In this document: piece after piece, positions 1 to 39,107 of the stretch
How the letters are laid out: each line of letters opens with the position of its first letter
How positions within the stretch are numbered: the first letter of the stretch is position 1
DNA from: Candidatus Moraniibacteriota bacterium
GTDB lineage: Bacteria > Patescibacteriota > Minisyncoccia > Moranbacterales > UBA1568
Assembly: GCA_017983435.1 (NCBI GenBank)
Contig: JAGOBM010000003.1
Span: forward strand, 70,124 to 109,230
Length of the DNA stretch: 39,107 nucleotides
Direction of reading: 5' to 3'
Made by a program: the position numbers and the translations under genes
The notes under the pieces: model-generated
Told to the model about the DNA's origin: nothing
The model's database searches: none
Seen by the model: the letters and a program-made list of their open reading frames with translations, nothing else

Positions 1-1194
1 ATTCCAACCGAAGTCAGCGGCGTCAGAGCGATAGACATCGAAGTTGAGCGTATTGCGGCCGCGGGCCAGGGTGAAGGCCGCGTCATTGCGTACCATAGCG
101 GCATTGGACCCGGCCAAGACAGAGGCGGTGTCCGTATAGGCGACGAAGGATCCGGTCCCGATTCGGAAGTTGAGCGTGGAGATAGCGGCAATCTGCTGCC
201 AGAAGACATAGTAGGCCACCCGGCTCGTCGTGATGGTCGTCGGCTCCTCGATGAAGAGCTCCCGCGTCCCCCGCTGATAGTCAGCCGAGGTCGTACCACC
301 CATCGGTGAAGCGAGGTCCATTGGCAGCATGACGGAGTTCATAATCGTCGACGATGAACCAGGTGCGAATTCATACGTCACCACCAGATAGGCCTGGGAG
401 TGATTGACACGAGCGACCGTCGCGGTCGGCTGCCAGGTCTGGGTCGCGGCTGTACTCGGATAGGCGGTCGTCGCGTTCCAGACGTAGCGGAAAAAGCGGT
501 CGGTCGCGAGCGCCCCCTCATAGTTGCCCGTCGTCACGGTTGCCGTGCCGATGCGGAGCGTCATGGTATGGTCAGTCGTCGCGGCATTGCGGTGCTCGTT
601 CCCCTGTATGACTACCGAAATATCTCTATACACTTTGCTTGCCTCTGGCAGGTACGTATCCAGTACCGGGATGGTGTCATAGGTCGTGGCGGCGGTCGCA
701 ATAGCACCGACCGGCGCATTGAGCGGAATCATCACCGTCTTCACATGCGTCGTCGACGTATCGTCGTACTCGTAGGTGATGTCGAGTGTCACACAGACAT
801 TGACCATACCGGTCGTGGTACCAGTCGATTGGTTGATCTGCAATTGGAAATCGCAGGTCATCGATGCACCAGTCCAGTTGGTCGTGAAATGACTCGTATA
901 GTCGGCCGAGAGCCAAAAAGAAGCGTTTTCACCGGAGTTGGTGAGTGTGTTGGCATTGGCGATGCTCGTATAGGCCGCCGCGCCGACCCGGCAGTTGAGG
1001 GTCTTGGTCGTGAGCGAACCGCCCGTCGCCGTAATGATGTCATTCATCGTGATATGCGCTACCACGGAGCGAAATGTCTTGGTCCCGGTCTCCGGCAGAT
1101 ACACGGTGATCTGCGTCAAAGTCGTCAACGTGTTGTTCGTCAACGCAGCCAGGGCCGGAAAAGCATACTTCACGGTTTTCAGTCGGGTGGCCAT
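1..1194 (-). CDS. Repetitive beta-rich structural protein, 3' end outside window
   Basis: An open frame runs from an ATG at 1194 to base 1 without a stop, giving 398 codons; the C-terminus lies outside the window. It starts 3 nt after the stop of the upstream gene, so the two are probably co-translated. There is no signal peptide or membrane segment. The protein is rich in Thr, Ala, Val and Ser and seems to hold three tandem modules beginning near residues 31 (VYLPETGTKTFRS), 180 (TYLPEASKVYRD) and 313 (LFIEEPTTITTSRV); modules 1 and 2 carry a fuller pattern of alternating beta strands. I do not recognise a named family. The neighbour looks like a phage tail or collar fibre, so a virion-like or surface-fibre role is possible, but this is inference. 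Confidence 0.75.
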   Translation of the reverse strand, partial: MATRLKTVKYAFPALAALTNNTLTTLTQITVYLPETGTKTFRSVVAHITMNDIITATGGSLTTKTLNCRVGAAAYTSIANANTLTNSGENASFWLSADYTSHFTTNWTGASMTCDFQLQINQSTGTTTGMVNVCVTLDITYEYDDTSTTHVKTVMIPLNAPVGAIATAATTYDTIPVLDTYLPEASKVYRDISVVIQGNEHRNAATTDHTMTLRIGTATVTTGNYEGALATDRFFRYVWNATTAYPSTAATQTWQPTATVARVNHSQAYLVVTYEFAPGSSSTIMNSVMLPMDLASPMGGTTSADYQRGTRELFIEEPTTITTSRVAYYVFWQQIAAISTLNFRIGTGSFVAYTDTASVLAGSNAAMVRNDAAFTLARGRNTLNFDVYRSDAADFGWN

Positions 1195-1197
1195 ATC

Positions 1198-1866
1198 CTA
1201 GGTGAAGTTATTGAGGAGCGCAATCAGATCCCATTTGGTATCGGTCGTATTGTAGATGAAACCGCAGTAGAGCGTCTTCGAGAGGACCGTGGTCGATGGC
1301 AGTGCCAGATCCGAGCTCGCTCGATAGACGGCATTCCACCCGAGTGTCCTCGCCGTGCCGTTGTCCTTGATGCGGACGATGAGCTGCTGCCCCTGCGTCG
1401 GCGTCCCGGTCGGCGCCGCAAAGGTCGCTCCGGCAGCCAGCGCCGTGATGATGTGGACATCGGTCGTATCGGCATTCGGAGTCGGTGTAGCGTTGGACGC
1501 TTCGGAGGTGATGCGCTTCGGGGCTTTGCGCGCGTAGTGATAGTCGATGCAGATCCAGTTGCCGCTTCCGAGCGAGAGGAATTCTGCCGTATCGCCTGCC
1601 ACCGTCACGATAGAGACACCGCCCGGCAGCATGAGCGAGGTACCATTGTAGGTCAGCGTGAGCGCGGCCGCGAAGCGGACATTGCGCCGGATGCCGGCCG
1701 CGACCGTATCAAACGCGGTAATCGTCACCGATCCGGTGATGCGGATATTGTTCGAGAGCGCCGCCCCGATATTAGTGGTCGCCGCTGAAGCGACATCGAC
1801 TTCCGCCGCCATATTGAGCGGGATACCAGTCAGTCCGACGCGATTTTTGGAAATACGTATAGCCAT
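1198..1866 (-). CDS. Tail-fibre-like structural protein
   Basis: 222 aa, no signal peptide. The first half is beta-rich with hydroxyl residues (SVTITAFDTVAAG, LTLTYNGTSLMLPGG). Around residues 90-115 is a segment typical of phage tail fibre and collar proteins (AEFLSLGSGNWICIDYHYA). The C-terminal third (RIKDNGTARTLGWN, then KTLYCGFIYN and WDLIALLNNF at the end) resembles distal domains of phage or CPR surface fibres. It sits 3 nt after the Tat-anchor gene's stop and 3 nt before the repetitive protein, so the three are likely one transcript. Function by resemblance only. The arginine-rich frame on the opposite strand over this region is a shadow. Confidence 0.7.
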   Translation of the reverse strand: MAIRISKNRVGLTGIPLNMAAEVDVASAATTNIGAALSNNIRITGSVTITAFDTVAAGIRRNVRFAAALTLTYNGTSLMLPGGVSIVTVAGDTAEFLSLGSGNWICIDYHYARKAPKRITSEASNATPTPNADTTDVHIITALAAGATFAAPTGTPTQGQQLIVRIKDNGTARTLGWNAVYRASSDLALPSTTVLSKTLYCGFIYNTTDTKWDLIALLNNFT

Positions 1867-1869
1867 AGA

Positions 1870-2277
1870 CTAGAATTCCTCCTTATCGATGACCAAGAGC
1901 TCATCGCCTTCATCATCCGTCACCCGCAGCTGGCGGCCAGTCTCCGTCACTTTGAAATTCTGAAACGTCTGCTCAGAGAGCACTGTATCGCCGCGCAGCA
2001 GATTGACCAGCGGATTCATATATTTGCCCGCCATAAATACCGCCCCGCCGAACAGCGCGTATTTGAGGAACGCCCGCCGACGATCATCGATGACCAGGAT
2101 ATCATCCATCGAGACGCCCGACTTCCCGGTTACCCGCTTGGCGAGCATCCGACACCACGCGACCACTCGCTTCGGAGCAGCCCGCTTGACGGCTGATCGA
2201 ACAGAAAGACAGGCTCGTTTCCCTGTATGAGAAACCAGTGATTTTCCTGCCTTCAATCTCCACTTCCAATCACGCAT
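1870..2277 (-). CDS. Small protein with Tat-type signal anchor
   Basis: 135 aa from ATG 2277, just after the tatA stop at 2315. The frame is open to 2385, but a start there would overlap tatA heavily. No clear Shine-Dalgarno sequence supports 2277; an internal ATG at 2109 would put the signal close to the N-terminus. The key feature is DDRRRAFLKYALFGGAVF, which fits the twin-arginine consensus (RRxFLK followed by a mildly hydrophobic stretch), then a small acidic domain (TDDEGDELLVIDKEEF). An Arg/Lys-rich segment precedes it. Lying directly after tatA, it is a plausible dedicated Tat substrate or Tat-inserted membrane protein. No cofactor motif is visible, so its role outside the membrane is unknown. 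Confidence 0.6.
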   Translation of the reverse strand: MRDWKWRLKAGKSLVSHTGKRACLSVRSAVKRAAPKRVVAWCRMLAKRVTGKSGVSMDDILVIDDRRRAFLKYALFGGAVFMAGKYMNPLVNLLRGDTVLSEQTFQNFKVTETGRQLRVTDDEGDELLVIDKEEF

Positions 2278-2314
2278 CGGTTTGTCTTTTTTTTGTATCC
2301 CGTCTGCTGCCTCT

Positions 2315-2503
2315 TTACTGACCTTCCTTGTCTGAAAGATCCTTGAGCTCCTCTTCGACTTCCTTTTTCCCCTTCTTGAATTCACCGGTCACGCGGCCCA
2401 GTGAGCGCGAAAACTCCACGATTTTGCCGCTTCCGAAGAACAATACCGCCACCACGAGGACGATCACGATGATCTCCGGCATTCCGAGTCCGAACATATG
2501 CAT
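2315..2503 (-). CDS. tatA: Sec-independent translocase subunit TatA/TatE
   Basis: 62 aa, or 60 if translation begins at the second ATG (2497), which gives the usual TatA beginning MFGLGMPEI. It has one N-terminal membrane helix (IIVIVLVVAVLFFG), the FG hinge, an amphipathic helix (KIVEFSRSLGRVTGEFKKG) and an acidic/basic tail, as in TatA/TatE. TatA oligomers form the pore through which folded proteins with twin-arginine signals cross the membrane. tatC lies upstream on the same strand, separated by a secreted-protein gene and a terminator, so tatA has its own promoter with a TGCTATAAT box near 2526-2534. The next gene encodes a twin-arginine motif. Confidence 0.9.
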   Translation of the reverse strand: MHMFGLGMPEIIVIVLVVAVLFFGSGKIVEFSRSLGRVTGEFKKGKKEVEEELKDLSDKEGQ

Positions 2504-2525
2504 GCATTAATGATAGGTTGAGACT

Positions 2526-2534
2526 ATTATAGCA
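2526..2534 (-). promoter_or_regulatory. Extended -10 promoter of tatA
   Basis: Read on the minus strand, TGCTATAAT lies at 2534-2526, about 23-29 nt before the tatA start. The -35 region falls inside the preceding terminator hairpin and matches the consensus poorly, so the TG extension may compensate. The same TGCTATAMT box recurs at several other genes here. Confidence 0.55.
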
Positions 2535-2537
2535 TAC

Positions 2538-2564
2538 GAAAAAAGCCCCGGAAAAGCCGGGGCT
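2538..2564 (-). terminator. Intrinsic terminator after the secreted-protein gene
   Basis: On the minus strand a GC-rich hairpin (AGCCCCGGC, TTTT loop, CCGGGGCT) is followed directly by a T run. It ends the tatC-secreted protein transcript and separates it from tatA. Confidence 0.85.
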
Positions 2565-2579
2565 CGCACCAAATCTCTT

Positions 2580-3398
2580 CTATTCGCCCTCCGTCGGCTC
2601 GGAAACTGTCGGAGTTTCTGCTGCTTCTGCGGCTATCGGTGTTTCCGCCACGGTCTCCTCCGTCGTATCGCTCGGACTCACGGTATCAGCCGGCACGACG
2701 ATCGGCTCCGGCATGCTCGTATCGACGGCGAGGAACTCTGCCACCGCTTCGACGATAATCGCCCGGATCTCCGCATCCGAGAGGCCGGTCGGCTGACTGA
2801 CTGTCTCCTGATCATCCGCCGTATCGGAAGAATTGTTCGAAGTAGAGGCATCAGCATCCGTCTCTGTGGCGCTCGCCGTATCGCCCGCTGCCGGCTTCTT
2901 GACCGGCTGACCGACTAGTCCGGCATAGCGCGATGAAGCCGTCGGAGCGGCGGCGACCCGGACCGCGGCCTGCGCTTCCCGGAGATAGGCGACTTCACGG
3001 TCGATCACCTGGCCGATCTGCTCGGCAAGATACGTGCCGAGATCCCGCTTGCCCAGCAATTTCTTGGGAATATCCATCTTGCCCGTCTTGCGTACCGGCT
3101 GCCAGGCTCCGCCCGCGACCGCGAGTGTCTGATACGCATACACCGCATGATATGCTTCAGCATCTTCGGTAATCGCATCAATACGCAATCCCAGATCAAA
3201 ACGCTTCATATCCTCGGCCACAAGCTGCTTCGTATCGGTTTTCTTGGGTAGAACCGGAGCACCCGTATCGGCCGGAGCGAAGACCGCCTGCCGCAGCTCA
3301 GGGCTCGATGCAAATGCCGCGCCGGTGCCCAAGAGCACCACCGCTACGATCAGTGGAAACGCGTTGTTGTATTTGATGAAGTCGAGAATCTTTCTCAT
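2580..3398 (-). CDS. Secreted or membrane-anchored protein, unknown function
   Basis: 272 aa. The N-terminus (MRKILDFIKYNNAFPLIVAV, then VLLGTGAAFA) is a signal peptide or uncleaved membrane anchor. A structured extracytoplasmic region spans roughly 55-150, with a Trp/Tyr-containing strand pattern and a helical stretch (TYLAEQIGQVIDREVAYLREA). The C-terminal half is disordered and acidic, full of Thr, Ser, Glu and Ala, with one short helical island (LSDAEIRAIIVEAVAEFL). It begins 31 nt after tatC and ends at a strong terminator, so it forms a two-gene unit with tatC. I do not recognise the family. No twin-arginine motif is present, so it is probably a Sec substrate despite its neighbour. Confidence 0.8.
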   Translation of the reverse strand: MRKILDFIKYNNAFPLIVAVVLLGTGAAFASSPELRQAVFAPADTGAPVLPKKTDTKQLVAEDMKRFDLGLRIDAITEDAEAYHAVYAYQTLAVAGGAWQPVRKTGKMDIPKKLLGKRDLGTYLAEQIGQVIDREVAYLREAQAAVRVAAAPTASSRYAGLVGQPVKKPAAGDTASATETDADASTSNNSSDTADDQETVSQPTGLSDAEIRAIIVEAVAEFLAVDTSMPEPIVVPADTVSPSDTTEETVAETPIAAEAAETPTVSEPTEGE

Positions 3399-3429
3399 AG
3401 AGTCATCACTAGTATATCACGCGCCCGCA

Positions 3430-4191
3430 TCATGCACGGACCGCGACGAGCGCGCCAGCTATGTACAGGCCCATCAGTGGTACAGAGAGAAACGCCATAG
3501 TCACTCCGCTGCCATCCGGCGTGATGATAGCCGAAAACACGATAGCGGCCACCACAGCGCCACGCCAGTGTCCGAACCAGAACCCCCGAGGGATCAGGCC
3601 AATACGCGATGAGACAACCATGCCCACCGGCAGAAGGAAAGCCGCACCGACCGAGATAGTCAGGAAAAAGACAGACGAGATGAAATCATCCAGCGCGAAG
3701 AGCGGCGCGACTCCCATCGGCTCAGCAAATGAATAGAGCAAAGCGAATGTCTCCGGAATGATGACGAAATACGCGAGCGCGGATCCAGCATAAAAAAGAG
3801 CGAGCGCCGGAATCAAGGAGCGTGTCAGGATCCGCCGTTCGGTATGCCGCAGCGCCGGCCGCAAGAACCGGACGATCAGGAAGAGTCCGTATGGAAACAC
3901 TGCAAGAAGCGATACGAGCAGCGCGATGACGATCGGCGCGACAAACGGACTGACCGGTCCGAGCGCGACTACCGGTACCTCGGCCGGGATGAGTCTCGAT
4001 TTCGACTCGAGAAAGATCTGCGTCGCGAGCGAAGGCGTCCCCGGGTGGAGGATCGGCATCTCGATCCCTCGTATTTCTATCGTCCCCGGGGAGAGCGTCA
4101 AAAGTCCGATAAAAACCATCAAGAGGACAACCGCGAAACGCACGATCATCCTCCTGACAGCTTTGAATTCTTCAAGCGCGATATGACTCAT
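3430..4191 (-). CDS. tatC: Sec-independent translocase subunit TatC
   Basis: 253 aa from ATG 4191, which gives the family-typical start MSHIALEEFKAVRRM (compare SHLxELRxR). The frame stays open to 4305, but the extra residues are translated from an intergenic hairpin repeat and are rejected. Membrane helices are visible near residues 18-33, 80-110, 130-155, 165-190, 200-220 and 225-245, matching six-helix TatC. The periplasmic loop after helix 1 is long, as usual. TatC recognises the twin-arginine signal and recruits TatA. With tatA 0.9 kb downstream on the same strand, the window encodes a minimal TatAC system; no separate tatB is seen. Confidence 0.88.
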   Translation of the reverse strand: MSHIALEEFKAVRRMIVRFAVVLLMVFIGLLTLSPGTIEIRGIEMPILHPGTPSLATQIFLESKSRLIPAEVPVVALGPVSPFVAPIVIALLVSLLAVFPYGLFLIVRFLRPALRHTERRILTRSLIPALALFYAGSALAYFVIIPETFALLYSFAEPMGVAPLFALDDFISSVFFLTISVGAAFLLPVGMVVSSRIGLIPRGFWFGHWRGAVVAAIVFSAIITPDGSGVTMAFLSVPLMGLYIAGALVAVRA

Positions 4192-4248
4192 ATATTTCGA
4201 TAGGATTCCCGGGCCACGAAAGCAGATTTTCCTTACTAACTGATGACT

Positions 4249-4335
4249 CTTTCCAAGGGTGCAAGGCAATCCTTTCCTCGCTATCGCCTCGGAAGTCTCG
4301 GGCATCAGAAAAAATTACCTTGCACCCTCGGAAAG
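4249..4335 (-). repeat. Conserved-loop hairpin, copy A
   Basis: Arms 4249-4270 and 4314-4335 are inverted copies over 22 bp with two differences. Both differences are A-C on the plus strand but G-U on the minus strand. The interval holds, on the minus strand, the shared 17-nt motif (4297-4281) flanked by T-rich and A-rich ends that extend the stem. Weaker complementarity continues outward to about 4216 and 4362. It lies 3' of the 705-aa protein gene in the same orientation; no ordinary T-tailed terminator was seen there. Translation of this repeat creates the false N-terminal extension of TatC. Confidence 0.85.
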
Positions 4336-4404
4336 AAATTCTATCTCTGAATTTACTTTCGTAGCCTGGAGAGACAACTCAATGTTGTTTGTACGCTCTT
4401 CAAT

Positions 4405-6522
4405 TTAGAGCTCATCGAAGACGAGCATAGCGTTGTCATCGTTGTCATAGACGCCGAGCTCCGTCGCGGAATCATTCTTCATATAGACTCCGTTGCCGAA
4501 CTTGAGCACGTTCTCGACGAAGATATTGCCCTCGCCGGTAAGCGTCAGCGCCGGACATGCATCATTATCGCAGACCCAGACGTTCTCGGAAAGCGCCCGA
4601 ATATCGCCGCCGACCGCCCCCGCGAGGAGATCGCCCACGGCATCGACGGTGAATTCGCTGTAATACGTCAAATCTTTGGAAAGGCGCAGCTGCGGCGCTG
4701 AAGCCGCTTGGACGATATCCAAGATGCGATTCGGAGCGCTCGTGCCGATACCGACATTGCCGGAAGCATCTACGACCATCGGCGTCGTATCCCCCGCCTC
4801 ATCATTGACACGAAGCGACAGTCCGGCTCCCGTATTGGTCGAGAGGATCTCACCGGTTGAGGTGATACCGCCCGAGGCGATAGAGATACCAGTGGTCACG
4901 CCCGTACCGATAGAGATACCGGTCGTGACGCCGTTGCCGATAGTGATGGCCGTCGTGATCGTGCCGGCGGTCTCAAGAATCTTGATCGCGTCCGTCATGG
5001 TGCCCGCTCCTGTGTTTTCTACCAGGAGACCGGTGCCGACGGTCTCGTTGGCATCACGATTGTCTACCTGCAGAATAGTCTCCGTCGTACCGGTCGCGGC
5101 GCTATCATCCTTGTTCGCCACTACAAAAGCCCGCTGGGTAAGAATATCCGTCGCGGCATCGTTGGTAATGGTCACCGAAAGTCCATCCATAGCGATGGCC
5201 GTCACGTTGTTGGTATTCCAGTCCATCGTCTGAGACCAGTCGCTCATCGCGATCGCGCCGGTCGTGCCTGCATCACCGATCGTATCCCAGGTCGTGCCAC
5301 CGCCCGTACCGCAGCCCGCGTTCGTCTCATTACAGATGGTTTTGGTCGTCCCACCTTCATTGATCTTGAATTTGCCCGCCGTCGAGTCATACCAGATATC
5401 ACCTGCCGCCGCGCCCGATACACCGGCCACCGAGGTCGAAAGGAAATCGCCGGTCGCGACTGCTACCCGGCCATTGCCCGCATTGAGCGTCAGCGCGCTC
5501 GCTGCACCGGAAGCGATGGTCAGCGCTCCGGAATCAGTAATTGTGTTGGTCGTAAACGTCTGTGAACCGATCACCGTGCCCGTAATGAAGTTCGCGACAC
5601 CCGCGGCGGTCACCGACCAGTTGTTGTCCACGATAGAGACCCCGGTCGAAGCAGCATTGCCGATAGTGATGGTGTCGGCACCGGCATTGCCGATGGTGAT
5701 GGTGTCGGCACCGGTCGAGCCCAGGGTGATCGTCGTGGCAGACGTCGCAGTGAGTGAGGTACCAGATACTGTGAGCGATCCAGTCGAGACTGAATCATTG
5801 AGGTTGATGATACCGGCCCCGTCAGCCACGACAACCAGGTCCTCACCGGTACCCGTCGTGATATCGGTCGTGGCTCCCGAGAACACCAATCCAGTCGAGC
5901 CGATAGTCTTGTTGGTCAGGGTCTGGATCGTCGTGGTATCGGCGAGAGTGATGGTCCCGGCCGGCAGGGTCGCGGTGGTGCTCGCGGTCGAGGTGAGCGT
6001 GAGCGGAAAAGCGCCGGTCGTCGAGAAGGCATCCGCAAAGGAGACCGTCTTGCCGTTGGCGATGGTCAGGGTACCGGTCGTATCGGTAACCGTGAGACCA
6101 TGCACCTTGTCGGCATTGAAGGCGTACGGCACCGCGGTGAAGCGGATGAGCGGGGTCATCTGGCCATTGCTGTTGAAGTTCACCCCGAGGTAGATGTTGT
6201 CGGTATTGAAATCGACTGAGCCGGGCAGCGCGGTCGTGTCACCGAGGCCCGTCTGGAAGACACCGTCGGTGACGGTCAAGCTCTTGGATTCGCGCCACAC
6301 CGCGTCGTTGTTGGCCCCGGCGGTACACGCAGTGGCCGGACTCGCGGTCGTGTAGAGACAGAGCAGGAAGTTGTAGCTCCCGTTGGTCACGTTGGTCCCG
6401 TCGGTGTTCACGACCTTGCCCTGGAAGTTGATCTCCTTGTTGATCCCGGCCGCTGCCTCAGCAGAAGGCGCAAACGCGACAGAACCCGTGATCATCACGA
6501 GTGCTGCGAGCGCGTATTGCAT
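4405..6522 (-). CDS. Large secreted repeat protein with tail-fibre-like modules
   Basis: 705 aa from ATG 6522. This start is chosen because GGGAGG lies about 5 nt upstream and because it gives a clean signal peptide ending near PSAEAA. Two upstream in-frame ATGs lack these features. Residues 25-145 form a domain starting INKEINFQGKVVN, found ahead of many CPR surface proteins. The body is a long Thr/Gly/Ile-rich series of short beta repeats (for example DTITIGNAGADTITIGN and TTGISIGTGVTTGISI), as in beta-helical or tail-fibre stalks. Near residue 630 is GNVGIGTSAPNRILDI, a motif that precedes many fibre tips. The end is acidic. It is probably an extracellular fibre or adhesin. It has its own promoter and a leader hairpin. 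Confidence 0.85.
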   Translation of the reverse strand: MQYALAALVMITGSVAFAPSAEAAAGINKEINFQGKVVNTDGTNVTNGSYNFLLCLYTTASPATACTAGANNDAVWRESKSLTVTDGVFQTGLGDTTALPGSVDFNTDNIYLGVNFNSNGQMTPLIRFTAVPYAFNADKVHGLTVTDTTGTLTIANGKTVSFADAFSTTGAFPLTLTSTASTTATLPAGTITLADTTTIQTLTNKTIGSTGLVFSGATTDITTGTGEDLVVVADGAGIINLNDSVSTGSLTVSGTSLTATSATTITLGSTGADTITIGNAGADTITIGNAASTGVSIVDNNWSVTAAGVANFITGTVIGSQTFTTNTITDSGALTIASGAASALTLNAGNGRVAVATGDFLSTSVAGVSGAAAGDIWYDSTAGKFKINEGGTTKTICNETNAGCGTGGGTTWDTIGDAGTTGAIAMSDWSQTMDWNTNNVTAIAMDGLSVTITNDAATDILTQRAFVVANKDDSAATGTTETILQVDNRDANETVGTGLLVENTGAGTMTDAIKILETAGTITTAITIGNGVTTGISIGTGVTTGISIASGGITSTGEILSTNTGAGLSLRVNDEAGDTTPMVVDASGNVGIGTSAPNRILDIVQAASAPQLRLSKDLTYYSEFTVDAVGDLLAGAVGGDIRALSENVWVCDNDACPALTLTGEGNIFVENVLKFGNGVYMKNDSATELGVYDNDDNAMLVFDEL

Positions 6523-6561
6523 TTTCCCTCCCTGGGTGCGAAACATAGTTTTTGTTTTGGC

Positions 6562-6599
6562 AAAAAAGAAAACGGATGTCGGTTTCCCGACCACCCGTT
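6562..6599 (-). terminator. Terminator-like hairpin in the leader of the 705-aa protein gene
   Basis: On the minus strand, between promoter and start codon, AACGGGTGGTCGG and CCGACATCCGTT pair around a GAAA loop with one bulged G and one G-U pair. TTCTTTTTT follows. It is downstream of the promoter, so it would act on this gene's own transcript (attenuation or leader processing). Confidence 0.65.
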
Positions 6600-6615
6600 A
6601 CTTTTATATACATCT

Positions 6616-6644
6616 ATTATAGCAGCAAAAAACCCTTTAGTCAA
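6616..6644 (-). promoter_or_regulatory. Promoter of the 705-aa protein gene
   Basis: Minus-strand TTGACT (6644-6639), a 17-bp spacer ending in TGC, then TATAAT (6621-6616). Near-consensus housekeeping promoter with an extended -10. Confidence 0.85.
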
Positions 6645-6658
6645 GCCATAAACAGCTA

Positions 6659-7327
6659 TCATGGCAGTTGACTTTCCCGAGGGGCCCATGCGAAGAGCGC
6701 GAGGATTTCAGAAAAATCACCGATTAATTTTTCCGGCGTCTCATACGCGGAAACGATGGCTACTGAAGCCACGAAACGATTCTCATGCGGCAGATAGGCG
6801 ACGATCTCGTAGACCGCATCGAGTTTTTCAAAAGCGATGACTTCCTGGTCGTGCCAGCGGATCCGCGTCTCGCGATACGCTTCCGGATGCGTCTTCCGTA
6901 GGGTGTACGAGGTCAGCTGCGAGGGACTGATGCCCGGCGCTTCATCGATGGTCACCGCTACCTTGCGCAAGTTGCCGGTCGCATCGCTCCAGTAGGCCTG
7001 CTCGCGGAGCGTCGTCCCGGGAGCGATGTTCGTCTCGCGCGCCTTGTCTTCGTAGCTCTCGGGCAAGGTGATTTTGAAGTAGCCCTTCACATGCTCGGCG
7101 AGCACCGGTGGCAGATCGGGATTGGCCAGATCGGCTTTGGGAGCGATGACCCGGACTGAGCCTTCAGCCGGTTGCGAGAGCTCCTGATAGAGATACCACA
7201 GTCCGAAGCCGAGCAGATGGAGCGCCAGGAGGATCAGCGCCTTTTTCCCCAGCTGCCGTCGCTTCGGTGTTGTGGACACCGTCGTCGTAGTACTGCGAAT
7301 CTCTTCTTCAGTCAGGCTATCAGTCAT
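6659..7327 (-). CDS. Membrane-anchored partner of DUF916-like proteins
   Basis: 222 aa from ATG 7327, which overlaps the upstream stop as ATGA, so translation is coupled. The first 30 residues are Thr/Ser-rich and cytoplasmic. A basic stretch (KRRQLGKKA) precedes one membrane helix (LILLALHLLGFGLWYLYQEL). The outer domain of about 155 aa has mixed alpha/beta character with conserved aromatics (GYFKITLPESYEDKA, RIRWHDQEVIAFEKLDAVYE), resembling small lipoprotein-like or PsbP-like folds. That comparison is a guess. It is the last gene of the unit 9365-6659, and its tight coupling suggests it forms a complex with the two DUF916-like proteins. Confidence 0.8.
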   Translation of the reverse strand: MTDSLTEEEIRSTTTTVSTTPKRRQLGKKALILLALHLLGFGLWYLYQELSQPAEGSVRVIAPKADLANPDLPPVLAEHVKGYFKITLPESYEDKARETNIAPGTTLREQAYWSDATGNLRKVAVTIDEAPGISPSQLTSYTLRKTHPEAYRETRIRWHDQEVIAFEKLDAVYEIVAYLPHENRFVASVAIVSAYETPEKLIGDFSEILALFAWAPRESQLP

Positions 7328-8289
7328 AGTGTTTCGGCTTGTTTTGTTTTTCTTCTGAGAGCTCGGATTCCGATCAAAATGGCACCGATACCCGCTCCCC
7401 ACCACAATGCTACCCCCCAGGCGAATATACGCATCTCTGGCGCACTCTGCGATGCTTCCTGTCCATCAAAACGATACTCTGCTGACAGCGTATAGAATCC
7501 CGGTATCAGACCCGGGATGAGCGAGGAGAGTTTTGAGTGATAGATCCGGAAGCTCTCCGGAAACATCCGGGACGAATCCTCATTGATGATCCCCTGGGCG
7601 ACCAGCCGATCGAGCGGATCGGTGAGGATGATGCGCCCGCGCGGCGTGAGATCGACATTGCCGCTATTCTGGAAACGCAAAGCTGTCTTGCTCGGCAGAC
7701 CTGAGAGAAGCGAGGCACTCTCGACCGACCACTCCTTGAGGGTGAACTCCCGCAGGATACCGCCTTCTTTTTTGGCAAACACTAGCGATGAAAAGGTCGA
7801 ATTGACCGAGACAACAGGATCCTGGATCACCGCATCCCCTCCCTCCGGCTCGATAGCAAACAACACCGCCCCATAGTGCCCTCCCGGTGAGAGGGATTCG
7901 CGGTTTTCGATGGTAAACTTGAGCTTTTCTTCGGTATCTGGCAAGAGAGTAACGACATCCTTCTCCGGAGTGATCCAGGAAGCCAGTGCGTACCGATTGG
8001 TCCCGCTCGCATCCTTGCCGAGAAAGGCGATACCGCCAGACTCATTGAGCGAACCAAAATCGACTAGTGAGAGCCGAAGCACAACCGGCTCAGCCGTCGT
8101 ATTGGCCACAGTCAAGAAAAACTCCTGACTCTGCTCGGATGCCTGGAGAGCCACATCCGTAAAGAGTGGGGAAACAGAAAGAGCCCCCTCTCCTTCCGCC
8201 CGGGCGGAGACTGGAGACAAGAGGCTCAACAGAAGGAAGAATCCCGTAACAATTACGCTGATGTGTGTGTTTTGAATACGCGGCGCCAT
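7324..8289 (-). CDS. DUF916-like (WxL-interacting type) surface protein, paralogue 2
   Basis: 321 aa from ATG 8289 (MAPRIQNTHISVIV). A start at 8364 would add a non-signal extension and a longer overlap. The chosen start overlaps the upstream gene by 37 nt. Signal peptide, then an ectodomain of two beta-sandwich units (ALSVSPLFTDVALQASEQSQ; then RFQNSGNVDLTPRGRIILTD near 235), one C-terminal membrane helix (WGVALWWGAGIGAILIGI) and a basic tail (RALRRKTKQ). This order matches DUF916/DUF3324 proteins, which in Gram-positives bind WxL-domain proteins at the cell wall. It shares an F(K/Q)N(T/S)GNVxxxPRG block with the upstream paralogue. Family assignment is by pattern. Confidence 0.75.
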   Translation of the reverse strand: MAPRIQNTHISVIVTGFFLLLSLLSPVSARAEGEGALSVSPLFTDVALQASEQSQEFFLTVANTTAEPVVLRLSLVDFGSLNESGGIAFLGKDASGTNRYALASWITPEKDVVTLLPDTEEKLKFTIENRESLSPGGHYGAVLFAIEPEGGDAVIQDPVVSVNSTFSSLVFAKKEGGILREFTLKEWSVESASLLSGLPSKTALRFQNSGNVDLTPRGRIILTDPLDRLVAQGIINEDSSRMFPESFRIYHSKLSSLIPGLIPGFYTLSAEYRFDGQEASQSAPEMRIFAWGVALWWGAGIGAILIGIRALRRKTKQAETL

Positions 8290-9365
8290 ATTTTTTCCAC
8301 GGTTGACTTGATACCGACGAGTGCGAAGAGCGCGACAAATACTCCACCGATCAGGAGCCTCCACGGCATCACCCAGAACTCGACTACTCCCTCGATCGGC
8401 ACATCGCGCTGGCCATCATCGTAGATCAAGAGAAGCTTGGCTTCGTACTTGCCGAAACGGAGCTTGGACGCGTCTTTCCAATTCCAGATAAGCTCTCGGA
8501 CTGGTTTCCCCTGTTCATCGAGGACCACGTTGTCATCTTCAATCTTGTTTTCGTACACCGGGAAGCCTTCTGTCCAACTGGCTTCGAAGAGACGGTTTGA
8601 ATCAGGGAGAATATTGCCTTTGCCAAGGTTCACTTCGACGATGGTATCGGCTTTCTTGCCCGGGCGGCCGATGAAGAGATTGCCCCGGGGAGCGATATGG
8701 ACATTGCCGGTATTCTTGAGTTTCACCGTGAAGGTCGCTGGGAGGAATTCGTACCACTTCCGGTCAGCGGAGAATGACGTGACAGTCACCTCGCGCTTGG
8801 CATTGGGCACTTTGGCTTCAAGGAGGACGAGGATGGCGGTGCCACCAGCAATCTGGCTCTTGCCTGCTTCGGCTGTCACATCAGTCGCCCGGGAGAAGAC
8901 GATAGCGTAGTAGTAGCCGAAGGCGGCGGTCTCTGGGACATCAAAGGTGGCATTGATGGTCTTCCACTGATTGGAAGATATATCGAAGGTGTCTTCTGAG
9001 AAATGCACCCAGTCGAAGAAATCATCCCCCGGCTCGCGATCGAGCGGTAATGGAGCTCCGCTCTCACCATCCGCTTTGAACTTCATCAGCTCGATCTTGA
9101 GTGTCTCCTTCTCGGTACCGTCGTTCTTGATACGGAGCTGGGTCGAAACCGAGGAGCCTGGCTCGACGGAGAGATTGATCGGGAGCGGTGAGGTCGTGAG
9201 ACGAAGGCCTGCTTCGACGCCAGGCGAGCCTCCATCGGTCTGGGCTTGAGCAGGGGCAGCAAAGAGGAATATGGAATAGAGAATAGCGAATATGGAGATG
9301 GAAAACAGGGAGACGGGGACGACGAACAGAGAACGAAGGGGGCGGAAGGAAAGCGTATGCGTCAT
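8253..9365 (-). CDS. DUF916-like (WxL-interacting type) surface protein, paralogue 1
   Basis: 370 aa. Signal peptide (SLFSISIFAILYSIFLFAAP, cleavage likely after AQA). The ectodomain begins LRLTTSPLPINLSVEPGSSV, the usual start of DUF916-like domains, and a second beta unit contains KLKNTGNVHIAPRGNLFIG near 245. One C-terminal membrane helix (LLIGGVFVALFALVGI) is followed by a basic tail ending KTHTSA. It heads a three-gene unit with overlapping reading frames (9365 to 6659). The two secreted beta proteins directly upstream on the same strand are candidate partners, as WxL proteins are in Firmicutes. That partnership is inference. Confidence 0.78.
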   Translation of the reverse strand: MTHTLSFRPLRSLFVVPVSLFSISIFAILYSIFLFAAPAQAQTDGGSPGVEAGLRLTTSPLPINLSVEPGSSVSTQLRIKNDGTEKETLKIELMKFKADGESGAPLPLDREPGDDFFDWVHFSEDTFDISSNQWKTINATFDVPETAAFGYYYAIVFSRATDVTAEAGKSQIAGGTAILVLLEAKVPNAKREVTVTSFSADRKWYEFLPATFTVKLKNTGNVHIAPRGNLFIGRPGKKADTIVEVNLGKGNILPDSNRLFEASWTEGFPVYENKIEDDNVVLDEQGKPVRELIWNWKDASKLRFGKYEAKLLLIYDDGQRDVPIEGVVEFWVMPWRLLIGGVFVALFALVGIKSTVEKIWRRVFKTHTSA

Positions 9366-9428
9366 AGGGATCCCGAATCAGGAAAATATATTGCCCTTAG
9401 TATACGCCTCTTTTGCAAACTTGGCGAG

Positions 9429-9456
9429 AAAAAACCCGGGGATTACCCGGGTTTTT
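9429..9456. terminator. Bidirectional terminator
   Basis: AAAAAACCCGGG, GATTA, CCCGGGTTTTT: a GC-rich stem flanked by A and T runs. On the minus strand it ends the secreted protein gene at 9482 and insulates the DUF916-like unit. Confidence 0.85.
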
Positions 9457-9481
9457 AAAATATTCACCAGAAAAGCCTGTC

Positions 9482-10534
9482 TTAGAACCGCCCCGCCGCC
9501 ACGACGGTCAGCGTATCAGTATAATCAGTCGCTGCTGCCTGGACTGCAGAGATTCTCGCCAGAGCTTTCAATGTAACCGTATCATTATCAGTCGTACCAC
9601 TGGAAGCAGCTATCGGCTGAAATGAGGTCGAAAGCGTTCCGCCAGTATTGCTTGAGTTACCATCGTACTCCTGGCCGTAGTTGGCGGCCTGAGTCACAGT
9701 ACCTGTTCCAGTGCCGCTATCCGTAAACGTTACATCCAACAAATAACCGTAATTAGAGGCTGTAAGCGCTGTTGTGGCATTATCCACTGATCCAAGCGTA
9801 GCGATAGTAGCTCCGGTTGATACTGAATTCAAAGCGGCATTTGCACTCTTTACCCAGGTTACCCAGCCAGACGCCGCGTTAGTAGCCACTGTTGCCGTCA
9901 CGCCATTGGATAACTGTGCCGTCGTAGACAGATTACTTGCAAACGTATCGGTATTTCCGGAAAGACTAAAAGTAAATGTCGCCGGAACCGCAGCCGTAAT
10001 AGCTATCTGGTCATCCGGAGAAGAAATGATCGACGTAGCATATGCGGAAGTATTGCCTCCACTTGCTATAGTACCCGTTTTGTCATTTCCAGCCGTACTA
10101 GTCGTCACTGCAGCAGTGTTAGTCCAGTTGAAACAATACAGGGTATTCGCTGTCAAGTTGGAACTTGGAAAAGTGACTACCTGACTAGTGACATCAGTCG
10201 CTGTTCCGATACCCAACCATCCTGTTGCTCCCGAAGGAAGATTTGAAGTATCAACAGTAAATGTAGCGGCCACCCCCAGCGTAAAGCCCGTAGGAAAAGT
10301 CACTACAACGTTTGATTCGGTCACATCCGACACCGCTGTCTTCACACAAACTAGCCCCGTAGTCGCCGTAGAAGCTTTCATTCTATCAAATCGCACCCAT
10401 GCCTGCTGCAAACTCGCTGCCTTAGCTGTATTCGCCAAAAACATCGGAACTACCAACGAAAAAACAAAAACCAAGAGTGTTACCAACCCCGTAAAACGAT
10501 TCTGTCTCTGCATAGATTTTTGTATTTTTACCAT
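9482..10534 (-). CDS. Secreted beta-strand surface protein with C-terminal TLTVVAAGRF
   Basis: 350 aa from ATG 10534. A near-perfect promoter places the transcript start 3-4 nt before this codon, so the mRNA is probably leaderless; ATG 10513 is an alternative. Signal peptide (GLVTLLVFVFSLVVPMFLAN, cleavage near AKA). The mature protein is Thr/Ser/Ala-rich and beta-structured (FTFSLSGNTDTFASNLSTTA), with a Gly/Trp patch (ASGWVTWVKSA). It ends DYTDTLTVVAAGRF, matching the end of the next upstream gene (DYSETLTVIAAGRF). C-terminal beta strands of this kind occur in WxL-type proteins (YTATLTW...), consistent with the DUF916-like neighbours. Likely a wall- or S-layer-associated protein; exact family not recognised. 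Confidence 0.78.
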   Translation of the reverse strand: MVKIQKSMQRQNRFTGLVTLLVFVFSLVVPMFLANTAKAASLQQAWVRFDRMKASTATTGLVCVKTAVSDVTESNVVVTFPTGFTLGVAATFTVDTSNLPSGATGWLGIGTATDVTSQVVTFPSSNLTANTLYCFNWTNTAAVTTSTAGNDKTGTIASGGNTSAYATSIISSPDDQIAITAAVPATFTFSLSGNTDTFASNLSTTAQLSNGVTATVATNAASGWVTWVKSANAALNSVSTGATIATLGSVDNATTALTASNYGYLLDVTFTDSGTGTGTVTQAANYGQEYDGNSSNTGGTLSTSFQPIAASSGTTDNDTVTLKALARISAVQAAATDYTDTLTVVAAGRF

Positions 10535-10544
10535 CGATAGAAAT

Positions 10545-10573
10545 ATTATACCATTCACATTTTTTCACTGCAA
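10545..10573 (-). promoter_or_regulatory. Promoter giving a near-leaderless transcript
   Basis: Minus strand: TTGCAG (10573-10568), 17-bp spacer, TATAAT (10550-10545), then 10 nt to the ATG at 10534. A start site 6-8 nt after the -10 leaves a leader of only a few nucleotides, and no Shine-Dalgarno sequence is present. Confidence 0.8.
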
Positions 10574-10607
10574 GCAGATTGTCAAGAGTCGCCTTCCAAA
10601 CAGACAT

Positions 10608-11651
10608 CTAAAACCGGCCAGCAGCGATGACCGTCAGGGTTTCGGAGTAGTCGGCGGCTGATGGAGTCACAGCTGACGGCTTGGCCTTGAGGACAAATGA
10701 TCCGCTCCCACCCGTAATCGGTCCGACCGAATCAAACAGGCTCCGGATAGTCGTATCGATGATACCGACCACATGGCCCGCCACCGTATCATATGGCGCC
10801 ACCAGCGTCAGCGGCCCACCCGCCGACTGCGTGACCGAGACACCCTGGGCACCGAATCCCTGCCCGAGAGCTGCCAAGTCGCCTGACACTGAGGTAATCG
10901 TATGACTAGCCGTCGCACTCGAGAGACCGGCATTGGAGCCATAGATATAGACGGTGCCGCCGCTTGTGGCATTGGTCGCGAAACTGACATCCACATTGGT
11001 TGGACTGCTATTCACGGTATTGACCGCCAGGCTGCCAAAATTAATCGTATTGGTACTCAGACTGAATGAGAGCTGAGAGCTGACCGTCGCAGCTGTCGCC
11101 GTCGGCCCATAGCCGCTTTCACTGAATTTCCCCTGGAAAGCCTTGATCTTGACTTTGTACGTCGTACTCGGCGCAAGACCGATGATATCGAACCCGGTGG
11201 CCCCGCCCCACGCCGTGTAGGTCTGATAGTCTTCGATGCCGAGCGTGGCTCCGACCGTATGGTCATTCTGGACATAGTTCGTCGATACAAAATCATCCGT
11301 GCTGATAGCGATGGCAAATATGGTATCGGTCGCATTGCTCCCCGGAGCGACGACGAGGTGCAGCTTGTTGTAATAATTACTCGGGTTGATGAAGGTCGGG
11401 GCTGGCGGCACATCGGCCATGATCTCAAACGAGAGCCCCGCTCCGAGATCATAGTTGGTCCCGGAGAGCTGATCATCGCTCACCTCACCGGTGATCGCAT
11501 CCGCCGCGTAGTTCGTCGAAGACATATTGTCCTCCCCGCCGCTGCCGAGTCCATAGCCTTCCAACCGATATCCCGTGCTGGCCGGAAAAGCAAAGAGAAA
11601 AAATCCCATGAAACAGGCAGAAGTCCCTCTCGTGAACAGCGTTTGAAACAT
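10608..11651 (-). CDS. Secreted protein with fibronectin-III-like domain and C-terminal TLTVIAAGRF
   Basis: 347 aa from ATG 11651, chosen because GGAGG lies 6-7 nt upstream; the frame also opens at 11675. Short signal peptide (CFMGFFLFAFPASTG). Residues about 20-70 (GYGLGSGGEDNMSSTNYAAD) match a segment common at the start of CPR surface proteins. Residues 75-190 look like a fibronectin type III fold (PPAPTFINPSNY to LAPSTTYKVKIKAF). The rest is a beta domain (LSFSLSTNTINFGSLAVNTV) resembling spore-coat-U/WxL-like sandwiches and ending DYSETLTVIAAGRF. Paralogous at its C-terminal half to the next gene downstream. Probably part of the surface layer assembled with the DUF916-like proteins. Confidence 0.78.
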   Translation of the reverse strand: MFQTLFTRGTSACFMGFFLFAFPASTGYRLEGYGLGSGGEDNMSSTNYAADAITGEVSDDQLSGTNYDLGAGLSFEIMADVPPAPTFINPSNYYNKLHLVVAPGSNATDTIFAIAISTDDFVSTNYVQNDHTVGATLGIEDYQTYTAWGGATGFDIIGLAPSTTYKVKIKAFQGKFSESGYGPTATAATVSSQLSFSLSTNTINFGSLAVNTVNSSPTNVDVSFATNATSGGTVYIYGSNAGLSSATASHTITSVSGDLAALGQGFGAQGVSVTQSAGGPLTLVAPYDTVAGHVVGIIDTTIRSLFDSVGPITGGSGSFVLKAKPSAVTPSAADYSETLTVIAAGRF

Positions 11652-11810
11652 AGTGATCCTCCAAAAACAACCCAAGAATACTCTAGTCCCATCATTATAT
11701 CACGCGGCAAAAATTTCCGAAGCGATATCGACGTGCGCTAGGGGCTTTTCCTGCCAGAATTTCCTTCCCGGAGTACACTCATCCCGCCCAGCGGCGGTAT
11801 TCGTTCACTT

Positions 11811-12077
11811 TTGTCCTTGCTCTTTCTCTTCTTCGAAGAGAAAACCGGCCCGCTCCGGACAAAAAAGCCTCCTTGGAAGAAAAATCAGGCAGGAAAAGCT
11901 GCGTTTATGAAAACGCTTTGGCTTCCAGTACGCAAGCCTCCCTTTCTGGGAGGCTCTTTTTGTCTGAGCGGGCACGGTTTCCGTACAGAGTACGGAAGAG
12001 CTCAGACAAAAAATGAGTAAGCGGAGCCGCTGGGTGGAGCGCACGTACTCCCAGAAAGGGAGGCTTGCGTACTGGAA
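11811..12077. repeat. Nested hairpins in a gene-free interval
   Basis: The gap 11652-12108 holds no convincing gene. First structure (11811-11862): TTTTGTCC/GGACAAAA enclosing TTTCTCTTC/GAAGAGAAA. Second (11921-12077): a perfect 31-bp inverted repeat (11921-11951 with 12047-12077) encloses a 13-bp pair (11956-11968 with 11999-12011), which encloses an 8-bp stem with a 3-nt loop (11978-11996). Only the right side carries an unpaired GC-rich stretch (about 12012-12046). The left 31-bp arm can fold alone into AGCCTCCC/GGGAGGCT followed by CTTTTT, a plus-strand terminator. Confidence 0.85.
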
Positions 12078-12108
12078 GAGGTTGTCCCATCCTGTCATCC
12101 AAAGCCAG

Positions 12109-12414
12109 CTATTCCGGCTTCTCGAGCTCGCCGTCCTCTTTGCGCACGACGTCGCGCACAAAATAGATGCTGGCGAGAAAGGTCACTCCGAATATCGCCC
12201 GCAGCACATCGCCCGCTATCGCCGCCTGCTCGAAAACTATCGGCGAGAAAACCCGAAGCATCTCAGAAAGCAACAGTACGACGACCGATACCGAGAGCAA
12301 TTTGTATGACAGATCGAGCTCGCCTTCTACCCGCCACACGACACCGATAACATAGACCGTCGAGAGGAAGAGCGAGGCGAGGAGTATACCCTGCAGAATG
12401 ATGCTGATTTCCAT
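12109..12414 (-). CDS. Small three-helix membrane protein
   Basis: 101 aa from ATG 12414. The frame opens at 12480, but the extra residues are polar and precede no plausible signal. Three hydrophobic helices: about 4-23 (IILQGILLASLFLSTVYVIG), 38-55 (LLSVSVVVLLLSEMLRVF) and 65-85 (VLRAIFGVTFLASIYFV). The C-terminus is charged (RKEDGELEKPE). Unknown function. It follows the 459-aa membrane protein on the same strand with a gap of about 90 nt, so co-transcription is likely. No catalytic motif is visible. Confidence 0.65.
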   Translation of the reverse strand: MEISIILQGILLASLFLSTVYVIGVVWRVEGELDLSYKLLSVSVVVLLLSEMLRVFSPIVFEQAAIAGDVLRAIFGVTFLASIYFVRDVVRKEDGELEKPE

Positions 12415-12503
12415 ACTTCTATGCGAATAATTGATTATATGCTGATACTTACGCTGATTCTGAAATCCAAAATCCAACAAGTGCTTATCTAAAACATTTC
12501 TCT

Positions 12504-13883
12504 CTAATAATACCCGGCCTTGTGCAGGTCATGTCCATCGATATGCCGCTCAGATTGGGAGTAGAGATAGTACTCCCGGAGGAACAAGAGGAGCCACCAG
12601 AAAAACAGGAAGAGCGAGACGAATGAAATCCAGCCCACCTGGCTCACCGCCTGCTCGTAGGTCACCGTCTCCCCGCCGAGCTTGAAAAGCGGGAGCTCGA
12701 GGACTCGAAACGCCGCTTCTCGCACCGATCGGTGTCCCTCGGTCGATATTTCGGCTACCAGACGATACTCTTTGCCGGTCATGCCATAGGGGATCCGGAA
12801 ACGCTGTTCGATGTCGAAACCAGATCGCAATACGACGCTTTCTGTATCACGATCGATCACTTTGCCATCGCCATCGACGATCATAAACGACACCACTGCC
12901 TGATCACCCACCAAATCTGCGGAAATCGAGGTGATAGAGAGTGTCGCTCCGAGCCAATCCCCCGAGTGAAACTCCGTCCCGGATACGGAGAGCCCTATAT
13001 CAATAGCTGAGCGTGTCTCTATCGGCTTCTCAGGAGTTTGCGGTACTGTGGTCGATGTTTTCGGCTTGCCTGAGGCGTCAAGCTCTTCTTTTTCGATACT
13101 GATTTTGACAGTCTGGGAAATGGTCAGGGCGCTATCAGCGATATCCGTGGCCGTAAATGTCACATCGTACGGATCAAAATCGAGACGGCCAGCATAACTC
13201 CACGCGAAATACCCATTGCTATTGGCAAAGACCGTCGCTTCGATCGTCTCGCGATAGCTCGTCGCCAGGATATCGATACGGGCGCCTGGCAGATTGGTCA
13301 CGCCAGTGAAGCGCGGGTTGCGATCCGTCGTGTGCTGACGCTCCGTCTCACCGACGATATTGCGGCCCATAGCTGTCTGTATCTCTATCGTCGGAAGGAT
13401 ATCTGAATCACATCCTGTAAGAGCCGTCACGCTCACCGGATCAGAGTCATTGAATCCTGGTCCCATAGGCCCGAGTGCCGTCACGACATAGGTAGCGGTC
13501 TGACCGAGAGCGACTGTGGTGTCGGCATAGCCGGATACGACGACCCCGGTCGAGAGCGGCAGGCTGTCGCGGGCGATATCATAACTGAGCGAGTTCTCAT
13601 CATCCGCCCAATCCAGCACGATAGCCGGTCCGCCGCTCACACAGACGCTCTCCGCCGTGACAATCGGCTTGACCGGCGGTGCCAATACGCGAGCGAAGAC
13701 GGTCAACGTATCCGCAATCGCACTCACCTTCTCCCGCACATCGCTCACGAGGAATGATGGGTGAAGGAAGAATCCGGCTGCAAAATACACGCTGAATATC
13801 AGCACGGTCAACAGACCATGGGCCCGGGCAAGCTTGCGGATGCGGAGGCGCCGCTTCTTTTCAGGAGTCATTGTTCGTGACAT
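12504..13883 (-). CDS. Membrane protein with Ig/fibronectin-like ectodomain
   Basis: 459 aa. A basic cytoplasmic start (KKRRLRIRKLARAHG) leads to a membrane helix (LLTVLIFSVYFAAGFFLH). The outer region has a fibronectin-like unit (residues 85-150, with LDWADDENSLSYDIARDS and TYVVTALGPMGPG), a bacterial Ig-like unit (160-265, with ARIDILATSYRETIEATV and NGYFAWSYAG) and a third beta domain (290-400). A second helix near 420-440 (WISFVSLFLFFWWLLLFL) places a short His/Tyr-rich tail inside. This is typical of CPR surface display proteins. A TATACT box lies about 20 nt upstream. No enzyme motif is seen. Confidence 0.78.
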   Translation of the reverse strand: MSRTMTPEKKRRLRIRKLARAHGLLTVLIFSVYFAAGFFLHPSFLVSDVREKVSAIADTLTVFARVLAPPVKPIVTAESVCVSGGPAIVLDWADDENSLSYDIARDSLPLSTGVVVSGYADTTVALGQTATYVVTALGPMGPGFNDSDPVSVTALTGCDSDILPTIEIQTAMGRNIVGETERQHTTDRNPRFTGVTNLPGARIDILATSYRETIEATVFANSNGYFAWSYAGRLDFDPYDVTFTATDIADSALTISQTVKISIEKEELDASGKPKTSTTVPQTPEKPIETRSAIDIGLSVSGTEFHSGDWLGATLSITSISADLVGDQAVVSFMIVDGDGKVIDRDTESVVLRSGFDIEQRFRIPYGMTGKEYRLVAEISTEGHRSVREAAFRVLELPLFKLGGETVTYEQAVSQVGWISFVSLFLFFWWLLLFLREYYLYSQSERHIDGHDLHKAGYY

Positions 13884-13906
13884 AGGAATATATCGCTAGT
13901 ATATAC

Positions 13907-13931
13907 CAAAAAAGCGCCCCTGGCGCTTTTT
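13907..13931. terminator. Bidirectional terminator after the signalling operon
   Basis: AAAAAGCGCC, CCT, GGCGCTTTTT: perfect 10-bp stem flanked by A and T runs. It ends the response-regulator transcript on the minus strand. Confidence 0.85.
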
Positions 13932-13958
13932 GTCTGGATCTGTCTTCAAAAAACCTGC

Positions 13959-14330
13959 CTAGAAATACTTCTTGATACGCTCAATGACTTCCTGCAGAGG
14001 GACATTGGACTTGATGAGGTATTCGGTGGCTCCCATATCCATCACCCGCTTGATATCGTCATCCTGGCTGAGATTCGAGAGTACGAGCACGACGACATCC
14101 TTGAGCGTCGCATCAGCCTTGAGCTCCTGCAGGGTCTGGAAACCATCCTTCCCTGGCATGATGAGGTCGAGCACGATCACCGCCGGTTTCTTCTCCTGGG
14201 CCGCCTTGATCGCCGCGGAGCCATCATGCACGATAGAAGCCGGGATACCTTCCGCCGCCATCTTCGTCTTGTAGATATTCGAATAAAACGAATCATCCTC
14301 GACGATCAGGACATATTTTTCGTCAGCCAT
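13959..14330 (-). CDS. Single-domain response regulator (receiver only)
   Basis: 123 aa, a complete receiver domain with no output domain. Acidic pocket E11, D12, D13 (LIVEDD), phosphoacceptor D55 in VIVLDLIMPGKDG, the conserved switch Ser in VLVLSNLS, and Lys in EYLIKSN. It starts 24 nt after the histidine kinase stop, so it is very likely the kinase's partner. With no DNA-binding domain it probably works by protein contact or as a phosphate relay, as in CheY/Spo0F-type regulators. Its target cannot be read from the window. Confidence 0.92.
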   Translation of the reverse strand: MADEKYVLIVEDDSFYSNIYKTKMAAEGIPASIVHDGSAAIKAAQEKKPAVIVLDLIMPGKDGFQTLQELKADATLKDVVVLVLSNLSQDDDIKRVMDMGATEYLIKSNVPLQEVIERIKKYF

Positions 14331-14354
14331 AGATGTTCTTTCACGATTTATAGA

Positions 14355-16118
14355 CTACTGCTGGTCAGCCTGATGGATCGGCAATCGGACGATAAAGGTC
14401 GTCCCGACTCCCTCCTGACTTTCAAAGGTAACCGTACCGCGATTCTCTTCTACGTAGGATTTTACCACAGAAAGTCCGAGGCCACTGCCATCGGTAAACG
14501 ACCGGACCGCATTGCCCGCCCGGAAAAACTTCGAGAAGAGCTTCGACTGGTCTTCCAGGGGGACACCGATACCTGTATCGGTGATGCGGATCTCGAGCAT
14601 ATCCTGGACTGATTGCACCTCTATAGTGATCGTGCCGTCCTGGCGATTGTAGCGTATAGCATTGGAAACGAGATTCTCAATCGCATCGAAGATATGCTGC
14701 TGGGTGATGTGGATCAGTGGAAGACCCTCCGGCGGAGCATACGTGATCACTACTCCCCGCTGCTTCGCCTCTCCATCCAGGGTCTCGATCACTTTGTTGA
14801 TCAGCTGGGTGATATCTGAATCCTGGGCTTCTTCCTGGGCCCGCCCCTGATCGATGCGCGATACGTCGAGCAGATCATTGACCAAGCCGAGCAGCCGGGT
14901 GCTGTTGTCATAGAGCTGCTGCACCGCTTCGGAAGCGCCTTTCGGGAGCTTGCCAAAATCACCGTTCCGCAAGAGCTCCATACTCCAGCGCATGCTGCCG
15001 ATCGGCGTACGCAGCTGATGCGCCGCCACCGACAGGAAGCGGTCTTTCATCTGCTCGAGCTCATACTTCTCAGTGATATCCTGAAAAATAACGATGACAC
15101 CCAAAAGCTTCTGCGTATCATCGATGATCGGGGAGGCCGTACCCGTCACCGGCAGTTTCTTGTCATCCTTGACTGCAAAAGTATGGTTTGGAAAAATGAC
15201 GGTCTCCTGATTCTCCAACACGGTTTGGATCGGAAACTGCCGCTCAAGATCCGTCGCATCACCCGCTTCAAAGATGAAGTGATCCGACGTATGCGTCCCC
15301 ATGATCTCTTCCGGTGACTTGCCTATATATTCTGCCGCTGTCTTATTGATAAAAATGATTTTCCGATCCGCATCCGTCGCATAGACCGCCTCGCCGATCG
15401 ACTCGAGGAAACGCAGTATACCCTCTGCGCGCTCCTTTTCCGTCCGGATCAGGACATTGGCCTCTTCGAGCTCTCGGGAATGCCGTTCGATATCATCCTG
15501 ATGCTGGCGCTCCGCCGTGATATCCCGCTCGATACCGATGAAGAACTTCACCTGACCCCGCGCGTCGAGAATCGGCGATGTGTTGATACTCGCCAGATAT
15601 CGGGTTCCGTCCTTGCGACGATTGGTCACTTCACCCAGATAGGGACGCTTCTCTTGTTTGAGCGCATGCCAGAATGACTCATAAAACTCGCGTGACATCT
15701 GCTTGCCCCACAACGCCGGCGTCTTCCCGAGCATCTCTTCGATGGTAAACCCGGTCAGTTTCTCAGCGGCCTCATTCGCGTACAGCACATGACCATCAGG
15801 ATCGGTGATAACCGTATGATTGAAGCTGTTGTCAGCCGCGAGCTTGAACTTATCGAGCTCTTCTTTCTGGGCACGCAGCTTCTCCTCCGACTCCTGAATA
15901 TCCTCCAGGATATTGATCATCGCACGCTTATTACGCTCGAGAAACCGGTTCCGCTCCTGCAAGAGTGCCAAAGCTTCCTCCTCCCGCGAGAGCGGTTCGA
16001 GGAAATCCGGAGTCGACACAGAAGCATCCGGCTTCGATGCCTCCGCTCCGGCCTTCTCCGATGATACTCCTTGTGATGCCATACCTCTGTATTCAGGATT
16101 TTTTCGCCCGTAATTCAC
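14355..16118 (-). CDS. Cytoplasmic PAS-PAS sensor histidine kinase
   Basis: 587 aa from GTG 16118, with AGGAGG 6-7 nt upstream, inside the preceding gene (26-nt overlap); an ATG at 16082 is the alternative. Order: coiled coil (45-95), PAS 1 (95-210, ending FFIGIERDITAERQ), short coil, PAS 2 (235-350, ending VIVIFQDITEKYELE), HisKA with the phosphoaccepting His in SVAAHQLRTPIG, and HATPase_c with N box ENLVSNAIRYN, G1 DTGIGV and G2 GSGLGLSVV. No membrane segment. The overlapping upstream gene encodes a membrane sensor without a kinase domain, so signals may pass between the two proteins. The next gene is the likely phosphate acceptor. Confidence 0.92.
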   Translation of the reverse strand: MNYGRKNPEYRGMASQGVSSEKAGAEASKPDASVSTPDFLEPLSREEEALALLQERNRFLERNKRAMINILEDIQESEEKLRAQKEELDKFKLAADNSFNHTVITDPDGHVLYANEAAEKLTGFTIEEMLGKTPALWGKQMSREFYESFWHALKQEKRPYLGEVTNRRKDGTRYLASINTSPILDARGQVKFFIGIERDITAERQHQDDIERHSRELEEANVLIRTEKERAEGILRFLESIGEAVYATDADRKIIFINKTAAEYIGKSPEEIMGTHTSDHFIFEAGDATDLERQFPIQTVLENQETVIFPNHTFAVKDDKKLPVTGTASPIIDDTQKLLGVIVIFQDITEKYELEQMKDRFLSVAAHQLRTPIGSMRWSMELLRNGDFGKLPKGASEAVQQLYDNSTRLLGLVNDLLDVSRIDQGRAQEEAQDSDITQLINKVIETLDGEAKQRGVVITYAPPEGLPLIHITQQHIFDAIENLVSNAIRYNRQDGTITIEVQSVQDMLEIRITDTGIGVPLEDQSKLFSKFFRAGNAVRSFTDGSGLGLSVVKSYVEENRGTVTFESQEGVGTTFIVRLPIHQADQQ

Positions 16119-17598
16119 GCAACTCCTCCTTCATCTCGAGCATCTTTTCCTCACGAGCCATCAGAAGACCATTCATTTCCTCGAGCTCCTGTGTGAAGGC
16201 CTTCGTTTCAAGCTGTATCGATTTCTCCTTGTGAATATCGACGACGATACCCAGATACCCAACCAGCTCACCGGTAGACGCGATGTACGGCACCGCCGAC
16301 TCCGCTACCCAGCCATATTCTCCACCCTTCCCTCGGAACCGATACTCCAGACGGAACGGGCGCTTGGCCTCACGCGCTTCACTCATCAGACCTTTGCGGA
16401 TACCTTTATCCTCGATAAATACTCTTTCTTCCCAGTTGTTCTGCCCCTCCGTATCACCGATGAAGTCCCGCGCGCTCTGATTGAGGTAGGTGTACTGACC
16501 GTTCTCATCCGTCATCCAGATCATGACCGGCGCGATATTGGCCAAGACATCGAACTGGCTCTCGCTTTTCTTGGTCCGCTCGATCATCGACTGCAGCATA
16601 TCGAGCATCGCGTTGATATCTTTCCCAAGCGATGCGAACTCATCCCGACCAGTGACTGTCACTCGCGCCTGCGCATCTTTCTGTTCAGCGATGTGATTCA
16701 CCTCCGACTCAAGCCGAAGCACCCGTCGCAATACCAGCCATTCTTCCAGGAGAACAATGAACGCGACAAAGACGAAGGACAGTGCGATCATCGCCCGCAT
16801 GAACAGTGCAGACTCCGCGACGCCGCGCGCGATAATCTGGCCAGGATACCGGGCCTGCAGCACGAAAGACGGGCGGGCGGAGGAATCTGCCAGCACGTGA
16901 GAGGCATGCACTTCATGACTGGCTTGATCGATATCGATGTATACTTCCTCACCCTGGACGATTGATCCATCAGCGTACGGGTCCAGCATCAAACTGACTC
17001 CAGCCATTGTGCCGATCTCATCGAGGTATACCTGATCCAACATACGACCGAAATACAGGCGCCCACGCGGCTCACCAGTACCATCACTCATGATGATCGG
17101 CTGTGCCATCACCAGCAATGGCTGTCCTTCATACGCAACGATACCCGAAAAATCCTGTTCCGCTGACACAGCTATACGAAAACGCTCATCCTCAGCTAGA
17201 AATCTGATCAATGGTTCCGGTATTACGGAAGACCCCTGTCCAGTCATGACCTGCTTACTAAACACGACCCGATTATCCCTATCCAAAAAGAGCGCTATAT
17301 TCACCCCGAGCGCATCAAAGGTCTCATCATTCAGATTGGACTCGATATACTCCGGATCAACCGTCTGCATGAAATCATACGTATCATCCCAGCGTGACCA
17401 ATCAAGGCCCTGGACTCTGAAGTTCTCAACATCCCGAGCGATGATACCATCCACCACACGGATCTCTTCGGAAGCGTCCTCCCGCTGCGCTTCGACGAAA
17501 CCCCGCATCAGACGGGTATCGATAAACCAAGATACCGTATTGAACAACACGAGCAATATCGAGGAAACTATCAACAACACTTTGAGACGGAGGCCCAT
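16093..17598 (-). CDS. CHASE4-HAMP-PAS membrane sensor lacking a kinase domain
   Basis: 501 aa. Two membrane helices (residues 5-25 and about 265-285, ALFMRAMIALSFVFVAFIVL) flank an extracellular CHASE4-type domain (EIRVVDGIIARDVENFRVQG and DWSRWDDTYDF are typical). A HAMP segment follows (WLVLRRVLRLESEVNHIAE to LGKDINAMLDMLQSMI), then one PAS/PAC domain (about 350-460, ending GYLGIVVDIHKEKS) and a coiled coil that ends the protein. No HisKA, GGDEF or methyl-accepting region is present. The stop overlaps the start of the PAS-PAS histidine kinase, suggesting a sensor and kinase split over two chains. It begins 12 nt after the LytR_C-domain gene. Confidence 0.88.
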   Translation of the reverse strand: MGLRLKVLLIVSSILLVLFNTVSWFIDTRLMRGFVEAQREDASEEIRVVDGIIARDVENFRVQGLDWSRWDDTYDFMQTVDPEYIESNLNDETFDALGVNIALFLDRDNRVVFSKQVMTGQGSSVIPEPLIRFLAEDERFRIAVSAEQDFSGIVAYEGQPLLVMAQPIIMSDGTGEPRGRLYFGRMLDQVYLDEIGTMAGVSLMLDPYADGSIVQGEEVYIDIDQASHEVHASHVLADSSARPSFVLQARYPGQIIARGVAESALFMRAMIALSFVFVAFIVLLEEWLVLRRVLRLESEVNHIAEQKDAQARVTVTGRDEFASLGKDINAMLDMLQSMIERTKKSESQFDVLANIAPVMIWMTDENGQYTYLNQSARDFIGDTEGQNNWEERVFIEDKGIRKGLMSEAREAKRPFRLEYRFRGKGGEYGWVAESAVPYIASTGELVGYLGIVVDIHKEKSIQLETKAFTQELEEMNGLLMAREEKMLEMKEELRELRAKKS

Positions 17599-17610
17599 AC
17601 CACGAGATGT

Positions 17611-18222
17611 TTATTTACCGATGATAACCACGATAGCCCCAGACGATGCTTCAGCATCCGTCTTCGGCGCTTCCTTGCTCACAGCTTTCGGATACTGTTT
17701 GAGCAGCGATTTGACTACAGCCGCCGCAGAGAGCGCTTTGTCAGCAGCGTGATAGACCACGACTCCCGTATAATCCTTCGTCGTGTTGCCCGTCGTCACT
17801 GTGACATATCCGTCCTGCTTCAACAGAGCAGCTACTGTCCCAGCGCTCCCTTTGATTCCCCCTCCATTCAATACCGCTATGGTCTCCTGTTTTACATCGG
17901 ACACCGCCGTCGCTTCCGACGCTACCGGAGCAGAAGGCATAGCTACCGGCACGACCGTTTCTGACGTCTTACCGGTTTCGGTCGCATCTACAGCGATACT
18001 TCCTGAGAGCTCTCTGATAGATGATTTCTCTTCACGCGCTTCAAGATACACCCGTGTATACAGCCACCAGAGCGAACCCCCGACGAGGAGACACCCGAGC
18101 AATACGACACCGCCGAGCAGCCCGGCTCCATACCACCCCTCTCGAGAAGTATGCCGCTTCGCCGGGTGATGATCTCCGGCCGCTATCACGTCATCTTTCG
18201 ATGCTAATTCTGTTTCCTCCAT
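17611..18222 (-). CDS. Membrane-anchored LytR C-terminal-domain protein
   Basis: 203 aa. A cytoplasmic N-terminus (about 30 aa, polar and His-rich), one membrane helix (GAGLLGGVVLLGCLLVGGSLWWLY), a linker rich in Val, Ser and Thr, and a C-terminal domain of about 85 aa (IAVLNGGGIKGSAGTVAALL; KDYTGVVVYH; ending AIVVIIGK) matching the LytR_C fold found at the end of LytR-CpsA-Psr wall enzymes. The catalytic LCP domain is absent, so a wall-binding or sensory role is more likely. First gene of the signalling operon, 12 nt before the CHASE4 sensor. Confidence 0.82.
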   Translation of the reverse strand: MEETELASKDDVIAAGDHHPAKRHTSREGWYGAGLLGGVVLLGCLLVGGSLWWLYTRVYLEAREEKSSIRELSGSIAVDATETGKTSETVVPVAMPSAPVASEATAVSDVKQETIAVLNGGGIKGSAGTVAALLKQDGYVTVTTGNTTKDYTGVVVYHAADKALSAAAVVKSLLKQYPKAVSKEAPKTDAEASSGAIVVIIGK

Positions 18223-18310
18223 AGAAAAAAATATTCGTTTTCAGTATACCACGCACCACGAAAAAAGGATGCCTGATGCATCCCTTTTCATCTCTCTGCT
18301 TCTGTGTCCG

Positions 18311-19543
18311 CTACCGGATAGCCGACGCTACCGCCTTGGCGACCCGCGGATCAAACGTATTCGGAATGATAGCGCGCGCCGTCGGCCGCTTCACGAGCGC
18401 CGCCAGCTTCTTGGCCGCTGCCAAGAGCATCTCATCAGTGATATCGCGCACGCCATGATCAAGCGCCCCGCGGAATATACCCGGGAAACCGAGCGAGTTG
18501 TTGATCTGGTTGTCGAAATCCGAGCGTCCGGTCGCGATCACCGCCGCCCCGCCGGCTCGCGCCTCATCCGGCATGATTTCCGGCACCGGGTTGGCCAAAG
18601 CAAACACGATCGGCTGCTTGTTCATGCGGGCGATATCATTGCGATTCACCGTGCCTCCCTTGGAAACCCCGATAAAGACATCCGAACTAACAAAAGCATC
18701 CTGCAAGGTCCCATTGCGATTCTCCTTATTCGTCAGCTGCACGATCTCGAGTTTGTGTCGGTCGAGATCCCGACGGGACGGAGAGAGTATCCCCTTGCTA
18801 TCCACAACCAGGATGTCTCCGACGCCGAACAGGAGCAAGAGCTTGGTGATCGCCTGCCCCGCCGCTCCGGCACCTGACACGACGATACGGATCTGATGCG
18901 GATGTTTCTTGACCACCCGGAGCGCATTGATGAGGCCAGCGAGGACCACGAGCGCCGTCCCATGCTGATCATCATGCATGACCGGAATATCCAAGAGCTC
19001 CTTGAGCCGAGTCTCGATCTCGAAACAGCGCGGGGCCGCGATATCCTCGAGATTGATACCACCGAAACCGGGAGCGATATGTTTGACAGTCTCGATGATA
19101 GCCTCCGTATCCTGCGTCGAGAGCACGATCGGAAAGGCATCGACCCCGGCCAATGCCTTGAAGAGCATCGCTTTGCCCTCCATGACCGGCAGCGCAGCCT
19201 CCGGACCGATATTGCCGAGACCGAGTACTGCCGAACCATCCGAGACGACCGCCACGGTATTGGATTTGATCGTATACTCACGCGTCTTGTCTTTGTTCTT
19301 GGCCAAAAACGACGACACCGCACCGACACCCGGCGTGTAGTACACCGACAGGTCCGCTTTGCTCGCTACCTTGGCTTTCGGCGTAACCGCGATCTTGCCC
19401 CGGAGTTTCTTGTGTATGCGGAGCGATTTCTCACCGATGCTCTCCGCCGCTGTTTTTTTCTTCGAAACGGGCTTGATTGACTTCCGGACTGCTTTCTTCT
19501 TGGTCGCTGGTTTTTTAACAACTGTTTTCTTAGGAGCAGCCAT
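18311..19543 (-). CDS. NAD(P)-dependent malic enzyme
   Basis: 410 aa. Converts malate to pyruvate and CO2 with reduction of NAD(P). Catalytic-domain signatures: the Tyr in SVYYTPGVGAVSS, Lys in MEGKAMLFKALAGVDAFPI, metal ligands in GGINLEDIAAPRCFEIE and HDDQHGTA; Rossmann loop VVSGAGAAGQA; NAD-domain ends FALANPVPEI and DFDNQINNSLGFPGIFRG. The short bacterial form. Unusual is a Lys/Ala-rich N-terminal extension of about 30 residues (KKTVVKKPATKKKAVRKS) like histone H1 tails. It starts 3 nt after the mscL stop, so the two are co-transcribed. The cofactor cannot be decided by eye. Confidence 0.93.
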   Translation of the reverse strand: MAAPKKTVVKKPATKKKAVRKSIKPVSKKKTAAESIGEKSLRIHKKLRGKIAVTPKAKVASKADLSVYYTPGVGAVSSFLAKNKDKTREYTIKSNTVAVVSDGSAVLGLGNIGPEAALPVMEGKAMLFKALAGVDAFPIVLSTQDTEAIIETVKHIAPGFGGINLEDIAAPRCFEIETRLKELLDIPVMHDDQHGTALVVLAGLINALRVVKKHPHQIRIVVSGAGAAGQAITKLLLLFGVGDILVVDSKGILSPSRRDLDRHKLEIVQLTNKENRNGTLQDAFVSSDVFIGVSKGGTVNRNDIARMNKQPIVFALANPVPEIMPDEARAGGAAVIATGRSDFDNQINNSLGFPGIFRGALDHGVRDITDEMLLAAAKKLAALVKRPTARAIIPNTFDPRVAKAVASAIR

Positions 19544-19546
19544 AGG

Positions 19547-19852
19547 TTATTTCTCTTTTTTCTTATCAATATTTTCAAGACCGAGCCCCTTCACACCAAA
19601 ATACACGACCGCCGCGATGACCGCAAAATCGATCATCACCGCTAGGAAATCACCCCACAGGATGGCCGTCGTACCGATTTCGAGCTTCGCACTCTTGAGA
19701 CCCTCGGCTGCCCCGAGCACGACACCGAGTATCGGATTGATGATATCCGTCACCAGAGCCGAAACCACTTTCGATACCGCACCACCGAGGACAAAACCGA
19801 CCGCCAACCCGACCACTCCCTGACTCCTGATGAATTCCATGAACCCCTTCAT
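19547..19852 (-). CDS. mscL: Large-conductance mechanosensitive channel
   Basis: 101 aa from ATG 19852 with GGAG 8-9 nt upstream; the in-frame extension to 19933 is not supported. The N-terminal amphipathic helix and first pore helix read MKGFMEFIRSQGVVGLAVGF, then VLGGAVSKVVSALVTDIINP, the family signature. The second helix is DFLAVMIDFAVIAAVVYFGV, followed by a short charged tail (ENIDKKKEK). It opens under membrane tension to release solutes during osmotic downshock. The protein is at the short end of the family because the periplasmic loop and tail are reduced. Directly followed by the malic enzyme gene. Confidence 0.93.
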   Translation of the reverse strand: MKGFMEFIRSQGVVGLAVGFVLGGAVSKVVSALVTDIINPILGVVLGAAEGLKSAKLEIGTTAILWGDFLAVMIDFAVIAAVVYFGVKGLGLENIDKKKEK

Positions 19853-19963
19853 AAAGGCTTCTCCGTTACTTTTTACCGCTCCCAGTATACACCTTTCACG
19901 CCAGTAGAAAAAATGGCTGAAACATGCTACCATAGCAGTAAATCATTCATTAACGCTACCACT

Positions 19964-20242
19964 ATGGAAAGTCTCGATTTCACCGGAGCCATCCAAGAAC
20001 ATCCCAAAACGCCAGCCGAGCTCGCCGAAATCCTCCGCAAGCAGGGCGAGGAATTCCGCCAGACACAGGCTGCCGCCACAGAACTCGATTTCACTGCTCA
20101 TGAAGCTGCTCTGAAGGATGCACGTCAGGCGGCTGAGCTCCTCGAGAAAATCAAGTCCATGCCGGATGATCGTATCGTTCCCGATGAAGATGATCCCTAC
20201 AGCAAATTCGGTGATCAGGCCAATCGGCGCGGGATCCACTAG
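19964..20242 (+). CDS. Small helical hypothetical protein
   Basis: 92 aa from ATG 19964; an upstream in-frame ATG (19913) would overlap the mscL promoter region and is less likely. Soluble, acidic and mostly helical: a stretch of Glu/Gln/Ala-rich heptads (TPAELAEILRKQGEEFRQTQ and LKDARQAAELLEKI) suggests a coiled coil or helical pair. It ends with an acidic disordered tail (DDRIVPDEDDPYSKFG). It is a lone plus-strand gene, divergent from mscL and convergent with the cyclophilin gene, with which it shares a terminator. Function unknown; no motif recognised. Confidence 0.65.
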   Translation: MESLDFTGAIQEHPKTPAELAEILRKQGEEFRQTQAAATELDFTAHEAALKDARQAAELLEKIKSMPDDRIVPDEDDPYSKFGDQANRRGIH

Positions 20243-20261
20243 ATCCTATTGTTCTACCGGA

Positions 20262-20296
20262 GCAAAAAACAGTCCTGATATCAGGGCTGTTTTTCT
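20262..20296. terminator. Bidirectional terminator
   Basis: AAAAAACAG, CCTGATATCAGG core, CTGTTTTT: a near-perfect palindrome flanked by A and T runs, between the convergent 92-aa and cyclophilin genes. Confidence 0.85.
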
Positions 20297-20308
20297 TTTT
20301 CTTCCGCT

Positions 20309-21055
20309 CTATTGTCCTTCCGTGATTTCGACGGTCCGGATCTCGACCGGTGTCACCGGCTTCGAGCCTTCTCCACCTGGCTGGGTCGGCGCCTCAGCGA
20401 TCTTGTCGACCACGTCCATGCCAGCCGTCACCTCGCCAAAAATCACATAATTCTTCGGCAGAGCGGCATTGGCATGCATGATGAAAAACTGGCTGCCATT
20501 GGTATCCGGACCAGCATTGGCCATCGCCACGATACCCCGCGTGTACTCACCCATAAACGGCTCATCATCGAAGCGATACCCCGGGCCACCCATACCGGTG
20601 CCAGTCGGATCACCACCCTGGACCATGAAGCCCTTGATCGTCCGATGAAAGATGACATTGTCATAGAACTTCTCCTTGGCCAAAAACACGAAATTGTTCA
20701 CGGTCATCGGCGTCTCGCTCGCGTGGAGCTTGATATCGATATCGCCGAGCGCGGTCTTGAGCGTCGCTTTGTACTGCTTCGTGCTGTCGATCTGCATCGC
20801 CGGAGCGGCCGTATAGGTCTTTTTTCCTTGCATATCCAATGTCGGAGTCACTTGATTAATCGGTTTGGTGGTCTGTGTACCCTGTCCGGCCGCCGAGGAT
20901 GATTTCGCATCCGCCGCCGTCTCTGCCTTCTTGTTGTAGTCGATCGTCAGACTCTCGCCTTCACCCGTTGCCTTCTGCTTCACCTCAGCCGTATCCATGG
21001 AACAGCCGGAGAGGAGGAGGGCGCTGCCGACGACGATCCAGTGCCATCGTTGCAT
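20309..21055 (-). CDS. Cyclophilin-type peptidyl-prolyl isomerase, lipoprotein
   Basis: 248 aa. The signal peptide ends in a lipobox (ALLLSGC, lipidated C18), so the protein is tethered outside the membrane. A Thr/Ala/Gln-rich linker of about 75 aa leads to a complete cyclophilin domain (residues 95-248) with VIFHRTIKGFMVQGGDPTG (catalytic Arg in FHR), FDDE, GSQFFIMHA and YVIFGEVTAGMDVVDKIAEAP. It speeds cis-trans isomerisation at proline in exported proteins, a plausible helper for the many secreted beta proteins here. It has a TATACT box just upstream and ends at a shared bidirectional terminator. Confidence 0.93.
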   Translation of the reverse strand: MQRWHWIVVGSALLLSGCSMDTAEVKQKATGEGESLTIDYNKKAETAADAKSSSAAGQGTQTTKPINQVTPTLDMQGKKTYTAAPAMQIDSTKQYKATLKTALGDIDIKLHASETPMTVNNFVFLAKEKFYDNVIFHRTIKGFMVQGGDPTGTGMGGPGYRFDDEPFMGEYTRGIVAMANAGPDTNGSQFFIMHANAALPKNYVIFGEVTAGMDVVDKIAEAPTQPGGEGSKPVTPVEIRTVEITEGQ

Positions 21056-21108
21056 AGACTTTTCTATTACATTGTCTTACTCATTCAGTATACCAGATAC
21101 TCTGTCGC

Positions 21109-22440
21109 TCACTCGATCACTTCGATCGCCCCGCGATACATGCCCATAGAGCAGCTGAATGGGATTTCTCCCGTCTCCGTCGCGGTGAACTCAATCACAT
21201 TTTCCCCCGGCTTGAGAGCTTCACGTACCCCGATCTTGGGAGCGACAAAGCTGACCGCACAGGTATACGAATCCTCGGAATCGATAATCCAGCGCACCCG
21301 CTCGCCCTTATGTACGACGAACTTCTCCGGCGAATAGCCGGTAGCGGTCTGCTTCATATGGATAGTCCGCACCGGAGCCTCGGCATCGACCGCCACGGCC
21401 GCATCGCTCTGTGTCCCGAGCGAGAAGATATTGTTTGCATTGACGATATTCCACAGCGCGAGTCCGACCACGATCAGACCGGCAAAACGGAAGAAGTAGC
21501 GGCCGAGACTCCCTCGCGCTACCGAAGCAGCACTCCCGATCAACAAGAGCCCCGGGGTCGTCCCCAGAGCAAATGCCCCCAGCAAGACCGCACCGAGCCA
21601 CGCACTCCCCTGGCTCACCGCGTAGAGCTGCACCGCCTGCGTGAATCCGCACGGCAAGAAGAACGTGAGCGCACCAAGCAGCGCCGTCCGCCGCCGGCTG
21701 TACGCCCGAGAAACATGCGTTTCAATACCGAGCGCCCGGGCCAGACCCTTCGGCAGCGAAAGTCTCCACCCCGAAAGACGCGGTGAAATCTCGAGCAATT
21801 GCAATCCGACGAGCAACATGACGAGAGCGACAAGGAGCGTCAGCGAAGCCAGTACGGATGAAGACAGCGTCAGCCAAGAGCCCGCATACCCGATCAAGGC
21901 GCCGAGCAGAGCGAAGCCGACGATACGGCCGAGATTGAAATACATCTGCGGTTCCAATCGCCGACGTGACGAGGCTTCCGGATGCCGCTCGGCGAATCGG
22001 GCCGCGATACCGAGCACCAACCCGCCGATCAGCGCCATGCACGTCGACACTCCAGCAGCCAGACCGAGCAAGAGCACCGAGCCGATGCTTCCCAAATCGT
22101 CCACCGTGCCAAATGAGATACTCGTAAATCCGCTAGCCGCGAGTACGAGCCCGAGTACGACTATCCCGCCCAAAGCGAAAAGCGTTTCTACGTAGATACG
22201 GATATCTGTCGAAAACCATGGCAACCGTACCTCTCCATCGCCACGCGCGTACCCGAGCGATCGGATTGTCGCAGAGAGCTGCTCATCATCCAACGATCCC
22301 TGATGCTCGATGACGATACGGCCAGTCCTATGATTCGCTTCGACCCGGCTGACTCCGGAGAGCTTCTTCATCTCACTTTCTGTCCGGAGTTCGCAGGAGC
22401 GGCAGTGCATCCCGCGCAAAAATATCTCTTGTTTATCCAT
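21109..22440 (-). CDS. HMA - TauE/DsbD-like membrane - cupredoxin fusion
   Basis: 443 aa from ATG 22440 (MDKQEIFLRGMHCRSCE); the frame opens at 22497 without support. Three parts: a heavy-metal-associated domain (1-65) with the metal-binding pair C13/C16 in GMHCRSC; a six-to-eight-helix domain (80-330) of the sulfite exporter TauE/SafE or DsbD transmembrane type, with Cys-containing STCMALIGG and FFLPCGFTQAVQLYAV; and an outward cupredoxin-like domain (350-443) with His in IHMKQTATGYSPEKF and FSCSMGMYRGAIEV near the end. The layout points to copper handling: cytosolic delivery, membrane transfer and an external copper site. The divergent 61-aa CPHC protein may be related. Direction of transport is inferred, not shown. 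Confidence 0.87.
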   Translation of the reverse strand: MDKQEIFLRGMHCRSCELRTESEMKKLSGVSRVEANHRTGRIVIEHQGSLDDEQLSATIRSLGYARGDGEVRLPWFSTDIRIYVETLFALGGIVVLGLVLAASGFTSISFGTVDDLGSIGSVLLLGLAAGVSTCMALIGGLVLGIAARFAERHPEASSRRRLEPQMYFNLGRIVGFALLGALIGYAGSWLTLSSSVLASLTLLVALVMLLVGLQLLEISPRLSGWRLSLPKGLARALGIETHVSRAYSRRRTALLGALTFFLPCGFTQAVQLYAVSQGSAWLGAVLLGAFALGTTPGLLLIGSAASVARGSLGRYFFRFAGLIVVGLALWNIVNANNIFSLGTQSDAAVAVDAEAPVRTIHMKQTATGYSPEKFVVHKGERVRWIIDSEDSYTCAVSFVAPKIGVREALKPGENVIEFTATETGEIPFSCSMGMYRGAIEVIE

Positions 22441-22509
22441 AATAGTTTGAAAATGGTCAATAGTGTCTAAAATCCGGACGTCTCCATATGATAGCATGAC
22501 TCACCCATC

Positions 22510-22538
22510 TTGACCGACGCATTTTTTTCTGCTATACT
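22510..22538 (+). promoter_or_regulatory. Promoter of the 61-aa CPHC protein gene
   Basis: TTGACC (22510-22515), 17-bp spacer ending in TGC, TATACT (22533-22538). Near-consensus, with an extended -10. Confidence 0.85.
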
Positions 22539-22562
22539 AAGAGTGTTGAGGAATGCGAAAGC

Positions 22563-22591
22563 GCGGGTGATCTCACCCGCCTTTTCTTTTT
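22563..22591 (+). terminator. Terminator-like hairpin in the leader of the 61-aa gene
   Basis: GCGGGTGA, TC, TCACCCGC (22563-22580) followed by CTTTTCTTTTT. It lies about 20 nt after the expected transcript start and about 40 nt before the ATG at 22633. A tiny frame, MRKRG, overlaps its left arm. Attenuator or short RNA are both possible. Confidence 0.75.
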
Positions 22592-22632
22592 CTCAGCGTA
22601 GTTGTTTGAAAATAATTATTAATACCAATTCT

Positions 22633-22818
22633 ATGGCGGAAATCCGCATGGAAGAGGGCACGACCGAGACAGTCGCCTCACAGGAGGGAGACGCCTGTCC
22701 GCACTGCGCGAAACACGCGCAAGAGGCAGCCGAGAATCACGAGAGTTCTCTCGCGTTTCTTCTGGCACTGATGCCGCTGATCGTGCTCACATTTTTTGGT
22801 CAGGTAGGATTGCTGTAA
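22633..22818 (+). CDS. Small CPHC membrane peptide
   Basis: 61 aa from ATG 22633; longer in-frame starts would run through the leader hairpin. The first half is acidic and soluble with DACPHCAKHAQEAAENHE: a CxxC pair with nearby His residues that could bind a metal or act as a thiol pair. The second half is one membrane helix (SLAFLLALMPLIVLTFFGQV). Divergent from the HMA-TauE-cupredoxin gene, about 190 nt away, so a shared role in metal or thiol handling is plausible. It is followed by its own terminator. No family recognised. Confidence 0.65.
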   Translation: MAEIRMEEGTTETVASQEGDACPHCAKHAQEAAENHESSLAFLLALMPLIVLTFFGQVGLL

Positions 22819-22853
22819 AAATAAGCAGCCCTCACCTTAAACCAAAATAAAAC

Positions 22854-22884
22854 AAAAAGCCAAGCTTTACCGCTGGCTTTTTTG
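22854..22884 (+). terminator. Terminator of the 61-aa gene
   Basis: AAAAAGCCA and TGGCTTTTTT pair around an AGC/GC inner stem; the T run is on the plus strand, 36 nt after the stop. Confidence 0.8.
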
Positions 22885-22948
22885 CTTTTCTAAGCAAAGC
22901 ATCAGCGCTCACCCGAAATGGCCGATGCAACACAAACCTACGATCGAA

Positions 22949-23045
22949 GAAACTTTCAGGAGGGTGCGGGGAAGATTTTTCTGATGCCCGAGACTTCCGA
23001 GGCGATAGTGAGGAAAAGTGTTCCCCGCACCCTCCTGAAAGTTTC
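22949..23045 (+). repeat. Conserved-loop hairpin, copy B
   Basis: Arms 22949-22973 and 23021-23045 are perfect 25-bp inverted copies. The 47-nt interval holds the shared 17-nt motif at 22992-23008, here followed by TGAG instead of CGAG. Further pairing inside the arms includes a T-G wobble in this orientation. It lies 3' of the 61-aa gene, same strand, between two terminators. The gap 22819-23151 holds only these elements. Confidence 0.88.
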
Positions 23046-23062
23046 GTTATTTTTGAAAGACG

Positions 23063-23088
23063 AAAAAACCGGATTGCTCCGGTTTTTT
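23063..23088. terminator. Bidirectional terminator
   Basis: AAAAAACCGG, ATTGCT, CCGGTTTTTT: stem with flanking A and T runs. It lies downstream of the lysozyme-like gene on the minus strand. Confidence 0.8.
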
Positions 23089-23151
23089 TCTTTTTTTTAT
23101 CACATACTCCTTTGTTTGTTTTTTGTTTTAATGGTTAGAGCTTATCTCAGA

Positions 23152-23796
23152 TTATGAATCCGTCTCGGGTCGGACTTTGTGATAATAGTAATCAACATCT
23201 TGAATCCACTTCTCGACCCCGGCCGCATTGTGCCCCGCACAGGTCCAGCCACATTTCCACACGACGATCTCACGCGGCGTGTTGAGCTCATGCTCGACCA
23301 CCAGCGTATCAATACGGTGTCCGACGGTCCTGATCGCCTCCTTCGGCGAATCGAAGCAGGTATAGCCATCCCAGGTCACACGGTCTCCGCCCCCCCGATA
23401 GCCCCAATAGTTGAAACAATCCTGACCATCTTTCTTCGGCACACGTTTGCCCCAGTTACTCTCTTTCTTCGCGATACCCACGATGAAAGCCGCTGTTTCC
23501 TCACGCTGCTCCGATATATAGGGTGTCATACGCTCGATCGGAAAACCTTTGACCAGCGTCTTGACCCGCCGTTCCAGGACAGCGTTACCTGTTTTGGCCT
23601 TGGGTGGCTCAATGGCTGCGTACTGATCCGTTATCGACTGTGCATTCTGCATCAGGAGCCATGACAGCCCGAGACCGAGCGACAGCACGAGCGCGAAAAA
23701 GAAATCCATCGACACGACGGTTGACTCGCTCAATATATCGGTCTTTGGGACAGGCGACTTGTTTCCGATTGTATTTGTGTTGTTTTTTGGCTTCAT
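23152..23796 (-). CDS. Membrane-anchored lysozyme/glucosaminidase-like protein
   Basis: 214 aa. Cytoplasmic N-terminus of about 28 aa, one membrane helix (SMDFFFALVLSLGLGLSWLL), then an outer lysozyme-like domain (75-205): RMTPYISEQREETAAFIVGI leads to KKESNWGKRVPKKDGQDC, where the Glu is the likely catalytic acid; then FNYWGYRGGG, TWDGYTCFDSPKEAIRTVGH and a C-terminal WIQDVDYYYHKV. Cys residues at QDC, YTC, KCGWTC could form disulfides. This fits the SLT/glucosaminidase superfamily, cutting peptidoglycan near the membrane. Its promoter is followed by a leader hairpin just upstream of the start. Confidence 0.8.
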   Translation of the reverse strand: MKPKNNTNTIGNKSPVPKTDILSESTVVSMDFFFALVLSLGLGLSWLLMQNAQSITDQYAAIEPPKAKTGNAVLERRVKTLVKGFPIERMTPYISEQREETAAFIVGIAKKESNWGKRVPKKDGQDCFNYWGYRGGGDRVTWDGYTCFDSPKEAIRTVGHRIDTLVVEHELNTPREIVVWKCGWTCAGHNAAGVEKWIQDVDYYYHKVRPETDS

Positions 23797-23813
23797 AATG
23801 AGGTTTTACATAC

Positions 23814-23841
23814 AAAAAGGCGGGAGCCGAAGCCACCCGCC
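23814..23841 (-). terminator. Terminator-like hairpin in the leader of the lysozyme-like gene
   Basis: On the minus strand GGCGGG and CCCGCC enclose TGGCTTCGGCT, followed by TTTTT; the ATG at 23796 comes 18 nt later. It lies after the promoter, so it could attenuate this gene or mask its start region. A short frame starting MEVQMRRRV reads through it. Confidence 0.7.
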
Positions 23842-23858
23842 TTCTCATTTGTACTTCC

Positions 23859-23887
23859 ATTATAGCACTTTTTCAGCCTCAAATCAA
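23859..23887 (-). promoter_or_regulatory. Promoter of the lysozyme-like gene
   Basis: Minus strand: TTGATT (23887-23882), 17-bp spacer ending in TGC, TATAAT (23864-23859). Confidence 0.85.
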
Positions 23888-23969
23888 GCCTTTTAAGCGA
23901 TTTTTTAGTTTCTTGAGCGTGGGAGAATGTCTTTTTATACGATATATTTTCAAGCCACCTCATACGCAT

Positions 23970-24059
23970 ACTGATCAGTCTGCAAAAGAGGTTTTTCCTG
24001 CTGCCCGAGACTTCCGAGGCGATAGCGAGGGGAAAATCTACTTTTGCAGACTGATCAGT
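23970..24059 (+). repeat. Conserved-loop hairpin, copy C
   Basis: Arms 23970-23988 and 24041-24059 are perfect 19-bp inverted copies; weaker pairing, including a G-U in this orientation, continues inward. The shared 17-nt motif lies at 24009-24025. Just outside, near 24065-24085, AAGGCGATAGTGAAGC looks like a decayed extra piece of the motif. The gap 23797-24124 otherwise holds only the promoter and leader of the lysozyme-like gene. Unlike the other copies it is antisense to both neighbours. Confidence 0.85.
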
Positions 24060-24124
24060 GCCTCTTTTCAAGGCGATAGTGAAGCATAGCTCCACATACC
24101 CCTAAGGTAATCTATCCGCTTGAA

Positions 24125-24838
24125 CTAGGCTTTTTTTGGTTGTGCGAGATAATGTTTTCTCGATGGTTCTGGCAAGCGCTCGATAGCATACCGCAACATC
24201 GTACGTGGCATACGGGCGGCATGCTGATCGAGGAAGCCCCGAAGCAGCTCTTCATCACAGCGCTTCCCGACTTCGCGCAGCATCCAGCCGACGGCTTTGT
24301 GCATGAGATCCTGCTGATCACGCATGAGTATTTTGGCTAATTCAAAGCATTCTTTGTGCCTTCCGCGCCTGATGAATGCGAAGGTCGACAGGATAGCGAT
24401 TCGGCGTTCCCAGAGCGAATCTGAGACTGCGAGCCGCTTCAATACCGAGCAGTCCCGACCGATGAGATACTCGCCGACGATAGTGGGCGCCGTCGCGTCG
24501 ACCAAGTCCCAATTGTTGATCCGCTCGGTCTGACTGAGATAGAAATCAAATATCTCCTGCCGCTCGCCCTCTGATGCTCGAGGAAACCGATAGGTCAGGA
24601 TGAGGAGGCCAGTCAATCGATGCTCATGGATCGAGCTGGCCAAGAGAGCCGCTACGGCATAGAGCGGAAGCGACTGGTACTTTTTGGCTATAATGCGCTG
24701 TTTTGGAACCGTTACCCCGATAAATCGGTCTCCCTCACCGTATTCACCTGGTCCCGTCTTGAAAAAACGCTGATAGACAGCGACTTTTCCATTATCTGAG
24801 GCTTTTTTAAGCTCTTTTTTGACGTTTTCAGCAGTCAT
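24125..24838 (-). CDS. AlkD-type DNA alkylation repair glycosylase
   Basis: 237 aa from ATG 24838. All-helical HEAT-like repeat protein of the AlkC/AlkD family, which removes positively charged alkylated bases such as N3- and N7-alkyl purines. Visible family features: GVTVPKQRIIAKKY near 45-58, EHRLTGLLILTYRF, the active-site segment INNWDLVDATAP with the conserved Trp and Asp, LWERRIAILSTFAFI with the conserved Arg, and HKAVGWMLREVGKR near 190. Length is normal for the family. It stands alone on the minus strand; no terminator was identified between its end and hairpin copy C. Confidence 0.92.
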   Translation of the reverse strand: MTAENVKKELKKASDNGKVAVYQRFFKTGPGEYGEGDRFIGVTVPKQRIIAKKYQSLPLYAVAALLASSIHEHRLTGLLILTYRFPRASEGERQEIFDFYLSQTERINNWDLVDATAPTIVGEYLIGRDCSVLKRLAVSDSLWERRIAILSTFAFIRRGRHKECFELAKILMRDQQDLMHKAVGWMLREVGKRCDEELLRGFLDQHAARMPRTMLRYAIERLPEPSRKHYLAQPKKA

Positions 24839-24941
24839 ATTGGCACACAAAATACTCTTCTGGACCAGTATAGCACAATCATCCCCTCTTTTTATGGAAT
24901 ATTACGCCTCATATAAGCCACAAATAGTTGTACCTGTCATA

Positions 24942-24970
24942 TTGACTTTTTTAGTGTTTTCTGCTATAAT
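24942..24970 (+). promoter_or_regulatory. Promoter of the two-gene membrane operon
   Basis: TTGACT (24942-24947), 17-bp spacer ending in TGC, TATAAT (24965-24970). A leader of about 100 nt follows, with a small GGC...GCC stem near 24991-25014 but no T run. Bases around the -10 (CTGCTATAATAGAGTGTTG) closely resemble the promoter at 22510. Confidence 0.85.
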
Positions 24971-25075
24971 AGAGTGTTGCAAAATCAAGAGGCCGAAGGA
25001 GAAATCCGAAAGCCACCCATCCACCGTCCGCGCGCTAGCAACATCGCGTTTTGACAATCAAAGAGGAGAATCATC

Positions 25076-26074
25076 ATGGCAGGTATCGAAACCCTGTTGG
25101 TCGGCGCTGCGAAAGCTATGAAAGCCGGAGAAGCGCTCAATCTCGCCAGTATGGCTGGCAAAGCTCTCGGCATAGGCGTCAAGAAGGAAGAATCGGGCGG
25201 CGGCGGAAGCCAAGGTCCGGACAAATCCATCGAAGCCAACCGGGCCGGTGGACGCGATGAAGAGATGTATCTCTTCCTCGATGCCCTCTTTGGGCAGCTC
25301 CAAACCGCGGATCTCAGCAATGAGATCACGAGTGAGGAGCGTCGGCTGTTCGGGAAGTTTCTACAGGCTCTCACGCCAGCAGAAGCCAATCTGGTCATCG
25401 GGGGTGTCGCTAAGCGTGAATCCGATATCCACATCAAAGAGCCAGTCGTGCTCAAGATGCGGAGACGGAACAAGCAAGGCGAAGAGCAGGAAGTCGACGA
25501 GAGATCCTTCAAGGACTTCTCCGTCAAAACCAATGCTCGCGGTCGCAGTATCGTCCGCGGCATCGCTCATCACATCACTGAACAGGTCGCGGCTACCCAC
25601 GCCTCAACCAGCGAAGCAATCCTCGAAGCGGAAAACCAGGCTGTCACAAGCCTCGTCGCTCTGCTCCGACACGCCCAACTGGTCCGGAACGCTGAAGATA
25701 TAGGGAGCGAGCTCTTAAGAAAGGGCTCAGAACAATTTACGGATGCCGACATCTTCTTCTCGGAATGTATGGCCGCGTGGCTGCTCGGAAAAGCACCCTA
25801 TGAGCAGATACAGCGTGACCTCGCTCTCCAACGAGCAACCTACGAGACCGCTGAAGGCAGCGACAAGAAACGACTCGGGAAAGAATACCTCGAAGCGCTC
25901 TACTTGGCTGTTGACGGCGCACTCAAACCGCAGGTTGAACATGCGGAGCCCCAGGTTGAAACTGAAGTCAGTCCGCCTCTTCCTCCGAAAAAGAAACGCT
26001 TTGGAAGATGGCACTACCTCGGCATCGGATGGACACTTCTCATTATCGCCATCATTGCGACGGCCTGGTACTGA
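25076..26074 (+). CDS. Tail-anchored membrane protein, unknown
   Basis: 332 aa; GAGGAG lies 8-9 nt before the ATG. It starts with an Ala/Gly-rich helix (residues 5-35), then a Gly-rich linker (EESGGGGSQG) and an acidic-basic helical body (60-290) with charged heptads. KMRRRNKQGEEQEVDERS is a marked charged patch. Near the C-terminus comes a Pro-rich linker (SPPLPPKKKRFGRW), then a single membrane helix (LGIGWTLLIIAIIATAWY) that ends the protein, so most of it is probably cytoplasmic. The next gene starts 35 nt later with its own ribosome site. Family not recognised. Confidence 0.78.
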   Translation: MAGIETLLVGAAKAMKAGEALNLASMAGKALGIGVKKEESGGGGSQGPDKSIEANRAGGRDEEMYLFLDALFGQLQTADLSNEITSEERRLFGKFLQALTPAEANLVIGGVAKRESDIHIKEPVVLKMRRRNKQGEEQEVDERSFKDFSVKTNARGRSIVRGIAHHITEQVAATHASTSEAILEAENQAVTSLVALLRHAQLVRNAEDIGSELLRKGSEQFTDADIFFSECMAAWLLGKAPYEQIQRDLALQRATYETAEGSDKKRLGKEYLEALYLAVDGALKPQVEHAEPQVETEVSPPLPPKKKRFGRWHYLGIGWTLLIIAIIATAWY

Positions 26075-26108
26075 GAAGCACCGGCCGTCCCCTATCGAAA
26101 GGATCATC

Positions 26109-27350
26109 ATGTTCCGTTTCATCCTCCTCGGCCTGCAGTCAGGCAATCTTACCACCCGTTACGCAAAGGCACACGAAGGCTGGTTTTTCTGGGCTCTCAT
26201 GAGCTCGCTTATCTACCTCGGACTTTGCGTCTTCGGACTGTACTGCAATATCGCCGGCGGACAATGGATCAACTTCATTTTCGCCGGACTCTTCCAACTC
26301 GCGGCTTTCCTGTTGCTCTTCATGCCTGGCAATGTCATAGCAGTCGCAATTATCGGGTTCCTCCTCGGCCAACCGGGCAATACCCCTGGTCTGTCGATCA
26401 GCGATGGTGTCAACCAATCGCAAGACATACTGAAGAAGTTTGGAGGTATCGCTGGTTCGATCATTTTCTATGGATCGATTCCGTTTGTCGCGATGGGCAT
26501 CTTCTCGTTCAAGGGTCATGCTTTTGCGGCCATCATTATGCTGGCACTCGCGGCCCCGGTCGCAATAGCTGCTAGTCGAATCTTCAAGGAACCCAAGCTC
26601 TTCATCACTCTGGTCTACTGGGTTGAAGTCATCGTCCTTATAGCCGCCCTCGGACTTACGTTCAAGGAAACCTACTGGACATATGCCGCTGATGAGCGCG
26701 ACCAAATCGTCCGCGAAATCGACGCAACCTATGAAGGACAGATCGCTGAAGCTGACAAGCAGATTCTCAAAGGGATTCTCAAGAAAGCGGAGAAAGGTAT
26801 ACCGCTCTCCAAGAATGACTTCCGGATACTTGGGAAATACCAAGAACGACTCAATGAAAAGTCACCTCAAAGTATTGGGAAACAGATCGGTGAGACAGCC
26901 GTAGAAATCGCTAAGAGCGGAGTATCACTCGCTGCGAATGGTCTCGACACTGCCAAAGCTGAGACACTCAAGGCCTGGAACGGAGAAGAGCTGACCTACC
27001 AGGTCACGGTCTCCTCCAAGGGCATTCCTGAGGTCGACAAGATCTGCAATCTGTCTATCGGCAACTACAAGGTCTCCGTCAGAGATGTCACCGCTCCCTC
27101 CATTGTCGACGAGAAAGGCGACGACATGGGAGTATTTGATCTCTCGAATACCGGCCGGCCTGGAACGCAGTTTGGACTCACCGTGGGCGGCAAGCGCGTC
27201 GGTGAAACCGTAACCGTCTCAAGCAAAGATAGCTGCCTCACAGTAGCCGTCAGTATGAATGGTCCGACGCGCGCGTTCTTTACGAACGAATCAAAATACA
27301 AATTTGTCGGCGAAGCCACTCCGGCCGCCACCCTCGTGCTGACACGGTAA
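26109..27350 (+). CDS. Polytopic membrane protein with soluble C-terminal half
   Basis: 413 aa from ATG 26109, with AGGA about 7 nt upstream; the same frame is open back to 25743, but that part overlaps the upstream gene out of frame. Hydrophobic helices are visible near 28-50, 58-80, 80-95, 120-140, 145-165 and 175-195. The C-terminal half is soluble: a charged helical hairpin (EIDATYEGQIAEADKQILKG), an amphipathic helix, then a beta-rich domain with two Cys residues (VDKICNLSIGNYKV and SSKDSCLTVAVSM) that may form a disulfide. Function unknown. Second gene of the operon, ending at a strong terminator. Confidence 0.78.
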   Translation: MFRFILLGLQSGNLTTRYAKAHEGWFFWALMSSLIYLGLCVFGLYCNIAGGQWINFIFAGLFQLAAFLLLFMPGNVIAVAIIGFLLGQPGNTPGLSISDGVNQSQDILKKFGGIAGSIIFYGSIPFVAMGIFSFKGHAFAAIIMLALAAPVAIAASRIFKEPKLFITLVYWVEVIVLIAALGLTFKETYWTYAADERDQIVREIDATYEGQIAEADKQILKGILKKAEKGIPLSKNDFRILGKYQERLNEKSPQSIGKQIGETAVEIAKSGVSLAANGLDTAKAETLKAWNGEELTYQVTVSSKGIPEVDKICNLSIGNYKVSVRDVTAPSIVDEKGDDMGVFDLSNTGRPGTQFGLTVGGKRVGETVTVSSKDSCLTVAVSMNGPTRAFFTNESKYKFVGEATPAATLVLTR

Positions 27351-27368
27351 CACCCGTAGATGCATCAA

Positions 27369-27402
27369 GAGCAGGATACCCATCCTGCTCTTTTCTTTTT
27401 TT
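27369..27402 (+). terminator. Terminator of the two-gene membrane operon
   Basis: GAGCAGGA, TACCCA, TCCTGCTC followed by TTTTCTTTTTTT on the plus strand, about 20 nt after the stop. Confidence 0.9.
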
Positions 27403-27411
27403 ATCGACAAC

Positions 27412-27492
27412 CTTTGGGATGCAGAAAAGATTTTCTCTCGCTATCGCCTCGGAAGTCCTGGGGCTAAGAAAAACCTTTTCTACATCCCAAAG
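27412..27492 (-). repeat. Conserved-loop hairpin, copy D
   Basis: Arms 27412-27434 and 27470-27492 are inverted copies over 23 bp with two differences; both are G-U when read on the minus strand and A-C on the plus strand. The shared 17-nt motif lies at 27457-27441 on the minus strand. The loop is the shortest of the four (35 nt) and differs most on the 5' side (GCCCCAG instead of GCCCGA). It lies 3' of the minus-strand pilin-like gene. Confidence 0.85.
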
Positions 27493-27518
27493 CCCCTCCC
27501 TAGGCAGTTCTTCTTTCT

Positions 27519-28250
27519 TTAGAGAAAGAAGATCGATATCTGACGGACGAGAATGAGCGAGGCGAGCGCGAGTGTGAGACCGATGGCCGCGTAGGTCGCC
27601 ATACTCTTGGCGGTCTTAGCCCGACCCTCATCGCCGCCGGAACTCATATAGGCGATACCGCTCACCACCAGCATGATGATGGTCAAGATACCAACAATCG
27701 ACAGGAGGAACTTGAGCACATTGAGCGCGATCTCCACGAGCGTCGGCCCAGCAGCAGTCGTCGAGACACCGAAAATCGTATAGATCTCCTGGAGGAAAGT
27801 CGGTGCGCCGATACCAAGCGCGAGACCGATAAGCGCTGCGGTCATCGCCGCCTTGCCTTTCTTGATATTGCCTTCATCGGCACCGCCCATGATATACATG
27901 AGGGCCCCGATGACAAAGAAGACGAGCGCGAGCGTCACGATGACTCCCTGGAGCCAGACCAAGATACCATTGGTCAGGAAATCTTCCACCGTTGAGAAGC
28001 CAAGCGGGTTCGGGATAATAATATCCGCACTGCTCGTCGTGCTCGTAGCCGTAGTTGTGGCTGTCCGACAACAATATTGCCCAGGTATTGAACACGCAAC
28101 ACTCGACACGACCGTTTCTGTGGTAATCGAACCACACGTTGCTTTGCATACAGCGCCCGCTGCCACGCAATCAGCGTCCGTCGCCATCGCCGAAAAACTC
28201 GGTATTCCCAAGCTACCGATCAAGACCGCCCCCATGAGAAATCGTTTCAT
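27519..28250 (-). CDS. Tandem TrbC/VirB2-like pilin-family protein
   Basis: 243 aa from ATG 28250 (MKRFLMGAVLIGSLGI), giving a signal peptide. A Cys-rich outer segment (CVAAGAVCKATCG, CSIPGQYCC) is followed by two consecutive pilin-like units, each with a hydrophobic helix, a small polar loop and a second helix: VIVTLALVFFVIGALMYIMG with GADEGNIKKGKAAM, then LLSIVGILTIIMLVVSGIAY with GGDEGRAKTAKSM. These match the two-helix TrbC/VirB2 pilin pattern, duplicated. It starts 10 nt after the upstream paralogue. Probably a membrane subunit of a conjugation- or pilus-like apparatus. No VirB4 or VirD4 ATPase is in the window. Confidence 0.78.
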   Translation of the reverse strand: MKRFLMGAVLIGSLGIPSFSAMATDADCVAAGAVCKATCGSITTETVVSSVACSIPGQYCCRTATTTATSTTSSADIIIPNPLGFSTVEDFLTNGILVWLQGVIVTLALVFFVIGALMYIMGGADEGNIKKGKAAMTAALIGLALGIGAPTFLQEIYTIFGVSTTAAGPTLVEIALNVLKFLLSIVGILTIIMLVVSGIAYMSSGGDEGRAKTAKSMATYAAIGLTLALASLILVRQISIFFL

Positions 28251-28260
28251 ACAGTCATCA

Positions 28261-28869
28261 TTAAAAACGAGAATATCCGGCCAAGAGACCATCGACCGCG
28301 TAGATCACCACCATGCCCGACAAGGCGACGAGCACTCCGATGACCGACCACCTCACATGATTCTTCGCTTTCTCCAACGCCTTTGGTTCTCCGAAAGCCA
28401 TAAGATACTGGAAGCCAGCCAGCACGAACGATATGATCGCGATGAGACCGATGATCGAGAGCGACCAGTTCATAAACGTCGCCAGCACACAGGCAACCGG
28501 TCCCGTCGAGCAAATGAATCGTATCGAAAGCGTAAAAAACGCGATCGTCGTGGAGAGTATTGTCGTATCACCTCGTGACAGACCGGTGCTCGTAGGGATG
28601 CAGATGCCATTTTCCAAGGCCGTGCCCATCGGACACGTCGCTGCGCCTCCGCCGGCCGTCGTCGTGGTTGTCGAGCCTCCCGTACAACAGTCACCGGAAT
28701 CACAGCCGGCATCCATATTCACGAAACCGGTGCAGCTCGAGATATTCTGACAGACACCGCTCGGATCGCTCGGACAGGCACCGCCGTTCGGCACCCCGGC
28801 CGAGACGCTGCCTGCCGAAATGAAAAGGCCACACACTACCATGAGGCACGCTGCTGATATGACGCGCAT
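28261..28869 (-). CDS. TrbC/VirB2-like membrane protein with Cys-rich ectodomain
   Basis: 202 aa. Signal peptide (SAACLMVVCGLFISAGSVSA), then a Cys-rich outer segment (GGACPSDPSGVCQNISSC; DAGCDSGDCCTGG) and a Thr-rich linker. A membrane stretch (LSTTIAFFTLSIRFI) and the pilin-type pair follow (WSLSIIGLIAIISFVLAGFQ; FGEPKALEKAKNHVRWSVIG), then a last helix. It shares the K-A-K...IG loop motif with its four neighbours but has GEP where the others have GD. The Cys-rich parts are shared with the next gene, suggesting disulfide-stabilised extracellular domains. It lies after a terminator, so it may start a new transcript. Confidence 0.75.
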   Translation of the reverse strand: MRVISAACLMVVCGLFISAGSVSAGVPNGGACPSDPSGVCQNISSCTGFVNMDAGCDSGDCCTGGSTTTTTAGGGAATCPMGTALENGICIPTSTGLSRGDTTILSTTIAFFTLSIRFICSTGPVACVLATFMNWSLSIIGLIAIISFVLAGFQYLMAFGEPKALEKAKNHVRWSVIGVLVALSGMVVIYAVDGLLAGYSRF

Positions 28870-28953
28870 ACGATAATCGTATTTAGATTTTTTTATTCTT
28901 GTTGCCAGTCTAGCATATTTTCATACCCGCGCCGAGACAGATCGAAGAAAAAG

Positions 28954-28979
28954 AAAACACCTGTTTGCACAGGTGTTTT
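28954..28979 (-). terminator. Terminator after the main pilin-like gene
   Basis: AAAACACCTG, TTTGCA, CAGGTGTTTT with a T-rich tail on the minus strand, 20 nt after the stop at 28999. Confidence 0.85.
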
Positions 28980-28998
28980 CTGATAACGGCGATCCGGA

Positions 28999-29361
28999 CT
29001 AAAAAGTCGTACTGGAACCGCCCAAAAGATTCTGAACCGCGAGCACCACAACCCAACCGATCAGAGCGACGATGACACCGGTGATGGACCACATCATCTG
29101 CGCCTTCGCTTTCTTCTGCTGACCTTCGTCTCCAGCAGCGGTGAGATACATGATACCCGAAATCACGAAGCCGATAATGGCGATGAATCCGAGAATTCCG
29201 AGCAACCACCGCATGATATTGCCGATGATGTCATAGATACTTCCTGTTGGAAGCGTCCTGGCACCAGACGGAGCTGAGGTCGTCCACTGTGCCAGAGCGG
29301 CGACAGGGGCCACAAGTACCGCGACGGTAGCTGCATAGAACATGTTTTTCATTTTATTCAT
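28999..29361 (-). CDS. TrbC/VirB2-like pilin, probable major subunit
   Basis: 120 aa from ATG 29361, with an exceptionally strong ribosome site (AAGGAGGTGAG, 5-6 nt before the ATG). Signal peptide (MFYAATVAVLVAPVAALA), a short mature N-terminus, helix 1 (WLLGILGFIAIIGFVISGIM), the loop TAAGDEGQQKKAKAQMMW, helix 2 (ITGVIVALIGWVVVLAVQNL) and a short tail. This is the standard VirB2/TrbC pilin layout and size. Its strong translation signal and immediate terminator suggest it is the most abundantly made of the five paralogues, as expected for a filament subunit. The initial residues of the longer frame are rejected. Confidence 0.83.
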   Translation of the reverse strand: MNKMKNMFYAATVAVLVAPVAALAQWTTSAPSGARTLPTGSIYDIIGNIMRWLLGILGFIAIIGFVISGIMYLTAAGDEGQQKKAKAQMMWSITGVIVALIGWVVVLAVQNLLGGSSTTF

Positions 29362-29416
29362 ATTCTCACCTCCTTTCGTTTTAATATTTTTGTTTTTCTC
29401 TTCTCTCTCCAAATGA

Positions 29417-29716
29417 CTAGATGAGTTTGCCGATCTGCCTGACGATGATAAGCGCACCGAGCGCGATCAGGAGACCGATGACACTCGCTCCGGCATAGCG
29501 TTTTGCTTTTTCCGCCTGAGACGCATCGCCACCAGACGCGATATAGAGTACGCCCGAAAGAGCTAACGAAAGTATAGCAATGATACCAACAATGGACAAT
29601 ACGAAATCCAGTACATTGAGCAGGACATCGGCGAGACTCGGTGCATCCGAGATGACACCCGCCCATGCGAGATTCGGCACGCACGCTACAAATGACAGAC
29701 TGAGGATCTTTTTCAT
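29417..29716 (-). CDS. Small TrbC/VirB2-like pilin
   Basis: 99 aa from ATG 29716 (MKKILSLSFVACVPNLAWAG), a typical signal peptide; a start at 29782 would overlap the upstream gene. Two helices: VLLNVLDFVLSIVGIIAILS and VIGLLIALGALIIVRQIGKL, joined by the loop ASGGDASQAEKAKRYAGA. Closest in layout to the second unit of the 243-aa protein (both end RQI...). It lies 19 nt after the fusion gene stop and about 55 nt before the next pilin start, so it is part of one transcript. Confidence 0.8.
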   Translation of the reverse strand: MKKILSLSFVACVPNLAWAGVISDAPSLADVLLNVLDFVLSIVGIIAILSLALSGVLYIASGGDASQAEKAKRYAGASVIGLLIALGALIIVRQIGKLI

Positions 29717-29735
29717 CTCCGCTCTCCGACATGAT

Positions 29736-30794
29736 TTAGCAAGCCGCCATGTTGCAAGCGTACCTCCGAATAGCGCAGGCATTGAATTTCGCCGTCCCCG
29801 GATTGATCGGGCAGCCCCACTTCGGAATCACCGGCCAGCCATCGGACGTACTGCAATCCACACTCTTGCCACTCTGTCCGGCACCGCCATTGTAGATAGC
29901 GGCCGCGAGCGCCTGTCGGGTCGTCGTGGAGCCATACGCTCCGATCATACTCGAGGCGGAACTGAATGCATTCTGCAAAATATTCGTCCCTTGGGTGATA
30001 TTCGTATTCGGATCCAAGAGATTGTGCTTGGGACCCGTGCACGTCGTATTGCCGACGCTCGCCGGCTTGACCTGCATGAGTCCGCAATCACCGGTTGTCC
30101 CAACGGTATTCGGCTTACATCCGGACTCCTGCGTGATGATGGCCTTGATGAAATCTGCTGAAATCCCAGAGCTCCCCGCGGCGGTCGCTATCATACCGTT
30201 CCATGCCGTCGTATCGCAGCGGCTCGGACAGGAAAAACTTCCTCCAGAGCAGATCGTCCCTCCACCTGATAGCGCGGTCTTGAGAGCGGTAGGATCGGTA
30301 CAGGTCGCGCCCACACCAGTCGCCGCTGCACCGCCTGCGGCCGCTCCGCCTGAAGCGGATTGATTCGTGCAAGAAAACGTATATCCATTGGTCGTGTAGA
30401 GTCCGACGATCGGATTCTTGGACGCATCGGTCTCCTGGGCGACCAAGAGCAGGAGCGTATTGACGATCAGCCACGCGCCGAGCATCACCCCCACGCCGAT
30501 CAAGGATGTTTTGATACCGGACTTCGCGTTCTTGATCATCCCTTCATCTCCGGCAGAAACGATATACATGATACCCATCGCCGTGATGACGACGAGCCCG
30601 ATAGCCACCATGACCTGCATTCCCCAATCCATGATGCCCTTGCCCATGATGACGATATGACACAAGGTGCACGGAGTATTGCTCCCCGATGTCCCGCACG
30701 GGACGAAAGCCGCCTCGACCGAAGCCATCGGGAGAGCGACCATCACAAATAGCACGAATGAAAAAAAGAAACGTCTCATGAGACTCGGGACCAT
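29736..30794 (-). CDS. Pilin-like membrane domain fused to lytic transglycosylase
   Basis: 352 aa; ATG 30779 (MRRFFFSFVLFVMVALPM) is an equally good start. Signal peptide, a CxxC-bearing segment (TPCTLCHIV), then the TrbC/VirB2-type pair: GMQVMVAIGLVVITAMGIMY, loop SAGDEGMIKNAKSGIKTS, LIGVGVMLGAWLIVNTLLLL. After a linker with Cys residues comes a soluble lytic transglycosylase domain (about 195-330): SADFIKAIITQESGCKPN holds the catalytic Glu, DCGLMQVKP the GLMQ motif, NITQGTNILQNAF and AAAIYNGGAG the rest. It combines VirB1-like wall opening with a VirB2-like anchor in one chain. It follows the solute-binding lipoprotein gene by 15 nt. Confidence 0.85.
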   Translation of the reverse strand: MVPSLMRRFFFSFVLFVMVALPMASVEAAFVPCGTSGSNTPCTLCHIVIMGKGIMDWGMQVMVAIGLVVITAMGIMYIVSAGDEGMIKNAKSGIKTSLIGVGVMLGAWLIVNTLLLLVAQETDASKNPIVGLYTTNGYTFSCTNQSASGGAAAGGAAATGVGATCTDPTALKTALSGGGTICSGGSFSCPSRCDTTAWNGMIATAAGSSGISADFIKAIITQESGCKPNTVGTTGDCGLMQVKPASVGNTTCTGPKHNLLDPNTNITQGTNILQNAFSSASSMIGAYGSTTTRQALAAAIYNGGAGQSGKSVDCSTSDGWPVIPKWGCPINPGTAKFNACAIRRYACNMAAC

Positions 30795-30809
30795 AGTGCC
30801 GCTGGTTAT

Positions 30810-32210
30810 TTATTTCAGGGTGTTGATACGATTCTGAGCTGACGACAGTGATTCTTGTACGGTTTCCTCGCCACGGTTCACCCGGCTGATCATATCATTC
30901 ATAATCTTCTCGATCGTATCGGCATCCGACTGGCGGAAATTCTTCGCGACGAGATTGGAGACCGCAAATGCTCCGAGTACCGTATCGTTGCGCTGCTTCT
31001 CAATGAGATCGCGTCGGGCGGCTGGCTTCTTGGTCGCCAGGAGATACTGCTCGGTCGGATCAGTCGCCATTGCAAACGTCCCCGGATTGCCCGTCAGGCC
31101 ATTGCGAAACGTGATCTGCTTGCTCGGATGCGGCAAAGCGAGATACGACAAGAGCTGCCAGGCTTCATGTGCCCGCAGCTTGTTCCGCACCGCTTTGTCC
31201 TGCGGCATCTTGGCATCTTCCTGCGCGTTTTCCAGGACGATATCGTGGTTCTTCGCTACCACATAGGTCCAGTAGTCAGCGTAGTTCTTCGGTGTCATAC
31301 CGGTAAACTGCGGCAGCGGAGCGATCGCCATATTGAGCTTGGCATTCTTCTGCTTGAGCGTCTCATAGCGCCAGGAGTAGTTCACCATCATACCGAGCGT
31401 CCCCTCGTAGAAGGCATCGATCGAGTAGTGCATGCGAGGATTCCAGGTATAGAGGCTCGACCCGACACGTGAGAACTGCGAATAGAAGCTGAGTGCCTTG
31501 ATCGGAGCATCTGTGCGGAACAGATTGATCTGCCCCCGTTCATCCTCGATCTCCGCCCCGAGACCGAACATCATCCCCAAGAGGATAGCCGGTGCACGAT
31601 TGATATTGTCAGCTGTCCCGAGCGCGATAGCTGACTGCGTGATATTGCCGTACTCATCGATCTTCGTCAGACGCGGCACCAGGCTACTGAGTTCCTCCCA
31701 CGTCGTCGGCGGTGCGGTGATGCCGGCAGCATTGAAGATATCCTTGTTGTAATAGAGCGCGAGCGAATCGACCGAGAGCGGGAGTCCGTAGATCTTCTTG
31801 TCGGTCTCTCCGATGAAATCATGCGCCACCACGTCGACAAATCCGTCACGGACCTCCTTCTCCGTCATCTGGTATTCCGGCGCCGGGACGATCTTGTCTT
31901 TGAATTCTTCGATCCACGAGTTACGGATCATGAATAGATCCGGTCCGTTGCCCGCAGCCAACGCATTGAGTATTTCCTTCTTGTAGGTCTCCTCACTGAA
32001 CTTCCGATAGCTGATCTCTCCGGCATACGGATTCAATGCCTGATATTCTTGAAAAATCGGCGCGTATATATCCGAATCATCAAAGACTCCCCAGACCTGA
32101 AGCGGCATCGTATAGGGTGATCCGCCGCCAGAGTCCCGAAGGCCGCACCCTGACAGCAGTATTCCGATACTCACGATCAGTCCGCCGAAAATAGCTTTTT
32201 TATATCTCAT
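30810..32210 (-). CDS. Extracellular solute-binding lipoprotein (family 1)
   Basis: 466 aa. The signal peptide ends in a lipobox (ILLSGC, C22). The body is a family 1 substrate-binding fold as in sugar ABC importers: VWGVFDDSDIYAPIFQEYQ, NGPDLFMIRNSWIEEF, IYGLPLSVDSLALYYNKDIF, TWEELSSLVPRLTK, a central Trp/Tyr-rich segment and GTLGMMVNYSWRYETL. No permease or ATPase gene is next to it, so the ligand and transporter are unknown. It starts 15 nt after the methyltransferase gene and is followed directly by the pilin-transglycosylase fusion, so it may work with that surface apparatus instead of a dedicated importer. Confidence 0.9.
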   Translation of the reverse strand: MRYKKAIFGGLIVSIGILLSGCGLRDSGGGSPYTMPLQVWGVFDDSDIYAPIFQEYQALNPYAGEISYRKFSEETYKKEILNALAAGNGPDLFMIRNSWIEEFKDKIVPAPEYQMTEKEVRDGFVDVVAHDFIGETDKKIYGLPLSVDSLALYYNKDIFNAAGITAPPTTWEELSSLVPRLTKIDEYGNITQSAIALGTADNINRAPAILLGMMFGLGAEIEDERGQINLFRTDAPIKALSFYSQFSRVGSSLYTWNPRMHYSIDAFYEGTLGMMVNYSWRYETLKQKNAKLNMAIAPLPQFTGMTPKNYADYWTYVVAKNHDIVLENAQEDAKMPQDKAVRNKLRAHEAWQLLSYLALPHPSKQITFRNGLTGNPGTFAMATDPTEQYLLATKKPAARRDLIEKQRNDTVLGAFAVSNLVAKNFRQSDADTIEKIMNDMISRVNRGEETVQESLSSAQNRINTLK

Positions 32211-32225
32211 ATTTGTATTCTTGCT

Positions 32226-32771
32226 TCAGGCTTTCTTGGCGAGAAACGCGTAGTGATATCCGCCGGCCGGTAGATTGCGATCCGCTGATAAGCCGGATTC
32301 TGCCAGCAGTGCCTTGAGCGTTTCCGGGTCGATACGCAGACTCTTTTCTGGACCGACCGCGCTCGCCTTGGGATTCCACTCCATAATAATGGCGGATCCT
32401 CCTGGCTTGAGCACGCGCGAGACTTCCTTGAGAATCACTCCCTTATGCTCATTCTGAAACAGCATATCCTTCAGCACCACCCAGTCGACGCTGGCCATAC
32501 CGAGTCCCGAGCCCCCTTCTCGCTCGAGATTCACCCGCTTCGGCGTGATATTGCCGAGATGAAGTATCTTGGCCCGGCTCGCCACCGCTTCGAGCGCTGA
32601 TGGCAGGATATCCAAAGCGTATACCTTGCCTTCGGATCCGACGACCTTGGCGAATTCGAATGAAAAATACCCGGAGCCGCAACCGAAATCAGCGACTGAA
32701 GAACCGGGAGCTACATCTATCTGTCCGATAATCCTGGCTGGATCAACAAAATTCACTCCTTCTGCATTCAT
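32226..32771 (-). CDS. Class I SAM-dependent methyltransferase
   Basis: 181 aa. Rossmann-type methyltransferase: motif I VADFGCGSGYFSFEFA binds S-adenosylmethionine, the acidic residue after strand 2 is in VYALDILPSAL, motif IV region SVDWVVLKDMLFQ, post-motif VLKPGGSAIIMEWNPKA. The pattern is that of UbiE/Methyltransf_11-like enzymes acting on small molecules, but the substrate cannot be read. It heads the minus-strand run through the solute-binding protein to the pilin genes. A TACAAT box lies about 40 nt upstream. It faces away from the tRNA-Ser gene. Confidence 0.88.
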   Translation of the reverse strand: MNAEGVNFVDPARIIGQIDVAPGSSVADFGCGSGYFSFEFAKVVGSEGKVYALDILPSALEAVASRAKILHLGNITPKRVNLEREGGSGLGMASVDWVVLKDMLFQNEHKGVILKEVSRVLKPGGSAIIMEWNPKASAVGPEKSLRIDPETLKALLAESGLSADRNLPAGGYHYAFLAKKA

Positions 32772-32844
32772 ATGATATTCAGTTTCTAGCTTGCAAAAAA
32801 TCCATTTCCATTGTACAACAAATCAAGGAATGCAAGAAGGATTC

Positions 32845-32875
32845 GCCGCTTTGTGCGGCTCGATTTTTTTCAAAA
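32845..32875 (+). repeat. REP-like palindrome upstream of tRNA-Ser
   Basis: GGATTCGCCGCTTTGTGCGG, then CTCGATTTTTTT: a short GC stem followed by T residues. It resembles part of the 120-bp end of the mobile element (GGATTCGCC...GTGGCTC). It could serve as a plus-strand terminator shielding the tRNA gene. Confidence 0.45.
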
Positions 32876-32896
32876 GCACGCCAGCAACGAAAATCT

Positions 32897-32986
32897 GGAG
32901 AAGTGGCCGAGTGGTTGAAGGCACCGCTCTCGAAAAGCGGCATACCCGAAAGGGTATCGTGAGTTCGAATCTCACCTTCTCCGCCA
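32897..32986 (+). tRNA. tRNA-Ser (CGA)
   Basis: 90 nt including an encoded CCA. Acceptor GGAGAAG pairs with CTTCTCC, discriminator G. The anticodon stem CCGCT/AGCGG carries loop CTCGAAA with anticodon CGA. The long variable arm (TACCC/GGGTA) is typical of tRNA-Ser, and the T arm reads GTGAG-TTCGAAT-CTCAC. Its last six bases, CCGCCA, are the crossover core used by the mobile element; the gene stays intact after integration. Confidence 0.96.
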
Positions 32987-34480
32987 AAATTGAAAATCGG
33001 AATCGGAAGCAAAAATATGGTCGGCACGAAGTGCCGTCTGTTCTGAATTCCCCCCAAAAAATCCTGAATCTGCAAGGATTCGCCACGCTCCGCGTGGCTC
33101 AAAAAGTACGGTTCGAGCTTCAATAATAAAGTTCGAACCGACTTTTTTGAATAAATGAAGTTTCTCTTCATTTATTCTCTCGTTTGCCAATTCCATATTG
33201 AATTTCAAAAACTTTTCGGTAAGTTCGAACCGATTATTCGCTTTTTGCTCAAAAGCCGATAATTTCTCTTTGAGAAGCTGTTTTTCGTTTACTAACTTAT
33301 TTTTCATATCGCGATATTCGTCTAGTGAAAGTGCGTTCTCTAAATATGCGTTCATCAGCTTCTCAATCTTAGAATCCAAAAGAAAAATATCGGCTTTCGT
33401 TTTGTCTGCAAAAAGCGTAGACGATTGGGATTCCACCAATTTATCTTTTTCGTTTTCCGCTAACATCCAAGAAGCCCAATCGTCTGGCAAAGAAACTTTT
33501 TTGATTTCCTTTTGAATTTCGGAAGTGATGATTTCCTCACGAGTATATTTTTGTGAGCAAGGATTTTTCCGTTTTGTACACCGCAAATAGTTATGACCTT
33601 TTTGCGTTTCGGTAGTGATAAAACAGCCACATTCTCCGCAACGGAAAAATCCTCTGTACAAAAATGGTTTTAGTCCTTTGCTATGAGGTTTAGATTTCCT
33701 CATCATCACTTCTTGAACGGAATCAAAAAGTTTCTTTGAAATAATCGGTTCGTGTTTGCCCTCGTGGATTTCGCCGTTATACAACATCAAACCCGTGTAT
33801 ATCGGATTTTTCAAAAGTTTTTGATAATTCGACACCGCAAGTTCCTTTCCGCTTTTTCGTTTCAATCCAAGTCCGTTAAATTTGTCGCGGAGTTGTCGCA
33901 AAGTGAAATTTCCAGTTGAATATGCCTCAAATGTTTTCTTGATTAAGGGTGCGATATTTTCATCGGGAACAATCTTTCTATTTTTGTTCACATATCCAAG
34001 CGGAGCCATTTGAGGCCATATTCCTTCTTTCACTTTGTTGCGATGACCTCGTTTTATATTTTCACTCAAATTGTCCACATAATACTTGGATTGCGAAAAA
34101 GCGATTGAAAGCATGAATTTGCCTTGCGGTGTCGGATCAAACCAAAAAGTTGGAAATTTCATTTCGCTAATTATTCCAGTATCAACGAGATAAATTATTT
34201 TTCCACCATCAACACTATTTCTCGCAAGTCTGTCGGGGTGCCACGCCAAAATACCAGACGCTTCGCCTTTTTCCGTTCTCAACATCATTTCGTTAAACAC
34301 GGGGCGACCTGGTATTTTGGCGGTCTGTTTTTCGACAAAGACATCTACCACTTCCAGTTGTTCTTTCAACGCTAAACTTTTTAATTCCGATAATTGGTCA
34401 GAAATGCTGCGGACTTGTCTGTCTTTGTCGTCCGTAGACTTGCGAGTATATATGAAAAACTTTTTGGTTTGATTATTCAT
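32972..34480 (-). CDS. Large serine recombinase (integrase)
   Basis: 502 aa. N-terminal resolvase domain with catalytic Ser15 in YTRKST and Arg in HPDRLARNS; a recombinase domain (about 165-275, PLGYVNKNRKIVPDENIAPL); a zinc ribbon (CGECGCFITTETQ ... CTKRKNPC) near 290-320; a coiled coil (370-440); and a short C-terminal region. The last ~40 residues (EPRGAWRILADSGFFGG ... FQFW) are encoded by the 120-bp repeat R1, and the stop (RRR then TGA) lies in the tRNA-Ser gene, antisense. In the inferred circle the frame would instead continue as RCLLDKVRNYFEQNPND. AT-rich relative to the host. Probably drives attP x attB integration at tRNA-Ser. Confidence 0.93.
   Translation of the reverse strand: MNNQTKKFFIYTRKSTDDKDRQVRSISDQLSELKSLALKEQLEVVDVFVEKQTAKIPGRPVFNEMMLRTEKGEASGILAWHPDRLARNSVDGGKIIYLVDTGIISEMKFPTFWFDPTPQGKFMLSIAFSQSKYYVDNLSENIKRGHRNKVKEGIWPQMAPLGYVNKNRKIVPDENIAPLIKKTFEAYSTGNFTLRQLRDKFNGLGLKRKSGKELAVSNYQKLLKNPIYTGLMLYNGEIHEGKHEPIISKKLFDSVQEVMMRKSKPHSKGLKPFLYRGFFRCGECGCFITTETQKGHNYLRCTKRKNPCSQKYTREEIITSEIQKEIKKVSLPDDWASWMLAENEKDKLVESQSSTLFADKTKADIFLLDSKIEKLMNAYLENALSLDEYRDMKNKLVNEKQLLKEKLSAFEQKANNRFELTEKFLKFNMELANERINEEKLHLFKKVGSNFIIEARTVLFEPRGAWRILADSGFFGGNSEQTALRADHIFASDSDFQFWRRR
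32981..32986 (+). other. attL core (CCGCCA)
   Basis: CCGCCA, the tRNA-Ser 3' end, recurs at 37048-37053 and inverted at 34616-34621. Neighbouring bases differ on both sides, so identity is limited to 6 bp, as expected for a serine integrase. Confidence 0.8.
32981..33100 (+). repeat. Element end repeat R1
   Basis: 120 bp, identical to the inverse of 34502-34621. It begins with the core CCGCCA shared with the tRNA end. Contains hairpins CGGCAC-GAA-GTGCCG (33022-33036) and GCCACG-CTCCG-CGTGGC (33082-33098). Encodes the recombinase C-terminal residues on the minus strand. Confidence 0.95.
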
Positions 34481-34501
34481 AGAATTGTATTGGCAAACGA
34501 G

Positions 34502-34820
34502 GAGCCACGCGGAGCGTGGCGAATCCTTGCAGATTCAGGATTTTTTGGGGGGAATTCAGAACAGACGGCACTTCGTGCCGACCATATTTTTGCTTCCGAT
34601 TCCGATTTTCAATTTTGGCGGTGTTTGTTGGACAAAGTTCGAAACTATTTCGAGCAAAATCCAAATGATTAAAACTACTAAAAAGGACTCGGCAGGGCGA
34701 AACAATTTGTCTGGGGTTTTGGATTCGCCCTGCCTCGGCTGATTTCCCGCCCGCAGGAGGGGTCTGGGGAGGAATGCGGGCGGGTTTCGGAATTGCTTCT
34801 TTTTTGAAATTCGCCGAAAC
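34502..34820 (-). repeat. Internal inverted copy of the attP junction (R1'-core-R2)
   Basis: 319 bp: 34502-34621 is the exact inverse of R1; 34616-34820 is the inverse of the right-end repeat with one mismatch; they overlap at TGGCGG (34616-34621). R2 has strong stems: 34691-34701 with 34724-34734 (11 bp), 34746-34755 with 34775-34784 (10 bp), 34784-34790 with 34814-34820 (7 bp). The stretch 34481-34922 holds no gene, only this repeat and flanking promoters. Confidence 0.95.
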
Positions 34821-34896
34821 AGAAAAATTCTTGATATTGATTTGTTTGAAATTTTGGTGTAACATCATAGTAGTAACAGATAAATGGATACTCCAC

Positions 34897-34902
34897 TATA
34901 AT
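34897..34902 (+). promoter_or_regulatory. -10 box of the XRE-cargo operon
   Basis: TATAAT, 20 nt before the XRE start codon. The -35 region (GTAACA, 18-bp spacing) is weak. No strong Shine-Dalgarno sequence is seen. Confidence 0.55.
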
Positions 34903-34922
34903 GTTAATCTTTTATTGATTAT

Positions 34923-35129
34923 ATGTCAAATAACCAAAATTTAGCAAACAACATAAAAAAATTGCGAGAAGCCAAAGGGCTTTCGCAGGAAAAATTGGCG
35001 AGATTGGCAGATGTCGCTAACAATACGCTTATAAAAATGGAATCTGGTGAAAACCAGAATCCAACATTAGTCACGCTCAAAAAAGTTGCGAAAGCTTTTG
35101 GAGTGAGCGTTGATGATTTAATAAATTAA
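34923..35129 (+). CDS. XRE/Cro-type transcriptional regulator
   Basis: 68 aa, a single helix-turn-helix domain: NIKKLREAKGLSQEKLARLA, DVANNTLIKMESGENQNPTL, VTLKKVAKAFGVSVDDLI. This is the complete minimal XRE fold with no effector domain. It starts the cargo arm of the mobile element and is followed 4 nt later by the 571-aa gene, so the two form an operon, probably autoregulated, as is common for such pairs on mobile elements. It could also govern the divergently placed recombinase, whose start is about 440 bp away across the repeat. Confidence 0.92.
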   Translation: MSNNQNLANNIKKLREAKGLSQEKLARLADVANNTLIKMESGENQNPTLVTLKKVAKAFGVSVDDLIN

Positions 35130-35133
35130 AATT

Positions 35134-36849
35134 ATGAAATTTGAAGGTCAACCACAACCAACACAAGAGGAAATAAAAGATGTTGAAAAAGAAATGCACA
35201 TGAGCGGTCGTGCTATGCGTGTTGATGAAACACCAGAAGAATACAAAGCCGAGCGAGAAAAATCTTGGGCTGAAAAACAGCAACCAAAAATAGAACAACC
35301 AGAAAATCCAGAAGTTGAACAACAAATAAAAAGTTCGCTCGACACTGTTTCAGATTCAGGCGTGGTAAAAGTTTATGATAAATCAGGAAAATTTGTTTTT
35401 AGCGGTAATCCTGACCAGTTAATGATTTTTTGGAAAAATAAAGATTATGGTGCCGTTGAAGACATCGGGGGAATTTCTGACGAAGACGGGAAAAGTATAT
35501 TTCGTTTTGGTGCGGGCGATAGTCACGGATTTACAGACAGAAAAAGAATTGAAGGATTATTCCAGCAGCTAGAAGGACAAGTTACGCGAAAGAAATCGAC
35601 AGCACAAGATCAACAAAAAATTGTTGAGATACGACAGTCTTTGGGACAAGAAACATTGCCACCCAAATCTCAAGAAAAATCCCAAGAACAGGTTACGGAA
35701 CAACCAGAAAACAAAGCAGAAAATCCTATAAAACAAGAAAGTTTATTTGACGATGAAAACGCAAAACAAATTTTAGAAGTAACTAAAGATTGGACTAAAT
35801 ATGGTGGAAATTTTTATGACCACCTAACTGGTAAAAGTATAAACCTACAGAGAGGTGTTGATTACAAAGTAAATCCAGACGGAACACCAGACATGGCAAG
35901 TTTCCGTGAAGCTAGACAGAAAAAAATTGATACTTGGTTGCAAGACCCAAGCAATCAGGAATGGATTGCGGCGGGACCGAAATTTGAACAAGACCATAAA
36001 CAAGAATTGGGCTACGGACAAGAAACCGTAAAAGCAAAACAGCCAGACGGAACTTTTGCAGATAAAGAAAGATATACAACGCCATATTTTTACGAAAATG
36101 GTTGGCTCTATTATGAATCAAATTATTTTGATAAACAGACAGGCGAATTAAAACAGCCAGAGCGTGAATCAACAAAATATCGTGTATATTTTAATTGCGA
36201 GGGTGGAGATATACTGCCAACTTATCAAGGTGTTATTGAGCAATTAAGCCAAGACCCAGAATTACAAAAACTTGGTTTTCAAATCAAGACAGCGGATGTT
36301 TCAAAAGTAAGCCCACAGGAAATCGGGCAAATTATGAATCAAAAAGACCGTATCGTTTTGTATCTCGGAGAAAAAGGAATGGAAAAAGCTCTACCGATTT
36401 TGCAAAAATATGCGGAGCAAAATCGTCAAAAATTTAATAAGGAAGGAGTTTTGCTCGCACAACCACTTACGGACAGTCAAGGACAAGAAATATCTGGTGT
36501 TAGGGTGACTTCAGAAACGAAAGGAATGTCGCCAGACCCAACAGAGTCAAATAAAAAATATGCTTCATTTAGTGATATGCAAAGCAAAGTAGTTGAATCG
36601 TGTTTCCGTTCGATAACTGCTGGATTGAAAAATCCTAAAACACTTGAGTCTATGGCCGCAAAATATCCAGTTATGAAAGAAGCTTTATCAAAACTTCCAG
36701 CAGGTGCTTCGGTTGAAGATTATATGAAAGGAATTCTTTCTGATCCAAACGGTGAAGAATTTTTGACAAAAAATTTGAAAGCGATATATCCGCAGTGGTC
36801 AAAAGCGTTCGGTATGTCAGAAAAGAATATTGCTTTCAAAAAAGATTAG
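35134..36849 (+). CDS. Cargo protein of the element, 571 aa, unknown
   Basis: 571 aa, hydrophilic, no signal peptide or membrane helix. N-terminus is disordered and Gln/Glu/Pro-rich (QQPKIEQPENPEVEQQ). Residues about 75-150 form a small alpha/beta unit (GVVKVYDKSGKFVFSGNPDQ). After a second disordered linker, the C-terminal region (215-571) includes KYRVYFNCEGGDILPTYQGV, KDRIVLYLGEKGMEKALPIL, LAQPLTDSQGQEISGVRVTS and YASFSDMQSKVVESCFRSI. That strand-helix series, ending in a conserved Ser-Phe stretch, loosely recalls HopA1-like domains; this is a weak guess. The stop codon falls exactly at the border of repeat R2'. AT-rich, like the rest of the arm. Confidence 0.85.
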   Translation: MKFEGQPQPTQEEIKDVEKEMHMSGRAMRVDETPEEYKAEREKSWAEKQQPKIEQPENPEVEQQIKSSLDTVSDSGVVKVYDKSGKFVFSGNPDQLMIFWKNKDYGAVEDIGGISDEDGKSIFRFGAGDSHGFTDRKRIEGLFQQLEGQVTRKKSTAQDQQKIVEIRQSLGQETLPPKSQEKSQEQVTEQPENKAENPIKQESLFDDENAKQILEVTKDWTKYGGNFYDHLTGKSINLQRGVDYKVNPDGTPDMASFREARQKKIDTWLQDPSNQEWIAAGPKFEQDHKQELGYGQETVKAKQPDGTFADKERYTTPYFYENGWLYYESNYFDKQTGELKQPERESTKYRVYFNCEGGDILPTYQGVIEQLSQDPELQKLGFQIKTADVSKVSPQEIGQIMNQKDRIVLYLGEKGMEKALPILQKYAEQNRQKFNKEGVLLAQPLTDSQGQEISGVRVTSETKGMSPDPTESNKKYASFSDMQSKVVESCFRSITAGLKNPKTLESMAAKYPVMKEALSKLPAGASVEDYMKGILSDPNGEEFLTKNLKAIYPQWSKAFGMSEKNIAFKKD

Positions 36850-37053
36850 TTTCGGCGAATTTCAAAAAAGAAGCAATTCCGAAACCCGCCCGCATTCCTC
36901 CCCAGACCCCTCCTGCGGGCGGGAAATCAGCCGAGGCAGGGCGAATCCAAAACCCCAGACAAATTGTTTCGTCCTGCCGAGTCCTTTTTAGTAGTTTTAA
37001 TCATTTGGATTTTGCTCGAAATAGTTTCGAACTTTGTCCAACAAACACCGCCA
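36849..37053 (+). repeat. Element end repeat R2'
   Basis: 205 bp, inverse of 34616-34820 with a single difference (T at 36972, opposite G 34697), which weakens the 11-bp stem in this copy. Ends with the core CCGCCA at the element-host border. Confidence 0.95.
37048..37053 (+). other. attR core (CCGCCA)
   Basis: Direct copy of the tRNA-end core. To the left the sequence matches element repeat R2; to the right (GATAAAACGCC) it is host sequence that would have followed tRNA-Ser before integration. Confidence 0.8.
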
Positions 37054-37091
37054 GATAAAACGCCGAGTCCCGCCAGAGTCGGGTAAAAACA

Positions 37092-37121
37092 AAAAATACC
37101 TCCTGATCAGGAGGTATTTTT
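37092..37121. terminator. Bidirectional terminator next to pcrA
   Basis: AAAAATACCTCCTGATCAGG, then AGGTATTTTT: a perfect palindrome. It ends the helicase gene on the minus strand; on the plus strand it would have been the tRNA-Ser terminator before the element split them. Confidence 0.88.
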
Positions 37122-37133
37122 CTTTTCTCTGTC

Positions 37134-39107
37134 TTATGCCAGGGTCAACGGAGCGACTCCGAGCATCAGTTTCTTCACGCCGGCCCGCTTGAAAGCGACA
37201 GTCGCAAGCGTCCCGGATACCGAGACGATCAGTCCTGATCCGAACTGGGGGTGCGAGACCATATCCCCCGGCCGCACTTCGCCGGCCTGCAACGGCTTCA
37301 CGGCACCTTCGGTCGATGTGGGCGCTTCCATGAGCTTTTTCGGAGATGCGACGGCCCGATGATTGACCCGTCCGCCGAAAGACCGCTTCTGCATCATCCC
37401 TCCGCCTACCAGCTCATGCTCCTCGACCAGCTCCGCCGGAATCTCCGAGAGAAATCGGGACGGCGGATTGACCTGAGTCGAGCCGAAAATCATGCGCTGC
37501 TCAGCATAGAGGAGGTAGGCCTTCTCCTTGGCCCGCGTCAGGCCGACATACATGAGTCGTCGCTCCTCTTCCAGTTCGGCTGGCGAGACATGGCTCCGTG
37601 AATGAGGAAATACTCCTTCTTCCAAACCAATGATAAACACCACCGGAAACTCGAGCCCCTTGGCGCTATGCACCGTCATCAGTTGGACACCTTCTGTGCC
37701 GAGCTCATCGGTATCCGAAGCGAGCGATACTTCTTCGAGGAACTGCAGTATCGCTTCTCGGATCGGCAACGCATCGTATTTCTGAGCGACCGAAAAAAGT
37801 TCCTGGATATTCTCCACCCGGGCCAGCGCTTCCTGCTTCCCCTCCTCTTCGAAACTGCGCAGGAGCCCGCTTTCATTGGCGATTTTCTGCAAGAGACCCG
37901 AGAAAGGGAGTCCGTCGGTATGCTCGATATGTGCCTGCCAGCGGGAGAAAAGATCCGTGAACCCCCGTATTGCCAAGATTTTCCCCTCACGGAGATCGGA
38001 AGTGCTCGACGTCATCATGCCGGCGGCTTCGATCGGATTGACCCCTTCACGGAGAGCATAGGCCTTCCAGCGCTCGAGCGTCGTATCGCCGATGCCGCGC
38101 TGCGGCGCATTGGCCACCCGTTCGAGCGCGATGCTATCTGATGGATTGGTCAACAAGCGAGCGTAAGCGATCACGTCCTTAACCTCCTTACGCTGATAGA
38201 ACTTGAGTCCACCGACGACTTTGTAACTCACCGAGTGATGGAGCAGGAGTTCTTCGATCATGCGCGACTGAGCATTGGTCCGATAGAGCACCGCGAAATC
38301 CGAAGGCCGGCGCCCGAGCTCGGCGATAGCGCGCTCTATGGTCTGTGCGACGAAGCGTGCTTCTGATTCCTCGTCCTGCGCCGGACACAGCGTGATCAGC
38401 TCACCCTCCTTCAGATCGGTCCACAGCTTCTTGTGGCGCTGATTGGCGTTGTTCTCAATGATGCCCTGCGCGGCGTCGAGGATCACCTGCGTCGACCGAT
38501 AGTTGCGATCGAGCGTGATGACGACCGCGTCCGGATAGTCCTTCTCGAATTCGAGGATGTTGCGGATATCCGCCTGACGCCATCCGTAAATCGACTGATA
38601 ATCATCACCGATCACGAAGACATTCTTATGCTTCCCCGCGAGCGCTGTCACCAGCCGATACTGGAGAAAGTTCGTATCCTGGTACTCATCGACCATGACG
38701 TAGTGGAATTGTTCCTGGTAGCGTGCCCTCACCTCGTCATGCTTCTCAAGTAGCTCAACCGTCAGGCGGATCAGGTCATCGAAGTCCAGCGCATTGTTCT
38801 TCTCAAGCTCTGCCTGATAGCGTGCATAGAACTTCGCTCCGAGTTCCTCATAGTAGCTCTGCGCCTGTACCGAAAGCTGCGCCGGTGAGAGCAGCTGATT
38901 CTTGGCCCGGGAAACAGCCTCCATCATCGAGCGCGGCTTGACCTGATCGGTACTGATCTCAAGCTCTTTCATCACTTTCTTAGCGAGTGACTGCTGATCC
39001 TGATCATCCAAGATATTGAAGCTCGTACTGTATCCGAGCACACCGATATCGCGACGCAAGATACGTGAACAGAGACTATGGAATGTCCCGATATACTGCG
39101 GCATCCG
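37134..39107 (-). CDS. pcrA: PcrA/UvrD-type DNA helicase, 5' end outside window
   Basis: 657 codons visible; the N-terminus with the Walker A motif is beyond the window edge, since the frame is open to base 39107 and begins inside the IGTFHSLCSRILRR region. Superfamily 1A motifs: DEYQDTNFLQYRLV (Walker B, motif II), VIGDDYQSIYGWRQAD (III), LDRNYRSTQVIL (IV), QLMTVHSAKGLEFPVVF (V), RRLMYVGLTRAKEKAYL (VI). The end (GDMVSHPQFGSGLIVSVSG ... KKLMLGVAPL) is the PcrA/UvrD C-terminal Tudor-like domain that contacts RNA polymerase, so PcrA is favoured over Rep. Acts 3'-5' in repair and removal of DNA-bound proteins. Confidence 0.93.
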   Translation of the reverse strand, partial: RMPQYIGTFHSLCSRILRRDIGVLGYSTSFNILDDQDQQSLAKKVMKELEISTDQVKPRSMMEAVSRAKNQLLSPAQLSVQAQSYYEELGAKFYARYQAELEKNNALDFDDLIRLTVELLEKHDEVRARYQEQFHYVMVDEYQDTNFLQYRLVTALAGKHKNVFVIGDDYQSIYGWRQADIRNILEFEKDYPDAVVITLDRNYRSTQVILDAAQGIIENNANQRHKKLWTDLKEGELITLCPAQDEESEARFVAQTIERAIAELGRRPSDFAVLYRTNAQSRMIEELLLHHSVSYKVVGGLKFYQRKEVKDVIAYARLLTNPSDSIALERVANAPQRGIGDTTLERWKAYALREGVNPIEAAGMMTSSTSDLREGKILAIRGFTDLFSRWQAHIEHTDGLPFSGLLQKIANESGLLRSFEEEGKQEALARVENIQELFSVAQKYDALPIREAILQFLEEVSLASDTDELGTEGVQLMTVHSAKGLEFPVVFIIGLEEGVFPHSRSHVSPAELEEERRLMYVGLTRAKEKAYLLYAEQRMIFGSTQVNPPSRFLSEIPAELVEEHELVGGGMMQKRSFGGRVNHRAVASPKKLMEAPTSTEGAVKPLQAGEVRPGDMVSHPQFGSGLIVSVSGTLATVAFKRAGVKKLMLGVAPLTLA

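Follow-up and report, generated by a model that had tools for sequence, protein, structure and literature searches.

Dispersed palindromic repeats with strand-biased stem mismatches in a genus of Candidatus Moraniibacteriota

Hairpin copies in the window

The window, meaning the whole 39,107-nucleotide stretch of a Candidatus Moraniibacteriota genome that was analysed here, is approximately 83% coding and contains four copies of a long hairpin, labelled A to D. Copy A (4248-4336) reads on the minus strand, with its 5' arm at 4307-4336, its loop at 4279-4306 and its 3' arm at 4248-4278; its tip is of type Ia (GATGCCCGAGACTTCCGAGGCGATAGCG) and it scores 64.4 bits with the R2 model. It is enclosed by an outer hairpin tier on the same strand, in which the 5' arm CTCTCCAGGCTACGAAAGTA (4354-4373) partners the 3' arm CTGCTTTCGTGGCCCGGGAA (4206-4225), and other members of the family are also nested within an outer tier, giving a layout that resembles that of copy A. 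Copies B and C carry the loop strand on the plus strand: copy B (22949-23045; R2 score 61.4 bits) has arms of 34-35 nt (22949-22982 and 23011-23045) and is antisense to the minus-strand genes at 21109-22371 and 23152-23796, and copy C (23970-24059; R2 score 59.5 bits) has arms of 30-32 nt (23970-23999 and 24028-24059) and is flanked by minus-strand genes. Copy D (27412-27492, minus strand; R2 score 33.8 bits) has a variant cap (TAGCCCCAGGACTTCC...), with its 5' arm at 27467-27492 and its 3' arm at 27412-27438, and is situated between convergent genes at 26109-27350 (plus strand) and 27519-28292 (minus strand). The region 27519-30794 is occupied by a run of related minus-strand ORFs that share a 55-nt repeat, and the one ORF of this run that was compared with a protein family gave a match to type IV secretion pilins (PF18895). 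When the whole window was searched against Rfam, only a tRNA exceeded the gathering score, and a relaxed scan of nine loci returned sub-threshold matches only.

The first-pass annotation had placed copies A and D at these positions, of which the limits given above are a refinement, and had read all of their outer-stem differences as G-U on the strand whose loop reads GACTTCC.... Both points hold: in an arm alignment that scores Watson-Crick pairs only, the outer-stem differences of A and D are all G-U. Across the four copies, the stem mismatches in the loop orientation comprise nine G-U (four in A, one in B, two in C and two in D) and no A-C, alongside one mismatch of another kind and a small number of bulges. 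The G-U bias first noted in the window is real.

Strand bias of stem mismatches across genomes

The loop 18-mer is found with intact arms approximately 34 times in the own genome (G000), and a covariance model built from these copies recovered 61 usable copies from its 794,606 bp; what was read of this genome was the sequence surrounding the copies. Because only Watson-Crick pairs are rewarded, the alignment of the arms cannot favour G-U over A-C. In the 61 copies the mismatches were 121 G-U, 28 A-C and 69 other (binomial p = 6e-15), such that a genome-wide tabulation of wobble against A-C, which the first-pass annotation had proposed, revealed a strong strand bias and not equal counts of the two classes. 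The same bias was seen among 28 copies of three further genomes belonging to the genus (36 G-U to 11 A-C, p = 3e-4), and it persisted when each distinct mismatch context was counted once (142 to 37). Since the copies are related to one another, the cleanest figure is provided by 18 disjoint pairs of most similar copies, in which only recent differences are seen and shared ancestry is removed: here 23 differences were of the Watson-Crick/G-U type, two were Watson-Crick/A-C, six were Watson-Crick/other and 35 were fully compensated double changes. A bias of this size far exceeds what chance would give.

Cap anatomy, covariation and folding energy

Each copy is predicted to form a single long and stable stem-loop, with minimum free energies of approximately -35 to -71 kcal/mol (118-nt pieces, first 34 copies). 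A relaxed loop search revealed that the GACTTCC loop is one among several tips carried on a shared frame. On the 5' side of this frame the long stem ends in UUUUUC and is followed by CU[GA]UGC, two unpaired bases and the 4-6 pairs of the tip helix; the loop, UCCG or UCUG with a closing U-A pair, then leads into the returning strand of the tip helix, CA, GCR[A]GG and AAAAA. The cap can hence be described as a CUGAUGC/GCRAGG internal loop and a covarying tip helix of 4-6 bp, usually with a UCCG/UCUG loop. The typical tip in other species is CCATGTTTCCGAACATG, whilst the own genome contains tip Ia (GAGACTTCCGAGGCGA), whose tip helix contains non-canonical purine pairs, tip Ib (GAGGTGCTTTAAACCGA), which has a different loop, and tip II (TACGCTTCCGAGCGTA), with further tip types also present. 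One tip II copy (G000:C5:37194-37297) differs from its nearest relative (C1:9248) at seven stem pairs, all of them Watson-Crick/G-U and none A-C.

An alignment of 36 copies defined 20 named pairs, with 91% of cells paired and 12 pairs changed on both sides. Double-change cells numbered 112 as compared with 33 in shuffles, and covariation was 0.49 as compared with 0.24; slid controls of the same alignment were all far lower. When folded with RNA parameters the loop strand was more stable than its complement in 52 of the 61 copies (median difference -7.2 kcal/mol, p = 2e-9), and flanking pieces, used as an energy control, displayed no strand bias (p = 0.43). Taken together, the G-U bias, the compensatory changes, the covarying tip helix and the strand-specific folding energy indicate that the fold of the GACTTCC strand is selected; it is strongly supported that the fold of one single strand is under selection, such that G-U is tolerated and A-C is not.

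These data bear on the reading of the copies as DNA-level palindromes that are kept perfect either because replication switches template or because they serve as protein-binding or cruciform sites, with no strand-specific selection. In its favour, adjacent bases can change jointly and 16 of the 35 compensated changes are double transversions, but such palindromes predict no asymmetry between G-U and A-C, against the 121:28 and 23:2 observed, and neither do they predict a covarying tip beside a conserved internal loop. This reading is already disfavoured and is very improbable. The 16 transversion pairs are, however, unexplained by simple G-U stepping, so that replacement of arms en bloc, through recombination or template switching, probably adds to stepwise routes through G-U.

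Stem length is mostly 26-32 bp in the own genome, as against 22-25 bp in the other genomes, and the stem ends are sharp. The letters of the arms are variable, yet many positions hold a purine/pyrimidine bias across copies. Variation in the outer arms raised the possibility that the cap had been inserted into pre-existing terminators; this was considered and rejected, and because arm length is sharply limited and the purine/pyrimidine bias is kept, the arms look homologous, not recruited. In G000 the tip types are combined in a mixed fashion with the arm subfamilies (GCGAAAG and CCAGCCAG), which fits recombination between copies.

Genomic setting and turnover

The family consists of dispersed, non-coding elements of approximately 85-110 bp, with 61 copies, all of them intergenic, in the 0.79-Mb own genome of what is a small bacterium of the parasitic type. 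Genes were called with a simple codon-usage script instead of a full annotation pipeline. Of the copies flanked by co-directional genes, 23 have the loop strand in sense orientation and 20 in antisense; nine further copies lie between convergent genes and nine between divergent ones. The median distance to adjacent gene ends is 83 nt for 3' ends as compared with 133 nt for 5' ends. Copies often neighbour each other without a fixed arrangement; a fixed two-hairpin unit (tip I and tip II approximately 120 bp apart) was rejected, as the relative orientation of neighbours is not fixed. A longer repeat body was likewise rejected, similarity in the flanks being largely attributable to duplications of pilin genes, to neighbouring family hairpins and to a separate structured repeat. 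The latter (AACCACCAACCGACTCACC...GATGGTTCTTT) is approximately 150 nt in length, is predicted to adopt a branched fold of its own and is found just upstream of three tip-Ib/Ic hairpins (L131:1510-1819, G000:C8:39795-40000 and G000:C2:93222-93440). Three paralogous segments of G000 that are 84-92% identical and contain the start of a pilin-like gene (C6:46300-46660, C5:37450-37812 and C1:10409-10682) each lie within approximately 1 kb of a family hairpin.

Comparison of G000 with the related genome G001 at two borders of an orthologous gene (95% protein identity) revealed that upstream of the gene there are two hairpins in G000 (C6:63.6-63.85k) and none in G001, whilst downstream there is one in G001 (C43:~99-200) and none in G000. 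As the presence of copies differs at these borders, positions turn over between species. No fixed terminal motif or target-site duplication was discerned: the feet of the stems differ between copies, and intergenic DNA aligns too poorly between species to reveal target-site duplications. In G002, a single contig (C49; L194:1-2160) carries seven family hairpins in its first 2.1 kb, and in addition a half-decayed copy at approximately 1741-1800 that adjoins an apparent segmental duplication of 1438-1560.

It is in this setting that a host-beneficial role in cis has to be weighed, in which each hairpin would be an RNA element in the untranslated region of the adjacent gene (an RNase III site, an mRNA stabilizer, an attenuator or a terminator). 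The intergenic location of all copies, often near the 3' end of a gene, and a structure that is strongly RNA-like would suit such a role, as would the A-run...T-run found at the stem foot of approximately eight of the 14 tip-II copies, which is like that of a bidirectional terminator. These copies are the exception: T-runs downstream of the loop strand are not enriched relative to upstream, so the family as a whole does not have the U-run that follows the stem of an intrinsic terminator, and neither the near-even split of sense and antisense copies nor the failure of positions to be kept between sister species is what a cis-acting element would lead one to expect. A cis-regulatory role for the family is therefore considered unlikely.

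The family appears to be confined to close relatives. Matches to the cap model were found in four of 131 genomes of the order (66 genera), all four belonging to one genus, and a phylum-wide search in which few candidates were scored per genome returned the own genome only among 380 sampled. An exact degenerate scan of approximately 85,000 species genomes recovered 11 contigs from three MAGs of the same genus; the contigs matched were labelled Patescibacteria and Candidatus Moraniibacteriota, with no viral contigs among them. Within the genomes searched, the family is restricted to one genus of Candidatus Moraniibacteriota.

RNA or single-stranded DNA

The first-pass annotation took the G-U bias as direct support for a folded RNA transcribed in one orientation. 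The part of this claim that concerns the fold stands, as the mismatches, the compensation, the covariation and the folding energies all point to selection on one strand. Transcription in one orientation, in contrast, does not follow from position, since sense and antisense copies are almost equally frequent (23:20), and there is no enrichment of promoter-like sequences, U-runs or terminators on one side of the copies in their flanks. The bias itself fits RNA and single-stranded DNA alike, because G-T is also the mildest DNA mismatch and because the energy bias persists with DNA parameters (56 of 61 copies). The UCCG/UCUG loops lean weakly towards RNA, and the folded single strand would most likely be RNA.

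A derivative of a single-stranded DNA transposon (an IS200/IS605-type MITE, a PATE or a REP-like element), in which the hairpin is read as single-stranded DNA by an HUH (Y1) transposase, would share this preference for G-T over A-C, and is further consistent with the random orientation, the intergenic location, the palindromic form and the presence of a Y1 transposase in the related genome G002. However, the own genome, 91% complete and the richest in copies, gave no match to the Y1 transposase (PF01797); the Y1 loci of G001 and G002 have no family hairpin within the flanks examined, and neither the tetranucleotide at the foot nor the flank adjacent to the stem is conserved. Such an origin is accordingly judged distinctly unlikely. 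A further possibility is that the copies are free-standing, trans-acting small RNAs, each with its own promoter and a cap to which a protein binds, as a strand-specific fold and a conserved cap are found whatever the direction of the neighbouring gene. Against this, no promoter-like enrichment is seen upstream and no terminator downstream, and 182 kb of the own genome yielded practically no match to the arms outside hairpins (two overlapping matches at one site), on which basis the idea of the arms as guides against the genome's own genes was rejected. Trans-acting RNAs are thus an improbable explanation for the family.

Interpretation and significance

The preferred reading, to which we assign a probability of approximately 0.6, is that these small dispersed palindromic repeats, which form a genus-specific family, behave as non-autonomous elements, mobile or selfish, of the RPE/ERIC/MITE-like kind. 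On this reading the folded single strand, most likely as RNA, would be bound via its cap by a putative protein, and selection would favour propagation or persistence of the element and not cis-regulation of its neighbours or a conserved role beside particular genes. It is the random orientation and the turnover of positions that lead us to prefer selection of this kind to a role for neighbouring genes. A bolder version, in which a selfish element, conserved mainly in its cap and with stems that may vary provided that pairing is kept, spreads as a folded RNA or single-stranded DNA hairpin, its tips and arms reassorting, in a host without a recognizable reverse transcriptase or Y1 transposase, is doubtful; a search of the own genome for a reverse transcriptase (RVT_1) found none.

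Knowledge of bacterial palindromic repeats usually comes from their sequence, and arguments for a DNA or an RNA mode of action have been indirect. The present family offers a clean test, in that wobble asymmetry and compensation in recent sister copies reveal selection on one folded strand, and its random orientation to genes sets this selection apart from ordinary cis-regulation. It also indicates that a streamlined Patescibacteria genome can host a recently expanding structured repeat, and the conserved cap is a possible bait for the binding protein.

Comparison with known systems

Searches of the literature on bacterial repeats that is available without subscription returned no description of the family. 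In common with MITE-like repeats of the RPE and ERIC type, it is small, dispersed and multicopy, it forms one long stem-loop, and its positions vary between relatives (at two borders). Rickettsia palindromic elements (RPEs) are noted for in-frame insertion into genes and for 12-bp terminal inverted repeats. They are approximately 100-150 bp in length, form a single long stem-loop and are found in dozens of copies in the reduced genomes of one genus (PMC2229807). Size, long stem-loop, copy number, reduced genome and restriction to one genus are thus common to both, but here all copies are intergenic, the sequence of the arms is nearly free and it is mainly the cap that is conserved, the comparison with RPEs being one of descriptions only.

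For ERIC and NEMIS, an effect on co-transcribed mRNA has been proposed or demonstrated. ERIC, YPAL and NEMIS (Correia) are MITE-like intergenic repeats of 100-200 bp whose transcripts form long stem-loops (PMC2229807, PMC2267715). Their size, shape and dispersal are shared with the present family; unlike these repeats, which are recognized by sequence, its stems vary widely under compensation and its orientation to genes is random. The hairpins of IS200/IS605 are recognized as one strand. REP/BIME and IS200/IS605 elements resemble the family as short intergenic palindromes, but here no Y1/RAYT gene was found in the own genome, there is no tagged foot and the stems are much longer.

Within the Patescibacteria, the TIGR stem arrays of CPR bacteria are repeated RNA hairpins whose loop region holds a small conserved motif (PMC12045711). 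TIGR hairpins are clustered beside a Nop-domain protein and have variable loop spacers, whereas the present hairpins are dispersed, with a variable stem and a conserved loop; indeed, no Nop-domain (PF01798) Tas protein was found in any of the four genomes of the genus, and there is no hairpin array. Mitochondrial double-hairpin and repetitive hairpin-forming elements are described as intergenic hairpin repeats of compact genomes that are presumed to be mobile (PMC2800124); they are organellar, unlike the present family, and the likeness drawn here is one of general description. Among these systems, the hairpins reported here are best read as a new family of small palindromic repeats, which differs from the others in that conservation lies mainly in the cap and the pairing.
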